DNA of 64,000 nucleotides. Origin: Rossellomorea marisflavi (GTDB lineage Bacteria > Bacillota > Bacilli > Bacillales > Bacillaceae_B). The notes under the pieces were generated by a model that was given only the letters and a program-made list of their open reading frames with translations, was not told the origin of the DNA and did no database searches. The stretch spans positions 4,099,001 through 4,163,000 of the forward strand of contig CP033051.1 of NCBI GenBank assembly GCA_003667865.1, given 5' to 3'. The position numbers and the translations under genes are program-made. Of the stretch, positions 1-64,000 are shown one piece after another (position 1 is the first letter of the stretch; every line of letters begins with the position of its first letter).

Positions 1-692
1 ACAACATCAGAAGGTTTTTCTACGTGCTCATGAGAAAGTTGAGAAATATGAACAAGTCCATCAACGCCACCAATATCAACGAATGCACCGAAGTCTGTTA
101 GGCGTTGGATTGTTCCATCTAATACTTGGCCTGCTTCAATGTCTTCTAAAACCTTTTTCTTTTGCTGAACTTTTTCATCTTCAATAACAGCACGATGAGA
201 AAGGATTAGACGATTCTTTTCTTGATCAAGTTCTACAATCTTAAATGTTAATGTTTTCCCTTTATAATCAGTGAAATCTTCTACAAAGTGGTCCTCAACT
301 AGAGATGCTGGAACGAATCCTCGCACTCCAAGGTCAACAACTAATCCACCTTTTACTACTTCTTTTACTTCTGCCTCAAAAACAGTACTGTTTTCGAAGC
401 GTTCTTTCATTTCTTCCCATGCTTTTTCAGCATCTACTTTACGCTTTGAAAGAACAAGAAGCTCATCTTCAACCTTTGTCACGATTAGTTCAAGTACATC
501 GCCTTCATTTACTGTATCTGAAGCTTTTTCAATGTGAAGACTAGATAATTCGCTAATTGGGATAATGCCATCTACTTTACTGCCTTCTACATCAACAAAC
601 ACTTGTTTTTCTTCAACTTTTGTTACTGTACCTTTGACTTTTTCACCAATTTCAAAGTTTTTCACTTCGACTTGATTCATATCTTCTACCAT
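1..692 (-). CDS. rpsA: 30S ribosomal protein S1 homologue YpfD (partial, C-terminus outside window)
   Basis: This gene reads leftward and runs off the left edge, so only about the first 230 codons are present. The visible part carries at least three S1-type OB folds: about residues 14-80 ([15 protein letters not shown]), 100-170 ([16 protein letters not shown]), and one starting near 190 ([17 protein letters not shown]). Repeated S1 domains bind single-stranded RNA. In Bacillus this S1 homologue (YpfD) lies beside cmk, as here, and is shorter than the E. coli protein. The ATG at 690-692 is chosen because a strong AAGGAGG sits 8 nt upstream. An FNR/CRP-like palindrome lies about 40 bp upstream. 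Family assignment is firm; the exact role in translation is less certain in Firmicutes. Confidence 0.95.
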
Positions 693-730
693 TATGTACT
701 CCTCCTTAATCCATGACTGTCCAACTAGAA

Positions 731-746
731 TGTGAACAGTATCACA
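731..746. promoter_or_regulatory. TGTGA-N6-TCACA palindrome upstream of rpsA
   Basis: The sequence reads TGTGAACAGTATCACA, which has perfect TGTGA/TCACA half-sites separated by 6 nt. This is the recognition pattern of the CRP/FNR family; Bacillus Fnr sites are of this type. It lies 39-54 bp ahead of the rpsA start codon, within the presumed promoter region. Use by Fnr is inference only. Confidence 0.4.
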
Positions 747-761
747 TTTTAACAAAATAAG

Positions 762-808
762 TTCTTGCTACTAACTTCTAACAAATAGTACTATTTGTCA
801 AGCAAGAA
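762..808 (-). terminator. Nested inverted repeat downstream of plsC
   Basis: A perfect 18-bp palindrome (ACAAATAGTACTATTTGT, 781-798) is enclosed by an outer 8-bp inverted repeat (TTCTTGCT 762-769 / AGCAAGAA 801-808). It lies just past the plsC stop codon, and on the minus strand it is followed by a moderately T-rich tract. A transcription terminator is the simplest reading, but the GC-poor stem leaves room for an operator for rpsA. Confidence 0.45.
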
Positions 809-815
809 ACATCCA

Positions 816-1397
816 TCATCGATGTGTATCAAGTAACTGTTGGATATGGTCCATGATGACTTTTGTCGTTTCCTCTGCATTTGCTTTCCGTTCACGTAAC
901 TCATTCATCTGAATCGGTTTTCCAAATACAACCTTTTGTTTTCTAAAAGGTTTGTAGGGGCCGATGATAGCACAAGGAACAACCGCTGCTTGTGTTCGTA
1001 AAGCGAAGAAACCAGCTCCAGCAAGACCTTTTCCTAATGTACCTGTTGTATTTCTTGTTCCTTCTGGGAAAAGTCCAACTACCTTTCCATCATTTAGTAA
1101 TTTTATTCCTGTTCTTAGTGCCTCACGGTCACTCATTCCACGCTTAACAGGAAATGCTTCTACCCTCGGTAAGATGCTTTTTAATATTGGAGCATGAAAA
1201 AGCTCTTCCTTTGCCATAAAAGAAACAGGTCTTGGTGCCGATATTCCAACAACTGGCGGGTCTAGGTTATCTATATGATTTGAACAGAGCAATACGCCTC
1301 CCTCTTTAGGGAAATGCTCTTTTCCAAGGACTTCGATGCGGTATAAAGGATTAAATATTCCTTTCACAACACCTTTTGCAAACGAGTAAAAAGTCAA
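816..1397 (-). CDS. plsC: 1-acyl-sn-glycerol-3-phosphate acyltransferase (PlsC family)
   Basis: The 193-residue product belongs to the PlsC acyltransferase family. These enzymes acylate the sn-2 position of lysophosphatidic acid to make phosphatidic acid at the inner face of the membrane. The catalytic NHxxxxD motif is visible as NHIDNLD (His41-Asp46), and the glycerophosphate-binding EGTR motif is at about 112-115 (FPEGTR). The gene starts 1 bp after the cmk stop, so the two are probably co-transcribed. The length is usual for the small Gram-positive forms. Several PlsC paralogues occur in Bacillus, so the specific acyl acceptor is inferred from the family. Confidence 0.9.
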   Translation of the reverse strand: MTFYSFAKGVVKGIFNPLYRIEVLGKEHFPKEGGVLLCSNHIDNLDPPVVGISAPRPVSFMAKEELFHAPILKSILPRVEAFPVKRGMSDREALRTGIKLLNDGKVVGLFPEGTRNTTGTLGKGLAGAGFFALRTQAAVVPCAIIGPYKPFRKQKVVFGKPIQMNELRERKANAEETTKVIMDHIQQLLDTHR

Positions 1398-1398
1398 A

Positions 1399-2073
1399 TT
1401 AACCTTTCCTTTCTTCAGCCAACTTCATAATTTGATCCACAACTCCATTAATTGTTAAAGAGGTTGTATCAATTTCGATCGCATCTTCTGCTTTTCTTAA
1501 AGGAGCAACTTCTCGTTCCGAGTCAAGGCGATCTCGTTTTTCAATTTCTTTTTTTAACTGATCTAAATCTGAAGGATATCCTTTTTCAGTATTCTCTTCA
1601 TGCCTTCTTCGCGCTCTTTCATCCACGCTAGCTAAAAGAAATACTTTCACTTCAGCGTCTGGGATAACGTGAGTCCCAATATCACGACCATCCATTACGA
1701 CGCCACCTTCTTTTGCGAACAATTGCTGTCTGTGTACCATCTCTTGTCGAACAAGTGAATGTTTCGCAACAATTGATACAGAATTCGTTACATCTTGTTG
1801 TCGAATTTCATTTGTTACATTTTTACCATTTACGTAGACAAGCTGACCTTTTTCACTAGGCTCTAATTGTATCTCTGTAGCCATTAATAAATCTATTAAG
1901 CGTTTTTCATCTTGTAGATTTACACCTTCTTGAATGGCTTTATATGTAAGTGATCGGTACATAGCGCCTGTATCTATATAAATATAGGATAAGTTTTCTG
2001 CTACGATTTTTGCTACAGTGCTTTTACCTGCAGCTGCTGGACCATCAATTGCGATTTTTAGTTTTTTTGACAT
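1399..2073 (-). CDS. cmk: Cytidylate kinase
   Basis: The enzyme phosphorylates CMP and dCMP with ATP in the pyrimidine salvage and phospholipid CMP-recycling pathway. The 224-residue protein opens with the P-loop GPAAAGKST (residues 11-19). It carries the CMP-kinase signature [10 protein letters not shown] near the middle and the Arg-rich lid RARRRHEE. Length equals that of B. subtilis Cmk. The gene sits between ypfB and plsC/rpsA, which is the standard Bacillus neighbourhood. The ATG is followed at once by [12 protein letters not shown], leaving no alternative start of note. Confidence 0.97.
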
Positions 2074-2405
2074 TGTTTACCACCTATTCTATCTCTTGAA
2101 GTATATTTTACCATAATTTCTAGCTTTTACGGTTTTTTGAGCTTGAAAAGTTACAAATTTGATTTGTTTATTAATCGTTAAGATACTGTTGAATTATTCT
2201 CCTAAAAAACTACACCAATTCTTTGGGCTATGGAATATATTATGAAGTACGTCGGTCAAACTGCGTGGTTGATAACAAAATTCTTTTATAGCGTAGATAT
2301 GTAATTGTATAAACCCTAACATTCAAATCAGAAAAAAAAGAAGGTAGGTCAGAGCCTACCTGTCAACATCAGACAACACAAATGCTTTGTCTATTATTTG
2401 ACAGG
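2074..2405. other. Intergenic region between cmk and ypfB
   Basis: About 330 bp without a supportable ORF on either strand. It should contain the cmk promoter. The only clear element is the ypfB terminator at its right end (2330-2361). Confidence 0.6.
2330..2361 (-). terminator. Rho-independent terminator after ypfB
   Basis: On the minus strand the stem GGTAGG..CCTACC is followed by TTCTTTTTTTT. It lies 45 bp past the ypfB stop codon. Confidence 0.85.
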
Positions 2406-2597
2406 TTATTCATCGTATCCTATCCCTGTCATAGCCTCGATCAGCTCACTATACTCCATTTTGTTGACCCCCTCATAAAATACCACTTTATTTAATCCAG
2501 GGAGTATTTGAAATGAATGAACAAAGAGCTGTGTAACAATCAATAAAAGAAATTGAATAACTACTAGTTTTATAATCAATCGTTCAATCAGTTTCAT
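2406..2597 (-). CDS. ypfB: YpfB-like small membrane protein (DUF5359-type)
   Basis: A 63-residue protein beginning MKLIERLIIKLVVIQF, with one hydrophobic segment at about residues 6-28 and a short soluble tail ending in ..IGYDE. A longer reading from 2657 is possible, but the ATG at 2595-2597 fits the family length and has an AAGGTTGTGAT stretch upstream, so it is preferred. It lies between the ypfA-like PilZ gene and cmk, exactly where B. subtilis has ypfB. Function is unknown. The assignment rests on position, size and general look. Confidence 0.75.
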   Translation of the reverse strand: MKLIERLIIKLVVIQFLLLIVTQLFVHSFQILPGLNKVVFYEGVNKMEYSELIEAMTGIGYDE

Positions 2598-2665
2598 CCT
2601 ATCACAACCTTCACTTATTAGTAAAAAGTATGTGTAGGTATAAAATGTTTTATACAATTTTTGTT

Positions 2666-3307
2666 CTATAAACCTTTTTTCCTTAAATCTAGTTGTTTTT
2701 CAAAGCAATACCTCATGATAATCTGCTGCTGATTTGAAGTAAGTTCTTTAAACTCTACTGAAGCTAGTTTTTTCTTGTCTTTTTCCCAAATACGAACAAT
2801 ATGAACGTCTAAATCTAAATAGTGATATTCACCAGTTTGCATTGGGAACACAAGAACAATCGAAACATCGTCTCCTTTTTCTACTTTCATGTCCTCTTTA
2901 AGTAGTATGGCTGAACCGCCAGCGCTAATATCTTCTGTTAACGTTGGATAACGATGGTCACCTTTTTTTATTACAACGTCTAATGCTGTATCAACTCGTA
3001 CGAATTGTCTACGTTGGATTTTTAATAGGTGTTCATCACCTGGGTAACCTAACTGAATCATTGGGATATTTTTCATTTTCCTACCTAGAACTTCAGTCTC
3101 AAATAGGAAAACAGATTGGTCATTATGTACAAAGCTAGCTTTTAGCTGAGTACCATCTAAAAGGAACACCGTTTTATCAGTATCGATGTTAACTGGATAA
3201 TCTATATATATGATGTTTTCGATGATTTCTACTACTTTACAGCGATACTTTTCTACTTTATCAGTGCGAAGAGGCTCTAAATTCAAGACAGTTCCAATCT
3301 TAATCAC
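2666..3307 (-). CDS. ypfA: PilZ-domain flagellar brake protein (YpfA/YcgR family)
   Basis: A 213-residue protein with an N-terminal YcgR-like domain and a C-terminal PilZ domain. Both c-di-GMP-binding signatures are present: the RxxxR element in QRRQFVR (about residue 100) and the DxSxxG element in DISAGG. In B. subtilis this protein (YpfA/DgrA) inhibits swimming when it binds c-di-GMP. I choose the GTG at 3305-3307 (VIKIGTVLNLEPL), which follows an AGGAAG ribosome site and matches the family N-terminus. The upstream ATG at 3346 would add 13 atypical residues. It precedes ypfB and cmk. Confidence 0.88.
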   Translation of the reverse strand: MIKIGTVLNLEPLRTDKVEKYRCKVVEIIENIIYIDYPVNIDTDKTVFLLDGTQLKASFVHNDQSVFLFETEVLGRKMKNIPMIQLGYPGDEHLLKIQRRQFVRVDTALDVVIKKGDHRYPTLTEDISAGGSAILLKEDMKVEKGDDVSIVLVFPMQTGEYHYLDLDVHIVRIWEKDKKKLASVEFKELTSNQQQIIMRYCFEKQLDLRKKGL

Positions 3308-3631
3308 AGCAAAACACTTCCTATTTCTGTACAGGTTTCTTTTCATCTTTATTATGGCATGGAATACTATCCCTTTCCATCTTTTCTTGAAAAATCTTGA
3401 TTAAATTTTGGCACTTTATTCCTATGTTCGTTTAGTATATCTTCTTTTATTATGAGCCTTTCCCCTTTCCAGCAGAGGGGCGATCCTTCCTGATCCCAAA
3501 AGTGAAGTGATTAGAGTATATAAGGTGGATCTGATGCTTTTGTTTCAAGAGGAATCGGTCTCTATATAATCAAAGGGTATCCAATTCATTAAAAATGGCT
3601 AAGCTCTATAAGCTTAGCCATCCTCAAGTAA
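3308..3631. other. Intergenic region between ypfA and ypeB
   Basis: About 320 bp with no supportable ORF. It holds the ypeB terminator at 3588-3621 and presumably the ypfA promoter. A moderately GC-rich patch near 3465-3500 (CCCCT..AGGGG) has some dyad symmetry but no evident role. Confidence 0.5.
3588..3621 (-). terminator. Rho-independent terminator after ypeB
   Basis: Perfect 11-bp stem ATGGCTAAGCT / AGCTTAGCCAT with a 5-nt loop, followed on the minus strand by TTTTAATG. It sits just past the ypeB stop. Confidence 0.85.
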
Positions 3632-4975
3632 TTATACGATTTCTTCATAAATTGGTTCGGCGTTTTTAAGCTTTTCAACTTTTTCTTCAATACCTGTTTC
3701 AGCGTTTATGAAGATTCTGTAGGTATCATTTCCTAGTGTCGCTAGGAATTCGTGACATAATACTTCTTCTCCTAGGTCGTTCACGATAACGGCTAGCCTT
3801 TTTTCCATTACCTTGACATTTGGATTTACTTGCTTTTCAGCCTCTACATCTGTGATTGCTGGCTTCGGTATTTCACGGTTTCTATGATTTTTCAGATAAT
3901 CTTCCGCTGCAAAACCGAGGATTTGACCATTATCTAATGCCACTTTTATCTTTATTGCATCTGGGTACACTCGGACATTATCAATTTTTGTTACATAAGA
4001 GAAAACACCAACATGATCATATTGAGCACTTTCAAAAAGCTCTAAGTCTTTAAATTTATTTTCTTTTAGAAAGGCTGAAGCTTTTTCTACCGCTTCATTT
4101 AAGCTAATATTCTGTTCCTTTACCTCACGTTGATGGATATACATCATCGGATAGCCGCCTTTTTTGGTAATATCCAAATTTGCTTCAGAGCCATCAGCTA
4201 AGGATACACTATAGAATCCATATTGAGCTCCCTTACCACTCTCAGTTACCTTTACTTCTTTTATATTTTTTATTTGTGAGAATTTTTTTGCAATCTCAAC
4301 GGCTTTTTCCTTAGAAATTGGTTCCCCTGTTAGTTGACTGTATTGATCTTGGTCTTTTCTTGTATTAACAAAAGTTGTTCCACCAAAGCTTGCTTCACTA
4401 TAGCCGTCCATTGATTTTTCAACTGTTTTAAAGCCATCAATAATTGTGTTGTCTACTGTTTCTTTTCCAGAAGCAAGTGCCATTTCTACATCCATCCAGC
4501 GAAGATTATTTTCAAGGACAAGATGCTGAACATTACGAAGTTCTTTTTGAATCTCTGCACTTTGCTCATATAATTTTTCTAACGTAGCATATTCTTTTTC
4601 ATTCAATGGTTCTTTATCCAAGTCTCTTACAGCAACGCGATAGCTGAATTCTCCGATATTGGATAAGAATTCCTCTGTTTTGTTAAATGGCAGCAATGTT
4701 AAAGGGAGTTGTCCCACATCACTATGCGCTTGCGATGTTAATCTCCAAACATCAGCTAATGATGGAGATAACGATTCTCTTGAGTTCATCGCTAACGTTG
4801 TACCAATTTTGTCATGTAATAAATCTACTTGGTACGTTAGTTCATGAAAGGCACGTTGATAATTATTTTCGGCATTAATTAATATTGCATTCTTCTCCTG
4901 GTGCTCTTGATACCCCCAATAAGCTGTACCAGCGACACCTAAGGAAAGAACGGTAATTAGAATTACACGTAACAT
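3632..4975 (-). CDS. ypeB: Germination protein YpeB
   Basis: YpeB is held in the inner spore membrane and is needed to stabilise and place the cortex-lytic enzyme SleB. The 447-residue protein starts with an uncleaved signal-like transmembrane segment (residues 2-18). Next comes a long helical region and then repeated PepSY-like domains in the C-terminal half (for example KAVEIAKKFSQI and EAVEKASAFLKE). The gene follows sleB by 15 bp, so they form the usual sleB-ypeB operon. A good AGGGG ribosome site precedes the ATG. Length agrees with the B. subtilis protein. Confidence 0.96.
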   Translation of the reverse strand: MLRVILITVLSLGVAGTAYWGYQEHQEKNAILINAENNYQRAFHELTYQVDLLHDKIGTTLAMNSRESLSPSLADVWRLTSQAHSDVGQLPLTLLPFNKTEEFLSNIGEFSYRVAVRDLDKEPLNEKEYATLEKLYEQSAEIQKELRNVQHLVLENNLRWMDVEMALASGKETVDNTIIDGFKTVEKSMDGYSEASFGGTTFVNTRKDQDQYSQLTGEPISKEKAVEIAKKFSQIKNIKEVKVTESGKGAQYGFYSVSLADGSEANLDITKKGGYPMMYIHQREVKEQNISLNEAVEKASAFLKENKFKDLELFESAQYDHVGVFSYVTKIDNVRVYPDAIKIKVALDNGQILGFAAEDYLKNHRNREIPKPAITDVEAEKQVNPNVKVMEKRLAVIVNDLGEEVLCHEFLATLGNDTYRIFINAETGIEEKVEKLKNAEPIYEEIV

Positions 4976-4990
4976 CTATCTTCAACCCCT

Positions 4991-5950
4991 TTAGTCACAG
5001 AATATATGTTTCCCGATTCTTTTAATTTGTGGTCGTGACCAAATCCATTTGTTTGTTGCAGTTGCTGGATTAAAATAATACATTGCATCTCCAGTTGGAT
5101 CCCAGCCATTTATTGCATCAATAACAGCCTTTTTGGCCTTCTCATTAGGTGTTAAATAGATTTGACCATCTGCAACAGCTGTAAATGCACCTGGTTCAAA
5201 TATAACTCCTGCTGCTGTATTCGGAAACGCAGGATTGTCGATTCTATTTAAAATAACAGCTGCTACGGCCACTTGTCCTTCATATGGTTCACCACGCGCT
5301 TCACCGTACACAGCATTTGCCATGAGCTGAATGTCATTTTGAGAGTATCCATTTGGTGTATTTATAGCTGTTGGTTCACTAGGCATTTCCTGCTGTGCTT
5401 GTTGATTATTAGCTTGCCCTTGACCTTGGTTGTTTGCTTGCTGTTGATTGTTATTTTGCTCCTGTGGTTTTTTTTCTTGTTGCGGTTGCTTTTGCTGTGG
5501 TTGCTGTGGTTGCGGTTTTGCTGGAGCTGCTTGCTGTTTGGCTCCACCTCCGTCAGTTTGTTTCTTTGTATCAACACCACCATAATGGGAGAACTTGCTT
5601 CCTTTATGAATTTGTTCTTTAACAAACTGCTTATTATACTTCGTTGCTTTTATCAATTTCTGCTTTGTTTCTTCCCCTGCTAATCCGTCTATATCTAATC
5701 CGAATTCATATTGAAAATTTCGTAACGCCCAATAGGTACCCCATCCAAATACGCCATCAATCTTACCATTGTAGTAACCGATGTATTGAAGACGAGATTG
5801 AAGCTCAATAACATCTTCACCTGTAGCACCTTTTTGAATGACTTGATTTGAGAATGCATTGGCTGAATGCTCTTCTACTGAATAGGATAGAAGAGAAAAT
5901 GCAAGCACCATGACAATCATAGAACTGAGTAACTTGATGTTATTCTTCAT
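4991..5950 (-). CDS. sleB: Spore cortex-lytic enzyme SleB
   Basis: SleB is a lytic transglycosylase that cuts muramic-delta-lactam-containing cortex peptidoglycan during germination. The 319-residue product has a signal peptide (1-30) and a PG_binding_1 domain (about 40-100). A low-complexity Gln/Pro/Asn-rich linker follows (about 130-190). The SleB/Hydrolase_2 catalytic domain fills the C-terminus, with the catalytic-Glu region YGEARGEPYEGQ. I place the start at the ATG at 5948-5950 (MKNNIKLLSS), preceded by GGAGGTT. A longer reading from 5983 has no ribosome site. The linker looks longer and more Gln-rich than in B. subtilis SleB. Confidence 0.96.
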   Translation of the reverse strand: MKNNIKLLSSMIVMVLAFSLLSYSVEEHSANAFSNQVIQKGATGEDVIELQSRLQYIGYYNGKIDGVFGWGTYWALRNFQYEFGLDIDGLAGEETKQKLIKATKYNKQFVKEQIHKGSKFSHYGGVDTKKQTDGGGAKQQAAPAKPQPQQPQQKQPQQEKKPQEQNNNQQQANNQGQGQANNQQAQQEMPSEPTAINTPNGYSQNDIQLMANAVYGEARGEPYEGQVAVAAVILNRIDNPAFPNTAAGVIFEPGAFTAVADGQIYLTPNEKAKKAVIDAINGWDPTGDAMYYFNPATATNKWIWSRPQIKRIGKHIFCD

Positions 5951-5989
5951 AATGCTTTTAACCTCCAAATTTTGAATTAACATTAAACC

Positions 5990-6019
5990 TAGTTTCTGTA
6001 GTATTATCCATTTTATACA
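5990..6019 (-). promoter_or_regulatory. Candidate SigG promoter for sleB-ypeB
   Basis: On the minus strand TGTATA (6014-6019) and GAAACTA (5990-5996) are spaced 17 bp. This resembles the forespore SigG pattern (TGnATA / CATACTA) with two mismatches in the -10. B. subtilis sleB is a SigG gene, which supports the reading. Confidence 0.4.
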
Positions 6020-6048
6020 AAGACTTTAGAGACATAATGAAATCCAAT

Positions 6049-6088
6049 AAAAAAAGGCCTATCCATTTTCATAAAATGGACAAACCTT
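6049..6088 (-). terminator. Rho-independent terminator after prsW
   Basis: Imperfect long stem AAGGTTTGTCCATTTT / AAAATGGATAGGCCTT, followed on the minus strand by TTTTTATTGG. It overlaps the prsW stop codon. Confidence 0.8.
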
Positions 6089-6767
6089 AATTTGTAATAT
6101 GAGATTGTTTTTTGCTTTCATTTGTAGTCAATCGATGAGCAAGCTTAACTTTTCGCAAAGCATTCCACCAAAGAAAAAGCATGAATGGAAGCATGAGGTA
6201 TTCCCAATGTTTTTCAGATAATAGTATGTGGTTGTATGTCCCATGGAGGATAAAAGGAAATAAAAACGAAACCACTAACCATTTTTTCAGTTGTTTCTTG
6301 GGTGAAAATTTTGCTTTGCCAATATAGTAGCCCATAATGACTGCGAATAATGCATGACTAGATACCGGAAGTAAGGCACGCCAAAAAGCTAATTCTACTC
6401 CATTTGCGATAAGGTACAAAATGTTTTCAACTGTTGCGAAGCCTAATGACACACTAACTGCATAGATTATACCGTCATAGGGTTCGTTAAAATCAACATG
6501 CTGAAAAATCGCAAACATGATGATAAACCATTTAAAGAACTCCTCTAGCATCCCTGACGTAATAAAAGAACCAATCCAGTTATTAAGAATAAACCCTTCA
6601 ACATCTAATACATATTGTAAGAACATAATCGGGAATGTTAACAAAGCCCCAAATACAAATGTTTTAAAGACTAGTGTTATCGGTTCCGACTCATATTCAT
6701 CGCGTAAATAAAAATAACTTAATAGCGCCAACCCAGGTGCGATTCCAGCTGATAAGATCACCAGCAT
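6087..6767 (-). CDS. prsW: Intramembrane protease PrsW
   Basis: PrsW is a multi-pass membrane metalloprotease. In B. subtilis it makes the first cut in the anti-sigma factor RsiW. The 226-residue protein has about eight hydrophobic segments. It carries the family motifs EEFFKW (residues around 74-79), a middle segment [14 protein letters not shown] and [11 protein letters not shown], which hold the expected Glu and His ligands. It sits between sleB and ypdA as in B. subtilis, although an asparaginase gene intervenes here. The anti-sigma substrate RsiW is not in the window; RsiX is, but PrsW is not known to act on it. Confidence 0.92.
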
Positions 6768-6852
6768 AAAATGTCCTCTTTTCTTTCAGTTTTCTTAATC
6801 GTATCATGTTAATTAGAGAATGGAAATATGAATTTAAAGGGTGAATAAGATT

Positions 6853-7824
6853 ATGTACAAAGATATTCTAGTAATCCATACTGGTGGAACGATCTCAATG
6901 CAGGAAAATGAAGAAGGATCTGTTGTTCCTGGTGAGACAAATCCACTGTCAATTCAAACAGAAACACTCAGCTCCATTGCAAATATTCAGGTGATTGAGG
7001 CCTTTCATCTTCCCTCTCCTCATATAACACCAAGACACATGCTAATGCTAAAAGATATCATCGAGGAACACTATAAAAAGAAAGCATTTGATGGTGTAGT
7101 CATCACACACGGAACAGATACTCTTGAAGAAACAGCCTATTTTCTCGATTTAACAGTGGCTCTTCCTATATCAATTGTAGTAACTGGTGCAATGCGTTCT
7201 AGTAATGAAATTGGATATGAAGGCTTGTACAATTTAATCTCTGCAGTTCGCGTTGCATGTGAAGATGCGTCTAAAGAAAATGGAGTTCTCGTGGTTTTGA
7301 ATGATGAAATTCACTCAGCCAAGAACGTCACCAAAACCCATACAAGTAATGTATCCACGTTCCAAAGTCCACAGTATGGACCAATTGGGATCGTAACAAA
7401 AGGAGATATATTTTTCCACCATCATCCAACTTCACGTGAAAAATACTCAATCTGTGATGTAACCAAGCGGGTCACACTTATTAAAGCTTATGCTGGAATG
7501 GATTCAGGGTTATTGCTTGCTATCCGAGATCTTCAATATGATGGTGTCATTATTGAGGCGCTTGGACAGGGAAATCTTCCTCCAGAAACAGTAGAAGGAA
7601 TTCAGCAACTGATTCAATCTAATATTCCAGTTGTGCTCGTATCAAGATGCTTTAATGGAATTGCCCAAGGCGTTTATGGTTATGAAGGAGGAGGAAGAAA
7701 TTTAAAAGAGCTCGGAGTAATCTTTTCTCATGGACTAAATGGACAAAAAGCAAGTATTAAGCTAATGGTTGCATTATCAAAAACAAACAAATTATCAGAG
7801 ATTGAAAAGATTTTTACAATCTAA
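6853..7824 (+). CDS. ansA: L-asparaginase, type I
   Basis: The enzyme hydrolyses L-asparagine to aspartate and ammonia. Both threonine signatures are present: IHTGGTISM at the N-terminus and THGTDTLEETA near residue 90. The lysine of the second triad is in TGAMRSSNE and its following helix. At 323 residues it matches cytoplasmic AnsA-type enzymes and has no signal peptide. I prefer the ATG at 6853, which has AAAGGGTG 9 nt upstream, over the GTG at 6841, which overlaps that site. It is the only rightward gene among leftward neighbours and ends at a bidirectional terminator. Confidence 0.92.
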   Translation: MYKDILVIHTGGTISMQENEEGSVVPGETNPLSIQTETLSSIANIQVIEAFHLPSPHITPRHMLMLKDIIEEHYKKKAFDGVVITHGTDTLEETAYFLDLTVALPISIVVTGAMRSSNEIGYEGLYNLISAVRVACEDASKENGVLVVLNDEIHSAKNVTKTHTSNVSTFQSPQYGPIGIVTKGDIFFHHHPTSREKYSICDVTKRVTLIKAYAGMDSGLLLAIRDLQYDGVIIEALGQGNLPPETVEGIQQLIQSNIPVVLVSRCFNGIAQGVYGYEGGGRNLKELGVIFSHGLNGQKASIKLMVALSKTNKLSEIEKIFTI

Positions 7825-7891
7825 CACGCAGATAGGAACTGTAAAAAAAATATGGACAAGCCTTAAGAGCTAGCCATAAAAATTCGCTCTC

Positions 7892-7957
7892 AAAAAACTG
7901 TCTAAGCTTGTTTTGCAATAAGGTTTGCATAAATGCTGAGACAGTTTTTATTTTTTA
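7892..7957. terminator. Bidirectional terminator between ansA and ypdA
   Basis: The stem AAAAACTGTCT (7893-7903) pairs with AGACAGTTTTT (7939-7949) and is flanked by T runs on both strands. It serves the convergent ansA and ypdA genes. Confidence 0.85.
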
Positions 7958-8929
7958 CATATTCTCTTTTTTTTGCATTATTGCATTAGCAATCATTTCT
8001 CCATGGAAACGTCCATTTTCGATAAATATTTCATTAGCATTATTACCTGCAGCAATAACACCTGCAATATATATCCCATTTACATTAGTCTCCATAGTGT
8101 CTGGATTAAAATACGGTCTTCCTGTTTCCTTATCAAGTTTAACGCCCATTTTAGTTAGAAAGCTATGGTCCGGATGATAACCAATCATGGCATAAACAAA
8201 GTCGTTTGGAATCTCTTTTCTTTCTCCAGAGATCGTATATATCACCGTCGAATCCTTAATCTCTTCAACTGTGGCTTTAAACTCCATTTTAATTTCACCA
8301 TTACGCACTAATGCATCAAAGTTAGGTAAAATCCATGGTTTGATACTTGGTGAATATTCTGTCCCCCTATACAAAACCGTTACCCGTGCTCCTGCTTTGT
8401 TTAGCTCAAGTGCAGCATCAATCGCTGAGTTTTTACCCCCAATTACAACTACATCGGTATCAAAATATGGATGCGCTTCTTTAAAATAATGAAATACTTT
8501 ATCTAACTCTTCTCCAGGTACATTCAGTTTATTAGGGTTATCATAATATCCAGTCGCCACAATTACATGGTTTGCTTCGTATCGTCCCTTATCTGTCGTC
8601 ACAGCAAAAGTGCCTTCTTGTTGCTTTTGGACCTCAGTTACGTTTTCAAACCGATTGATACGTAGGTGATTACGTTTTACAACCTCACGATAGTAGACTA
8701 AGGCCTGGTTACGTTTTGGTTTATGTTCTTCAACAATAAATGGAATATCTCCTATTGAAAGTTTTTCACTAGAACTAAAAAACGTTTGATGTGTTGGATA
8801 ATGATAGATGGCATTTACAATGTTACCTTTTTCTATAATGAGGGATTGAATCCCTATTCTTTTTAGAGCGATTGCAGCAGCAAGTCCACACGGACCTCCA
8901 CCAATGATAATGCATTCTTCTTTATTCAA
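7955..8929 (-). CDS. ypdA: Bacillithiol disulfide reductase YpdA
   Basis: YpdA is an FAD/NADPH-dependent reductase that regenerates bacillithiol from its disulfide. The FAD Rossmann motif IIGGGPCGLAAAIAL is at about residues 7-21, and its conserved Cys is the redox-active candidate. The NADPH motif VVIGGKNSAIDAALEL is near 165-180, and the C-terminal IAGVIAAGNNANEIFIENG is the FAD-capping segment. I take the TTG at 8927-8929 (LNKEECIIIGGG) as the start, since AAGGGAG lies 8 nt upstream and the family begins there. The longer ORF to 8962 also begins with TTG. It lies next to gudB as in B. subtilis. Confidence 0.95.
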   Translation of the reverse strand: MNKEECIIIGGGPCGLAAAIALKRIGIQSLIIEKGNIVNAIYHYPTHQTFFSSSEKLSIGDIPFIVEEHKPKRNQALVYYREVVKRNHLRINRFENVTEVQKQQEGTFAVTTDKGRYEANHVIVATGYYDNPNKLNVPGEELDKVFHYFKEAHPYFDTDVVVIGGKNSAIDAALELNKAGARVTVLYRGTEYSPSIKPWILPNFDALVRNGEIKMEFKATVEEIKDSTVIYTISGERKEIPNDFVYAMIGYHPDHSFLTKMGVKLDKETGRPYFNPDTMETNVNGIYIAGVIAAGNNANEIFIENGRFHGEMIANAIMQKKENM

Positions 8930-9268
8930 GCGAGACACTCCCTTTTGCTTTCCACTTTCCAATTATGTTTATTGTATTCATTCAATAGAATTTCTCTCAT
9001 CAATTTATGATATGGAATTTTGTTCGATTATGCAAAGGAGATGATTTTAGAGGAAAGTCTGTTTTCTAGAAAAGAAGAGCCTGTTTGACGCAAGGTAGTT
9101 GGCGAGGTTCCGGTTTTGGTTATGCTTATACATGTGGCTTAACAGGGTGGACTTACCAGTAGCACTCAGTATCACAAAATACTCACCAAAAAGGTTCTAC
9201 TCCACTTAATAAACAACAAAAGAACACAGTTCCTAGACTGTGTTCTCTTATATCGTTATGATGGTCTA
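8930..9268. other. Intergenic region between ypdA and the glutamate dehydrogenase gene
   Basis: About 340 bp. It holds the ypdA upstream region and the gudB terminator at the right. In between, a rightward GC-richer patch (about 9085-9160) contains a short Gly/Trp/Tyr-rich open frame (QGSWRGSGFGYAYTCG..) with only a possible TTG start and a weak ribosome site. I do not call it a gene. Confidence 0.5.
9213..9246 (-). terminator. Rho-independent terminator after gudB
   Basis: Perfect 9-bp stem GAACACAGT / ACTGTGTTC with a 6-nt loop, followed on the minus strand by TTTTGTTGTTT. Confidence 0.9.
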
Positions 9269-10546
9269 TTAAATCCAGCCTCTAAAGCGACTAGCTTCTG
9301 CCATTTTTCTAACTCCAACCATGTATGCTGCTAAGCGCATGTCTACTCTTCTATTTTGAGAAGTATCATAAACATTATTAAATGATTGAACAAGAATCTT
9401 TTCTAATTTTTCTTCGACTTCTTCTTCTGTCCAATAATAGCCCTGATTGTTTTGAACCCATTCAAAGTAAGAAACTGTAACACCACCGGAAGATGCCAGC
9501 ACATCGGGAACAAGAAGAATATCACGTTCTGTTAGGATTTTAGTTGCTTCTAATGTTGTCGGTCCATTTGCAGCCTCTACAACAATGGAAGCTCTAATAT
9601 TATGAGCATTCTCTTCAGTAATTTGGTTTTCAATAGCTGCTGGCACTAAGATATCACAATCTAGTTCTAATAGCTCATGGTTGGTAATTGTATTCTTGAA
9701 AAGCTTCGTTACCGTTCCAAAGCTATCACGGCGATCTAATAAGTAATCAATATCCAGTCCCTCTTCATCATGTAAACCACCATATGCATCTGATATTCCA
9801 ATAACCTTTGCACCGGCATCATGCATGAATTTTGCTAGAAAACTACCCGCATTACCAAAACCTTGTACAACGACTCGTGCGCCCTCTAGCTTAATACCTT
9901 TTTTCTTAGCTGCTTCACGAATACAGATGGTAACCCCTTTAGCCGTTGCCGTTTCTCTTCCATGAGAACCACCTAGAACAAGTGGTTTTCCAGTAATAAA
10001 TCCTGGAGAGTTGAATTCATCAATTCGACTATACTCATCCATCATCCAAGCCATAATTTGCGAGTTCGTGAAGACATCCGGAGCGGGGATATCTTTTGTT
10101 GGTCCAACGATTTGACTTATAGCACGCACGTATCCTCGACTTAATCTTTCTAATTCTCTAAAAGACATTTCACGCGGATCACAAATAATTCCGCCTTTAC
10201 CTCCACCATATGGTAAATCAACAATTCCACATTTTAAGCTCATCCAAATAGAAAGAGCTTTAACCTCTTTTTCGGTAACACTAGGATGGAAGCGAATTCC
10301 ACCTTTTGTTGGTCCAACCGCATCATTATGCTGTGCCCGGTAGCCAGTAAATACCTTTACTGTTCCATCGTCCATTCGTACAGGTATTTTCACGGTTAGC
10401 ATACGCAGTGGCTCTTTTAAAAGTTCGAATACTTCTTCAGGATATCCTAGTTTTTCTAGAGCATGATGAATGACTGTTTGTGTTGATTTCAATACATCAT
10501 GTTTATCCTCTAAATGGTTTTTATCTGTTGCATTTTCGGCTACCAT
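9269..10546 (-). CDS. gudB: NAD-dependent glutamate dehydrogenase (GudB/RocG type)
   Basis: The enzyme oxidatively deaminates glutamate to 2-oxoglutarate and ammonium. The 425-residue protein has the family substrate motifs with Lys81 (PTKGG), Lys105 (MSLKCG) and Lys117 (GGGKGG), and a Rossmann NAD motif GFGNAG near residue 230. Position beside ypdA and ypbH is that of gudB. The stretch [12 protein letters not shown] holds a single VKA, so the 9-bp duplication that inactivates gudB in B. subtilis 168 is absent and the enzyme should be active. A perfect cre site upstream suggests rocG-like catabolite repression. Whether it is functionally GudB or RocG cannot be settled from one copy. Confidence 0.94.
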
Positions 10547-10664
10547 TTATGTAAACCTCCCAGTATAGTTCACTGATTTTACGGAATCTTGTCCGCTTTC
10601 ATGACATAGTATACACGTTTGTATAGGTCTTGCAAAGAACAAAAATTAAAAACAGAAAATAAAT

Positions 10665-10678
10665 TGTAAGCGTTATCA
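10665..10678. promoter_or_regulatory. CcpA cre site upstream of gudB
   Basis: TGTAAGCGTTATCA matches the cre consensus TGWAANCGNTNWCA at every position. It is extended to a wider dyad by TTGTAA on the left and TTTACAA on the right. It lies about 120 bp ahead of the gudB start codon. B. subtilis rocG is repressed by CcpA, and the same control is inferred here. Confidence 0.75.
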
Positions 10679-10739
10679 TCGTTTACAACCTTATAATGTA
10701 GGCCTGAATGATTTTTATCTTACTACTATTGTTTACGAA

Positions 10740-10763
10740 TTTTTCGTGACTAGTCACGAAAAA
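10740..10763. repeat. 24-bp perfect palindrome upstream of gudB
   Basis: TTTTTCGTGAC (10740-10750) is followed directly by its mirror, giving 24 bp of perfect dyad symmetry with core CGTGACTAGTCACG and no loop. It abuts the ypbH terminator. Lack of a loop argues for a protein-binding operator rather than a second terminator, but the regulator is unknown. Confidence 0.6.
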
Positions 10764-10801
10764 CTGAAAAAGGACCTAACATCAGAAACATTAGGTCCTT
10801 T
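10763..10801 (-). terminator. Rho-independent terminator after ypbH
   Basis: Perfect 11-bp stem AAAGGACCTAA / TTAGGTCCTTT, followed on the minus strand by TTCAGTTTTT. It lies 100 bp past the ypbH stop. Confidence 0.85.
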
Positions 10802-10903
10802 AAAACGTTTTACCTGACTGCTCTTTTTGTTACCTTTCACATTCGGTGAACCTAGGGTAAGAACGGTATTTGTATAAGCATTTATTCTTTTCAATTTTCA
10901 CTA

Positions 10904-11473
10904 TTAATTTTTAAAGTAACGTTCTAATGTTTCAATTAAGTCATTTTCAATAAGTAATTTCCCATAATCATCTAAATATTCAATGGTCATTTTTGCCTTG
11001 CTTCCAAATTCATTTGCGACTGCCTCTATTACATAATCTTTGTCAATTAGTTTTTCAAACACAATATAATAAATCTCTTTAAATGAATATAAGGAAATAC
11101 TTTTACAATGCACTTTATTTTTTATCGTTCTAGAAAAAGATATTACAGCTTCAAAATCTTCAAACGCAAATATTTCGCATTGTATATATTCTAAAGAATA
11201 GGAGTGAATTTCATCTTCAAATAGTTGTTCATCAATTTCTAATGTTAGAATTAGTTGAACTTCTTGTTCATTAAAAGAATGTACTTCCACGGTTACTTCT
11301 ACTTGTGAATCTATACCATATTTATCTTGAATTTGTTCTAACATTTCTTCAAATAATTCATGCCATATAAGCGATTCTTTTAAGAAGTTTTCATTAAGCA
11401 TACCTTTTGCTTCGAGTTCATCTACACCTATAGAAAACTTTATTTTATTTCGGGTCAAACGCTCAAGCTTCAT
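10904..11473 (-). CDS. ypbH: MecA-family adaptor protein YpbH (MecB)
   Basis: MecA-family adaptors deliver substrates to the ClpC-ClpP protease. The 189-residue protein begins MKLERLTRNKIKFSIG, the typical MecA N-terminal substrate-binding start. An acidic middle follows, then a C-terminal ClpC-binding domain with the pattern FEDFEAVISFSR and ..YLDDYGKLLIENDLIETLERYF. It lies beside gudB, where B. subtilis has ypbH, the paralogue of mecA; true mecA is normally next to competence genes that are not in this window. An AGGGGG ribosome site precedes the ATG. Confidence 0.88.
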   Translation of the reverse strand: MKLERLTRNKIKFSIGVDELEAKGMLNENFLKESLIWHELFEEMLEQIQDKYGIDSQVEVTVEVHSFNEQEVQLILTLEIDEQLFEDEIHSYSLEYIQCEIFAFEDFEAVISFSRTIKNKVHCKSISLYSFKEIYYIVFEKLIDKDYVIEAVANEFGSKAKMTIEYLDDYGKLLIENDLIETLERYFKN

Positions 11474-11643
11474 TTTCTTTCCCCCTGAGTATGACTACTT
11501 ACAACATACTATGTAGAGGACTATGATAGGTGCTTGTCATAGAAACAGCGAACCCACATTGAAAATAAGGTCCGCTGAGAATTTTGGTATAAAAGAATAA
11601 AGTTTCGGTCATTATTAGATTAGATTTATCTTGTTTGTCACTA

Positions 11644-12558
11644 CTATTTACGCTCAAGTCTACTTTTTAACCAATCTTCCCAATCATGCTTTGACGGACC
11701 AACAATATGGTCATCATATTGTTCTCTTAAACGAGCAGGCAGTGAATTCACCGCTAATCCGCCTAGACCTATTTCTAATTTAGAGTACTTATCTTTGAAG
11801 CGCTTAATTAAATCAAAGGTCTGTCCTAAATTCTCCCTTAGAGTACAGGATAAGAATAGGAATTTTGGATCTACTGTATCGATAACAATCTCAAGGTCTT
11901 CTTCTTTAATACTTGATCCAAGATAAATCACTTCAAATCCTTTTCTTCTAACAAATAACGTAAATATTAACAAGCCTAGCTCATGCCATTCATCCGGGCC
12001 ACAAACTGCTACCACTTTCGGTAATAGGTCATTATGAGGGAAAGAATGCATAATGATACCAATCCGTGCACGTAGAATAGATGTAGCAAAATGTTCATGT
12101 GCCGTTGTAATTTCTCCATTTTCCCAAAGGTCCCCAATTTTCACAAGCAGACCGCCAAGTATATCTACAACTACTACGTCAATGGTGTAAATAGAAAAAG
12201 CGTTATTAATCATCTCATGTGCTTTTGTTTCATTAAAATTTAATAGTGCTTTTAGCAGCTCATTCGAAATATGCTCCGTACGTGTACTTGTGGAATGTTG
12301 TACTTCCTCTTCTTTTTCTAATTCATGTTTGTCTAAAAGAGACACAGCTTGGCTAATGGTAAACCCTTGATTCACTTTTCCTACAAGCCATTTTAATATA
12401 TTTAGATGCTCTTCCGTATACAAGCGATGTCCCGATTCATTACGAACAGGTGCAATAATATTGTAACGACGCTCCCATGCTCGTAATGTTCCAGGCTGTA
12501 TATTAAGAATTTTGGAGACTGCTTTAATGTTATACTTTCCTTCAGATTGTTTCATCAT
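11644..12558 (-). CDS. MerR-type regulator with cobalamin-binding domain (CarH/LitR-like putative light sensor)
   Basis: The 304-residue protein has a MerR helix-turn-helix (about residues 8-76; YNIKAVSKILNIQPGTLRAWERRY). A helical bundle (about 95-175) and a B12-binding Rossmann domain (about 180-300) follow. The diagnostic CarH signature W-x9-EH is intact (Trp145, Glu155, His156), and the cobalt-ligand motif ExHxxG is present as E190-W-H192-E-L-G195. In CarH/LitR proteins adenosylcobalamin makes the protein bind DNA in the dark, and light releases it. No carotenoid genes are nearby, so the target is unknown. It stands between ypbH and ypbG, which are close together in B. subtilis. A strong SigA-type promoter with a direct repeat lies upstream (12594-12631). 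Confidence 0.88.
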   Translation of the reverse strand: MMKQSEGKYNIKAVSKILNIQPGTLRAWERRYNIIAPVRNESGHRLYTEEHLNILKWLVGKVNQGFTISQAVSLLDKHELEKEEEVQHSTSTRTEHISNELLKALLNFNETKAHEMINNAFSIYTIDVVVVDILGGLLVKIGDLWENGEITTAHEHFATSILRARIGIIMHSFPHNDLLPKVVAVCGPDEWHELGLLIFTLFVRRKGFEVIYLGSSIKEEDLEIVIDTVDPKFLFLSCTLRENLGQTFDLIKRFKDKYSKLEIGLGGLAVNSLPARLREQYDDHIVGPSKHDWEDWLKSRLERK

Positions 12559-12593
12559 AAATCCCCCAAATACAAATAACTATAGCTCCTAAG

Positions 12594-12631
12594 ATTATAA
12601 TGGAAAAAAAAATACGTGTAAAATTTGTATA
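12594..12631 (-). promoter_or_regulatory. SigA promoter with TGTA direct repeat upstream of the MerR/B12 gene
   Basis: On the minus strand TTTACA (12617-12622) and TATAAT (12594-12599) are spaced 17 bp, a near-consensus SigA promoter. On the plus strand TGTAAA (12617) and TGTATA (12626) form a 9-bp-spaced repeat across the -35. MerR/B12 regulators bind repeated TGTA-type sites, so autoregulation is possible. That part is inference. Confidence 0.55.
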
Positions 12632-12655
12632 GGCTATGGGGAAGTTATGTACACT

Positions 12656-13426
12656 TTAAGATCGTTTGATCGAAAGAAGATGTGTTTCTGCAGGTGCCCC
12701 TAAGCGAAATGGAATCGCAGTAGTTCCGTATCCATTGCTTACTAATTGAGTTGTATTATGAAAGGTGTCAAGCTTTCCTTTCGGATATAACCCCAAACCA
12801 AATATACGTATTTGACCACCATGGGTGTGACCGCTTAGCATTAGATCAACTGATGTTTGATCTGTAAGCTTACGAATCAGACGTGGATCATGACTAATAA
12901 GTATGTTAAAGCTTTGCTCCTCTACATCTCTATAAGCCTTATTCAAATCCGCTTTTCGAAGACTTGCATCATCTACCCCGATCAGCGTTACTTTTCCAAA
13001 TTCATTTTCTCTAATTACTATTGAGCTATTTACAATTTCCGTTACTCCCTTATCTTGAAACAACTTTTGTAGATTTTGACGATCTACCTCATAGTCATTA
13101 TTACCCCAAACAAAATAAATGGGAGCAATTTGATTTAACTTATCTATATTTTTACCAACTTTTTCTAATTCTACACCCTTTTCTAACAAATCTCCACCAA
13201 TTATGACAAAATCCGCTTTTTTTCTCACTTTTGCAATGATTTTATCAGACACTTTTCGTTTGTGTATATCAGAAATAAAAAAAATATGTAATGGGTCTAA
13301 CTGTTGTGGGTATGAGCTAAAGTGAACAGTCGTCTCTCTTACTCTATTCCGAAATGCTTCTATAAACATAAATAGTAACATGCTGACCACGATTAGGATC
13401 AGCATGATAAAGTATTCATAACTCAT
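12656..13426 (-). CDS. ypbG: Membrane-anchored metallophosphoesterase YpbG
   Basis: The 256-residue protein has one N-terminal transmembrane helix (about 5-23), then a calcineurin-like phosphoesterase domain. The metal ligands are visible in order: D53-x-H55 (SDIH), D79 (GGDL), GNND, a His in ISHDP and GHTHGG. This matches the YkuE/YpbG-type family, some members of which act on lipid-linked or nucleotide substrates; the substrate here is not known. Its start overlaps the end of the upstream membrane-protein gene by 11 nt, so translation is probably coupled. Confidence 0.85.
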   Translation of the reverse strand: MSYEYFIMLILIVVSMLLFMFIEAFRNRVRETTVHFSSYPQQLDPLHIFFISDIHKRKVSDKIIAKVRKKADFVIIGGDLLEKGVELEKVGKNIDKLNQIAPIYFVWGNNDYEVDRQNLQKLFQDKGVTEIVNSSIVIRENEFGKVTLIGVDDASLRKADLNKAYRDVEEQSFNILISHDPRLIRKLTDQTSVDLMLSGHTHGGQIRIFGLGLYPKGKLDTFHNTTQLVSNGYGTTAIPFRLGAPAETHLLSIKRS

Positions 13427-13802
13427 TTTGTCCTCCTCGACCTCTAAAATCTAAAGAAATCATACCATAAAAAGAAGCCGTTACAATAAAGACAATTGCC
13501 TGATAAAATCCAACATAACATAATACTCCTAACAAAATGATATTAACTGGAATCAATATAAGGTTGTTCGTATAGTCTCCTTTAAACAATTGTATCATCG
13601 ACTGGATTTCAATTGTTAATACATTCCCTTGTAAAACAATTCCTATAATAAATGCAGTGGAAGCAGCAAGAAAGTTTATTGGACTTAAGACAAGCTCAAC
13701 AATAATATCAGATAGGCTATTACTGCTAAAGTCTGGTAGTAAGCCTATGTACAAATATCCAGTTATAAAAACCAACAGTAATTTAAAGAATTGGCTCAGC
13801 AA
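13416..13802 (-). CDS. Small polytopic membrane protein, unrecognised
   Basis: About 128 residues with four hydrophobic segments (roughly residues 3-22, 35-62, 78-100 and 100-118) and a short polar tail ending RGRGGQNEL. I do not recognise the family. A TTG at 13800-13802 with GGGAGG 7 nt upstream seems the best start; the ATG at 13817 lies inside that ribosome site. The 11-nt overlap with ypbG suggests the two proteins are made together and could act together at the membrane. Confidence 0.65.
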   Translation of the reverse strand: MLSQFFKLLLVFITGYLYIGLLPDFSSNSLSDIIVELVLSPINFLAASTAFIIGIVLQGNVLTIEIQSMIQLFKGDYTNNLILIPVNIILLGVLCYVGFYQAIVFIVTASFYGMISLDFRGRGGQNEL

Positions 13803-13855
13803 AAAAATCCCTCCCATAAAATCTTATGAAAGGGATTCTGAATCATACGGCTCTT

Positions 13856-14491
13856 TTATTCATCTTCATGAATATGTAAGATTCTAAAGCCAGATTTCTC
13901 TAATTTTTTCAAGAATTTATCAATGTTATCACGTTTTTCTACTTTAAGGACAATTCTTCTTAGAAGCTTATCGGAATCATCAAATGTTACTAAAGAGATA
14001 ACAGACTCATGGAATTGTTGAATAATTTCACCTAGTCGAGCAATTCTTCCTTCTGTTTCAACAGATGTAAAAGCAATACGAACGCCCTTTTGTCCCATTC
14101 CAAACGCAGAGCGGAACTGATCTAAGACATCAAACCTTGTAATAACACCTAAGAAATTACGCTCTTCATCAACAACAGCAATGATTGGGAAAGCTTTTAA
14201 ATCAAGAAGTGTTTTCTCAAATATTTCATCACCAACAATAAATATATCTTGACGCTTTGCAAGATCCTTCGCGGTTTTACTTTTCATGAATTCTTCTTTT
14301 TCCATACCAGATTCAAAGAATCCATTATAGATGTTGTAGCGTGTCACAACCCCTATGTACTTATCACCAGCTAATACAGGAACACCGTCAATCTGGTGAT
14401 GTTCAAGTACTTCTAGTGTTTTTTCTACAGAATCAGCCTCGCTAACAAAGTAGCATTTGTGTTTTGGTATCATCGCATTTTTTACGAACAT
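13856..14491 (-). CDS. CBS-CBS-ACT domain protein (AcuB-like)
   Basis: A protein of about 211 residues with two CBS domains (about 1-60, motif VLAGDKYIGVVTRY; about 70-130, motif AVVDEERNFLGVITRFD) and a C-terminal ACT-like domain (about 135-205). This is the AcuB layout. CBS pairs usually bind adenine nucleotides. The DGVPVL and AFPIIAVVD strands that line such sites are present, but the ligand is unknown. The start could be the ATG at 14491 or the GTG at 14497; both lie near AAAGGAG and GAGGT sites. It is not next to acuA/acuC, so acetoin use should not be assumed. Confidence 0.8.
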   Translation of the reverse strand: MFVKNAMIPKHKCYFVSEADSVEKTLEVLEHHQIDGVPVLAGDKYIGVVTRYNIYNGFFESGMEKEEFMKSKTAKDLAKRQDIFIVGDEIFEKTLLDLKAFPIIAVVDEERNFLGVITRFDVLDQFRSAFGMGQKGVRIAFTSVETEGRIARLGEIIQQFHESVISLVTFDDSDKLLRRIVLKVEKRDNIDKFLKKLEKSGFRILHIHEDE

Positions 14492-14921
14492 AAGCACACC
14501 TCACTCCTTTTGTATAAGTAATATTCCACAAGTTGAATAAAATTACCTGCTAATTCACAGACCAATTTCTAAACTTTGTTCTTACTTTTTGTAAACTTTT
14601 ACCCATATATGTTCTTTTTAACAAATTCCATCACATTTTCATGAATCTCTACTGTCTACACTGCCCTTATACCTAGATCCCTCCATAAAAATATAGGTCA
14701 AATCAAGCTTTCATGGAGTTTATTACACAAACTTTGCCCAGATATTATTAAAAGGCTTAAGCTTATTAAAACAATTGACATGTGAACAGGCAGTCTTTTC
14801 ATATCTTCTAAGGAGAAGAATTACAGAAGGCGAACTGTATTTGTTTCTTTTCCTTAAGGAAGCACTTTTAAACCGTTATTGCTAAATTCAATCGTTACAA
14901 CCTTATTATAGGAGGGATTGT
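14492..14921. other. Intergenic region upstream of cotJABC
   Basis: About 430 bp that must hold the divergent promoters of the CBS-ACT gene and cotJA. A consensus-like TTGACA is at 14775-14780 but lacks a good -10. I could not pick out a convincing SigE (mother-cell) promoter for cotJ. There is no supportable ORF. Confidence 0.45.
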
Positions 14922-15146
14922 ATGCATAGCTTGTATAAAACCTGGCACCCTTATGTTAGTCCCTTTGATCCGTGTAGACCCATTACACAAAAGGTGTATT
15001 CTACTCCACCTAATCTTTATTTAGGGTTTCAACCTCCAAATTTAGAGCAATTTGCTCCAAAGCAAGCACTAAGAGCTGGGACACTATGGAAGGTCTTTTA
15101 CGATCCTTACTATAGCCCTTATGAGAAAGCGAAAGGGGAGCTATAG
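14922..15146 (+). CDS. cotJA: Spore coat protein CotJA
   Basis: The 74-residue protein shows the CotJA pattern: a Pro/Tyr-rich body with YVSPFDPCRPI, NLYLGFQPPNLEQF and GTLWKVFYDPYY. CotJA is made in the mother cell and taken into the inner coat with CotJC. An AGGAGGG ribosome site precedes the ATG. The stop codon is 1 bp before the cotJB start. The length is slightly below that of the B. subtilis protein. Confidence 0.93.
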   Translation: MHSLYKTWHPYVSPFDPCRPITQKVYSTPPNLYLGFQPPNLEQFAPKQALRAGTLWKVFYDPYYSPYEKAKGEL

Positions 15147-15147
15147 A

Positions 15148-15408
15148 ATGAAACAACTCCCTGCCCATTATTACGAGATTCTTGAAGAGCTTCAGGCCGT
15201 TGATTTTGTCATTCTTGAGTTAACCTTATACTTAGATACTCATCCAGATGATTACAATGCTATTCAACAATTCAATATGTACGTTAAAACAAGAAAACAA
15301 ATTAAAAATCGCTTCGAGAAGGAATTTGGACCATTAACTCATTTTGGATATAGTTATTCGGACTATCCCTGGAATTGGAAGGATGCACCTTGGCCTTGGC
15401 AAGTATAG
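15148..15408 (+). CDS. cotJB: Spore coat protein CotJB
   Basis: The 86-residue protein starts MKQLPAHYYEILEELQA, the standard CotJB opening. It continues with AVDFVILELTLYLDTHPDD and a Trp/Pro-rich end (YPWNWKDAPWPWQV). The ATG at 15148 is chosen because AAAGGGGAG precedes it; a reading from 15121 would overlap cotJA. It is the middle gene of the cotJ operon. Confidence 0.93.
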   Translation: MKQLPAHYYEILEELQAVDFVILELTLYLDTHPDDYNAIQQFNMYVKTRKQIKNRFEKEFGPLTHFGYSYSDYPWNWKDAPWPWQV

Positions 15409-15429
15409 TATAAGGGGGAGTAAGGATTT

Positions 15430-15999
15430 ATGTGGGTATACGAAAAAAAATTACAATATCCTGTTCGTGTAAGTTCATGTAATCCTAGATTAGCAAAGTT
15501 CTTAATCGAACAATATGGTGGGGCAGACGGGGAGCTTGCTGCTGCACTTCGATACTTAAACCAACGATACACAATTCCCGATAAAGTAATTGGACTTCTT
15601 ACAGACATCGGGACAGAAGAATTTGCTCATTTAGAAATGATCGCTACAATGATTTATAAATTAACAAAGGATGCTACTCCAGAACAATTGAAAGAGGCAG
15701 GTCTAGCTCCTCATTATGTAAATCATGATAGTGCATTGTTTTATCATAATGCTGCTGGTGTTCCATTTGATGCTTCATATATACAAGCAAAAGGAGATCC
15801 AATTGCTGATTTGTATGAAGATATCGCTGCAGAAGAAAAGGCACGTGCAACCTATCAATGGATTATTAACATGAGTGATGACCCTGATTTGAATGATGGA
15901 TTGCGCTTCTTAAGGGAAAGAGAAATCGTACATTCTCAACGATTTAGAGAAGCAGTAGAAATACTAAAAGATGAACGTGATCGTAAAAAGATATTTTAA
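15430..15999 (+). CDS. cotJC: Spore coat protein CotJC, manganese-catalase family
   Basis: The 189-residue protein is a ferritin-like four-helix Mn-catalase relative. Glu/His metal-ligand positions are visible in GGADGELAAALRYLNQR, TEEFAHLEMIATMI, EDIAAEEKARATYQWI and REREIVHSQRF. CotJC is an abundant inner-coat protein thought to protect against peroxide. A GGGGGAG-like ribosome site precedes the ATG. Length equals that of B. subtilis CotJC. The operon ends in a terminator shared with ypbF. Confidence 0.95.
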   Translation: MWVYEKKLQYPVRVSSCNPRLAKFLIEQYGGADGELAAALRYLNQRYTIPDKVIGLLTDIGTEEFAHLEMIATMIYKLTKDATPEQLKEAGLAPHYVNHDSALFYHNAAGVPFDASYIQAKGDPIADLYEDIAAEEKARATYQWIINMSDDPDLNDGLRFLREREIVHSQRFREAVEILKDERDRKKIF

Positions 16000-16004
16000 T
16001 AGAG

Positions 16005-16045
16005 ATAGGCTGACCTTAATTCCTCAACTATTACGGTCAGCCTAT
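16005..16045. terminator. Bidirectional terminator between cotJC and ypbF
   Basis: Perfect 11-bp stem ATAGGCTGACC / GGTCAGCCTAT with a 19-nt loop between convergent genes. The minus side is followed by CTCTATTAAAATATCTTTTT. Confidence 0.8.
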
Positions 16046-16047
16046 TC

Positions 16048-16503
16048 CTATTTGCTTTCATGATAAAGGTTAATATCATATTCACTTTTCATCATTTTAA
16101 AAACATGATGTCGGTTTCTCCAAGCATCTTCTTTCCACAGATCTTTACTCCGGTCAATAATTTCACCTCTTAGAGCATGATATTCTTTTTCGGTTTTTTG
16201 CTTTCTATCGAAGAGAACTTTTGCACCGCCCAACAAAACAACAATGGCAAGTAAAAAAAATAAATGAAGTGAATTGGAAAGAAAGTAGGATAATATCGTA
16301 CTAACAGAATACGAGTATGGCTTAATAAGAGCAGAATAAATATAATACATGTAAAAGAAAGCTGAAAATACTCCTGTCCATAAGAAATAAAGATGTGCTT
16401 TTTTGGCATGATCAAATTTAAGCTTTCGTTCCACAAGGTTTTGAAGCATTTGTTTCGTAGCTGGATCTGTATGATGATTTAACTCAGTAATCTTGGTTTC
16501 CAC
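16048..16503 (-). CDS. ypbF: YpbF-like membrane protein (DUF2663-type)
   Basis: A 151-residue protein with a polar N-terminus, two transmembrane segments (about 40-62 and 72-97) and a basic C-terminal tail. It resembles B. subtilis YpbF in size, layout and position within the ypb cluster. I choose the GTG at 16501-16503 (VETKITELNHH), because GGAGGAGG lies 8 nt upstream. The ATG at 16521 sits inside that ribosome site. Function is unknown. Confidence 0.78.
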   Translation of the reverse strand: METKITELNHHTDPATKQMLQNLVERKLKFDHAKKAHLYFLWTGVFSAFFYMYYIYSALIKPYSYSVSTILSYFLSNSLHLFFLLAIVVLLGGAKVLFDRKQKTEKEYHALRGEIIDRSKDLWKEDAWRNRHHVFKMMKSEYDINLYHESK

Positions 16504-16557
16504 TCGACATTCCTCCTCCATACTATTTTATGTGCTTGTACCATTTCTAGAAGAATA

Positions 16558-16603
16558 AAAAAACTGACAAAAAAGGAATGGAGACTTCCAGCTTTGTCAG
16601 TTT
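16558..16603 (-). terminator. Rho-independent terminator after the glycosyltransferase gene
   Basis: The stem AAACTGACAA / TTGTCAGTTT is followed on the minus strand by a run of seven T. It lies just past the gene's stop codon. Confidence 0.85.
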
Positions 16604-16620
16604 ATTAATAATAGCCAGAG

Positions 16621-17772
16621 CTATGCGTGAAGACGACCATGCTTATAGTGATTGAGTTCAATCACTTCTTCATATTCATCAATTAATTTAGTGAAGATGG
16701 CATCCCATGACTCTGATTCTGCTTTCCTTCTAGCATTTACTCCCATCTGCTTCAATGCACTCTGATCGTCCATAATACTTTGAATCCCCTTAATAAAGCT
16801 TTCAGGAGAATGTGCTAGACAAATCCGACCCGTTTTACCGTCTTCAACAATATTTGTCACACCACCTTTGTTTGAAACAATCGCTGGAGTTCCAGAAGCC
16901 AACGATTCAAGGACGACATTTCCAAATGTTTCAGAGGCAGATGGAAAAACAAATAAGTCAGAGGCTGCATAAATATCTGCAAGTTCTTCTCCTTTTAAGT
17001 AACCAGTAAAGGTAACTGATTCTTCTTGTAATGCCTCTTCAATCTCTGAATACATAGGTCCATCACCTACTATCATCCAATGAACCTGATCTTTCAAATA
17101 TGGCGGAAGAGATTGAATTGTTTTACAAAGAGTATCTAAATCTTTTTCAGGAGCCAGTCGACCCGCATATAAAAACATATAATTCCTTGTAATATTATAG
17201 TTTTCTCTAATTTGAGTGGTATTCTTTTGTGGATGAAATAGCTGACAATCTACTCCTCTACTCCATATGGATAGATTCTCAAAGCCTTGATTTTCTAAGT
17301 GGTGTAGTGTTTCTTCAGAAGGAACAAAAATTCTTTCAGCAGGTGCATGAAACCACTTCATATATTTCCATAGCACTGGGGATATCCAGGACATCTTATA
17401 GTAATCCAGGTAAATATCAAAATGTGTATGATAAGAGGCTACAACAGGAATGTTCAGTTTTCTCGCTGCCCGAAAACCATATAATCCCATTGTTAATGGT
17501 GTTGCAATATGAATAATATCAGGATTAAAGTCTTTTAATTGTTTTTCAATCGTTTTAGGATTTGCGATTGCTGTTCGACACTCAGGATAAAAAAAGAATG
17601 GAAAACTTGTAAAGGAATGTACATTTGGGTAAAGAGGCTTCTCATCCATCTCAGGAACAAAAGCCATATAATCGTTTCCAGTCTTTTTCAAATGATCGGT
17701 TAATCTTTTAAGAGTTCTTGCAACCCCATTAACTTGAGGGTCATAAGTATCAGAAAAAATAGCAACACGCAT
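16621..17772 (-). CDS. GT4-family glycosyltransferase (SqdX/MgtA-like)
   Basis: The 383-residue protein has the GT-B fold of family 4. The N-terminal acceptor domain begins MRVAIFSDTYDPQVNGVART. The C-terminal nucleotide-sugar domain carries WSRGVD, AGRLAPEKDLDTL and the retaining E-x7-E motif in PSASETFGNVVLE. This subgroup includes lipid glycosyltransferases such as SqdX and the mannosyl/glucosyltransferases MgtA. The gene lies 18 bp downstream of a PAP2 phosphatase gene, which suggests work on lipid carriers or glycolipids. Donor and acceptor cannot be read from sequence. Confidence 0.85.
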   Translation of the reverse strand: MRVAIFSDTYDPQVNGVARTLKRLTDHLKKTGNDYMAFVPEMDEKPLYPNVHSFTSFPFFFYPECRTAIANPKTIEKQLKDFNPDIIHIATPLTMGLYGFRAARKLNIPVVASYHTHFDIYLDYYKMSWISPVLWKYMKWFHAPAERIFVPSEETLHHLENQGFENLSIWSRGVDCQLFHPQKNTTQIRENYNITRNYMFLYAGRLAPEKDLDTLCKTIQSLPPYLKDQVHWMIVGDGPMYSEIEEALQEESVTFTGYLKGEELADIYAASDLFVFPSASETFGNVVLESLASGTPAIVSNKGGVTNIVEDGKTGRICLAHSPESFIKGIQSIMDDQSALKQMGVNARRKAESESWDAIFTKLIDEYEEVIELNHYKHGRLHA

Positions 17773-17790
17773 AGATAATCCTCCCCTTAG

Positions 17791-18315
17791 TTATATGAAT
17801 AACGATACGCTTATTACCGTAGTAATCGCTAAAAGCCCGCCTGCAATAACATCAGAGGGGTAATGTACACCTAGTACGACCCTTGAGAGTGCAACAAGTA
17901 CTGCTATAGGTAATAAAATAAGAGAAAGTATCGGATACTGTAACATAAATGGGATTGTCACTGAAAATATTGCTGTTGAGTGTCCTGATGGAAACGAATG
18001 ATCCTTGAATGGATACCCATACACACATGCATCAGGTAATGAAAGATATGGTCGCATTCTTTTCACAATTTTTTTTATCACGGTTACAAAGATATGACTA
18101 ATAGTTAGTGAAACCATTGCGATAAGAATTGTTTCCCTTAATAGAGTATGAGGCTGGCTTATAAAATATAATAGTATTAAGACCCCAATCGAAATTGTTG
18201 CTCCTCCAATATGAGTCATGATTTTAAAAAATGAGAGCTTTAATTCTTTTGTCCCGTTACAAAAGTAAAAAAAGTTTTGGTCATATTGTGTTAATCTTTG
18301 AATCACTCTACTCAT
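17791..18315 (-). CDS. PAP2-family membrane phosphatase
   Basis: The 174-residue integral membrane protein has about five hydrophobic segments and all three PAP2 active-site motifs: KKIVKRMRP (KxxxxxxRP), PSGHS and SRVVLGVHYPSD. The family includes undecaprenyl-diphosphate, phosphatidate and phosphatidylglycerophosphate phosphatases. Coupling with the adjacent glycosyltransferase gene (18-bp gap) points to lipid-carrier or glycolipid metabolism. Substrate is not determinable here. The two genes look like an insertion in the ypbE-ypbF interval relative to B. subtilis. Confidence 0.88.
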   Translation of the reverse strand: MSRVIQRLTQYDQNFFYFCNGTKELKLSFFKIMTHIGGATISIGVLILLYFISQPHTLLRETILIAMVSLTISHIFVTVIKKIVKRMRPYLSLPDACVYGYPFKDHSFPSGHSTAIFSVTIPFMLQYPILSLILLPIAVLVALSRVVLGVHYPSDVIAGGLLAITTVISVSLFI

Positions 18316-18423
18316 AAAAGGAGCCTCCCTAATTAGAACGTCTCACTCACATTGTATTGAATTTTTGTTAGGTTATTGATAATGGTTTGTAAAGGTTTAA
18401 TTGTTTTTTAGTAATTTTCTGTA

Positions 18424-18455
18424 AACAAAAAAAACCAACTCTATGAGTCAGTTTT
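18424..18455 (-). terminator. Rho-independent terminator after ypbE
   Basis: The stem AAAACTGACTC / GAGTTGGTTTT has one mismatch and a 3-nt loop. It is followed by T residues on the minus strand. Confidence 0.8.
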
Positions 18456-18460
18456 ATTTA

Positions 18461-19168
18461 TCAATCTTTTGGTATTGGAATCTGTAATACTTGTCCTGCT
18501 TTAATTTCATTATTCGTGATGTTATTCCATTGTTTTATTAATGGAATTCCATCTTGTGACTGATAATAATTCATTGAAATTCTAAACAATGTTTCGTGCG
18601 ATTGAACCGTATGGGTTAAAATTGTATACTCTTCGGTTAAGGAATTTCCTTCAGTCGATTCATCTTGTTCTTGAACCTGCTGATTTTCTTCTGTTTGTGA
18701 GGACTGCCCATCAGTGTCTTTGTCCGAAGATGTGCTTGTCCCTTTACCATTTTTCGTATCAACCAATTCCTTATCCGAATTTATTGACTCTTCATTCTCT
18801 ATTTTCTCTTCGTCATCATTCTCTACTGAGGCACTTCCCTCTTCTGGCTCTTGTTCAGGCTCAGTAAGATCCATTTTTGCTTCCTCTAATGAAACTTCTT
18901 CAACAAATTTCGAATCTTGCTCCATTGTTTTTAAAGGTGCGTCTTTAAAATGAAAATAGGAATAAAAGCTAAAGACGGTCAAAGGTAATAATATAAAAAA
19001 TACCATTAATAGCTTTATAAGAGGATATCTCACTTTTACTTTTGTTTTAGCTTTCTTACCATGATGAACTTCACGACGTGGAGGCAATTTCTCTTTTATC
19101 TCACGGCTATTTGAATGTAGTTCACTCCTTAAACCTTCTGCTTGATCCTGATATGGTTCTTTTTCCAT
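18461..19168 (-). CDS. ypbE: YpbE-like LysM-domain membrane protein
   Basis: A 235-residue protein with a basic cytoplasmic N-terminus (about 1-48), one transmembrane helix (about 49-70), and a long Glu/Asp/Ser-rich low-complexity region (about 80-180). A single C-terminal LysM domain follows (about 184-232; HTVQSHETLFRISMNYY .. IKAGQVLQIP). LysM binds peptidoglycan, so the protein probably tethers the membrane to the wall. It sits between the PAP2 gene and ypbD in the ypb cluster. Role unknown. Confidence 0.85.
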   Translation of the reverse strand: MEKEPYQDQAEGLRSELHSNSREIKEKLPPRREVHHGKKAKTKVKVRYPLIKLLMVFFILLPLTVFSFYSYFHFKDAPLKTMEQDSKFVEEVSLEEAKMDLTEPEQEPEEGSASVENDDEEKIENEESINSDKELVDTKNGKGTSTSSDKDTDGQSSQTEENQQVQEQDESTEGNSLTEEYTILTHTVQSHETLFRISMNYYQSQDGIPLIKQWNNITNNEIKAGQVLQIPIPKD

Positions 19169-19311
19169 ATAGCATCCCCTTCTTTGTATACGTTCTTCTT
19201 ACTTCGACTCCTTATTTTATTGTTCTCGTTTTTGTTAGAATTTGACTATTGAATCTACTTTTTAAAAATTCCACTAGAATACGTTATCTATAAACCCTTA
19301 CGATTCAACGT

Positions 19312-19890
19312 TTACAGGTTTTTTTGAGTGTATTTTATATAGATACCAAGAAAACAATCAATAATAAAATGCATCATGATAGTCACCCATATGTTTTCTG
19401 TCCAATGGTAGATGGCTCCAATAACAAAACTTAAAACCATGACATTAATAATAAGAAACCAGTGTGCCCAGTACCGAAAATGTATGATAGCAAATATGAT
19501 ACTCGCAATGATTATGCCAAAATGATATTGAAGAATACCACGAAACAATAACTCTTCTGATACGGCAATCATTGCAGATAGTAGGACAATACTAGGAACT
19601 GAACGATTCTTGAAAATCCGTTCATTGACTCCACCATCATCATAATACCTTTTTGGAACGACCCTCATTAGCAGAAGATCGAGTAAGACAACAACAAATC
19701 CACTACAAAGTCCCACTGTAAAAATGCTTGGAGTAAACTGAAATTGATTCAGAAAACTTGTCCAATCCTTGATTATAAAAATACCGATTATGGTTGAAAT
19801 GACCAGAAGTATAACTTGAGTAAGATAGAGATGAAAGCTTAACTCTTTATCACTTATGTCTTTAATAATTTCACTTTGTTTACGATTCAT
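19312..19890 (-). CDS. ypbD: CPBP-family intramembrane metalloprotease YpbD
   Basis: The 192-residue protein has about six membrane segments and the CPBP (Rce1/Abi) motifs: EELLFRG (about residues 113-119), FAIIHFRY and HFIIDCFLG. Members are site-2 type proteases with varied roles, including peptide processing and bacteriocin immunity. The start overlaps the recS end by 11 nt, as is usual in this cluster. No obvious substrate gene is next to it. Confidence 0.88.
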   Translation of the reverse strand: MNRKQSEIIKDISDKELSFHLYLTQVILLVISTIIGIFIIKDWTSFLNQFQFTPSIFTVGLCSGFVVVLLDLLLMRVVPKRYYDDGGVNERIFKNRSVPSIVLLSAMIAVSEELLFRGILQYHFGIIIASIIFAIIHFRYWAHWFLIINVMVLSFVIGAIYHWTENIWVTIMMHFIIDCFLGIYIKYTQKNL

Positions 19891-21370
19891 CTGTGTATTC
19901 CAACCCTATTAACAATTTTTTCAGCCTTTCTTCCCATGAGGAATATTCCTCAACTCTCATATCCTCTTCCTCTTTCATAAAGGATGTCGTTACTAGTCCA
20001 CAAGTATCACAGCAATGCTCTGGCTGGCTTATTATGGACTCATTGAAAACGTGCAATAGTTTCTCTCGTCTACATTGATTTGTTTCTATCCAAGAGATCA
20101 CTTCATTTAATTTTTTCCGTTTATATCGCAGCCGTTCCTCCCGTATTTCATAAATACGGTCCACTAGTAACTCAACCTTTGTGATGGACTGCTTCTGGAA
20201 CCCCTCTAGATAGTGTTCGATAAAACGTTGCTGTGTATCTGATAATTGAAGCAATGAGCTTAAAACATCTTTTTTTTCAGATACTATATGCTTAACATAA
20301 TAATCGATTTGATAAAGATTAGGTAACTCATTTTCCATAATTTGAATCGGAAGTCCAATGTCATTCTCATTGTATAGTACAATGGATATACTTTGTTTGC
20401 CGTCTCTTCCAGCTCTTCCAATTTCTTGTATAAACGCTTCTAGGTTCAACGGAAGATGAAAATGAACAACAAAACGGATATTGGGTTTATTAATGCCCAT
20501 CCCAAACGCACTTGTTGCACAAATGATATCTAATTTATTTGTAAGGAACTGTTGCTGTATTAGCGTTCTTTGCTCTTGGTCCATACCTCCATGGTAAAAA
20601 CCAACTTTCTTAATTCCTTGTTCCCTTAACCAAGCCGCTACATCTTCTGTCATTTTTTTACTTGAAAAATAGATAATTCCGGGATACTTATATGTTTGAA
20701 CAATGTCTAACAAGCTATCCAGTTTGTGTTGATGGTTCTCCACATGTTCAAGTTTAAAAGCGATATTGGGCCGATCAATGGTATGGACAATCTCTTTTGG
20801 ACTTATACCAAGGAATGACTTAATGTCTTTTCTTACTGATTCAGAAGCTGTTGCTGTTAATGCTAGTGTAACTGGATTACCTAATTCATTACGAACAGTT
20901 CCTAATTTTAAATAATCTGGTCGAAAGTCCGGTCCCCATTGGGATATGCAATGGGCCTCATCTACTACATATAACGCAGGCTGTATCGCTCTTAATTGTG
21001 ATAGGACTTTCTCTGTGAACAACATTTCAGGTGAAATGAATATAAATCGATACGAATGAAGGCGTTTTAAAGCCTCCTTTTTCTCCTTAAAGGTTAAAAA
21101 CGAATTAAGGGCTACAACGCGTTTCTCTCCTAATACTTTCATCTGCTCAACTTGATCTTGCATTAGTGATAGTAATGGGGACACAATGATCACAGGTCCA
21201 TTTAATAAGTAACCAGGCAGCTGATAGCACAAACTTTTCCCTGTTCCTGTTGGGAGCATTGCTAGCGTATCTTGTTCATTTAGTACAGATTGAATGACCT
21301 CCTTCTGTCCTTGCCGGAATTCTTCAAAGCCGAAATGTTCCTTTAATTTTTCATGTAATAACGTAGTCAA
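19880..21370 (-). CDS. recS: ATP-dependent DNA helicase RecS (short RecQ-type)
   Basis: The 496-residue SF2 helicase has Walker A LPTGTGKS (about residues 40-47), the DEAH box VVDEAHCISQWG and motif VI QEIGRAGRDGK. C-terminal Cys residues (CRREKLL, CCDTCG) form the RecQ zinc-binding part. It lacks the HRDC domain of full-length RecQ and has the same length as B. subtilis RecS. It acts in DNA repair and recombination. The start overlaps the upstream ypbB stop by 4 nt (ATGA-type coupling), so the two proteins are probably produced together. Confidence 0.95.
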   Translation of the reverse strand: MTTLLHEKLKEHFGFEEFRQGQKEVIQSVLNEQDTLAMLPTGTGKSLCYQLPGYLLNGPVIIVSPLLSLMQDQVEQMKVLGEKRVVALNSFLTFKEKKEALKRLHSYRFIFISPEMLFTEKVLSQLRAIQPALYVVDEAHCISQWGPDFRPDYLKLGTVRNELGNPVTLALTATASESVRKDIKSFLGISPKEIVHTIDRPNIAFKLEHVENHQHKLDSLLDIVQTYKYPGIIYFSSKKMTEDVAAWLREQGIKKVGFYHGGMDQEQRTLIQQQFLTNKLDIICATSAFGMGINKPNIRFVVHFHLPLNLEAFIQEIGRAGRDGKQSISIVLYNENDIGLPIQIMENELPNLYQIDYYVKHIVSEKKDVLSSLLQLSDTQQRFIEHYLEGFQKQSITKVELLVDRIYEIREERLRYKRKKLNEVISWIETNQCRREKLLHVFNESIISQPEHCCDTCGLVTTSFMKEEEDMRVEEYSSWEERLKKLLIGLEYTDES

Positions 21371-22413
21371 TTTTGATCACCCAACTTTGCTAATGCCAGC
21401 CTAATTTGAAAATACGTTAAATTAGGTAGATAGATTCGAATTGATTTTAACTTTTTAGAGCCAATGTCTTTTACTACCTTATCGACATTTTCTATTTCCT
21501 CGTTCGATATAAAATTCACTAGCGAAAAATTGTTATCCTGTATAGCAATTTCGACAATGTGATCTTCAATAGTACTTTCTTTCAAATTACGTAGTACAGA
21601 TATTTCTTGTAACGTGTGTCCTCTCTTTAATAAATGATACGTTTTTTCTGTAGAAAGTGTAAAAACAGATTGAATTTCTGAATGGTCAAGGATACGGGAT
21701 AAGATTGGGAAATCTGTTTTATTAGTCACAATCCCATTAGCAAGATTATGTAAAAATGTTATAAAACGAAAACGATACTCATAGATATCAATTTCTAATT
21801 GATGAGCAAGTTGTATATCGGTTAATCCTACATCCTGAAACCCTGTAAGCCTTAACACTAATATATTCGGGTCCTCTTCTTGTCCGTCTAGAAGTTGAAA
21901 TAATTCGTTATATAATTGGATTGAAATTTTATTACTATCTGGAAATTCACGGAGAAACCCTTTGACCCAACGCTGAATGTCTGGATTTCGTTGGATAGGA
22001 AAAAAAGACTTTTCTTTATTCGTTAGATTCGATAAGCATTGGATAATTAGACTCAGTCTTCTCCAAAACGTATACACTCGACTGCCAAAATGGACATTTT
22101 CTAGTTGTTTTGGTTTAAAATGTTTCTCATAGTACTGAGTTAGTTTCTTTTCCCCATTGGTTGTAAGCTTTGCAAAGAAATCTGTATCGAGCGTCACCAA
22201 ATTTTCTTTAACTAATGACTCAATGATCTCATTATATTTGTCTCGATATAGCTCTGGTACCGTACCGAAAAATGGTTTAAGTTGAAACAAGTGAATATCT
22301 TGTATCGACTGTGATGATTTTTTTCCGTTTAGAATATGTAAAACCGAGTAAATGGTTCTTTCACCTTTTAAATGATGTAAACAAAGTAACACAATTGCTT
22401 GGAGATAACTCAA
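21367..22413 (-). CDS. ypbB: YpbB, C-terminal helix-turn-helix protein coupled to RecS
   Basis: The 348-residue protein has no strong catalytic motif. Its C-terminal part (about 275-345) looks like the helicase-associated HTH domain (KRGHTLQEISVLRNLKESTIEDHIVE) found at the end of some RecQ proteins. YpbB plus RecS therefore look like a split RecQ. The start is the TTG at 22411-22413 with AAGGAG 9 nt upstream. Position and overlap with recS match B. subtilis. Confidence 0.88.
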   Translation of the reverse strand: MSYLQAIVLLCLHHLKGERTIYSVLHILNGKKSSQSIQDIHLFQLKPFFGTVPELYRDKYNEIIESLVKENLVTLDTDFFAKLTTNGEKKLTQYYEKHFKPKQLENVHFGSRVYTFWRRLSLIIQCLSNLTNKEKSFFPIQRNPDIQRWVKGFLREFPDSNKISIQLYNELFQLLDGQEEDPNILVLRLTGFQDVGLTDIQLAHQLEIDIYEYRFRFITFLHNLANGIVTNKTDFPILSRILDHSEIQSVFTLSTEKTYHLLKRGHTLQEISVLRNLKESTIEDHIVEIAIQDNNFSLVNFISNEEIENVDKVVKDIGSKKLKSIRIYLPNLTYFQIRLALAKLGDQN

Positions 22414-23087
<674 letters not shown>

Positions 23088-23095
23088 CTTTTAAA

Positions 23096-23141
23096 AAAGG
23101 ATATCCTATGCTGCCTTTTCAGGCTTTATAGGACATCCTTT
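23096..23141. terminator. Bidirectional terminator between fer and ribU
   Basis: AAAGGATATCCTAT (23096-23109) pairs with ATAGGACATCCTTT (23128-23141) with one mismatch. T-rich flanks on both sides serve both convergent genes. Confidence 0.85.
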
Positions 23142-23144
23142 ATT

Positions 23145-23720
23145 TTATGCTTTCATTGCTGAATCCAATTGTTGCTTTGTTGAAATCCAGCCTTGTATTT
23201 TAAAATAAATCAAGAAGAATACAATTCCAATCATGACTCCTTTTAAGATGTTAAAAGGGATGATTCCTGTAACGATAATGGCTGATGGAAGCTCAAAACT
23301 TAAAAAGTATTTGTATGCTGGTAGGAAAATAAAATAATTTAACACTCCCATTACAGTACTCATCGTAACAGTTCCAGTAATCAAACCGATCACTAGACCT
23401 TTTTTAGACTGGAACTTACGGCAAATATAATACGTAGGTAGGACAAATAGGACTCCAGCGGCAAAATTTGCTGTTTGACCAATTGGTACTCCCGTATCAC
23501 TTCCCGTCATGACGTAGTCGAGTAGATTTTTTAAGAATTCCACTAATACAGCCGCAAGTGGTCCAAGCGTAAGTGCTGCAATTAATGCGGGGATATCACT
23601 AAAATCTACTAATAAAAAACTAGGGAATGGTGGAATTGGAAAGTTCAATAACATAAGTACATATGAAATTGCACTTAGCATTCCAACTGTTATCATTGCT
23701 CGAATATTCATTTTTGACAT
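23145..23720 (-). CDS. ribU: Riboflavin transporter RibU (ECF substrate-specific subunit)
   Basis: The 191-residue protein has about six membrane helices and the RibU features PFPSFLLVDFSDIPALIAAL near residue 35 and LVEFLKNLLDY near 63. It is the S component that pairs with a shared energy-coupling module (EcfAA'T) encoded elsewhere. The FMN riboswitch in its leader confirms the vitamin. It equals B. subtilis YpaA/RibU in position next to fer. Confidence 0.96.
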   Translation of the reverse strand: MSKMNIRAMITVGMLSAISYVLMLLNFPIPPFPSFLLVDFSDIPALIAALTLGPLAAVLVEFLKNLLDYVMTGSDTGVPIGQTANFAAGVLFVLPTYYICRKFQSKKGLVIGLITGTVTMSTVMGVLNYFIFLPAYKYFLSFELPSAIIVTGIIPFNILKGVMIGIVFFLIYFKIQGWISTKQQLDSAMKA

Positions 23721-23807
23721 GTTTCTTCCTCTCCTCTTTGGTGATTTATCTCACGTCAGAAGAAGGCTTTGCACTTTTTTCACTATCCGAAATAAAGATA
23801 GCAAATA

Positions 23808-23836
23808 AACGTTAAGAATCCCCTTTTCTCAACGTT
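23808..23836 (-). terminator. Riboswitch-controlled terminator in the ribU leader
   Basis: On the minus strand AACGTTGAGAA pairs with TTCTTAACGTT (one G-U pair) and is followed by TATTTG. It sits 15 nt after the aptamer and about 90 nt before the ribU start, as expected for transcriptional attenuation by FMN. Confidence 0.8.
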
Positions 23837-23850
23837 ATAGCATCACCTTT

Positions 23851-23975
23851 ATCTTCTCCCATCCAGACTATACTGTCGGCTTTGGAATCTCACCAAATCC
23901 TGCCTCGAAAGGCTCGCGGGCTTAGAGAATAACTCATCACCGCCGGTCGGGAATTACACCCTGCCCCGAAGATAA
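23851..23975 (-). promoter_or_regulatory. FMN riboswitch (RFN element)
   Basis: The minus strand shows the conserved RFN core in order: TTATCTTCGGGGCAGGGTG, GACCGGCGGTGATGAG, AGCCCGCGAGCC, GGCAGGATTTGGTGAG, CCGACAGTATAGTCTGGATG and GGGAGAAGAT. The closing P1 helix is formed by TATCTTC / GAAGATA-type ends. FMN binding should switch off ribU by favouring the downstream terminator. Confidence 0.97.
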
Positions 23976-23998
23976 ATCTTAATTTTCTTACACCATAA

Positions 23999-24027
23999 AG
24001 TATATCGTAAGTTTGTTGTTCTGTATA
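23999..24027 (-). promoter_or_regulatory. Candidate SigA promoter of the ribU leader
   Basis: On the minus strand TATACA (24022-24027) and TATACT (23999-24004) are spaced 17 bp. Transcription would start about 20 nt before the aptamer. Confidence 0.45.
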
Positions 24028-24159
24028 CTCGTTTATCTCAGCTTCAAGATAAAGGAATAAAAAAAGGCTCCTAAAGCAACTCACACTACTAAGCATGTGT
24101 GATGTAAGACTTTACGGAACCAAATGAAACATATGGTAAATGGACGTAATGATAATGAT

Positions 24160-25071
24160 TTATTCTCGTCTAACGATGAGTATTTGTTTAGGAATGATTA
24201 GATCTTTATTTTGTAAACCTGTATTCAACTCTAATAATTGATAAACAGATACTCCATTTATTTCTGCTATCTGAGAAAGGGTATCACCTTTCTGAACAAT
24301 ATATTCTTTGTTTTGAATTCTCGGTTTTGAAGATACCTGGTTTGCCTCTTTTCTGAAGGTTGAACTTAAGGCTTCTTTGGAATGAGATTCTTCCTTTGTT
24401 GTTTCATAGATTTCAGAAACCTTTAGGAACGGCTCATGTTTTTGAAGGTCCGCATAGTCTTTTGACAGTTCTTCCTTAGAAGTCTTTTCTTTTTCATATC
24501 GTAAGGCTAACTCTACTGTTCGGTAAGGATCATGTTCTTTCGAAAATACTTCTTGTCCTATTTCTCCTTCACCAAATACAACATATGGATCGATTGCATG
24601 TTCTTTCTCAATAGTCCATTCTCCATTATGAATTTCGAAATGAAGGTGGGCACCAGTTGATCTACCTGTACTACCCATAATACCTACCACATCACCTTGG
24701 TTGACCTCGTCGCCCTCATCAACGAGTCGGTTCTGTAAATGGGCATATACGGTTTCAAAACCGTTTTCATGCCGAACAAAAACAACATGTCCATATGTAG
24801 AGGAGTAATACGACTTCGTAACAATACCTCTATCAACAGAATATATATTCTCACCGATCTCACCACCAATATCAATTCCTTTATGATGACCATGTCTAGT
24901 ACCGAAAGAATCTGTTATATATCCTTTAACTGGGAAAATCCAGTGGCTTGTATTGATTGTAATTTCTGTATGATCTGCTGCTTTTGCAGCCCGACCAGTA
25001 AAAAAAATAATGCTTACACACAACGCTAGAATCATAACAATTAATACTCTTCTTAAATAATCAAGTATCAT
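24160..25071 (-). CDS. Secreted M23 peptidase with C-terminal LysM domain
   Basis: The 303-residue protein has an N-terminal membrane or signal segment (about 5-30) and a LytM/M23 metallopeptidase domain (about 50-165). The zinc motifs HHKGIDI and HLHFEIH are intact, so it should cut peptide cross-links in peptidoglycan. A charged linker (about 185-255) leads to a LysM domain (about 258-302; YIVQKGDTLSQIAEINGV). I choose the ATG at 25069-25071, preceded by AGGAGG; the longer frame to 25143 lacks a site. I cannot tell whether it is vegetative or sporulation-specific. Confidence 0.88.
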   Translation of the reverse strand: MILDYLRRVLIVMILALCVSIIFFTGRAAKAADHTEITINTSHWIFPVKGYITDSFGTRHGHHKGIDIGGEIGENIYSVDRGIVTKSYYSSTYGHVVFVRHENGFETVYAHLQNRLVDEGDEVNQGDVVGIMGSTGRSTGAHLHFEIHNGEWTIEKEHAIDPYVVFGEGEIGQEVFSKEHDPYRTVELALRYEKEKTSKEELSKDYADLQKHEPFLKVSEIYETTKEESHSKEALSSTFRKEANQVSSKPRIQNKEYIVQKGDTLSQIAEINGVSVYQLLELNTGLQNKDLIIPKQILIVRRE

Positions 25072-25386
25072 AATTGTCCTCCTTCTTTCACCCTCACTAA
25101 AACAATATGAAGGCTTGTACTTTGGTAGAACATTTTTCAACAAATGGAGAATGGTTATACAGCTGATTTCAACCGATGGAATAAAATTCCCTTCGATAGT
25201 GTGCCTAGATTAATGATATTTATGTAAAAACAGCAAAAAGAATTGTTACTACCCTTAATAAGTTTCTTCTAAAAAGAGAAATAATACACTTTAATACTGG
25301 AGTAAGAAATAAAAAAAGAGCACCTTAGTATGGTAGCCCTTTTGAGTATGTAGGTCAGGTAAAATAATTAAGCTTGTCGATTCTGA

Positions 25387-25456
25387 GCGGACATATTAGT
25401 ACGCTATTTTAGAAAATAACATGAATTTATAGGAGTTCTCGGACATCGGTTCCGGT
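25387..25456. repeat. Diverged copy of a dispersed intergenic repeat
   Basis: This segment starts GCGGACATATTAGTACG, passes a TATTTT..AACAT..TTTA-GG-GTT middle, and ends CGGACATCGGTTCCG. It aligns in order with the copy at 58547-58615 in the other large intergenic region. Both ends form GGA-N7-TCC style mini-hairpins. Confidence 0.6.
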
Positions 25457-25465
25457 AAACCAAAT

Positions 25466-25507
25466 AAAAAAGCATACCTATCAAAATGTGATTTAGTATG
25501 CCTTTTT
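25466..25507 (-). terminator. Rho-independent terminator after sigX-rsiX
   Basis: AAAAAGCATAC / GTATGCCTTTTT stem, with T runs following on the minus strand. It lies about 65 bp past the rsiX stop. Confidence 0.85.
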
Positions 25508-25573
25508 CTCTTATTATAAGTTGTTAATCATAAAAGTGAATTTCACTTTCATGGTTACACTGCTTAAAGAGCT

Positions 25574-26821
25574 TTATTCATTGATAAAATATTTTTTATT
25601 TGCTCCCACCGGCACTGGAATTCGTTGGGTCAAGTCATAACCATTCCATTGGCTTTCTGAGATATTTTGGAATTGGACACGATCAAACCCATAACTTTTG
25701 GCTGTTAATAGTAATCCCTCAAGTAATTCTAAAACTACTTGTGAATCGTACCGTTCAAGCTTTATTTCATTCAGGAAGATGATTGAAACAAGATCCTGTT
25801 CCTCTTCAATAGTAACACTTATATTTACTCCATTCGGAATGACTGACTGATAAAAATCATTAGGTGGTTGCTTCATTAGTCTAATAGCTTCATTCACTGT
25901 TGGAGCTGTATCATTAGCAGGAGCTAAATAACGTTGACCAGAAATATTGTAGCTATAATATACTTGTGAGAGTTCGTCATTTAATGGAATTTCTGATAGT
26001 ACTCCAAATTGATTAAACTCAGGGGCAGTTCCATTTTCTGTTACAATGTGAACTTGTTCCAAATCATGATGTTGAAACGAATACTCTAGCATAGAATAAA
26101 ATGCATACTCCACTGCACTTGTACCACTATAAGGATGGTTAGAATCAAGAGTTAAACGTATTTCTTTTGAATCCACTCCCCAATCAAAATCACCTTTAAT
26201 TGGGTACATATCATCAAATCCCCATTTTTCTTCTGGGATATTAGTAGAAAGCTGTTCAAACGTCTCCAACCAATCAACATTTTCTCGTTTATCAACTAAT
26301 ACACTTACAGGTACTGGAATAGCATCCTTTGAAACTAGTCCAAAGGTATAGATATCATAATTTTGAAGGTCCTGTTCAAGTACTGAAAGACTACTTGTTT
26401 CGTTAGAGATGCTCCGCTCTGCTGCATCTTCTGATTGGGGTTCATTTAACATCGTCATACTATCAGCGCTGTCTTGCTGTATTTCTGATTTAAATGATTC
26501 ATCAGTAGAATTTTCAGTGCTTTTTGAATCATTCATTGATGCTTCTTCCATTGCAGTATCCTGAGAGCCTGATGAGAGTTCATTTGATGAATTCAAATTT
26601 TGAAAAATAGAAGGACTAAGCAGAATGAAAATTGAAGCTGCAGCTACTATTGCAGCAGTAGGAATCCACTTTTTAAACACGGGTGGTTTCTTCATATCTT
26701 TCCTTCTCTGTTGCTCTTCAATTTTCGAATAAATGTCACGAGCTGAACGCTGATCTTTCATTGACGGTAATTTCTTCACTAATTCTTCAATGTCACGCTC
26801 ATCCCAATTTGATCGATTCAT
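25574..26821 (-). CDS. rsiX: Anti-sigma-X factor RsiX
   Basis: The 415-residue protein has a cytoplasmic N-terminus (about 1-48) expected to bind SigX and one transmembrane helix (about 49-68; WIPTAAIVAAASIFILL). An acidic Ser/Asn-rich region (about 75-145) and a large extracellular domain follow, including a GerMN-like part. It overlaps the sigX end by 23 nt, the normal sigX-rsiX coupling. It is about 45 residues longer than B. subtilis RsiX, mostly in the low-complexity segment. RsiX holds SigX inactive at the membrane. Confidence 0.92.
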   Translation of the reverse strand: MNRSNWDERDIEELVKKLPSMKDQRSARDIYSKIEEQQRRKDMKKPPVFKKWIPTAAIVAAASIFILLSPSIFQNLNSSNELSSGSQDTAMEEASMNDSKSTENSTDESFKSEIQQDSADSMTMLNEPQSEDAAERSISNETSSLSVLEQDLQNYDIYTFGLVSKDAIPVPVSVLVDKRENVDWLETFEQLSTNIPEEKWGFDDMYPIKGDFDWGVDSKEIRLTLDSNHPYSGTSAVEYAFYSMLEYSFQHHDLEQVHIVTENGTAPEFNQFGVLSEIPLNDELSQVYYSYNISGQRYLAPANDTAPTVNEAIRLMKQPPNDFYQSVIPNGVNISVTIEEEQDLVSIIFLNEIKLERYDSQVVLELLEGLLLTAKSYGFDRVQFQNISESQWNGYDLTQRIPVPVGANKKYFINE

Positions 26822-27344
26822 TCTTATCCTCCTTCCTAAAGTTTGTATTCATTTCTTCACGTAGTGCTTTAATGGCACGATGCTGCGTTGTTTTGACTTT
26901 ACTCTCTGTCCACCCTAGAACCTCTGCTGTTTCTATAATGGAAAGTTCTTGTATATATCTCATAATGATAACAAGTCGATAATCTGTAGAACAATTTTGT
27001 AAGCATTTATACAATGCTTGGATTTCTTCGTTTGCTAACGTAATTTCTTCTGGTAGGGCTTCACTTGACTTTAATTCTTGTTTGCCCCAATCGAACTTCT
27101 CTAAAATGCGATCTTTCCAATTTCTTTGTTTTCGAAAGTGGTCAATAGCTACATTTTTTGCAATTGAAAACAGCCAAGTCTTCTCAGAACTTTTCCCTTC
27201 GAAGGTTTCGTATGATTTTAAAACTCGAATATATACCTCTTGAACTAAGTCCTCGGCTTGTTCTCGATTTTGAACCATATAGACTAAAAACTGAAACACA
27301 TCTTGATGGTATTTATGATATAAGTCTTCAAAAACGGAGTCCAC
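26799..27344 (-). CDS. sigX: ECF sigma factor SigX
   Basis: The 181-residue protein has sigma region 2 (about 10-80; FLVYMVQNREQAEDLVQEVYIRVLKS, core EDLVQEVY) and region 4 (about 115-170; YIQELSIIETAEVLGWTESKVKTT). SigX controls cell-envelope genes such as dlt and pssA in B. subtilis. Translation starts at a GTG (27342-27344) with GGAGGAG upstream. A consensus SigX promoter lies just ahead, so it is autoregulated. It lies downstream of the res operon as in B. subtilis. Confidence 0.95.
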   Translation of the reverse strand: MDSVFEDLYHKYHQDVFQFLVYMVQNREQAEDLVQEVYIRVLKSYETFEGKSSEKTWLFSIAKNVAIDHFRKQRNWKDRILEKFDWGKQELKSSEALPEEITLANEEIQALYKCLQNCSTDYRLVIIMRYIQELSIIETAEVLGWTESKVKTTQHRAIKALREEMNTNFRKEDKNESIKLG

Positions 27345-27372
27345 TCTTTTCTCCTCCCCGTTTACTATATTA

Positions 27373-27399
27373 GTCGATTATTTGTACAAAAAAGTTACA
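27373..27399 (-). promoter_or_regulatory. Autoregulatory SigX promoter
   Basis: The minus strand reads TGTAAC (27394-27399) and CGAC (27373-27376) with 17 bp between. This matches the SigX consensus (TGTAAC-N17-CGAC) and stands about 30 bp before the sigX GTG. Confidence 0.8.
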
Positions 27400-27457
27400 C
27401 TCTTACAATATAGTATTTAATTCAGAAAAAAGGAAGGGATTCAGGGAAATTTAGACA

Positions 27458-27495
27458 AATCAAAAACTCTAAGTACATGTTCTACTTAGAGTTTT
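27458..27495 (-). terminator. Rho-independent terminator after resE
   Basis: Perfect 13-bp stem AAAACTCTAAGTA / TACTTAGAGTTTT followed on the minus strand by TTGATTTG. It lies 90 bp past the resE stop and separates res from sigX. Confidence 0.85.
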
Positions 27496-27584
27496 GTTCC
27501 TCATGTAACAAGATTAATCGCCACCATTCAGCAGAGACAACGAATCCTTGTATGATTGAGAAGATATATATCGATTATTGGCGA

Positions 27585-29357
27585 TTAGTAATACGGAAGG
27601 AAGAATGTAAAGCTCGTTCCTTGATCTAGTTTACTTTGTACACTAATATCACCTTTATGCGCTTCAATAATGTTTTGGGCGATGGCCAATCCTAATCCAG
27701 TTCCTGATTTCCCACGCGTTCTCGCTTTATCAGCTTTATAGAACCGTTCAAATACAAATGGAAGATCTTCTTCTGGTATTCCTGAACCGGTATCCTTAAC
27801 TGTAAAAATGAATCCTTTTGCATTCTGTCTAACCTCGACCGTAACATCACCATTTTCAGGTGTATGACGGATAGCATTATCAATAAGATTCGTTAGTACT
27901 TGTTCAATTTGGTCGCTATCAAATAACAAAGACTTAGTCAATTCTACATCACTTTGGAATGATAATGTGATTTGTTTTTCTTTCGCTAGTGCGTAAAACT
28001 TAGTCGTCACCCGTTCAGTAAACGGCACAATGGTTATCATCTCTTTATTTAATGTAATATGACCTGCTTCCATTCTTGCTAAATCTAATAGGTCGTTTAC
28101 GAGGCGCCCCATTCGTAAGGATTCATCATAAATAATTCGAGCAATTTCTTTCTTTTCCTCGGGAGTTTCAGCAATATCATCAACAATGGCCTCACTATAA
28201 CCTTGAAGCATGGAAATAGGTGTACGCAATTCATGTGAGACATTTGCAATAAAGTCTTTTCGGAGTTTATCCAAACGACGCTCTTCTGTCATATCGCGAA
28301 CAACAGCAACAGCTCCCCGTACAGATTTGTCATTATAAAGAGGGCTAACGACAATGACATAGAACCTTCCCTGCAGGCTTAATTCACCAGCTTGCTCTTT
28401 TTCAGTCATAATCACTTGTTGAAGCAATTCCAGGACCTTAACAGGTGCAGCCGTTTCCGTGTTTCCTTCCTCTTCATAGTACCACTGCTGTAAGAAACGA
28501 TCGGCAGGTGGATTGGTAATTAAAATGGTGCCATCACGATTAAATGTGATAACTCCATCGGCCATACTGCTTAATATACTAGCTAATTGTTCTTTTTCCT
28601 GGCTTAGTGCATGGATATGAAACTTAAGTTGACGGCCCATTTGATTAAATGCAGTAGCCAACTCCCCTATTTCATCACGAGTTAAAATAGGCACCTTTGT
28701 ATCAAACTTTCCTCTTGCTACTTCAAAGGCAGCTTCTCTCATTTTACGTAATGGAGATGTGATACGAGTAATTAAGAAAAAGGCAAAAAACGTTGTAAGA
28801 ATAATAGCTATTCCAGCAGCTAATAGAATAAATCGCGTTGTTTGTCGTGCAGTATCTTCAACACTATCCAATGATTGATAAAGGTAAATGGCACTCTCTC
28901 TATTTTCCTTTAACGAAAATGGAGCACCTACTATAAAGTAATTGTGATATTCGTTCGTATCAGCATTGATTAACAAGTTAACTTCTTCTGTGTAGACTTG
29001 TTTATTTTCTTTTACATTAGATAGTTGCTCATTTGAAAATATATACTCTTGGACTTTACGATTTCTTTCTGTTGTATCTGCTGGATAATAGTTTTCCTGG
29101 TCATTTGAAGCAATGATAATTTCTACTGGATTATCAACGAGTTCCTTACTGATGTCTAACCCTAAGCTTAAATCCTCATGCTTTTCAATGATATTGGCTA
29201 CTTTAATTGCGTGGTCAGTCAATTCTTCCTCTACTAATTCCACATGGTAATTACGAAAAAATTCTAATTGCAAAATGGTCAATACTAACAATACAAACGA
29301 GACTAGGATTAGTATGGTAATCCATAGCTTTCCTACAACACTACGCCAAAGTCTCAT
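27585..29357 (-). CDS. resE: Sensor histidine kinase ResE
   Basis: The 590-residue kinase has two membrane helices (about 10-30 and 175-197) flanking an extracytoplasmic domain. HAMP (about 198-250), PAS (about 255-365), HisKA with phospho-acceptor His in SHELRTPIS, and HATPase_c with [18 protein letters not shown] and GTGLGLAI follow. ResE phosphorylates ResD under oxygen limitation or nitric oxide. It starts 4 nt inside resD, so they are co-translated. Confidence 0.96.
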
Positions 29358-30070
29358 TCATTTGTTACCTCAAATTTATACCCTACTCCCCAAACGGTTA
29401 CAATCATTTTAGCTGCTTGCTCAGAGACTTTATTAAGTTTTTCACGTAGTCGTTTCACATGTGTATCAACTGTACGAAGGTCTCCAAAGAATTCATAATG
29501 CCATACTTCTTTTAATAAGTGTTCACGGTCAAATACTTTATCAGGAGCTTTTGCAAGGAAATATAATAACTCATACTCTTTTGGAGTTAAGTTTACATCC
29601 TTTCCATCTGCAGAAACACGATGTGCATCATTATCAATTGTAAGATGCGGAAACACAATTAAATCCTTTGCTTTTGTATCTGTATGTAGATAAGTGGTTT
29701 TAGAAGAACGTCGTAATAGCGCTTTCACTCGTAATACAACTTCACGAGGAGAGAATGGTTTTACAATGTAATCATCTGTTCCCACTTCAAAGCCTTGAAC
29801 ACGATTCGCTTCCTCACCCTTTGCCGTTAACATAATTACAGGTGTAGCTTTCTTTTCACGCAGATGACTACATACCTCAATTCCGTCCATTCCTGGCATC
29901 ATTAAGTCCAATAGAATACAGTCATAGTCATTTTCTAGCGCAAGCTCAAGAGCAGATTCTCCATCCTCTGCTTCATCGATACTATAGCCTTCTTTTTCTA
30001 AATACATTTTTAGTAATCGTCGAATACGATCCTCATCATCTACAATTAGTATTTTAAATTCTTGCTCCAT
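29354..30070 (-). CDS. resD: Response regulator ResD
   Basis: The 238-residue OmpR/PhoB-type regulator has a receiver with VDDEDRIR, phospho-Asp in [10 protein letters not shown] and the Lys in YIVKPFS. A winged-helix DNA-binding domain follows ([13 protein letters not shown] .. [14 protein letters not shown]). It activates respiration and anaerobic genes, including res itself. I prefer the ATG at 30068-30070 with AGGAGG 6 nt upstream. The ATG at 30076 abuts that site with no spacing. Confidence 0.97.
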
Positions 30071-30152
30071 GTTCATCCTCCTATGGAATCAAACTTATTC
30101 TTATATTATCATAATAGGAAAAATTGGTAAGATTAAAACGTAATCGGCTTGT

Positions 30153-30206
30153 AAAAAAAGAGCGGGCTACGAATGAGATGTGAATCTCTTGCAGCCAGCT
30201 CCTTTT
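30153..30206 (-). terminator. Rho-independent terminator after resC
   Basis: Long stem with AAGGAGCTGGCT paired to AGCCCGCTCTTTT (mismatch inside), followed by T residues on the minus strand. It is probably partial, since resDE are transcribed both with resABC and on their own in B. subtilis. Confidence 0.7.
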
Positions 30207-30217
30207 GTTACACACCA

Positions 30218-31399
30218 TTACGCATATGAGTGAAGTCCAGCAATAACCAGATTTACAACAATCAAGTTAAACATAATAATAATAAAACCTATTACTGCTA
30301 ACCATGCTGATTTTTCACCATGCCAACCTTTTGAAATACGAAGATGTAAAAAGGCTGCATAAAATAACCATGTAATTAGTGCCCAAACTTCTTTTGGATC
30401 CCAACCCCAGAACCTTGTCCACGCAATTTGGGCCCAAATCATCGCAAATATGAGAGCACCTAATGTAAAGACTGGAAATCCTATTAATACAGAACGATAA
30501 CCAATTTCATCCATTAATTCAAGATTTACATTTTTCGCTAATGGCTGTAATAAACGACCTAGTCTCTTACGTGTAATCAAACGAATCAATAAATAAATTC
30601 CTGTACCGATTAAAATCGACCAAATTACAGTATTTAATTTCTTAGCATTTATAATTGCTGGCATTTCTACTAGAGGTTCCATCGTGTCTTCTGTTTCTAG
30701 CACCCACTCATGTGGTCCAACAAGTGCAGGAAGCGTATATTCAGCAATAGCTGCTTCACCTGTTTTGTCTACATATTGGAAGCTTGCTTGATAGCCATTC
30801 ACTGAAAAACCAATTGATACAGCGATAAAACCTATGACAAGAACAATACCATATAATACACTTTCAAGCCAAAACGATTGTTTTGATTTTTTCGAATGAT
30901 CAACATACTTTAACAAATAAATGATTCCAACAACAAAGCTAATGGCTAGTATTGCTTCTCCGGCAGCAGCTGTTGTAACGTGAATTTTCAACCAATCACT
31001 TTGTAATGCAGGTATAAGCGGACTAATTTCAGTTGGAAACATACTTGCATATGCAATAACTAGTAGTGCAATTGGGAGGGCAAATACCCCTAAAACCGTT
31101 GTACGGTACATAAAGAATATAATAATAAATGCACCTACAAGCATCATTCCAAAGAAGGTTGTAAATTCAAATAGATTACTAACTGGAGCATGTCCAGCTG
31201 CAACCCATCTAGTAAAGAAATAACCTAGCTGCAGAATAAATCCGATGATGGTTAAAGTCATCGCAATTTTGCCCCATTTTTCTTGGTTCGTTTCTTGATC
31301 TTTTTTCGAACGAATCGAACCACCGAACAATAATGTAGCAATCAAGTAAATAATAAAAGCAGCATATAATAGATTACTGCTTAGTTGCGCTAAATCCAT
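30218..31399 (-). CDS. resC: Cytochrome c biogenesis protein ResC (CcsA family)
   Basis: The 393-residue protein has about eight membrane helices and the CcsA haem-handling WWD-type motif [17 protein letters not shown]. With ResB it exports and ligates haem to apocytochrome c on the outer face of the membrane. The start ATG at 31397-31399 has GAGGAGG upstream; the longer frame to 31450 would overlap resB. The gap to resB is 13 bp. Confidence 0.95.
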
Positions 31400-31412
31400 T
31401 ACTCGTTCCTCC

Positions 31413-33035
31413 TCAACTATCCTTTTGCTGCTGATCCTCTGGTTCAGCAATCATTGTATCTTCCACTATATATTTTATCTCTTTTTTAATTCCGTGCCAG
31501 TTTTTATTTGTATGTGCAGCAACTAACACTTGTTTTCCATTCCTTTGCAGCCAAATTCTTCTGTGATTCCAATATGCCCCCTGGGCTACACCAACCATAA
31601 AGATAAAGCCTCCTACAGCTAATATCCATAGTGTTAAGTCCTTTCGGATGGTCAAACCGGATACATCACGCATTTCTACACCAGCAAAGGACATCTTGTA
31701 TACATTCTCTCCAAGTGGTTCTAAGTTACGCTGAATTCCGATAAAGCTAATTTCTCCATCAGGCTTTTCAGGCGAATTCATTCTAAATAGGAATGCGGGA
31801 TTGTTTGGTACTGGTGATTTTGTTTGCGGTTCACCTTTATCATCAAAACCATCAAAATCAGGATAATAACCTAAAAGTTCAATAGAATAACCGTTTTCCA
31901 AATCGTAACGTTCTTGTGGATTATTTAAATCTACTGTAATGGAACCAAATTTTTCACCAGATGCTTTGTTTTCAAGTGCAAATGACATTGTTTTAAACTC
32001 ATCCTGCTTGAAGGTTGTTTGATATACAGCAAACCGTTCAAACTTCAGTGGTTCATTCACTCGTATTTCTTTTTCTTGTACTTTTTTCAACTCTGGTTCT
32101 CCACCAATTACCTCTGAAGGTTGAGCTTTATACAAAACCACATTTGATTGGAAATTCTTCGCGATTGTTCCTACACGATCAATCGCTTCACCAAAGACCT
32201 CATCATCCTTTTCTTTATCATAGGTTTCTAGTATGAAATCTTTATTTTCCAGATAGTATTCGCGATCAGTACCAGGGATTGTTAGGGTTTCACCTTCACG
32301 AATCCACAGCGTTTTATCGACATACATACCAGGTACGAAACGAAGCATCCCACCAATTAAAAAGATGATTAAACCAACATGATTCACATAGGGGCCCCAT
32401 CTAGAAAAGCGACCTTTTTCGGCTAATATATTTCCATTCTCTTCTTTAATGGTGTAGCGTTTTACTTTTAGTTTTTCTTTTACTTTATTAAACGCATCAT
32501 CAACGTCTGCAATTTCTGAGCTACCATATACTCTCTGTCTTTTCATGAAGCTTTCATGTCTTGTTACTCGTTGCTTTTTTAGACTTCGATATAAGGGTAC
32601 AAAACGGTCTAAACTTGCAATAACTAGAGAAATTCCAATTGAAGCAATTAATAACAAGTACCACCATGATCCATATAAGTCATGAAAGCCTAACGTGTAA
32701 TATAGACCCCCAAACCAGCCATAGACATCATTATAATACTGCTCCGTCGGAACTGTTTTAGGAATATACATCTCTTGAGGTAAAATTGTACCGAGAGCAG
32801 AAGCGATTAGTGTAATAAGAATCAGCCAAACTCCTACCTTAACAGATGAGAAGAAGTTCCAAATTTTATCAATAACGGTCTTATTATACGTTTGGGAACG
32901 ACGAGCACTTCCTTCATATTTCATATCATGAAGCTTGTCTTGCTTTGCTTTCTCTGTTAATGCTCTTCCACAAGCTTCACATAATATTGTTCCTTCTGGA
33001 TTTAGATGACCGCATTCACACTGTATTTGTTTCAT
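31413..33035 (-). CDS. resB: Cytochrome c biogenesis protein ResB (Ccs1 family)
   Basis: The 540-residue protein opens with a zinc-ribbon-like motif (CECG at 6-9 and CEAC at 19-22). It has three N-terminal membrane helices, a large extracytoplasmic domain (about 240-450) and one C-terminal helix (about 465-485). It works with ResC in system II cytochrome c maturation. It follows resA by 22 bp. Confidence 0.95.
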
Positions 33036-33057
33036 CTTAGAAAAACTCCTTAAAAAT

Positions 33058-33588
33058 CTATGGTTTAATTAACTCCATATTTGCTTTCACATCTTCTTCT
33101 GACATTGTCTTTTGAACAATCTTCTGTATTGTTCCATCAGAATCTATCAGGAATGTTGTTGGAAGTGGGACAATGTTATAAGCACGCTGCACATCATCAT
33201 TAACATCCACTACAACCGGAAATGTTAGATCATGCTTGTTCATGAATTTATTAATTAGAAAATCAGATTCCCCAACATTTACTGCAAGGATTTCTACACC
33301 TTGGCCCTTATACTCTTGATATAACTTGTTCATATGGGGCATTTCCTGTTCACATGGTTTACACCATGTTCCCCAAAAGTTTAAAAATACACCTTTTCCT
33401 TCATAGTCAGAGAGCTTGTGTTTGTTTCCTTCGAGATCATAGAGCTCAAAGTTTGGGGCTTTGTCTCCTACTGCAAGATTTCCTCTTTTTTCGGCGGTAA
33501 GATTAGAATATAAAGAGTATCCTACTGCTGCTGCTAGTAATACTAATATGATTGTCCGAATGACAAGTCTTTTTTTCTTCTTATCCAT
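33058..33588 (-). CDS. resA: Thiol-disulfide oxidoreductase ResA
   Basis: The 176-residue protein has an N-terminal signal anchor (about 9-25) and a thioredoxin fold with active site WCKPC (in WGTWCKPCEQEMP) and cis-Pro region PLPTTFLID. It reduces the haem-binding cysteines of apocytochrome c outside the membrane. The layout resA-B-C-D-E matches B. subtilis. A TATAAT-like -10 lies near 33640, but the -35 is poor, consistent with an activated promoter. Confidence 0.96.
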   Translation of the reverse strand: MDKKKKRLVIRTIILVLLAAAVGYSLYSNLTAEKRGNLAVGDKAPNFELYDLEGNKHKLSDYEGKGVFLNFWGTWCKPCEQEMPHMNKLYQEYKGQGVEILAVNVGESDFLINKFMNKHDLTFPVVVDVNDDVQRAYNIVPLPTTFLIDSDGTIQKIVQKTMSEEDVKANMELIKP

Positions 33589-33679
33589 AAAAAAGGGTAT
33601 TCCTCCTTTAGATAGATGTCCAGTTTACTAATATTAGATTATATACTACTTTATTAGACATTTCCTATATAAAAATATA

Positions 33680-33712
33680 GGGAAAAGGTATGAACTCAAG
33701 ATACCTTTTCCC
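33680..33712. terminator. Rho-independent terminator between rluB and resA
   Basis: Perfect 12-bp stem GGGAAAAGGTAT / ATACCTTTTCCC with a 9-nt loop. It lies 160 bp past the rluB stop and ends rluB transcripts before the resA promoter. Confidence 0.8.
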
Positions 33713-33869
33713 ATTATAGCATTTTCCGTAATTGAGTCTTTTGTGATAATTTGAAGGATATGTGACACTTCGTTTAAAAATGAGGTTTGATAATTTGTCT
33801 CTTATATATAGTCCTTTGCAGCTTGCATTCAGCGTGGCGCATGAGCCTCCAATTTATTCCCTAGTACTC

Positions 33870-34601
33870 TTACGTTAATGAACCCGTTTCCGCTAGTGTT
33901 CTAAGTTGTTTTACTTCGTGTGGGGTTAGTTCTCTTGAATCTCCTGCGTTTAAGCCATGTAATGTTAGAAATGCGAATCTTTCTCGTTTTAGTTTTGTAA
34001 CTTCAAAACCGATTGCTTCAAACATTCTTCTAACTTGTCGATTTTTCCCTTCGTGAATGGTCATTTCCACTATGGATTTGTTTTGTTTTCGGTCTCCACT
34101 TATGAATTTCACTTTTGCAGGTGCCGTTTTTCCGTCTTCTAAGACAACTCCTCTTTCAAGTTCTCTTAATTTTTCTCTCTGTGGGATACCCTTTAAGCGT
34201 GCCACATATGTTTTATCAATTTCGTAGCGTGGGTGCATGAGCAGGTTGGCAAACTCACCATCATTCGTTAAAAGAATAAGTCCAGATGTATCATAATCTA
34301 AACGACCTACAGGATAAATTCTTTCTTCTATATGTGGTAGGAATTCTGTTACTACAGAACGACCTTTGTCATCTGATACAGCTGAAATGACACCTCTCGG
34401 CTTATATAAAAGAAAATACACTTTGTTTTCTCTTTCAATTTTTACACCATTAACTTCGATTTTATCTGAGGAAGTAACTTTTGTACCTAACTCCGTTGTT
34501 ACTTTTCCATTAACCTTAACTTTTCCTTCTGTAATTAGCTCTTCTGCTTTCCGTCTTGATGCAACTCCAGCCTGAGCAATTACTTTTTGTAAACGTTCCA
34601 T
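33870..34601 (-). CDS. rluB: 23S rRNA pseudouridine synthase RluB
   Basis: The 243-residue RsuA/RluB-type enzyme has an N-terminal S4 RNA-binding domain (about 1-60; MERLQKVIAQAGVASRR). The catalytic domain has GRLDYDTSGLILLTNDG, whose Asp is the catalytic residue, and RQVRRMFEAIGF. RluB modifies U2605 of 23S rRNA (E. coli numbering). I choose the ATG at 34599-34601, 5 nt after AGAGGTGG. A GTG at 34610 overlaps that site. It sits between spmB and resA, as in B. subtilis. Confidence 0.93.
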   Translation of the reverse strand: MERLQKVIAQAGVASRRKAEELITEGKVKVNGKVTTELGTKVTSSDKIEVNGVKIERENKVYFLLYKPRGVISAVSDDKGRSVVTEFLPHIEERIYPVGRLDYDTSGLILLTNDGEFANLLMHPRYEIDKTYVARLKGIPQREKLRELERGVVLEDGKTAPAKVKFISGDRKQNKSIVEMTIHEGKNRQVRRMFEAIGFEVTKLKRERFAFLTLHGLNAGDSRELTPHEVKQLRTLAETGSLT

Positions 34602-34678
34602 CCGTTCCACCTCTTTTACTTTCTTCCTTCTGAATTATTACATAGTTTGTCGAAAATGCAAAGAAGACATGCCTAAAA

Positions 34679-34722
34679 CCTAAAAGGACCATTTGTGAAC
34701 ATACACAAATGGTCCTTTTAGG
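34679..34722 (-). terminator. Rho-independent terminator after spmAB
   Basis: Very stable perfect 19-bp stem with inner part AAAGGACCATTTGTG / CACAAATGGTCCTTT and a 6-nt loop. It lies 10 bp past the spmB stop. Confidence 0.85.
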
Positions 34723-34732
34723 CATTTACATA

Positions 34733-35266
34733 TTAAGCTGAGAACATTAAGGAGCAAATAACAATTGCTGCAACAATTCCGACTAGGTCTGCTAACAAAC
34801 CTACTTTCAAAGCATCTCCCATTTTTCTAATTCCAACTGCACCAAAGTACACCGTTAGAACATAAAAAGTGGTATCTGTACTTCCTTGAAGAACAGAAGC
34901 AAGTTTTCCAATAAAGGAGTCCGGCCCATAGGTGGAGATAAGATCACTTACCATTCCTAGTGCAGCTGTTCCAGAAATCGGACGGATTAGGGCTAATGGA
35001 ACAATCTCAGGAGGAATTCCAATGGCAATTAATGCGGGTCTTATAAGATCCACAAAAAATTCCAATGCTCCTGAAACACGAAAAACAGTTATAGCAACTA
35101 ACATTCCTATAAGAAACGGAATAATGGATACGGCTATTTTAATGCCTTCCTTACCACCGTCAACGAAAGTTTCATAGGTTGGAACCTTTTTATAGGTCCC
35201 ATAGAGCAGGATTATTCCGATTAGAACGGGAATTAGCCAGAGAGAAATCGTGGAGATTATTTGCAT
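34733..35266 (-). CDS. spmB: Spore maturation protein SpmB
   Basis: The 177-residue membrane protein of the nucleoside-recognition (Gate) family has about five helices, with motifs IPFLIGMLVAI and LIRPISGTAALGM. With SpmA it is needed for full spore-core dehydration and heat resistance. Its ATG follows the spmA TAA directly. Confidence 0.94.
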   Translation of the reverse strand: MQIISTISLWLIPVLIGIILLYGTYKKVPTYETFVDGGKEGIKIAVSIIPFLIGMLVAITVFRVSGALEFFVDLIRPALIAIGIPPEIVPLALIRPISGTAALGMVSDLISTYGPDSFIGKLASVLQGSTDTTFYVLTVYFGAVGIRKMGDALKVGLLADLVGIVAAIVICSLMFSA

Positions 35267-35860
35267 TTATTTCACCCCACTACGTGTTCTTCTGTAGTAA
35301 AAATAACGATCAATCATTATTGCACCTATTGTTGATACTAACGTCGCTAATAACGTTGGTCCCACGATCTCCGTAGGTGAGGCAGAATCAGAGGTCATTC
35401 GAATGGCAATGACTGTTGTCGGAATAATCGTTAAACTTGAGGTATTAATTGCTAAAAAGGTAATCATCGAACGACTTGCTTTATCACTTCCACCATTTAA
35501 TTGTTTTAACTCTTCCATTGCCTTAATTCCTAACGGCGTCGCAGCATTCCCTAATCCGAACATATTCGCCATCATATTTGAAAGTATATACCCCATTGCC
35601 GGATGGTTAGCGGGAACCTCTGGGAATAGGCGCTTGATTATCGGTTTAAAAAGGGTAGACAATTTATCTAAAAGTCCTGCTTCTTGGGCAATTCTCATGA
35701 TTCCTAACCAAAAGACTAGGATACTTACTAATCCAATACATAGTGTCACCGCATCATTAGCAGACTGAAAAATGGCTTCATTTACTTCCTTCATTTTGCC
35801 ATTAATCATTGCAAAAATCAGTCCAATAATGGTCATACCAACCCATATATAGTTAACCAT
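35267..35860 (-). CDS. spmA: Spore maturation protein SpmA
   Basis: The 197-residue membrane protein of the same Gate family has LSNMMANMFGLGNAATPLG and LAINTSSLTIIPTTVI motifs. It begins 8 nt inside the dacB end, so dacB-spmA-spmB form one operon. In B. subtilis this is expressed in the mother cell under SigE. Confidence 0.95.
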   Translation of the reverse strand: MVNYIWVGMTIIGLIFAMINGKMKEVNEAIFQSANDAVTLCIGLVSILVFWLGIMRIAQEAGLLDKLSTLFKPIIKRLFPEVPANHPAMGYILSNMMANMFGLGNAATPLGIKAMEELKQLNGGSDKASRSMITFLAINTSSLTIIPTTVIAIRMTSDSASPTEIVGPTLLATLVSTIGAIMIDRYFYYRRTRSGVK

Positions 35861-37034
35861 TATTTTGAACCCCTAATACGGTTTTAAAAGAGTAACTCCA
35901 AAATTTCCACCAGCTCTTCTTTTCCTTTCCATCGCTACCTTGTTCACTTTCAACCTCCTCAAAATAAACTGGTACCGACTTCACTTGTTCTTCACCTAAA
36001 TAAATATTAGCCTTTCCAACAACTTCAGGTGCTTCTTGAATTTGTAGCCAATCACGGTCAGGCTTCAACAGCTTATACTCAACCCGGACATCTTCTTCTT
36101 CACCAGATGCTAGTGTCAAAACCACATCTTCTTTAATGTATACTCGATCTTCATATACTTCGTCCTCAATGGCGTCAATCGTCCCTTTTTCAAGCACGAT
36201 TTTATAATCAAAATGTTTAAAACCGTATGTGAACATCTGAATATGATCATTCCAGTCATCTGGTGCGTTTAGTGTTACTGCAATTAAATTTTCATTGTCT
36301 TTTGATGCAGTCGATACAAGTGTTCTTTTGGCTCTTTTGGTATAACCCGTTTTACCACCAGTAGAATATTTATACTTACCTGTCACTAAACGATTCTTAT
36401 TTGTCCATTTCCGATCCCAATCATGTCCTGGATCAGGTGCACTATGAACCTTTGTCCCAGCAATTACACGATATGTTTCATTCTGCATCGCGTAGCGTGT
36501 TAAGAGTGCCATGTCATATGCTGTTGAAAGATGATTTTCATGGTCGTCTAACCCATGGGGATTGGCAAAGTGAGAATTTTTCATGCCAATTTCTTCCGCT
36601 TTTTGATTCATCAAATAAACGAATCCATCAAGGCTCCCACCAACATGTTCTGCAATCGCGACCGCAGCATCATTTCCCGATCGTAGCATTAATCCATAGA
36701 CGAGATCCTCTAATTTTATTTTCTCTCCTGGCTGTAAGTAAATGGATGATCCTTCTGTACCGACTGCATTTTCACTGACTTTTACATTTTCACCCATCTT
36801 TCCAGATTCAATTGCCAGTATTGCTGTCATGATCTTGGTAATACTAGCAATTCTACTTTTTTCATGAGCACCTTTTTCATATAATACCCGACCTGTTTCT
36901 TGATCCATTAGGACGGCACGATGAGCACTAACCGAAGGATTTCCGTATGCTTTTTCCGGGATACTTGTAAAAAGTAAAACAAATGCGATTAAACAATATA
37001 TGTAAACTCTCTTCTTATTCCGATTCACAATCAC
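35853..37034 (-). CDS. dacB: Sporulation D-Ala-D-Ala carboxypeptidase DacB (PBP5*)
   Basis: The roughly 393-residue enzyme has a signal peptide and the three penicillin-binding motifs: SxxK in ASITKIM, SGN and KTGYTKR. A C-terminal beta domain and a tail that may anchor it follow. DacB trims cortex peptidoglycan stem peptides during sporulation. Two in-frame GTG starts are possible (37040 and 37034). The inner one has better spacing from AAGGAG. It heads the dacB-spmA-spmB operon. Confidence 0.94.
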   Translation of the reverse strand: MIVNRNKKRVYIYCLIAFVLLFTSIPEKAYGNPSVSAHRAVLMDQETGRVLYEKGAHEKSRIASITKIMTAILAIESGKMGENVKVSENAVGTEGSSIYLQPGEKIKLEDLVYGLMLRSGNDAAVAIAEHVGGSLDGFVYLMNQKAEEIGMKNSHFANPHGLDDHENHLSTAYDMALLTRYAMQNETYRVIAGTKVHSAPDPGHDWDRKWTNKNRLVTGKYKYSTGGKTGYTKRAKRTLVSTASKDNENLIAVTLNAPDDWNDHIQMFTYGFKHFDYKIVLEKGTIDAIEDEVYEDRVYIKEDVVLTLASGEEEDVRVEYKLLKPDRDWLQIQEAPEVVGKANIYLGEEQVKSVPVYFEEVESEQGSDGKEKKSWWKFWSYSFKTVLGVQNNG

Positions 37035-37136
37035 AATCACCTACTCCTTTTTGTACAGTTAGTATTTGTACAAGTTTATGCAGGACAAGACTCTTTATGA
37101 TTGTGAAATACAATCTATTGGTGAAAATACAAAAAT

Positions 37137-37175
37137 AAGAGACAGTGTGTTAGAATGTGCCACACACTGTCTCTT
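37137..37175 (-). terminator. Rho-independent terminator after ypuI
   Basis: Perfect 14-bp stem AAGAGACAGTGTGT / ACACACTGTCTCTT followed on the minus strand by ATTTTTG. Confidence 0.88.
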
Positions 37176-37185
37176 CATGGTGTTC

Positions 37186-37653
37186 TTATATTGAAACTTC
37201 ATCAAAGCTTTCTAACTCTTCTCGGACCGAATAGAAATCAATCTCAAGGTCTTTCATAAGTTGTACAATACGTTTAGGAGGTTCTTGTCTGAATCGAATA
37301 GAGGAACTTTGTGGTACGATAAGGCGTTTGTCCTCAAACCACAGATCATAACGAGGAGTAAAATATTCCTTAACGCAGCTATGATAAATACGATGTAGCG
37401 TTTTTTTAGCTTTTGAGTGAACAAACCGCTCATTATGTGTAACAAGTAGACATGAGTCTAGGCCTTCTTCGCAAAAAACAAGAAGTCTTCTTAAATTTGA
37501 AAGCAAGCCTTCATAATAAGCACGATCTCCTCTAGATTCCGTCAAAAGTTGATCAATCGTGATAGTATTTAAAAACCCTTCTAATTTATTCACCGTAACC
37601 TCTAAGAAAAACGTGACATCCTCTACCTTTGCTTTTAATAATAGGTTACTCAC
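37186..37653 (-). CDS. ypuI: YpuI-like protein (DUF3907-type)
   Basis: A 155-residue soluble protein of unknown function. No signal or membrane segment is seen. It starts MSNLLLKAKVEDVTFFLEVT and has a conserved-looking core FVHSKAKKTLHRIYHSCVKE. Position between dacB and scpB is that of B. subtilis ypuI, and the general length agrees. It has its own terminator, so it is probably a single-gene unit. Confidence 0.75.
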   Translation of the reverse strand: MSNLLLKAKVEDVTFFLEVTVNKLEGFLNTITIDQLLTESRGDRAYYEGLLSNLRRLLVFCEEGLDSCLLVTHNERFVHSKAKKTLHRIYHSCVKEYFTPRYDLWFEDKRLIVPQSSSIRFRQEPPKRIVQLMKDLEIDFYSVREELESFDEVSI

Positions 37654-37737
37654 TTTATCTCCCCCATATCACGTATGTAATCTCCTTAGAAAGACTCACC
37701 CTCTATAACTAATTGAATATTCAGAACAATAAACTAA

Positions 37738-37771
37738 AAAAAGAAAGGGAGCTAAAACTAGAACCCTTTTA
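37738..37771 (-). terminator. Rho-independent terminator after scpAB
   Basis: Stem AAAGGGTTCTAG / TAGCTCCCTTT with a small internal mismatch, followed by TTTTTTT on the minus strand. It lies 80 bp past the scpB stop. Confidence 0.75.
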
Positions 37772-37849
37772 CCTTACAACAATATAGTATTCAAGTATTT
37801 CCTTAATTTTACCATAATCTCAGATTCATTTCGAGTGAAATTAACTGTA

Positions 37850-38443
37850 TTACGACCCCGATTCGAGAGTCTCTTGAAACTTCTCAAAAAACAAATCCGC
37901 TTCATCTTGTACAGAGTCATCATCGATTTTATCAGGAAGTGGCGGTAGCTCTTCAATACTGCTTAAACCGAAATAATCTAAAAATTCCTTAGTTGTTCCG
38001 TATAGGATGGCTCTTCCAGTCCCCTCTGCTCTTCCTACCTCTTTAATTAATCCTTTTGATACTAGCGTTTGAAGTGGGCGATCTGTCTTGACGCCCCTAA
38101 TATCTTCAACTTCTACCCTTGTAATTGGCTGCTTATACGCTACAATGGCAAGCGTTTCAAGTGCAGCTTGAGAAAGTGTACTTACACTAGGTGATTCTAC
38201 CAGTCTTTTTAAGAAGTCTGAATGTGATTTCTTTGTCACAAGCTGATAAGAGCCTGCTAACGTAACAAGTGTAATTCCACGATCCTCATTGCCCTCGTAA
38301 TCCTGTAGTAATTCATCAAGAATTCCTAAGGCTTGGTGCTCTTCAAGATCAAGTACACTACAAATCTGTTTTAATGAAAGTCCCTCATCACCAGCTGCAA
38401 AAAGGAGACTCTCTACAATGCCTTTCCAATTAATAATGCTCAA
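37850..38443 (-). CDS. scpB: Segregation and condensation protein ScpB
   Basis: The 197-residue protein has paired winged-helix domains with the family core ALETLAIVAYKQPITRVE and IRGVKTDRPLQTLVSKGLI. ScpB dimers bind the kleisin ScpA in the SMC complex that compacts and separates chromosomes. It overlaps the scpA end by 14 nt. Confidence 0.96.
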   Translation of the reverse strand: MSIINWKGIVESLLFAAGDEGLSLKQICSVLDLEEHQALGILDELLQDYEGNEDRGITLVTLAGSYQLVTKKSHSDFLKRLVESPSVSTLSQAALETLAIVAYKQPITRVEVEDIRGVKTDRPLQTLVSKGLIKEVGRAEGTGRAILYGTTKEFLDYFGLSSIEELPPLPDKIDDDSVQDEADLFFEKFQETLESGS

Positions 38444-39197
38444 CAGCTTCCCCCTCCTTTATCGCCTCAACAACGATACTATCAAAATTATTCTCCTGAA
38501 TTACATGCAATTCTTTACGTTTTATTAACTCTAATACCGCAAGAAACGTAACAACGATTTGCTCTTTTTCTTCGTATGGGAATAGTTCTGTGAATTCACA
38601 TCTATTTTTCATCGAACGCAATCGAGTAATAATTTCACTCATTCTCTTATCTATAGATATCTCTTGTCTAGTAATTTTTGTCGATAGTGGCTTTTGAAGC
38701 TTTTTTCGACGAAGGAGCTTATGAAAAGCCCCTAACATATCATAAATTGAAAGGTTTGTCTCTATGCTTGCAGCATGTTGATCAGTCGCATATTCACTTA
38801 GGTCACTAGGAGGCTTAGTAAATATGTTCCCCCGTTCTTCTTCTTTGTGCTTCAACTCTTGAGCCGCTTCCTTAAATTTACGGTATTCTATCAATTTATC
38901 TACTAACTCGTCCCGTGGATCCTCTTCTTCAAATTCAAAGTCATCCTCAAGCATCTCATCCTCATGCTTTGGAAGTAGCATTTTACTTTTAATTGCTAGA
39001 AGTGTGGCTGCCATGACAAGATATTCACTTGCTACCTCAAGCTTTAATTCACTCATCGTATGTACGTACAGCAAATATTGCTCGGTTATTTGAGCCATCG
39101 GAATATCATATATATCAATTTCTAAAGTATTTATCAAATGTAATAAAAGATCCAAAGGACCTTCAAAGGCATCTACCTTAACACTATATTCCATCAT
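38430..39197 (-). CDS. scpA: Segregation and condensation protein ScpA (kleisin)
   Basis: The 255-residue kleisin has the N-terminal SMC-neck-binding part MEYSVKVDAFEGPLDLLLHL. A charged middle and a C-terminal winged helix that binds the SMC head (VVTFLAVLELIKRKELHV) follow. I choose the ATG at 39195-39197 to match the family N-terminus; the ribosome site is weak (GGTGAT). Longer readings add only MVIM. Confidence 0.94.
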   Translation of the reverse strand: MMEYSVKVDAFEGPLDLLLHLINTLEIDIYDIPMAQITEQYLLYVHTMSELKLEVASEYLVMAATLLAIKSKMLLPKHEDEMLEDDFEFEEEDPRDELVDKLIEYRKFKEAAQELKHKEEERGNIFTKPPSDLSEYATDQHAASIETNLSIYDMLGAFHKLLRRKKLQKPLSTKITRQEISIDKRMSEIITRLRSMKNRCEFTELFPYEEKEQIVVTFLAVLELIKRKELHVIQENNFDSIVVEAIKEGEAVEHY

Positions 39198-39453
39198 TAT
39201 CACCAATTTCCGCTATCCTATCTTACTAGTATAGTAGATTCGACGAATTTCTCCAATAGAAAATTTCCCGGTGAATAATGGTATCCCCGCTTATCATTCA
39301 TGAAGAAATCATCCTATAGTAAATCCTACATAATTCGAAATATTAAAAATCTGCTCGTTTATGGATGGTTTCTTTTTAACAGGTGCACATGGTACAGTCT
39401 TTTTTTAGATTTTCAGTTCTCTATGCTACACTAATTCTAAAAGGAGGTTTGCT

Positions 39454-39990
39454 ATGTCATATCCAGAAGCGTATATCCAATTCCTTACTCATTTTCATGG
39501 AGATCGAGATTATTTTGAATGTCACGAACTATTAGAGGAATATTGGAAGGAAGTAGATCCCGATAATAAGGGTTCTGTGTGGGTTGGACTCATTCAAATT
39601 GCTGTTTCCTTATATCACTATCGTCGCAATAACCTCCGCGGTGCCAAAAGACTCATTGAAAATGCCATTATGATAGTAAATCGCACAAAGGAACATATCC
39701 GGGATTTAGGATTGGATGAGCACCAGCTTCTTCTCGACTTAGAAAGATTGTCCTTACAAATCGAGAAACAACTTCCCTATAAAAGTATGAATCTTCCTAT
39801 ACGTGACGAAAAATTAATCATTGCATGCCAAAACTCATGTGCCCAAAACAAATGGAATTGGTGTGCGCCGAGTGATCTAAAGAATCAGCATTTAGTCAAT
39901 CGTCATCGTTTACGTGACAGAAGCGATGTTATTGAAAATAGAGTCATTGCATTACGTCAAAAACAGAAGAATCGTAACAATCTTGAATAG
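39454..39990 (+). CDS. ypuF: YpuF-like protein (DUF309)
   Basis: The 178-residue protein has the DUF309 core HGDRDYFECHELLEEYWK and VGLIQIAVSLYHYRRNN. The His/Glu pattern suggests metal binding, but function is unknown. An AGGAGG ribosome site precedes the ATG. It diverges from scpA and converges on ribT as in B. subtilis. Confidence 0.88.
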   Translation: MSYPEAYIQFLTHFHGDRDYFECHELLEEYWKEVDPDNKGSVWVGLIQIAVSLYHYRRNNLRGAKRLIENAIMIVNRTKEHIRDLGLDEHQLLLDLERLSLQIEKQLPYKSMNLPIRDEKLIIACQNSCAQNKWNWCAPSDLKNQHLVNRHRLRDRSDVIENRVIALRQKQKNRNNLE

Positions 39991-39992
39991 AA

Positions 39993-40036
39993 AAAAAGGA
40001 GCTCATTTTGGTCATTCCCAAAGTGAGCTCCCTTTC
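39993..40036. terminator. Bidirectional terminator between ypuF and ribT
   Basis: The stem AAAGGGAGCTCACTTTGGG (minus strand) pairs with CCAAAATGAGCTCCTTTTT, giving T runs on both sides of convergent genes. Confidence 0.85.
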
Positions 40037-40038
40037 AA

Positions 40039-40500
<462 letters not shown>

Positions 40501-40513
40501 TCAAAAGAATCAA

Positions 40514-40609
40514 CTAGTTACCTGCTATAAACAACCAATAGATAAGTCCCCAAATCGTACTTCCTACTAAAAGCACCAAGAAAAGAACGATATTTCTCTT
40601 CCTTTCCAT
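40514..40609 (-). CDS. Small single-span membrane protein, 31 residues
   Basis: The frame encodes MERKRNIVLFLVLLVG followed by STIWGLIYWLFIAGN. It has a positively charged start and one hydrophobic helix filling the rest. GGGAGC lies 6 nt before the ATG. Too short for standard ORF cut-offs. It stands between ribT and lysA and has no obvious partner. A real gene is likely from the start signals and clean composition; function unknown. Confidence 0.65.
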   Translation of the reverse strand: MERKRNIVLFLVLLVGSTIWGLIYWLFIAGN

Positions 40610-40654
40610 ATTGTCGCTCCCTTCAAATGAATACTATTTATTAAGGCAATAACA

Positions 40655-40749
40655 TAATAAAAGAGCATGTCTCATTTGTAAAGAAGCAGCACACCATCTC
40701 AACGGATTGAGTTCCAATAGTATCTGCCTCTTCTTCTTTGACATGCTCC
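40655..40749 (-). terminator. Long inverted repeat / terminator after lysA
   Basis: GAGCATGTC (40663-40671) pairs with GACATGCTC (40740-40748). Inner AAAGAAG..CTTCTTT and GGCAG..CTGC segments extend the dyad. On the minus strand it is followed by TTTTATTATG. It is unusually long for a terminator. Confidence 0.65.
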
Positions 40750-40754
40750 TACAA

Positions 40755-42062
40755 TTAATCTTCTAAAGTTAAATCATGTTTAATTAAATCCTCATAACTT
40801 TCTCTTCTAACAACGAGCTTTGATTCACCATTTTCCACAAAAACTACTGCTGGTCTTGGCAAACGGTTATAATTGTTTGACATTGCATAGCCATATGCCC
40901 CTGTACAGAAGACAGCTAAGATATCACCAGGAGTTGACTCAGCAATAGGGAGATCCCATATTAGCATATCACCAGACTCACAACATTTACCAGCAATGGA
41001 TACTGTTTCACTTAACTCAGCATTTGCTCGGTTAGCAATTACAGCCTCGTACTTTGCACTGTATAAAGCAGGACGAATATTATCACTCATTCCTCCGTCA
41101 ACAGCTAGGTATTTTCGGACATTCGGTACTTCCTTACTAGACCCGACAGTATAAAGACTTGTACCAGCATCTCCTACTAGCGAGCGACCTGGTTCAATCC
41201 AAATTTCGGGCATAGCAAGGCCATATTTACTCGTTTCTACTTTAACTGCAGAGATCATCTCTTCTACATATTGTGAAGGTGAAATAGGATCGTCTTCCTT
41301 CGTGTATCGAATACCAAAGCCCCCACCTAGGTTGATAACTTTCGGTTCATACCCAATGGCTTGCTTCCATGTTGCTAATTTTTCAATGATTTTTTTCGCA
41401 GCTAGAATAAAACCTGTTGTCTCAAAAATCTGAGATCCAATATGGCAATGTAGCCCTAGAAGGTTTAAGGAATCACTCGCAATACTTGCCTTTAATGCAT
41501 TTTCTGCATGTCCATTTTGCAAGTCAAAACCAAATTTCGAATCCTCTTGACCTGTTAAAATGTAGTCATGAGTATGAGCTTCAATCCCAGGTGTAACACG
41601 TAACAGAATGTTCATTACTTTACTATATTCTTTACTTAATTCTTCAAGTAAATATAGTTCATGGAAGTTATCCACTACAATGCAGCCGATATTTTCTTCA
41701 ATGGCCATTCTTAGTTCGTGCTCACTTTTGTTGTTACCATGAAAATGGATACGCTCTCTCGGAAAACCAGCTTTAATAGCAGTATAAAGCTCACCACCAG
41801 ATACAACATCTAGTGATAGGCCTTCTTTTTCTAATAATTGAAAAATTGCTACAGAGGAAAAAGCCTTACTCGCATAAGCAACCTCAGCCTTTACTCCAAG
41901 ACGTTCAAATGTTTCCTTAAACCCTCTTGCTCTTTCCTTTATAAGTGCTACATCATATACATAAAGCGGGGTACCGTATTCCTTAGCAAGCTCTACGGTA
42001 TCTACCCCGCCAATTCTTAAATGTCCATTTTCATCAATACTCGATGTACCATATAAATGCAT
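40755..42062 (-). CDS. lysA: Diaminopimelate decarboxylase
   Basis: The PLP enzyme makes L-lysine from meso-diaminopimelate. The 435-residue protein has the PLP lysine in AYASKAFSS, the Gly loop GGGFGIRY, and the C-terminal active-site Cys in AGKCCESGD. Length is close to that of B. subtilis LysA. I choose the ATG at 42060-42062 (MHLYGTSSIDENGH), which has AGAGGGG at a 9-nt distance. It follows spoVAF by about 80 bp, as in other Bacillus. Confidence 0.96.
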   Translation of the reverse strand: MHLYGTSSIDENGHLRIGGVDTVELAKEYGTPLYVYDVALIKERARGFKETFERLGVKAEVAYASKAFSSVAIFQLLEKEGLSLDVVSGGELYTAIKAGFPRERIHFHGNNKSEHELRMAIEENIGCIVVDNFHELYLLEELSKEYSKVMNILLRVTPGIEAHTHDYILTGQEDSKFGFDLQNGHAENALKASIASDSLNLLGLHCHIGSQIFETTGFILAAKKIIEKLATWKQAIGYEPKVINLGGGFGIRYTKEDDPISPSQYVEEMISAVKVETSKYGLAMPEIWIEPGRSLVGDAGTSLYTVGSSKEVPNVRKYLAVDGGMSDNIRPALYSAKYEAVIANRANAELSETVSIAGKCCESGDMLIWDLPIAESTPGDILAVFCTGAYGYAMSNNYNRLPRPAVVFVENGESKLVVRRESYEDLIKHDLTLED

Positions 42063-42140
42063 GGTCTTCATTCCCCTCTTTAACCCTTTACTAATTAAAA
42101 GTAAATTTATCATAGAATGAAGCTCCATGCAATATGCATC

Positions 42141-43619
42141 CTAACTAGAAGGCTGTTTAAATTTGTTTCGAGGCTGAACAATACTTGGTCGGATTTTCGA
42201 ACCTGGTACAGATCTTCTAATAATAATTTGTAAAAATGCTCTTGGATTAAACGGCAGTAACGGCCATAAATATGGAGTATTAAGAGATTTAATTCCTACA
42301 ATATAAATGAAAAACACTGTACACCCAACAATTAATCCAGGAATATAGAAGATTGCGACTGCTGCTAATAAGAATAATCGTGCAAGCTTATTTGCAACAC
42401 TTAACTCATAACTTGGGGTTGCAAATGTACCAATAGCAGCTACTGCAACATATAAAATGACCTCAGGTGTAAAAAGACCTACATCAATGGCTATTTGACC
42501 AACTAATGCTGCTGCAATTAGACCCATAGCTGTTGCAAGTGGGGTTGGTGTGTGAATGGCGGCGATTCGGAACATTTCTATACCAATCTCTGCCATAAAC
42601 AACTGGGCAATAACAGGAATATTGGTTTCTTCATTTGGTCCTATAAACTCTAATCCTTTTGGCAATAAAGCAGGATCAAGTACAAATAAATACCAAAGTG
42701 GCAATAAAAATAATGACGCAAGAACTCCTAGGAATCTAGACCATCTTACAAAGGTTCCAACTGCTGGGGATTGTCGATACTCCTCAGCATGCTGCAAATG
42801 ATGAAAATAGGTTGTTGGTGTAATGATAACACTCGGTGATGTATCTACGTATATAAGTACATGTCCCTCTAGTAAATGTGTTGCAGCAATATCTGCTCGT
42901 TCTGTATACCTAACGAGGGGATATGGATTGTATCCTTGTTTCACTAAAAATTCTTCTACTGACTTATCAGCCATTGTTAATCCGTCAATATCAATCGCTT
43001 CGATTTCTTTTCGAATTGTATCTACTAGGCCAGGATTTGCAACATCGTCTATATATCCAATTGATATATCAGTCTTGGAGCGTTCCCCTACTTGTAAAAT
43101 TTCAAATCGTAGTCTTTTATCCTTAATACGTCTTCTTGTTAGTGCAGTATTAACAATAAGATTCTCTACAAAACCATCACGTGAACCACGAACTACTTTC
43201 TCCGTGTCAGGCTCCTGAGGCGTCCTACCTGGATAACTACGAACATCCACCATAAACGCTTCATCTGATCCCTCGACAAAGTAAACAACGATTCCATTCA
43301 GAAGTCCATCAATCGCTTCTTCCATTGTCTTTATAGGGGTCACAGATTGGTGAATCAGTCGATTTTCAACAATTTCTTTTAAATGTGTTGACAGTTTTTC
43401 ATGATCGTTAATTTCTACAAGTTGCTCCGAAATTTCCATAATAAAACCTGTGTCACATAGACCATTTATATAATAGAAATGGACACCTTTTTTTAACACT
43501 TTCAGCTTGCGAACGCCAAAATCAAATGTTGTTTTCAAACCAGCATTTTTAATGAAGTACTGTTCTAATTCATCTAAATCTTTATAGATGGGTGTTTTAT
43601 TCTCCTCTGCTACTGGCAC
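42141..43619 (-). CDS. spoVAF: Stage V sporulation protein AF (GerA-family)
   Basis: The roughly 492-residue protein resembles the A subunits of germinant receptors. It has a large N-terminal soluble domain (about 1-290) and four to five C-terminal membrane helices with [20 protein letters not shown]. SpoVAF modulates germination through the SpoVA channel. The GTG at 43617-43619 is preferred because AAAGGAGTGGG precedes it. The TTG at 43637 lies in that site. It overlaps spoVAEA by 23 nt. Confidence 0.93.
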
Positions 43620-44181
43620 TATACCCACTCCTTTCAAGTATGATTTCTACTGCTTTTTTCGTAATGGGCGCTCCTTGTGAATAGTGGTCTCTTTTTGACA
43701 TTTTTCCTATGTCTCCGATTCCAACAACGACAGGGACATCCAATTGATCTAGACAGTATACCGTGTCTCCATTTATTCTACCCATTTCCATTTCTGGAAC
43801 TCCGAATTTATCTACTCCAAATGGTGTCAATTCTCCAAACTTATCAATACAAACATCAACCTTTGTCCACTCGGCCTGTCTTGTTTTTGATGCAACAGCT
43901 ATAACACCTAGTACATTGATTTCTTGATGGTTTGCAACATGTTTTAATGCCCTTTCACCAGCACCTTCTCCTAAAAAGCCACTATCATCAAACATGACAA
44001 AGACAGGATCTTGCTTCGCTTTTTTTATGAGCTTTACAATATCAGGTCCTGAAAGCCTTGAGGGATTACCTTGTGAGCTTGAAATGCAGCGACCACCGTA
44101 CGCTTCTGCTACAGTTTCAATCGCTTTTTTGGCATATTCATCTCCATCCGTAATAATGATGATGTTTCGCTTTTCCCTCAT
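43597..44181 (-). CDS. spoVAEA: Stage V sporulation protein AEA
   Basis: The 194-residue soluble protein has the pattern [35 protein letters not shown] and [14 protein letters not shown], all typical of SpoVAEa. It lies immediately upstream of spoVAF as usual. The membrane subunit SpoVAEb, which normally precedes it, is missing: only 25 bp separate this start from the spoVAB stop. Confidence 0.93.
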
Positions 44182-44206
44182 ATTTAAGACCTACCCTCTT
44201 TGAAAT

Positions 44207-44623
44207 TCAATTTAAATATATCCATTGAAACAACGAACCAATAATCTTCCCAAAGACGACTGCCATCAGGAGAAATAGTATTTGCTCATTTACTCCAACA
44301 CGTTTCGTTAAAATTGGGATTACATTTAATACTTCTGTTAAAGCGGCAGCAAGCATCCCGACAAAAATGCCACTTGCTAAACCGATTGGAATTAAGATTA
44401 ATGGGCTTAGTGTAAAATGATATGGGTTCAAACTAAAAATACAACCTGCTACAGCCCCTAAAACTACAGCCCATTCATATTGTTGAATCATTTTCATCGT
44501 TTTGGTTAGCTGTGTTAAACGAGGAATAATCCCTAAAACAGTTAAAAAAGCTACAAAACCTGAACCTACAGCTAAACCACCAGCAAGTCCTACAAACATT
44601 GTGACAAGGATGCTAATGGTCAT
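44207..44623 (-). CDS. spoVAB: Stage V sporulation protein AB
   Basis: The 138-residue protein has four membrane helices and the family stretch FVAFLTVLGIIPRLTQLTK and GIFVGMLAAALTEVLNVIP. It overlaps spoVAA by 11 nt. In B. subtilis, spoVAC, AD and AEb come next; here spoVAEA follows directly. Confidence 0.94.
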   Translation of the reverse strand: MTISILVTMFVGLAGGLAVGSGFVAFLTVLGIIPRLTQLTKTMKMIQQYEWAVVLGAVAGCIFSLNPYHFTLSPLILIPIGLASGIFVGMLAAALTEVLNVIPILTKRVGVNEQILFLLMAVVFGKIIGSLFQWIYLN

Positions 44624-45233
44624 CTATATGTTTCATGCTCTCTTTATTTTCATGCATAATCACGTATTGATCTAAGCTTTGCTGGTAGTTAAACATTTCA
44701 ACTTCTAGTGGACTCGGCTCTTCATTAAGACGTTTTCTGAATAAATGATTAAAGAATAGCACCATTCCCATCCCCAGACCTATTGAATACGGGACTTGAA
44801 ATATTAAGGGATGCGGATCCTCTTTACCGGTAATAATCGTATACAATCTTTGATGAACCTCACGCATACTTACGTCCTCATGGAAATTCATAATCGCTAA
44901 TGCTGCTCCAACAAATAAGAGCAACCAAACACAAATAAATAGTGGTTTTGAGAATTTCTTTTTCTTAAAAACAACCTCAATAATCGTTTGTGATGGCCCA
45001 ATAGTCTGAATCTCAAACTGAGGAAATTCCTTTCTGATTCTACTAAGTACAAGCATCACATCGACAATAATAATATTCTTATCTTCTTCTGTAACTTGAT
45101 GAACCTTGACGTCTTTTAGTTTATTTAGACAAGGTTCTGGTGCAATGATTTGTGCGATTTGCCCAAGGAATACACTGTGATTCGGTCGAACCTGAACACG
45201 GTGCCGTAATCGTATATATATCGTACTTTCCAT
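44613..45233 (-). CDS. spoVAA: Stage V sporulation protein AA
   Basis: The 206-residue protein, equal in length to B. subtilis SpoVAA, has an N-terminal soluble domain (MESTIYIRLRHRVQV) and two C-terminal membrane helices. These flank the conserved MNFHEDVSMREVHQRLY, followed by NEEPSPLEVEMFNYQ. The ATG at 45231-45233 has GGGGAAG upstream; a frame to 45254 lacks a site. It is the first gene of the spoVA operon, behind a candidate SigG promoter. Confidence 0.95.
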   Translation of the reverse strand: MESTIYIRLRHRVQVRPNHSVFLGQIAQIIAPEPCLNKLKDVKVHQVTEEDKNIIIVDVMLVLSRIRKEFPQFEIQTIGPSQTIIEVVFKKKKFSKPLFICVWLLLFVGAALAIMNFHEDVSMREVHQRLYTIITGKEDPHPLIFQVPYSIGLGMGMVLFFNHLFRKRLNEEPSPLEVEMFNYQQSLDQYVIMHENKESMKHIDDH

Positions 45234-45276
45234 CTCATTCACTTCCCCGAACAATGGATTTTCCCTCTCGTATCAA

Positions 45277-45306
45277 TAGTATGGATTCACATTAAAATAT
45301 TATGTA
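45277..45306 (-). promoter_or_regulatory. Candidate SigG promoter of the spoVA operon
   Basis: On the minus strand TACATA (45301-45306) and CATACTA (45277-45283) are spaced 17 bp. The -10 is an exact match to the SigG pattern and the -35 is one base off TGCATA. B. subtilis spoVA is a SigG operon. Confidence 0.6.
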
Positions 45307-45544
45307 AAAGAGAAGAACAGGGAACTGAATAAAACCCTTATCATCCATGTCATTTCCAAAAGAACTACAAAACGAAATAGGATCCATTTGAAATGGGATA
45401 ATCATGATTACATGAGGGGAAAATAAAAGGGACAAAGAGATAATAAAGATTATAAGAGGATTGGTTCAAAAGTTTTCATTAACTTATTAACACAAGAGTC
45501 AAGTATTTTCCTTTTATTTCAACACTCTCTACGTCAAGAGCTAA

Positions 45545-45593
45545 TAAAAAAGACTAGCCCCTAAAGTTTTTACTCTTTAGAAAACTAGTCTTT
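45545..45593 (-). terminator. Rho-independent terminator of the spoIIA operon
   Basis: The AAAGACTAG / CTAGTCTTT outer stem has an inner CTAAAG..CTTTAG helix and is followed by TTTTATTAG on the minus strand. It lies just past the sigF stop. Confidence 0.85.
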
Positions 45594-45596
45594 ATA

Positions 45597-46358
45597 CTAC
45601 AGCATGTTCATTTTTTCCTGCATGACCTGCAGTATCTTTTTTTCTAGACGGGAAACTTGAACTTGTGAGATCCCGAGACGGTCTGCTACTTCAGATTGAG
45701 TTTGGTCTTTGTAATAACGCAAGTAAACAATTAGTCTTTCACGATCATCGAGTTCTCTTATTGCCTCTTTTAAAGCAATTTTATCAAACCATTTTTGATC
45801 GGTATTATCTGCGATCTGATCAAGTAACGTAATCGGATCACCATCATTTTCATAAACAGTTTCATGAATGGAGGATGGTGCACGACTAGCTTCTTGGGCC
45901 ATGATAATTTCCTCTAGGCTCAGATCTAAGTGTTCCGCAATCTCATTAATGGTTGGAACTCTTCCGTACTTTTTGGAAAGCTCGTCTTTCGCTTTCCTAA
46001 TTTTATTTCCGGTTTCTTTCAAAGATCGACTAACTTTTACTGTTCCATCATCACGAATAAAGCGTTGAATTTCACCAATAATCATTGGTACTGCATAGGT
46101 TGAAAATTTTACATCGTAAGACAAATCAAATTTGTCCACTGATTTTAAAAGACCGATACATCCAATTTGAAATAAGTCATCAGGTTCATACCCACGATTC
46201 AAGAATCTTTGTACGACGGACCATACAAGCCTCATATTTTTCTGAACGATTAAATCTCTTGCGTCACCGTCACCGTCTTGACTTCTTTTAATTAGTTCTT
46301 TGACTTCATGATCCTTTAAGTAGGTCTGTTCTTTTTCATTCTTCACTTCCACATCCAT
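45597..46358 (-). CDS. sigF: RNA polymerase sigma-F factor
   Basis: The 253-residue protein has sigma-70 region 2 (RLVWSVVQRFLNRGYEPDDLF, core GYEPDDLFQIG), region 3 and region 4 (YKDQTQSEVADRLGISQVQVS). SigF is the first forespore-specific sigma factor. I choose the ATG at 46356-46358 (MDVEVKNEKEQ), 8 nt after AAGGAG and matching the family start. It is the last gene of spoIIAA-spoIIAB-sigF. Confidence 0.98.
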   Translation of the reverse strand: MDVEVKNEKEQTYLKDHEVKELIKRSQDGDGDARDLIVQKNMRLVWSVVQRFLNRGYEPDDLFQIGCIGLLKSVDKFDLSYDVKFSTYAVPMIIGEIQRFIRDDGTVKVSRSLKETGNKIRKAKDELSKKYGRVPTINEIAEHLDLSLEEIIMAQEASRAPSSIHETVYENDGDPITLLDQIADNTDQKWFDKIALKEAIRELDDRERLIVYLRYYKDQTQSEVADRLGISQVQVSRLEKKILQVMQEKMNML

Positions 46359-46370
46359 TAGCATGACTCC

Positions 46371-46811
46371 TTAATTGCATAGCGCTTTACTCTTTGCCAA
46401 ATGCTTTTTTAGCCTCACTGTGGTGCCTGCTCCTGGGTGTGAGATCACTTCTACTTCATCCATAAAGTTTTCCATAATGGTAAAGCCCATCCCTGATCGT
46501 TCTAGTTCAGGTTTTGTTGTGTATAGAGGCTGGCGAGCTTCTTCAATATCTTGAATTCCAATTCCATCATCGTGAATCGTTAAATCAATAAATTGTTCTT
46601 CTATTACAACTGAAATCTGTACAACACCATTGGGGTTGTTGTCATAACCATGAATAATTGCATTCGTTACTGCTTCAGAAACAACGGTTTTAATTTCCGT
46701 TAATTCATCCATAGTTGGGTCCAATTGTGCAATAAATGCCGCAACTGTGACACGTGCGAACGATTCATTTTGACTTAGAGCACTAAACTGGATATTCATT
46801 TCATTTCTCAT
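46371..46811 (-). CDS. spoIIAB: Anti-sigma F factor SpoIIAB
   Basis: The 146-residue GHKL-fold kinase has the N-box [11 protein letters not shown] and the G1 box HDDGIGIQD. The ATP-lid segment [12 protein letters not shown] follows. It binds SigF and phosphorylates SpoIIAA. It lies 12 bp before sigF and 2 bp after spoIIAA. Confidence 0.98.
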
Positions 46812-46813
46812 CG

Positions 46814-47164
46814 CTATGCTACCCCCAATCTTTGTAATGCATTTTCTTCTGTAGGCTCAAGACGAATAATCTTAAATAAGCCTGACATGTCAAATAATCG
46901 CTTTACAGCAGGGGATATTGCACAGACAATCATTTCTCCATGCTTTTGCTTAATTTGTTTGTAACGCCCTAGTATCACTCCAAGGCCAGAACTATCCATG
47001 AAACTTAACTCTTCCAAATTTAATAGGATATGTTTGATATTGTGTTCCTCAATTAAGCTTGATGCTCGCGAGCGCAAATCTTCAGCAGTATGATGATCAA
47101 GCTCTCCGCTTAAACGGATACATAAGACGTCTTTTTTTACCTCTAGGTTAATAGCAAGACTCAC
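46814..47164 (-). CDS. spoIIAA: Anti-anti-sigma factor SpoIIAA
   Basis: The 116-residue STAS-domain protein carries the phospho-acceptor serine at position 58 in [12 protein letters not shown], the same residue number as in B. subtilis. The unphosphorylated form frees SigF from SpoIIAB. Translation starts at the GTG at 47162-47164, 9 nt after AAGGAGG. It heads the spoIIA operon. Confidence 0.98.
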
Positions 47165-47199
47165 TATCGAAAGCCTCCTTCACTGTCGTATAGTGAGTT

Positions 47200-47230
47200 A
47201 TTTCGCTATTTTAACCACTCAATCCTTCTT
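47200..47230 (-). promoter_or_regulatory. Candidate SigH promoter of the spoIIA operon
   Basis: On the minus strand AGAAGGATT (-35) and GCGAAAT (-10) are about 13 bp apart. These resemble the SigH consensus (RnAGGAwww / RnnGAAT). B. subtilis spoIIA has a SigH promoter in this interval. Confidence 0.5.
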
Positions 47231-47289
47231 AGTGACAAAACTAGAATTATTTCGTCAGAATAAGTGTTTTTTCTTTCTCTTTTTCACTC

Positions 47290-48522
47290 TTATTTTTCAG
47301 AATCTTCTTTAGATTCACTTTGTTTCTCTGTATCTTCTACCGCTTCGGTAGTATTATTGTTTTCTACTTTTGTAACCATTCCAAAGACTCGCTTATAAAG
47401 CTGCCACCAGCTTGCTTTTTCTACATCTTCCTTCGCAACTAACGTACTCTCAACAATTTTCTCACCGTTATTGCTTATTACAAGCTTTCCTACTTTATCA
47501 CCAGCCTTAATAGGAGCCTTTAAGTCTTTATTTAATGTGATTTCTTTTTCAACGTTTTCTAATTTGTCACCTTTTTTCATTAAAAGAGAAATCGGTTCAT
47601 CTGTCATCGCATCTACTTTATCAAGTTTACCTTTCGATACTTTCGCTTTAGAAAGTACGTCACCCTTTTGATATAGGGGTTTTGTTTGATATTGGTTAAA
47701 TGCATAGTCTAGCATTTTACTTACTTCATTATTTCTTTCTTTGGGAGTAGGAGCACCAAACACAACAGCAATTACTCGCATATTGTCTTTTTTAGCTGTT
47801 GCAGTTAAACAATATTTAGCCTCATTTGTATAACCTGTTTTCAGACCATCTACACCTGTATAAAAACGCACAAGCTTGTTTGTATTTACAAGCCAGAACT
47901 TATTGTCCGTATTCTCACGTAAATAAGATTCATATGTACCTGTAAATTTCGTAATATCAGGATATTTTAATAATTCCTTTGCCATCATGGACATATCATG
48001 TGCAGAGCTATAGTGGTCTTCTGCAGGAAGTCCTGTTGGATTTTGGAACTTTGTATCCTTTAAGCCAAGTGATTTTACCTTTGCATTCATTTTTTCTACG
48101 AATCCTTCTTCACTTCCAGCAATATGTTCAGCCATTGCAACAGATGCGTCATTCGCTGAGCCAATTGCAATTCCTGAAAGCATTTCTTTAACGGTCATGC
48201 TTTCACCAGGTTCAAGGAAAATTTGAGATCCACCCATTGAGGCAGCATATTCACTTGTCCGGACTTTATCTTCATAATTAATTTGTCCTTTATCTAGCGC
48301 TTCCATTATTAAAATCATTGTCATGATTTTTGTCATAGATGCAGGTGCTAATTGTTCATGGCTGTTTTTTTCATACAGAACAGTCCCTGTGTCTCTCTCA
48401 ATCAGAACTGCTGATTTTGCTACTTCCGCTAATTCACTTTTCTTTTCTTCAGCTGAAGCAACACCAGTAAAGGTTGAAGCTATTAATATTAAGGTCAAGA
48501 TGCTTGACATAAAACGTTTCAC
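47290..48522 (-). CDS. dacF: Sporulation D-Ala-D-Ala carboxypeptidase DacF
   Basis: The 410-residue protein has a signal peptide and the motifs SMTK (in APASMTKIM), SANDA and KTGYTNE. A C-terminal beta domain and a final acidic tail follow. DacF acts in the forespore on cortex cross-linking. The start is the GTG at 48520-48522 with GGAGG 8 nt upstream; a frame to 48582 has none. It lies upstream of spoIIA as in B. subtilis, and read-through into spoIIA late in sporulation is known there. Confidence 0.94.
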   Translation of the reverse strand: MKRFMSSILTLILIASTFTGVASAEEKKSELAEVAKSAVLIERDTGTVLYEKNSHEQLAPASMTKIMTMILIMEALDKGQINYEDKVRTSEYAASMGGSQIFLEPGESMTVKEMLSGIAIGSANDASVAMAEHIAGSEEGFVEKMNAKVKSLGLKDTKFQNPTGLPAEDHYSSAHDMSMMAKELLKYPDITKFTGTYESYLRENTDNKFWLVNTNKLVRFYTGVDGLKTGYTNEAKYCLTATAKKDNMRVIAVVFGAPTPKERNNEVSKMLDYAFNQYQTKPLYQKGDVLSKAKVSKGKLDKVDAMTDEPISLLMKKGDKLENVEKEITLNKDLKAPIKAGDKVGKLVISNNGEKIVESTLVAKEDVEKASWWQLYKRVFGMVTKVENNNTTEAVEDTEKQSESKEDSEK

Positions 48523-48570
48523 TAATGATTCCTCCAATCCATTCTCATTAATCAAAAACTTCCTAGACCC

Positions 48571-48599
48571 CATTTTTTCCATCTCTAGCTTTTTTATAC
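48571..48599 (-). promoter_or_regulatory. Candidate SigF promoter of dacF
   Basis: On the minus strand GTATA (48595-48599) and GGAAAAAATG (48571-48580) are spaced 14 bp. The -10 fits the SigF pattern GGnnAnAHTR at all positions. DacF is a known SigF-class gene. Confidence 0.6.
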
Positions 48600-48902
48600 A
48601 GCTTTTGACAACATATTTTTAATATTTTCTTATCTTGAAATTAGGAAAATAAATATTTTTGCTGTTATTTCTGCTTGATGAAAACCTTTATTACACTCCA
48701 GGTGATTGCTATCCTTGATGAGGTAATTAGAGCACGAGTATGAGGTAGATTTGGCGACGGCTAGGGCTCTGCTCCTATCGACCGCGATGTGAACGTAAGC
48801 TATTGAAATACTAATCTTTTTTCATTAATAAAATCATCTGTGTCCGTTATGACTTTAGTAGTAACTTGAAAATCATTTCACTCAATGAGTATTAAGACAA
48901 AT

Positions 48903-48942
48903 AAAAAACACAAAGCTACTGCAAGACAGTGCTTTGTGTTTT
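48903..48942 (-). terminator. Rho-independent terminator after pdp
   Basis: Perfect 12-bp stem AAAACACAAAGC / GCTTTGTGTTTT with T residues following on the minus strand. Confidence 0.87.
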
Positions 48943-48951
48943 CTTATATTT

Positions 48952-50256
48952 TTATTTTGTTATTTCACCATAAATTAACTTAGGTGCTTCAACACTCGTT
49001 TGGCTAATCTTAATGCTCTCATATAACTTTTCTTTTACATTCTGAACATCTTCTTGGTTGGAGTGGATCGTCACTAGAGATTCACCTTTCGTTACTGAAT
49101 CTCCAATTTTCTTATTCAGCATTAAGCCTACTGCTAAGTCAATTTCTGAATCCTTTGTTGCACGACCGGCTCCTAGCCACATTGCTGCTGTTCCAACTGA
49201 ATCCGCAATAATCTCTGAAACATATCCATCTTCTTTAGCTTCTAATTCAATTTTGTATTGTGCTTGTGGGAGCCTTGAAGGATCATCCACAACTGAGTCA
49301 TCTCCACCTTGAGATCGTAGAAATAACTTGAAGGTTTCTAATGCTGACCCATCTTTTATTACTGCCTGAAGTCGTTCTCTTGCTTCATCTAGCGACTGAG
49401 CTTTTTCAGCTAGAACAACCATATGACTTCCTAATGTAAGGCAAAGCTCGGTTAAATCCTCTGGACCTTCACCTTTTAACGTATCAATTGCCTCTTTTAC
49501 TTCAAGTGCATTTCCGATTGCTAATCCTAATGGTTGGCTCATGTCTGAAATGACGGCCATCGTTTTTCTACCAACATTGTTTCCGATGTCTACCATTGCT
49601 TGCGCAAGCTCCATTGAGTCCTCAAGTGATTTCATGAATGCACCAGCACCTGTTTTCACATCAAGAACAATAGCATTCGAGCCTGCTGCTATTTTTTTAC
49701 TCATAATTGAGCCTGCAATTAGTGGAATGCTGTTCACAGTAGCCGTTACATCACGAAGTGCATATAGCTTCTTATCTGCTGGAGTTAAGTTTCCACTTTG
49801 TCCAATGATAGCAATTTTATTTTGGTTAACGAGCTTAATAAATTCTTCGTTCTCAATTTCAACGTGAAATCCGTTAACTGATTCTAATTTATCAATCGTA
49901 CCTCCAGTATGTCCTAGCCCACGACCACTCATTTTTGCAACAGGTACTCCTACAGCCGCTACGAGCGGTCCAAGCACTAACGTTGTTGTATCGCCAACGC
50001 CTCCAGTGGAGTGCTTATCCACCTTAATGCCTTCAATAGCAGATAAATCAATTTGATCACCTGACTCTACCATTGCCATTGTCAGGTCTGCGCGTTCTTT
50101 TACGCTCATACCTTGAAAGTAGATTGCCATCATAAGTGCACTTATTTGATAATCTGGAATTGAACCATCCGTGTAGCCCTTAATAATAAAATGGATTTCT
50201 TCGGTTGAAAGTTCATTCCCATTACGCTTTTTTTCTATTAAATCGACCATTCTCAT
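48952..50256 (-). CDS. pdp: Pyrimidine-nucleoside phosphorylase
   Basis: The enzyme splits uridine, deoxyuridine and thymidine to base and (deoxy)ribose-1-phosphate. The 434-residue protein has the family signature [18 protein letters not shown] and the phosphate site KHSTGGVGD. It is the third gene of drm-pupG-pdp, with gaps of 12 and 25 bp, so nucleoside salvage genes are co-transcribed. Length equals that of B. subtilis Pdp. Confidence 0.96.
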
Positions 50257-50281
50257 CTGTTATCACCACTTCTTCTTTTGT

Positions 50282-51097
50282 TTACAACATGCTAATAATT
50301 TTCTTTACATACGAAAGGAAATTTTCACGGACCATTTCTGTTGTTTCTATTACTTCATCATGTGTTAGCGGTTGATCTAAAATTCCAGCAGCCATATTTG
50401 AAATACATGAAATACCTAATACTTTTACGTTTGCGTGTCTTGCAACGATAACCTCTGGAACAGTTGACATTCCAACTGCATCACCACCAAGTGTACGAGC
50501 AAGCCTGATTTCAGCTGGTGTTTCATAAGTAGGTCCTGTATTTCCTAGATACACCCCTTGTTTTACAGCAAGATTTAATTGTGAAGCTGCATCTAATGCT
50601 ACGCTTCTTAATTCTTTACTATAAGCTTCTGACATATCTGGGAATCTTGCACCTAGTCTGCTGTCATTTGGGCCAATTAGAGGGTTTCCTCCCATATTGT
50701 TTATATGATCTGTAATGAGCATGAGATCTCCAGGCTTAAAGTCTTTGTTCACTCCACCCGCTGCATTCGTTACGACAAGAGTTTCGACCCCAAGTGCCTT
50801 CATTACTCGAACAGGAAACGTTACTTGGTCAAATGAGTAGCCTTCATAGTAATGGAAACGTCCTTGCATTGCTACAACTTCTTTACCGGAAAGTGTTCCA
50901 AATACTAATTGCCCTGCATGACCTTCAACAGTTGATACTGGGAAATCAGGGATTGATTCATATGAAATTTTTACTGGATTTTCAATCTCATCAGCAAGAA
51001 CTCCTAACCCGGAACCTAAGATGAGACCAATTTTCGGTGTATTTGAATATTTTTTTTGTAAATAACTTGCTGCATTTTCTATTTTTTCATAATTCAT
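50282..51097 (-). CDS. pupG: Purine-nucleoside phosphorylase I
   Basis: The 271-residue enzyme of the trimeric PNP family has [11 protein letters not shown] (phosphate loop), [10 protein letters not shown], and the base-binding [10 protein letters not shown]. It releases guanine and hypoxanthine from nucleosides. The Glu and Asn of the purine site lie in GPTYETPAE and later ..MAAG. It is the middle gene of the salvage operon. Confidence 0.95.
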
Positions 51098-51109
51098 ATG
51101 GGTTTCCTC

Positions 51110-52294
51110 CTACTGAAGCTCAGGTAAGAAGCTCTTACCGTATTTCGGCATTTTCACATTAAAGTTATCCGCAATTGTTGCTCCAACATCTGCAAATGTC
51201 TCACGTATTGGTAGCTCCTTGCCTTCTTTAAATCTCTTTGAATACACCAGAAGTGGCACATATTCTCTAGTATGGTCTGTTCCATGATGTACAGGGTCAT
51301 TTCCGTGATCAGCTGTAATAATAAGTAGATCATCTTCCGTCATTTTTTCAAAGACTGCTGATAACCTCTCATCAAATTCCTCAAGTGCTCTTCCGTAGCC
51401 TTCTGGGTCACGTCTATGTCCAAACAATGCATCAAAATCCACTAAATTTAAGAAGCTCAGACCAGTAAAGTCCTGATCAAAGGATTTAGTTAATTGATCC
51501 ATACCATCCATATTATCTTTTGTTCTGATTGAATCTGTTACCCCTTCATTATTATAAATATCAGAGATTTTCCCGATTGCAATCACATCATACCCTGAAT
51601 CTTTAAGCTCATTCATCACTGTTCTTTCAAAAGGTTTTAGCGCATAGTCATGACGGTTTGAAGTTCTCTTAAAGCTTCCTGGTTCACCAACAAATGGTCT
51701 AGCAATGACACGACCTACAAGGTATTTTTCATCCATTGTGATTTCTCGAGCAATTTCACAAATTTTATATTGTTCTTCTATTGGTATGATATCCTCATGT
51801 GCAGCGATTTGTAGCACAGGGTCTGCCGAAGTATAAACAATAAGTGCACCTGTTTCCATATGTTCTTTCCCAAGTTCTTCAATAATTGCCGTTCCACTTG
51901 CTGGCTTGTTCCCAATTACCTTTCTACCTGTTCGCTCTTCAAGAAGGGTTATTAACTCTTCTGGAAAACCTTCTGGATATACTTTAAAAGGTTTTGCGAT
52001 ATTTAAGCCCATGATTTCCCAATGACCTGTCATCGTATCCTTCCCAACAGATGCTTCCTGCATTTTTGTATAGAATGCTAAAGGATTTGTCTGTTTTTGA
52101 ATACCTTTTATTTCTCGTATATTTGAGAGTCCTAACTTCTCAATATTGGGCATGTTTAACCCTTTCATATGTTCAGCGATATGTCCTAATGTATCAGCAC
52201 CTTCATCATTAAATTTTGCTGCATCAGGAGATTCACCAATTCCTACTGAATCCATCACAACTAAGTGAACTCTCTTATATGTATAATTACTCAT
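51110..52294 (-). CDS. drm: Phosphopentomutase
   Basis: The 394-residue alkaline-phosphatase-fold enzyme converts (deoxy)ribose-1-phosphate to the 5-phosphate, linking the products of PupG and Pdp to the pentose pathway. Metal ligands are in [18 protein letters not shown] (the phospho-Thr), and TADHGNDP. It is the first gene of the operon behind a SigA-like promoter that carries a palindrome. Confidence 0.96.
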
Positions 52295-52375
52295 ACGACT
52301 CCTCCTAATAGTAATATTTCATCGTACTTGGACCTTATATATGGATATGTTCCCCAATTTATGTCTACATAACCT

Positions 52376-52404
52376 AGCATACATAAACGTCAGAAGTCTG
52401 ACAA
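52376..52404 (-). promoter_or_regulatory. Promoter of drm-pupG-pdp with overlapping palindrome
   Basis: On the minus strand TTGTCA (52399-52404) and TATGCT (52376-52381) are spaced 17 bp. The dyad GTCAGAAGTCTGAC (52389-52402) covers the -35 and spacer, a typical repressor position. The regulator is unknown. Confidence 0.5.
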
Positions 52405-52432
52405 CTATAATTGTATGTTTGTTATGAAATAA

Positions 52433-52463
52433 AAACAAGTGCAATCTTCCCTGTAGATTGCAC
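52433..52463 (-). terminator. Rho-independent terminator after xerD
   Basis: Perfect 9-bp stem GTGCAATCT / AGATTGCAC with a 7-nt loop, followed by TTGTTTTTATTTC on the minus strand. Confidence 0.88.
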
Positions 52464-52475
52464 TCCCTTGCTTAT

Positions 52476-53375
52476 TTATGCTCGAGGATGAAACTTTGTA
52501 TAAACATCCTTTAACCTTGTTTTCGTAACATGTGTATAGATTTGAGTTGTCGAGATGTCTGCATGCCCTAACATCTCTTGTACAGCTCGAAGGTCAGCAC
52601 CATTTTCTAATAGATGTGTTGCAAAAGAATGGCGCAGCGTATGTGGTGTTAATTCTTTTGAAATATTTGCTTTTTGTGATAGTGCTTTCAAGTTTTTCCA
52701 AAAGCCCTGTCGACTTAATCCTTTACCGTGATGGTTTAAAAAAAGTGACGAGTCTAGGTGTTTCCTAGATTGTAATTTTGGTCTTGATTTATCTAAATAT
52801 TTTTCTAGTATTGTAAGTGCTGTCTGGCCAACTGGGATGATTCGTTCTTTATTCCCTTTTCCTATACAGCGAACAAACCCCATAGTAATATGAACATCTT
52901 CTACTTGAAGATTGATCAGTTCACTTACTCGAATTCCTGTCGCATACAGAATTTCTAACATTGCTTTATCACGAAGTCCTAATGGGGTACTCTCATCAGG
53001 TGCTTCTAATAACGCTTCAACTTCCGAGAGGTTTAGAATCTTTGGTAAAGTTCTTTCCGTTTTAGGTGTTTCAATATGCACTGATGGATCCTGATCTGTT
53101 GCCTTATCTCTTATTAGAAACTGATGAAAGGAACGAATGGACGCAATGTGTCGCGCAATCGTTTTTGAAGATTTATTCTCTTCTTTTAAATGACGTAAAA
53201 ATTGCACGATATGTGCTCTTGTTACTTCATTCAAGCTCTTTATCTGTTCTACCTTTTGTAGGTATAATGTATAATTACGCAAATCTCTCTTATACGATTC
53301 TATTGTGTTTTGTGATAATCCCTTTTCTACCATTAAAAAATGAAAGTAGTCATTCACTTGGTCTTGCAATGTCAT
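52476..53375 (-). CDS. xerD: Tyrosine recombinase XerD (RipX)
   Basis: The 299-residue recombinase has an N-terminal SAM-like domain and the catalytic set Arg (TGIRVSELI), Lys, [19 protein letters not shown] and Tyr (QIYTHV). With CodV/XerC it resolves chromosome dimers at dif. It is a housekeeping gene here, with no sign of a mobile element around it. Its ATG overlaps the yqzK stop by 1 nt. Confidence 0.95.
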
Positions 53376-53602
53376 TACTCCCCGTTCATATAAAAAAGTA
53401 CAATTCGGTCAAACCAACTTCCTTCACCATCTTCGTCTAATGCACTTACTTTAATGGCTGCACCATTTGGTTCGTCGTATCGGTGATAATTGTCATACTC
53501 CTCACTTAACCACATAATACCATAGTAAAATAAAACGGTGGAACCCGTAAATAAAATAAACACCTTTATTGTTTGCCATATTACTGTTATTTGATCCTTC
53601 AT
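53375..53602 (-). CDS. yqzK: YqzK-like small membrane protein (DUF4227-type)
   Basis: A 75-residue protein with one transmembrane helix (about 12-33) and an acidic C-terminal half. It sits between fur and xerD and is coupled to xerD by a TAATG junction, as B. subtilis yqzK is. Function unknown. Confidence 0.8.
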
Positions 53603-53802
53603 AGCCTTTTCCCCTCCACATGAGGTAGCATTCTACCTCGTCCGAGTTATTGTACATTAATACAAGCTATGACGGATTTCCTCCTTTTTATACCATGAAA
53701 TAAAAGGAATTAATAAAAAGAGGATTTTTCAGGTGATTCTTCATTGCAAAATACTAGACTCCATATACTTTTTAATTCTACTAGACTTTATGTACAATAA
53801 AA

Positions 53803-53833
53803 ATAAAAAAACCCCAAGAAACTTGGGATTTAT
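53803..53833 (-). terminator. Rho-independent terminator after fur
   Basis: ATCCCAAG / CTTGGGGT stem with a 3-nt loop, followed by TTTTTTTATTTTTATT on the minus strand. Confidence 0.87.
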
Positions 53834-53841
53834 TTAAACAG

Positions 53842-54318
53842 TTATGATTCAGCTTTTTCATTTTCAGAGGTATCATCCGTTTTATCCTGGCATCTCCAAC
53901 AGATCCCATGGAAGGTTAAACGGTGATCCTTAATTTTGAAGTTCCAGTCTCTCTCGACAATTACTTCAACGTCTACAAGTAAATCCTCTTGAATTTCATC
54001 TACTGCACCGCACTCAATACACACAAGATGGTGATGAAAGTGAGCAGCACCTTCTTGTCGTAAATCGTAACGAGAAACTCCGTCGCCAAAATTAATTTTG
54101 TCTACTATTTTTAATTCTGTTAAAAGTTCCAAGGTACGATACACTGTTGCTAAACCGATTTCAGGAGATTTTTCCTTAACGAGGAGGTATACATCTTCTG
54201 CACTTAGGTGGTCTTCTTCATGTTCTAACAGCACTCGAACTGTTGCCTCCCGCTGTGGTGTTAACTTGTAGCTAGCTGAGTGTAGCTGTTTTTTTATACG
54301 TTCTATACGGTTTTCCAT
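53842..54318 (-). CDS. fur: Ferric uptake regulator Fur
   Basis: The 158-residue metalloregulator has an N-terminal winged helix (LTPQREATVRVLLEHEEDH .. TVYRTLELL). The metal-binding dimer domain has HFHHHLVCIECG and the second Cys pair CWRC, which form the structural zinc site. It represses iron uptake when iron is sufficient. Position next to yqzK-xerD fits fur rather than perR or zur. A Per/Fur-type box lies about 85 bp upstream. Confidence 0.95.
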   Translation of the reverse strand: MENRIERIKKQLHSASYKLTPQREATVRVLLEHEEDHLSAEDVYLLVKEKSPEIGLATVYRTLELLTELKIVDKINFGDGVSRYDLRQEGAAHFHHHLVCIECGAVDEIQEDLLVDVEVIVERDWNFKIKDHRLTFHGICWRCQDKTDDTSENEKAES

Positions 54319-54402
54319 TCCGCACCCCTCCCCCGTTAAATGTCCTTATCATTATAACAAAAAGGGAGGAATAAGCAAAATAAAATTATTATAAACTAGT
54401 TT

Positions 54403-54422
54403 TTATAATGATTATCATATAA
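54403..54422. promoter_or_regulatory. Per/Fur-type box upstream of fur
   Basis: TTATAATGATTATCA (54403-54417) matches the Per box TTATAATnATTATAA at 13 of the 14 defined positions. The overlapping ATAATGATTATCAT matches the core of the Fur box. A TATAAT -10 (54388-54393) lies downstream on the minus strand, so the box would cover the -35. B. subtilis fur is PerR-regulated. Confidence 0.65.
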
Positions 54423-54444
54423 TAAAATTATTAAATAATATTAA

Positions 54445-55101
54445 TTACTTATTTATAGACTTTACAACAGATTCCATTAGACCCGGTGAAACATATGCCT
54501 CTATACTAGCTGCAACTGTTATAACGCCAATCGATAATACAAAAAATACAATATACTTTGTTAACATTGGAAGCATTTGTGTTTGAAATGGAGATGGTTG
54601 CTTCATAAAGATCTTTCTTATAAGAGTAATTGAAAAGCTTGCACTAATGGTTCCAACAAAGATAAATGCTGGAATAATAATAATATTTTGAGGAAGTACA
54701 CTTACAAATGAAAGCAAGAAGCCATCCCATTGCATTTGATTTACAAGAAATCCCACTGAAAATCCTACTACAATACCTTTCATAAATAACAGGACAAAAA
54801 TAAGAGGTAGACCGATTATAGATATACCTAGCAACCAGATTAACCCTAAATATTTTACATTATGTAGAAAGCTTTGACGGAATAGCTCCTCTGAGGATGC
54901 AATCTTCCCTCCTTGGATTTCACTAAAAAACTTTCCTAAATAAAAATATAAATCTTCCTTTTGTGTAAAAGATAGACTATTAACGACAATCGCTCCAAAA
55001 ATAACACCCATTAAAAAAAGCGTAATAGTGAATAAGTAAATGGAGGCATTTGCTTGTACATGTTGAATTACTGGATTAGAGTTTGAGATTTTTTTTCGCA
55101 T
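54445..55101 (-). CDS. spoIIM: Stage II sporulation protein M
   Basis: The 218-residue protein has about five membrane helices (starting near 20, 75, 105, 135 and 180). It shows the SpoIIM family look with HNVKYLGLIWLLGISIIG and PQNIIIIPAFIFVG. SpoIIM scaffolds SpoIID and SpoIIP in the septal peptidoglycan machine that drives engulfment. It lies upstream of fur as in B. subtilis. Confidence 0.93.
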   Translation of the reverse strand: MRKKISNSNPVIQHVQANASIYLFTITLFLMGVIFGAIVVNSLSFTQKEDLYFYLGKFFSEIQGGKIASSEELFRQSFLHNVKYLGLIWLLGISIIGLPLIFVLLFMKGIVVGFSVGFLVNQMQWDGFLLSFVSVLPQNIIIIPAFIFVGTISASFSITLIRKIFMKQPSPFQTQMLPMLTKYIVFFVLSIGVITVAASIEAYVSPGLMESVVKSINK

Positions 55102-55224
55102 TCCGATATCCTCCTACACCTCGATTACTAGATTGTATGTTTATACTCTCTAAAATATGTTTAGGTGTAAGCGAAATTTAAATAGAGATTCTTCTGTTTC
55201 TTTTTATCTTGATGAAAAACCCAG

Positions 55225-55260
55225 AAAAAACCTAGTATCATCACATGATTTACTAGGCCT
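55225..55260 (-). terminator. Rho-independent terminator after nudF-yqxK
   Basis: Stem CCTAGTA / TACTAGG with further AAAGG/CCTTT-like flanks, followed by TTTTTTCTGG on the minus strand. Confidence 0.8.
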
Positions 55261-55291
55261 TTTACTATTGTTCTTCTATTAAAATGATACT

Positions 55292-56458
55292 TTAGTCTAG
55301 TTTTACGGTTCCGTACTTCCCTCCACCACCTGCGTTAAACTGCAATTTACCTTCTCTTGCTTTTATAATCTTTTGCGCAAGGTTAAGTGGAATTACAGAT
55401 TTCAATTCTTCTTCTGATACTCTGTGGAGAATATTCATTTCAGAACCAAAATAGTTATATAGCTTTTCAAGTGTCTTGTTACCGAGACCCGGAATAAACT
55501 CTAGTGGTATTTGATTAATGTATCGGGGACGTACCTTTCCTTCATATACAGTAGCCAGTTCCGCTATACGATGCTTCACTCCACGAATTTTTTTCGTTGT
55601 GTCACAATTAGAACAACTCGGAGCAGAATCCTCAACAATTTTGCCGCAGCTCTCACAGGTTGTTTCATAGTACTTGCCAAGAAACGGGTCTAATCCATAA
55701 TTCTCTTTAATTCCTCTTCCATCTTGGTTTGCAAACACCATTTTTAATTCAGCAAAGCTTGGGTTCCTCATGACCATTACTTGGTACTCTCTTGCTAGCT
55801 TTGGCAGAGAATGTGCATCCGAGTTTGAAAGAAAACAATAAGGAGCTAACTCTGTAATGGTATTTGCCATACTCGTATTTGCACTTAGTCCAAGTTCAAT
55901 AGCATGAATCATATTAGGATCAAATACCTCTGTTAGAGAGGATGTTACTCCTTTACCATATAAGCTCTTAAAAGGAGTAAAGACATGTGCCGGTACAAAT
56001 AAACCGTTTAATTGTTGGACCTTTTTTTGAATCTCTCTTGCTTGTTCGTATACTCTCTGTGTACTCAAGTGAATATTGGTTACTCTTTGGGCTAGCCAGT
56101 GCGAAAATTCCTTTAAACTTACAAGGTTTGGAAGATAACATAAAGCATGAATGGGCCCTTTACATTTCTCATCATTTATTTCTATTTCACATCCTGATAG
56201 TAACGTCACACCGTTATGATAGCGAAATCCACCATCCTCTAGCTCTGTTATTTCCCCTGTTTCATGCAAGCTCTCTAGCTCTTCAATCACTTCAGGTGAG
56301 TGACAATCTATGACTCCGACAATATCTAAGCCCTTAGGATGTTCTGCATATTCTAGTATATTGGTTAAGGTTAGATTTTTTGATGCCGTAATTTTGACTG
56401 CTCGTCCTCTCCATGTTCTCCCAATATGCACATGAAGATCTACGAAGTATTCTTGCAT
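55292..56458 (-). CDS. yqxK: Endonuclease Q-type protein (YqxK; PHP domain, zinc ribbon)
   Basis: The 388-residue protein has an N-terminal PHP phosphoesterase domain with metal ligands in DLHVHIG, GVIDCHSP, LLSGCEIE, PAHVFTP and NSDAHS. A four-cysteine zinc ribbon follows (CESC .. CSNC, about 270-290), then a C-terminal helix-hairpin-helix region with IPGLGNKTLEKLYNYFG. This is the EndoQ architecture; EndoQ nicks DNA 5' of deaminated bases such as hypoxanthine and uracil. Its start overlaps the nudF stop by 1 nt (TAATG), which pairs it with a nucleotide-cleaning enzyme. Confidence 0.85.
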   Translation of the reverse strand: MQEYFVDLHVHIGRTWRGRAVKITASKNLTLTNILEYAEHPKGLDIVGVIDCHSPEVIEELESLHETGEITELEDGGFRYHNGVTLLSGCEIEINDEKCKGPIHALCYLPNLVSLKEFSHWLAQRVTNIHLSTQRVYEQAREIQKKVQQLNGLFVPAHVFTPFKSLYGKGVTSSLTEVFDPNMIHAIELGLSANTSMANTITELAPYCFLSNSDAHSLPKLAREYQVMVMRNPSFAELKMVFANQDGRGIKENYGLDPFLGKYYETTCESCGKIVEDSAPSCSNCDTTKKIRGVKHRIAELATVYEGKVRPRYINQIPLEFIPGLGNKTLEKLYNYFGSEMNILHRVSEEELKSVIPLNLAQKIIKAREGKLQFNAGGGGKYGTVKLD

Positions 56459-57003
56459 TAAAACCCCCTCATTAACTGCAAATGTTGGATAGCAAAAACT
56501 GTTTTTGCATCAAAAATTCTTTTCTCTTTAATAAACTCTAATGCTTCCTCTATACTTACTTCTAATCGTTCAACAAATTCGTCCTCATCCAAGGATTTTG
56601 CATCCTCGAGAGGGAACAACTCTTTGGCCATGTATACATGAACAATTTCATCAGCAAATCCAGGAGAAGTATAAAAAGAAATAACATGCTCTAATGTTTT
56701 ACATCCATAGCCTGTTTCCTCTTCTAGTTCCCGTTCTGCTGTTTTTTCCGGGGCTTCCCCTGGCTCTAGCTTTCCAGCCGGTATCTCAATAATAGAACGC
56801 TCTAATGCTTTACGATATTGTTCTACCATTACAATCTTATTCTCATTCGTAACAGCAATCACTGCCACTGCACCAGGGTGCCTAATAAGCTCTCTTTTAG
56901 ATGTTTTGCCATTGGGAAGCTCAACCTCATCAATCTGAAGATTAATAATTCTTCCTTCATATAATGTAGTACTCGTAATTGTCTTTTCTTCAAACTTCTT
57001 CAA
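56458..57003 (-). CDS. nudF: ADP-ribose pyrophosphatase NudF
   Basis: The 181-residue Nudix hydrolase has a complete Nudix box, GKLEPGEAPEKTAERELEEE (first 20 residues), within the ADP-ribose type context RELIRHPGAVAVIA and FYTSPGFADE. It hydrolyses ADP-ribose to AMP and ribose-5-phosphate. I choose the TTG at 57001-57003 (LKKFEEKTI), because AGGAGAG precedes it and the family begins MK..EEKTI. The frame to 57135 is probably leader. Confidence 0.94.
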   Translation of the reverse strand: MKKFEEKTITSTTLYEGRIINLQIDEVELPNGKTSKRELIRHPGAVAVIAVTNENKIVMVEQYRKALERSIIEIPAGKLEPGEAPEKTAERELEEETGYGCKTLEHVISFYTSPGFADEIVHVYMAKELFPLEDAKSLDEDEFVERLEVSIEEALEFIKEKRIFDAKTVFAIQHLQLMRGF

Positions 57004-57213
57004 TTCACTCTCTCCTGTTCTGTTCCGGTCTTTTATACACATACATTTTAGCATTATAGAGGTATCTGGTGAATATATTGGCTTTAACACAAGAAAATGA
57101 GCCTTATCATCATTTTCTGTTGGAACATTTGTCACTATTGTTTCCTTATTAACGAAGGAACACTGGGCGATTGCAATGTTAAAATTTCAGGTTGTAGTAA
57201 AGGAGCCAACACA

Positions 57214-57411
57214 TTGAAAATCAATGTTCAAGAAAATAAAATCGTTTTATCAGGTAAAGCATGGGAAGTTAAAAGAACGTTACAGGTTTATCAGCAGCAA
57301 TTTACGTATGTCCAAGAGTGGATTGATGCTGCACGTACCGTAAAGGAATCTAAATCACTCTCAGCTTTAACATCCTCTTCCAACATCATTCCATTTCCGA
57401 AAAGACAATAG
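57214..57411 (+). CDS. Small soluble protein, unrecognised
   Basis: A 65-residue protein beginning MKINVQENKIVLSGKAWEV and ending SSNIIPFPKRQ. It looks like a short alpha/beta domain with a flexible tail. I do not recognise it. The start is the TTG at 57214-57216 with AAAGGAG 8 nt upstream. Reading from the ATG at 57097 would run through the nudF promoter region. It is divergent from nudF and 66 bp before yqkF, with which it may be co-transcribed. Confidence 0.7.
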   Translation: MKINVQENKIVLSGKAWEVKRTLQVYQQQFTYVQEWIDAARTVKESKSLSALTSSSNIIPFPKRQ

Positions 57412-57477
57412 ACATATTTTTTGTTTAAGTTACCCTTTATTCGTTAATATAAAAGAATAAAGAATAGGGGTGAAACA

Positions 57478-58401
57478 ATGGAAAAAAGACAGATAGGTAC
57501 ATCAGACCTTTATGTATCGAAAATGGGACTTGGTTGTATGTCTCTTGGAACCGATCAGCATAAAGCCCAAAACATCATTCACTATGCATTAGACCATGGT
57601 ATCAATTATTTAGATACAGCTGATCTATATGATTTTGGTGCAAATGAAGAGATTGTGGGGAATGCAATTCGTGGTAAACGTGATAGCGTAATCGTTGCGA
57701 CTAAGGTAGGAAACCGCTGGAATGATGTTGAAAGCGGGTGGCGCTGGGACCCTTCTAAAAACTACATTAAAAGTGCCGTTAAAGATAGTTTACATAGATT
57801 AAAGCTAAATTATATTGATTTATATCAGGCGCATGGCGGAACAATCGAGGACAATATTGACGAAACGATTGAAGCTTTCGAAGAATTAAAAAAAGAGGGA
57901 CTGATTCGCTATTACGGGATTTCTTCAATTCGGCCAAATGTGATTAAGTATTATCTACAAAACTCTTCACTTGTTAGTATTATGATGCAGTATAGTCTAC
58001 TTGATCGTCGTCCTGAGGAGTGGTTGTCCTTACTTGCAGAACATAATGTCAACGTTATAGCTAGGGGACCTGTTGCGAAAGGACTTTTAACTGAAAGAAT
58101 TCTAGCGAAAGCATCTGACAAAATAAAAGAACAAGGCTACTTAAACTATTCATTTGCTGAAGTAAAAGAGATTACAGACAAAATGAAGAATCAGTTTGGT
58201 TCTACTAAAACAGTAAATGCACTAGCACTTCAATATATTTTGTCACATCCTGAAGTGTCAGCAGTTATACCAGGGGCTAGCTCCATTGAACAGCTTCAAG
58301 AAAATATTGAGGCAGCTTCTGCCACACCTTTAGAAAGTGAAGAGCTTGCCTTTTTAAAATCTATTACCAAGCAGTCAAAATACGACCAGCATCGGGACTA
58401 A
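57478..58401 (+). CDS. yqkF: Aldo/keto reductase YqkF
   Basis: The 307-residue NADPH-dependent reductase of the AKR superfamily (TIM barrel) carries the catalytic Asp-Tyr-Lys-His set. These are seen in LDTADLYDFG, ATKVGNRWND and YQAHGGT. The NADPH-binding end is VIPGASSIEQLQENIEAA. It is very similar in length and motifs to B. subtilis YqkF. Physiological substrate unknown. GGGGTG precedes the ATG. Confidence 0.94.
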   Translation: MEKRQIGTSDLYVSKMGLGCMSLGTDQHKAQNIIHYALDHGINYLDTADLYDFGANEEIVGNAIRGKRDSVIVATKVGNRWNDVESGWRWDPSKNYIKSAVKDSLHRLKLNYIDLYQAHGGTIEDNIDETIEAFEELKKEGLIRYYGISSIRPNVIKYYLQNSSLVSIMMQYSLLDRRPEEWLSLLAEHNVNVIARGPVAKGLLTERILAKASDKIKEQGYLNYSFAEVKEITDKMKNQFGSTKTVNALALQYILSHPEVSAVIPGASSIEQLQENIEAASATPLESEELAFLKSITKQSKYDQHRD

Positions 58402-58453
58402 ATAAAACGCTAATCTCTTACGCATTATTTGCAATAGAGATTAGCGTTTTATT
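58401..58453 (+). terminator. Rho-independent terminator after yqkF
   Basis: Perfect 18-bp stem AATAAAACGCTAATCTCT / AGAGATTAGCGTTTTATT immediately after the yqkF stop. Confidence 0.88.
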
Positions 58454-58810
58454 GTAAGCAGTTAATTTTGAATACGATCTGAAACAAGTTTAATAGATTA
58501 TTCAACCAGCGGGCAGGGAGTTAGAGTAAGCTATGGTGACTGTATTGCGGACATTTATTCCGTTATTTTTGTTAAAAACATAGTATTTAGGGTGTTAGAG
58601 GACATCTGTTCCTCTATTTCACAAAGTCAAGACCATTCTCCTAATACATGTTGGTTATAACGGAATAAATGTCCGACAGCACGTTAAAAAGAGCGATATT
58701 TAGTGAAATAGCGGAATAAATGTCCTCCTAATTGTTTTATCCCTAACCGGCACCTTTAGTTGACAAAAGAGACATTTTTCAAGCAGTGAATGTATTTTTT
58801 TAGGTTCGTT
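58454..58810. other. Intergenic region between yqkF and the GrpB-like gene
   Basis: About 357 bp with no supportable ORF. Most of it is a palindromic repeat element (58547-58729). No clear terminator was found for the GrpB-like gene apart from this element. Confidence 0.6.
58547..58729. repeat. Palindromic intergenic repeat element
   Basis: GCGGACATTTATTCCGTTAT (58547-58566) is matched by its reverse complement ATAACGGAATAAATGTCCG (58657-58675). A third inverted unit, AGCGGAATAAATGTCC, ends near 58725. Between them AGAGGACATCTGTTCCTCT (58597-58615) forms its own hairpin. All units share a GGA-N7-TCC core. The left half aligns with the copy at 25387-25456. Confidence 0.75.
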
Positions 58811-59338
58811 TCATAATGAGTTCTTCTTATACCAAGCTAGCGCTCTTCTTTCTAACTCTTTAACTAGTTGAGCCTTACCGTTAATATAGGACTCAATATC
58901 ATATGGATATTGCTTGGATAGTTCTATCTTTAGATCTCCGTAACGTTTCGCTTCTTCCTCATGCGCATTTAGATAGTCACGGAATGCTACATGCCGAAAC
59001 ACTTCAGGATCTCCTTTTTCAAATATATGAATATGTGCAACTCGAACATTTGGACGTTCTTCCCGATAGAAATATCTCCTATTTGGAATTCCATTTTCTC
59101 CTTTGGCTACATATCCATTTTGTTCAAATGCTTCTAGATTTTGGTCAATGTTTTTTAAAGAAAGTACTTCTATTACGATATCAACAATTGGCTTTGCTGC
59201 TAGTCCTCTTATTGATGTAGAACCGATATGATGGATGACTGCTCCTGAATCGTCTAAGATCTCTCTAAGCCTATTACGTTCTTTGTTAAAGCATTCTTGC
59301 CATTCCTCTGTGTATGGAACGACTTCAACTTTTCTCAT
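58811..59338 (-). CDS. GrpB-family nucleotidyltransferase-like protein (UPF0157)
   Basis: The 175-residue protein has the GrpB/UPF0157 pattern: VVPYTEEWQECFNKERNRL, HHIGSTSIRGLAAKPIVDI and FRDYLNAHEEEAKRYGDLK. GSTS and DI form a nucleotidyltransferase-fold active site. Some members are CoaE-linked, but the function is unknown. It follows yqkE by 1 bp, so they are probably co-transcribed. Confidence 0.88.
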   Translation of the reverse strand: MRKVEVVPYTEEWQECFNKERNRLREILDDSGAVIHHIGSTSIRGLAAKPIVDIVIEVLSLKNIDQNLEAFEQNGYVAKGENGIPNRRYFYREERPNVRVAHIHIFEKGDPEVFRHVAFRDYLNAHEEEAKRYGDLKIELSKQYPYDIESYINGKAQLVKELERRALAWYKKNSL

Positions 59339-59339
59339 C

Positions 59340-59564
59340 CTACTTGAAGTCCTTCCAGCTTAGGCTACTATCCTCTAAAAGCTCTTCAAAGGATTTATTT
59401 TTTTCACGTATTCTTCTTTCTTCTTCTTTACGTTTTATTTCCTCTTCTTTTCTTACTTCTTCTGCCTTTTCTAGCTCTTTCTTCTTTTGCTTTAATTGTT
59501 CAAATACATTTCCACCTAATGTATCTTTAATCGTGATTTGGTCTTTGTCTTTGTTTTTTTTCAT
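59340..59564 (-). CDS. yqkE: YqkE-like small charged protein (DUF3886-type)
   Basis: A 74-residue protein starting MKKNKDKDQITIKDTLGGNV. A highly charged Glu/Lys/Arg helix (about 24-58, probably a coiled coil) follows, and it ends SSLSWKDFK. B. subtilis YqkE has the same layout and neighbourhood. GGGG precedes the ATG. Function unknown. Confidence 0.82.
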   Translation of the reverse strand: MKKNKDKDQITIKDTLGGNVFEQLKQKKKELEKAEEVRKEEEIKRKEEERRIREKNKSFEELLEDSSLSWKDFK

Positions 59565-59741
59565 AATAATCCCCTTTTATATTTCTATATGATCTATTTA
59601 TTTCACTTTTCAAAAGTCAGTAGTGAGTTCATTTTTAAGGTTGTGTTAAGTTAAACCTTTTTATGGCCTGCTTTTTTAAAATTATAATATTTTAAGAAAA
59701 TAAGTCAAAGGATAGCTTTGAAAAATAGTGGGATGTACAAT

Positions 59742-59772
59742 AAAGGCTTATCACTTGATGTGATAAGCCTTC
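59742..59772 (-). terminator. Rho-independent terminator after the CoA-transferase operon
   Basis: Perfect 12-bp stem AAGGCTTATCAC / GTGATAAGCCTT with a 5-nt loop, followed by TATTGTACAT on the minus strand, 7 bp past the scoB stop. Confidence 0.85.
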
Positions 59773-59778
59773 TGCTAT

Positions 59779-60441
59779 TTAATATGCATCTATTTTTAAA
59801 TCATCTGCAAGAATTAGTTTGGGTTCCGTGCTTGTTTCGATTTCCTCTACTGTATAGCCTTTTGCTACTTCTTTTAGAACAAGCCCTTGTTCTGTTACAT
59901 CAATAACCGCTCGATCCGTGATGATTTGATTGACTACCCCTTGACCTGTCAAAGGGAGTGTACATGTTTCTAGAATCTTAGGTTCACCATTTTTATTAAC
60001 ATGTTCCATAATAACGATTATTTTCTGTGCTCCGTGAACAAGGTCCATGGCACCGCCCATTCCTTTTATCATCTTCCCTGGTATCATCCAGTTTGCCAAG
60101 TCACCATTTTCAGCAACTTCCATTCCGCCAAGTATGGCAACATTGATGTGACCACCACGAATCATTCCAAAGGACTCTGCACTATCAAAATAAGCCGATC
60201 CAGGAATCGCTGTTACGGTTTCCTTCCCTGCATTGATTAGATCTGCATCCACTTCTTCTTCCGCAGGATATGGTCCAATGCCAAGTAATCCATTTTCAGA
60301 TTGTAAGACTACTTGTTTATTATCAGATATATAATTTGCAACAAGTGTAGGCATTCCAATGCCTAAATTGACATAAAAGCCATCCATAATTTCTTTCTCT
60401 GCTCTTTTTGCAATTTTTTCTCTAACTGCTGCACGATCCAT
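59779..60441 (-). CDS. scoB: 3-oxoacid CoA-transferase subunit B
   Basis: The 220-residue beta subunit carries the catalytic glutamate in the family motif [10 protein letters not shown]. It also has the Gly-rich [14 protein letters not shown] at the N-terminus. With subunit A it moves CoA from succinyl-CoA to acetoacetate. It lies 27 bp downstream of scoA. The strict substrate could also be another 3-oxoacid. Confidence 0.92.
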
Positions 60442-60468
60442 TTCTACACACTCCTCTCTATGAATCTA

Positions 60469-61161
60469 TTAAGCATTTTTTACTGTTCTACGCTCGATTC
60501 TCTTTTCTTGTTCGCCTTTAATTAGTCTTTGAACATAAATGCTTGGTGTATGAATTTCATTTGGATTTAATTCTCCGCCTTCCACTAATTCCTCTACCTC
60601 TGCAATCGTAATTGTACCTGCTGTAGCAATCATAGGATTGAAATTTCGTGCTGTTTTGTTGTAGATCAGATTCCCCATTTTATCGCCTTTCCAAGCACGT
60701 ACTAAAGAAAAGTCTGCAGTATAAGCTTCTTCAAGCAAGTATTCTTTTCCATTAAACACTCGAGTTTCTTTCCCATCAGCTATAGGTGTTCCAACGCCAG
60801 CAGGTGTATAAAATGCTGGAATGCCAGCTCCTCCTGCACGAATTTTTTCAGCTAATGTTCCTTGTGGCACTAACTCTACCTCGAGCTCTCCAGATAATAC
60901 TTGGCGTTCAAACTCTTTATTTTCTCCTACATAGGAGCCAATCATTTTCTTTATTTGCTTGTTTTGTAGAAGTAGTCCTAATCCCCAATCATCTACGCCA
61001 CAGTTATTTGAAATGACTGTTAAATCTTTTACCCCTTTGTTCGCTAGGGCTACGATTAGATTCTCGGGGATTCCACATAATCCAAAACCACCAACCATTA
61101 AGGTCGCGCCATCCTGAATATCACGAACCGCATCTTCAAATGAAGTATATAGTTGTTTCAT
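60469..61161 (-). CDS. scoA: 3-oxoacid CoA-transferase subunit A
   Basis: The 230-residue alpha subunit has the signature [20 protein letters not shown] near residue 20 and [16 protein letters not shown] in the middle. It starts 15 bp after the thiolase stop. The three genes thiolase-scoA-scoB form one leftward unit, which fits breakdown of acetoacetate to two acetyl-CoA. Confidence 0.93.
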
Positions 61162-61176
61162 CTTTATGGCCTCCTT

Positions 61177-62358
61177 TTATACTGTTTCCACTATTGTGGC
61201 TACACCTTGACCGCCACCAATACAAAGTGTTGCAAGTCCTGTCTTCACATTTCTCTTTCTCATTTCATGAATTAATGTTACTAATACACGTGCTCCACTT
61301 GCACCAATCGGGTGTCCTAATGCAATCGCTCCTCCATTAACATTTAGAATTTCATGGTTGAATTGAAGCTCTTTCCCTACTGCAAGAGATTGTGCAGCAA
61401 ATGCCTCATTTGCCTCAATTAATTCCATATCATTGATTGTCATGCTTGTCTTTTCTAGTACCTTTTTAACAGCCGAAACAGGACCAATCCCCATGATACT
61501 TGGATCTACCCCTGCACTTGCATTTGCTTTAATGGTTACAAGTGGCGTGATTCCTAATTCGTCTGCTTTCTTCTTCGACATCACGACAACTGCTGCTGCT
61601 CCATCATTAATTCCTGATGCATTACCCGCTGTCACACTTCCATCCTTTTTAAAGGCAGGACGCAGACCAGAAAGCTTTTCAGCAGTTGTTCCTTTTCTTG
61701 GAAATTCATCCGTATCAAATACAATCGCATCTCCTTTACGTTGCGGGATGCTTACTGGAACAATCTCATCTTTAAATTTCCCTTCTTCAATAGCTGCTAC
61801 AGCCTTTTGCTGACTACTTGCAGAAAACTCGTCTTGCTCCTCACGAGTTAATGAATAACGGTCACATAAGTTTTCAGCAGTAATCCCCATATGATAGTCA
61901 TTAAAGGCACACCATAGTCCATCCTTAATCATACTATCCACAATCTTTTGGTCTCCCATTTTGAATCCATTACGTGCCCCTTGCATTAAATACGGAGCCT
62001 GGCTCATGTTTTCCATCCCACCCGCTACAACAATGTCAGCGTCTCCTGCTAGAATCGCTTGTGTAGCAAGATGCACAGATTTTAGACCTGATCCACATAC
62101 TTTATTGATTGTCATCGCAGATACATGTTCTGGTAAACCGGCCTTAAGTGCTGCTTGACGGGCAGGATTTTGTCCAAGTCCTGCTTGTAGCACATTTCCC
62201 ATAATCACTTCGTTTACATCAGACGGCTCTACACCCGCTTTTTTTAGAGCGTCCTTAATAACGGTAGCTCCTAATTCTGTTGCTGAAACGTCTTTAAGGG
62301 ATCCGTTAAAATTTCCAATTGCTGTTCGTACTGCACTTACGATAACTACTTCGGTCAT
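61177..62358 (-). CDS. Acetyl-CoA C-acetyltransferase (thiolase)
   Basis: The 393-residue thiolase has the acyl-enzyme Cys in [10 protein letters not shown] (about residue 88), the His in [10 protein letters not shown] and the second Cys in CIGGGQG. It cleaves acetoacetyl-CoA to two acetyl-CoA, or condenses in reverse. AGGAGG precedes the ATG. Close relatives are named mmgA, thlA or atoB; the operon with scoAB points to the catabolic direction. Confidence 0.94.
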
Positions 62359-62462
62359 GTTTTTTCCTCCTTATGTATCAAAGCCACGTTTAACAAACAC
62401 TTTTTAGTTTATGAGCATTTGTCCACGTCTAGTATTAAAAGTATTCTCATAGTAATGTTTCT

Positions 62463-62478
62463 ATGGAAGCGCTTAATT
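62463..62478. promoter_or_regulatory. Candidate cre site between thiolase and HMG-CoA lyase genes
   Basis: ATGGAAGCGCTTAATT has the AAGCGCTT core of CcpA sites and matches the 16-bp cre consensus except at two bases of the right arm. It lies in the divergent promoter region, so carbon-source control of both units is possible. Confidence 0.45.
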
Positions 62479-62505
62479 TCCTCTAATTTATCTAAAAATT
62501 TTTAG

Positions 62506-62535
62506 TTGATTTTATTATTAGAATCTTCCTACAAT
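62506..62535 (+). promoter_or_regulatory. Candidate SigA promoter of the HMG-CoA lyase gene
   Basis: TTGATT (62506-62511) and TACAAT (62530-62535) are spaced 18 bp, close to consensus, about 17 bp before the start codon. Confidence 0.6.
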
Positions 62536-62552
62536 AGAGGCAAGGGGGGAGA

Positions 62553-63464
62553 ATGATGAATTTACCAAATCATGTTACGATCATTGAAGTCGGCCCAAGA
62601 GACGGACTACAGAATGAGAAAAACTTTGTTCCAACAGATGTCAAAATAAATTTTATTCAAGCTCTTAAACGCTCAGGTATTCAAGAAATGGAGTTAACCT
62701 CTTTTGTGTCTCCAAAATGGGTACCGCAAATGAGCGATGCAGGTGACATTGTTCAAGCTACTCTTGGTGGAGGCAGAGATATTGTTCTTTCGCCAAATCG
62801 TAAAGGAATTGACCGTGTGTACGAAACAAATTGCAAGGCGGTTGCCATCTTTGTTGGTGTTTCGGATCAGTTCAATAAGAAAAACATCAATAAAACAACA
62901 GCAGAAGCACTTGAAGAGTTAGCTCCAATTATTACTGAACTTAAAGAACGGCAATATTTTGTTCGCGCTTGTATTTCAACCGCATTTTATTGCCCTTATC
63001 AAGGGAAAGTCTCCCTAGTAGATACGATCAATCTGTGTAAAAGCTTTGCTAATCTGGGTGTTGATGAACTAAGTGTTGCTGATACCATTGGGATGGCTAA
63101 TCCGAGAGAAGTCTATGACCTTTTTTCCTTTTTAAAGAAAGAACTTCCTAACATATTGATTACAGCCCATTTTCATGACACAAGAAAAATGGCACTTGCT
63201 AATGTGTTTGCGTCTCTTCAAGCTGGTATCGATCGGTTTGATACCTCTGTAGGTGGACTTGGAGGTTGTCCTTTTGCCCCTGGTGCTACTGGTAATGTGG
63301 CAACTGAGGACGTAGTAAATATGCTAGAGAAAATGGGGATTTCTACTGGTGTTGATCTTTCTAAGCTTATGGAAGCACTTGATATCGTTGAACCACATAT
63401 TAGTCGGCCTATCCAAACCGGATACCATACGTTACATAAGTTAGAGCAAACAACACAACATTAA
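62553..63464 (+). CDS. mvaB: Hydroxymethylglutaryl-CoA lyase
   Basis: The 303-residue TIM-barrel enzyme has the substrate/metal motif VGPRDGLQNEKNF and the active-site signature SVGGLGGCPFAPGATGN with the catalytic Cys. It splits HMG-CoA to acetyl-CoA and acetoacetate, the last step of leucine breakdown. The divergent CoA-transferase and thiolase genes would use the acetoacetate. A GGGGGGAG ribosome site precedes two adjacent ATGs (62553, 62556). B. subtilis has a homologue elsewhere (yngG), so its place here is unusual. Confidence 0.93.
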   Translation: MMNLPNHVTIIEVGPRDGLQNEKNFVPTDVKINFIQALKRSGIQEMELTSFVSPKWVPQMSDAGDIVQATLGGGRDIVLSPNRKGIDRVYETNCKAVAIFVGVSDQFNKKNINKTTAEALEELAPIITELKERQYFVRACISTAFYCPYQGKVSLVDTINLCKSFANLGVDELSVADTIGMANPREVYDLFSFLKKELPNILITAHFHDTRKMALANVFASLQAGIDRFDTSVGGLGGCPFAPGATGNVATEDVVNMLEKMGISTGVDLSKLMEALDIVEPHISRPIQTGYHTLHKLEQTTQH

Positions 63465-63535
63465 TACATGTATAACTGCAATCTCCTTGCCGCATCATAA
63501 TACTGTTTACGATAAAGCACAAGGAGTGATTTCTT

Positions 63536-63667
63536 TTGAGTCAAAAGCGTGAAAAAGGCTATAGCCAAAAAGGAAAGCCTTCAGCAAATACAGTTAAAAA
63601 GAAAATTTCTGCCGAAGAGTTAGAAAAGGCTATTGATCCTACAGGCGGACAAAATTCTAAGCAGTAA
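63536..63667 (+). CDS. Small basic protein, 43 residues, unrecognised
   Basis: The frame reads LSQKREKGYSQKGKPSANTV and ends IDPTGGQNSKQ, with a Lys-rich first half and an ISAEELEKA helix. The start is the TTG at 63536-63538 with AAGGAG 9 nt upstream. A clear terminator follows. Size and composition recall minor small spore proteins, but I cannot place it in a family. Confidence 0.65.
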   Translation: MSQKREKGYSQKGKPSANTVKKKISAEELEKAIDPTGGQNSKQ

Positions 63668-63674
63668 TTTTTAG

Positions 63675-63713
63675 ACTGACATTGGAGATTTCCTCCCTTG
63701 TCAGTTTTTTGTC
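63675..63713 (+). terminator. Rho-independent terminator after the 43-residue gene
   Basis: ACTGACA / TGTCAGT outer stem with an inner GGAG/CTCC-type helix, followed by TTTTTTG. Confidence 0.85.
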
Positions 63714-63852
63714 TTTTAGGCGGCATATTGATTTTTACGACGGTAATATTGGTGTTTCAAGCTTCTAGTGTAGTCTATCGTTCACCTAATGAATTCCACT
63801 TCATGGTCAAGAATGATACAATATTCACGAGAAAAAAGTGGAGTTGATTACA

Positions 63853-64000
63853 ATGAAGAAATGGATTGGTCTGACTGGAGGTCTACTTTCAGCTGCAGCT
63901 GTTGGTCTAGGCTACTACATATCAAATCGTATTATGTATATGGAGAAAAAAGATGATGAATTTATAAAAGACCGTGAAATTCAAGCTTCTCGTCTTGATT
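63853..64000 (+). CDS. yqkD: YqkD-like alpha/beta hydrolase (partial, C-terminus outside window)
   Basis: Only the first 49 codons are present. They begin MKKWIGLTGGLLSAAAVGLG with an N-terminal membrane anchor, then a charged stretch MEKKDDEFIKDREI. This resembles the N-terminus of B. subtilis YqkD, a membrane-anchored alpha/beta hydrolase, and the yqk neighbourhood agrees. No catalytic residues lie inside the window. GTGGAG precedes the ATG. Confidence 0.6.
   Translation, partial: MKKWIGLTGGLLSAAAVGLGYYISNRIMYMEKKDDEFIKDREIQASRLD

Follow-up and report, generated by a model that had tools for sequence, protein, structure and literature searches.

The carH locus and its gene product

The 64-kb stretch analysed here, referred to as the window, contains a gene of the carH/litR type on the minus strand (11644..12558), recognised as an open reading frame with the matching Pfam domains and from its structure and sequence relatives, that encodes a protein of 304 amino acids. 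It is preceded by a gene for a ypbG-like metallophosphoesterase (12656..13426, minus strand), assigned from its domain and a comparison of 58 loci, and followed by a mecB/ypbH-like gene of the MecA family (10904..11473, minus strand), assigned from its domain and locus comparison. The ypbG-like gene adjoins carH in 56 of the 58 loci, the two exceptions being Chloroflexota MAGs, while mecB was recognised beside carH in fewer loci. The ypb cluster, where the gene had originally been noted to lie, is thus the normal home of the carH family. This contrasts with Thermus, where carH is located beside the genes for phytoene synthase, photolyase and ldrP. Within the genus, carH was identified in 34 of 36 genomes, with the copy beside the ypbG-like gene as the usual one. 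At the level of the order, 260 of 397 genomes contained carH at E 1e-20 and 227 at E 1e-75 or better, the latter referred to as strict. The closest named relative is from Rossellomorea aquimaris (75% identity), which makes it probable that the genome belongs to Rossellomorea.

The protein consists of a MerR helix-turn-helix domain (MerR_1, residues 9-76), a helical B12 domain (B12-binding_2, residues 99-169) and a Rossmann B12 domain (B12-binding, residues 181-290), all above the Pfam cut-offs, so that a MerR DNA-binding domain and a C-terminal B12 domain are joined in one chain. The W-x9-EH motif is formed by W145 (codon at 12124..12126, minus strand) together with E155 and H156 (12091..12096, minus strand), and the ExHxxG motif contains H192 (11983..11985, minus strand), the predicted lower axial ligand of the cobalt. 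These four residues were found where the original prediction had placed them and are invariant in all 11 aligned proteins. In CarH, the motif tryptophan forms a cap over the adenosyl group. Five proteins in the genome matched the B12-binding domain and only the carH product also has a MerR domain; the other four are methylmalonyl-CoA mutase, IcmF, a radical-SAM protein and a 225-residue protein with B12 domains only. Since the models for the two AdoCbl mutases, methylmalonyl-CoA mutase and IcmF, scored over their cut-offs, the cell should have AdoCbl at its disposal.

Among proteins of solved structure, the best sequence matches were CarH/LitR from Thermus thermophilus (5C8D-F, 3WHP; E 2-3e-24), which have the same domain order, W-x9-EH motif, lower histidine and fold at 28% identity over 95% of the length. 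A Foldseek search with an AlphaFold model (mean pLDDT 80, 11 sequences) likewise returned CarH as the top match (5c8d, 2e-16). With VIA-align, the Z scores for the B12 domain were 20-21 against CarH entries and 21.7-22.8 against photocobilins, in a PDB list that is dominated by the B12 domain and barely tests the helix-turn-helix part. Domains, motifs and relatives thus all bear out the classification as a CarH/LitR-type protein. The score against the NCBIfam CarH equivalog model NF052513 was 133 bits, below the cut-off of 400 and the 510 bits of Thermus CarH; this cut-off governs naming by a model to which Thermus proteins fit best, and corresponds to no functional feature.

The phmmer alignment with the Thermus protein revealed differences at three positions, which we take to be His132, Arg176 and Asp201 in the Thermus numbering. 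The residue following the motif tryptophan is E146 in place of His132, and Arg176 and Asp201 are replaced by W191 and S216. Both the ligand of the light state and the dimer contact are therefore expected to differ from those in Thermus. A histidine beside the motif tryptophan, the bis-His ligand of the light state, is said to occur in many CarH homologues, and is thus not strictly defining for CarH.

The carH promoter and its predicted operator

Upstream of carH, a predicted SigA-type promoter consists of a -35 element TTTACA (12617..12622) and a -10 element TATAAT (12594..12599) on the minus strand, separated by 17 bp (12622 to 12594; 11/12 score). Of the 5 promoter-like sites within 1.6 kb it scored highest, and since shuffled sequences contained 4.9 such sites on average, the near-consensus promoter of the original prediction would be a weak call by itself; its presence in relatives supports it.

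The -35 element lies within a predicted self-operator of four tandem 11-bp units (12615..12653, minus strand), two perfect (TGTACA, 12653-12648; TATACA, 12631-12626) and two degenerate (TCCCCA, 12642-12637; TACACG, 12620-12615). The CarH repeat is given as nnnnTnnACAn every 11 bp, over the -35 or -10 element, and the arrays bound by CarH proteins other than CarHBm have just one or two units that are perfect, according to the sections available of PMC9304148 and PMC8156234. In the same sources, CarHBm/LitR of Bacillus (Priestia) megaterium is a tetramer with AdoCbl that binds four tandem 11-bp repeats, or three and a pseudorepeat. The layout of the putative self-operator matches these operators, and as with the CarHBm array, the predicted arrays here cover the -35 element at carH and the -10 element at the crt genes.

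Four runs of 100 dinucleotide shuffles, made on copies of the same region, reached the 14/16 matching positions of the self-operator 0, 1, 0 and 0 times. At least 13/16 positions matched in 29 of 34 loci from the genus, 9 of 14 loci from other genera and 5 of 12 named relatives; the loci below this score (5, 5 and 7, respectively) include six from Domibacillus and that of Anoxybacillus calidus. Among the 140 units of the 35 carH promoters that passed the array score, the second letter was A or G in 96%. LitR of B. megaterium represses its own gene, and the predicted self-operator makes the autoregulation that was originally proposed probable also here.

The operator had first been described as TGTAAA/TGTATA repeats 9 bp apart. 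These are literally present on the plus strand, but do not give the correct register: the 11-bp units extend to 12653, and the three-unit arrays at mgsR and crtN described below occur at a period of 11 and at none of the other periods from 7 to 15. As a genome-wide probe, the conserved 17-mer core TATACAAANTTTACACR was uninformative, with 190 matches at 3 mismatches versus 205 for the reversed control. Its second-best match, with 1 mismatch (G000:C1:4166984; L058:3985-4001), is located some distance upstream of a Y-family-polymerase-like gene.

Operator arrays at an unlinked crt operon

We searched the whole genome for repeat sites and crt genes, as the original prediction had suggested. Exact TnnACA x3 sites were found at four places: before the crt operon, before a DUF421 gene, beside trpA and before a gene of the Spx/MgsR family. 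With 1 mismatch allowed there were 67 matches against 38 for the control, so that single matches of this kind mean little. The exact site beside trpA (3902539) consists of TTTACA/TAAACA units and was regarded as either a chance occurrence or PhoP-like. The site at C1:323706 (L063:3707-3734) is a perfect T[AG]TACA x3 array, about 90 bp before the gene for a DUF421 (YetF-like) membrane protein; among the 36 genomes of the genus, none of the others has an exact site of this type anywhere but at mgsR and crtN.

No crt genes were found within the 64-kb window, and the two SQS_PSY matches in the genome are both more than 1.4 Mb away from it. The gene thus does lie away from carotenoid genes, but in linkage only: a crt operon 1.46 Mb away, with two CrtI-family desaturase genes and a gene of the phytoene/squalene synthase family, has three perfect CarH-type units, spaced 11 bp apart, across the -10 element of its promoter. 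CarHBm likewise controls the crt genes, according to the text available for it, and the combination of CarH with a crt target is already known.

Outside the genus we examined the crtN promoters of 28 of the 142 genomes with carH (17 selected automatically, 11 by hand) and of 9 of the 16 without it, the other 7 having no listed place. Arrays matching at least 11/12 positions were present in 25 of the 28 versus 1 of the 9 (G209), and the strict pattern in 18 of 28 versus 0 of 9. A genome without carH in a genus otherwise rich in it (G334 in g11; L347) has no mgsR orthologue at the cut-off and a crt promoter lacking an array (8/12).

A conserved array at the mgsR-like gene

The fourth exact site is located before a gene for a protein of 126 amino acids that adjoins comGA-like genes, a neighbourhood that yqgZ (mgsR) presumably also has in B. 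subtilis. The product belongs to the ArsC-like Spx/MgsR family (TIGR01617, 123.8 bits; cut-off 75) and has a CxxC motif (C12-x-x-C15) in the translation, features shared with MgsR (YqgZ) of B. subtilis; it also passed the Spx subfamily model PRK01655 (135 versus 123 bits), so that mgsR, as the gene is called below, is a tentative name. A close orthologue was present in 34 of the 36 genomes of the genus, and the two lacking it (G014 and G027) also lack carH and crtN.

Across these 36 genomes there were 120 exact TnnACA x3 sites, as compared to 15 for the reversed pattern. The narrower pattern T[AG]TACA x3 at 11-bp spacing occurred at 55 sites, comprising 33 at mgsR, 21 at crtN and the one at the DUF421 gene, and the remaining 65 sites included 3 at crtN and many conserved elements that are not CarH-like. 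The mgsR array was perfect in 33 of the 34 genomes and degenerate (10/12) in G010, one of three genomes with carH in which crtN was not found at E 1e-30; this assembly is in 630 contigs. The other two, G016 (only 84% complete) and G021, retain both carH and a perfect mgsR array. Tandem CarH-like repeats were also seen in two genomes upstream of a gene for a DUF4397 protein that is followed by a sortase gene (G025, L237:2029-2067, with units TGTACA/TATACA/TAAACA/TGTACA; G006, L236:1996-2023), which is possibly an extra CarH target in some species.

The mgsR promoters examined outside the genus were from 58 of 132 genomes with carH (14 loci selected automatically and 44 chosen by hand across genera) and from 14 of 20 without it, the other 6 having no listed place. 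Full 12/12 scores were obtained for 52 of the 58 and 3 of the 14, and the pattern T[AG][AT]ACA x3 was present in 49 of the 58 versus 1 of the 14, the single case being G209; the other two promoters with full scores but no carH have the units TTGACA/TGAACA/TTTACA, farther up. Four genomes have carH but no good mgsR array (G071, G080, G222 and G329).

In B. subtilis, the induction of mgsR depends exclusively on SigB, and MgsR activates its own expression, as described in the accessible part of PMC7235348. A SigB-type site, GTTTAA-N15-GGGTAT in the available text of PMC9847131, was found in the mgsR promoters of 11 of the 14 genomes without carH and 4 of the 58 with it. B. subtilis differs in this from the genus of the window, where 33 of the 34 mgsR promoters contain CarH-type arrays and none a SigB-type site. 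SigB-type promoters were found for the mgsR orthologues (61-68% identical) of genus g43, which lacks carH. Loss of SigB from the genomes with carH was considered and rejected, SigB being present in 346 of the 397 genomes of the order, including the one studied here.

Three of the four genomes with carH and a SigB-type mgsR site belong to one family (f21; L277, L278, L314), in which the CarH-type units overlie a SigB-type GTTTAA/GGGTA promoter. This overlap is a possible transitional state between the two control modes. The same family includes G209 (L267, L341), which has both types of site at mgsR and a crt array, and in which carH was not found, reflecting either a recent loss of carH or an assembly gap.

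Both carH and mgsR were present in 148 of the 397 genomes, 79 had carH only, 20 mgsR only and 150 neither, which yields odds of 14 that are not a test of independent events since related genomes inflate the counts. Of the 227 genomes with a strict carH, 45 had neither mgsR nor crtN at the cut-offs used.

Proposed regulation and alternative explanations

We propose, with a probability of roughly 0.8, that the carH product is an AdoCbl-dependent photoreceptor-repressor of the CarH/LitR type that in the dark keeps three targets switched off, namely carH itself, the unlinked crt operon and mgsR. The binding of AdoCbl, the response to light, the repression and the oligomer state are all predicted here from the sequence. 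In the dark and with AdoCbl, an oligomer of the protein would bind T[AG]TACA units, repeated in tandem every 11 bp across SigA-type promoters, and repress carH, the crt operon and the MgsR-like (Spx/ArsC-family) gene beside comG. Light, or a lack of AdoCbl, would destroy the complex and release all three targets, so that carotenoids and a redox stress regulator that binds RNA polymerase would be made together. The regulon, which the original prediction had left as unknown, can thus be replaced by these three candidates, as read from the arrays in the genomes; tandem 11-bp TnnACA repeats at the promoters of target genes are what a CarH protein would be expected to recognise.

An 11-bp array need not belong to CarH. 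PhoP boxes have the form TTHACA about every 11 bp and overlap with the CarH consensus, and if the arrays were PhoP sites, mgsR and crt would be phosphate genes. Arrays of TTTACA x3 at 11-bp spacing do exist, directly behind the gene for a sensor histidine kinase that is PhoR/PnpS-like by its domains and translation (L229, L231, L233, L238). The second unit letter is T in all six sensor-kinase arrays of this type that we examined, whereas at the mgsR and crtN promoters of genomes with carH it is A or G in 99% of the units and the third letter is T in 95%, at both genes alike. These frequencies are based on arrays matching at least 10/12 positions, with 264 units from 88 of 92 mgsR loci and 171 units from 57 of 58 crtN loci, all from genomes with carH. 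At the mgsR promoters of genomes without carH, both letters are mixed (7 of 14 loci, 21 units). We set aside the TnnACA x3 elements at the sensor-kinase genes and at an rlmH-like (SPOUT methyltransferase) gene, since the second position of their units is not A or G. The latter correspond to a near-identical element, TCCACACTCRCTTTACAAACAATTTACA, that occurs 19 times in the genus and as close variants elsewhere; it is located just before the rlmH-like gene in L234:2092-2119 and L235:2072-2099. With the arrays also following the presence of carH, we regard PhoP control of mgsR and crt as very improbable.

A CarH of bacilli that controls only itself and crt, as in B. megaterium, would leave the mgsR array to another, co-occurring regulator with 11-bp repeats. 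The crt genes are indeed the only target described in the parts of the literature that we found, with litR itself as a further known one, and the co-occurrence of carH and mgsR is partly phylogenetic. Yet the mgsR and crt arrays have the same second and third letters, which had not been used for finding the sites, and together account for 54 of the 55 T[AG]TACA x3 sites, and we consider a separate regulator of mgsR unlikely. Scarcely less unlikely, in our opinion, is that the carH product acts on the same operators as a sensor of B12 status or as a light-insensitive, cobalamin-independent regulator like CarA. The replacement of the residues corresponding to His132, Arg176 and Asp201 of the Thermus protein would fit such a role, but the W-x9-EH motif is conserved throughout the alignment. 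Among myxobacterial homologues, this motif is described as intact in the CarH group only and not in the CarA group.

A broader version of the proposed CarH control, which we favour with clearly less confidence, is that MgsR is gated directly by the B12 photoreceptor, rather than by SigB, in most of the sampled genomes of the order with both genes. The mgsR promoter would then have switched between two kinds of control site, a SigB box and a CarH operator, part of the general stress response would be under the direct control of light and B12 status, and the stress regulator rather than the carotenoids would be the most conserved target of CarH. An mgsR target of CarHBm, unlike the array present here, is unmentioned in the portions of the literature found, and the accessible text on CarH photoreceptors and the general stress response names CarH for carotenoid genes only. 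We found no prior report of CarH together with Spx or MgsR in the open-licence literature, a scope outside which the original B. megaterium LitR/CarH papers fall, and the link between CarH and MgsR is therefore new within that literature.

The known role of CarH is to switch carotenoid genes, to which mgsR would add a second and better conserved target, itself a regulator of oxidative and general stress. If correct, CarH would act as a master regulator upstream of the photo-oxidative defence of these bacilli, and in many related bacteria light could turn on the pigment sunscreen together with the stress defence. Visible light and vitamin B12 would be wired directly to the stress response, without passing through YtvA-SigB, and the gene would be an example of one input being exchanged for another. 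The retention of carH in some species without crt genes would also become easier to explain.
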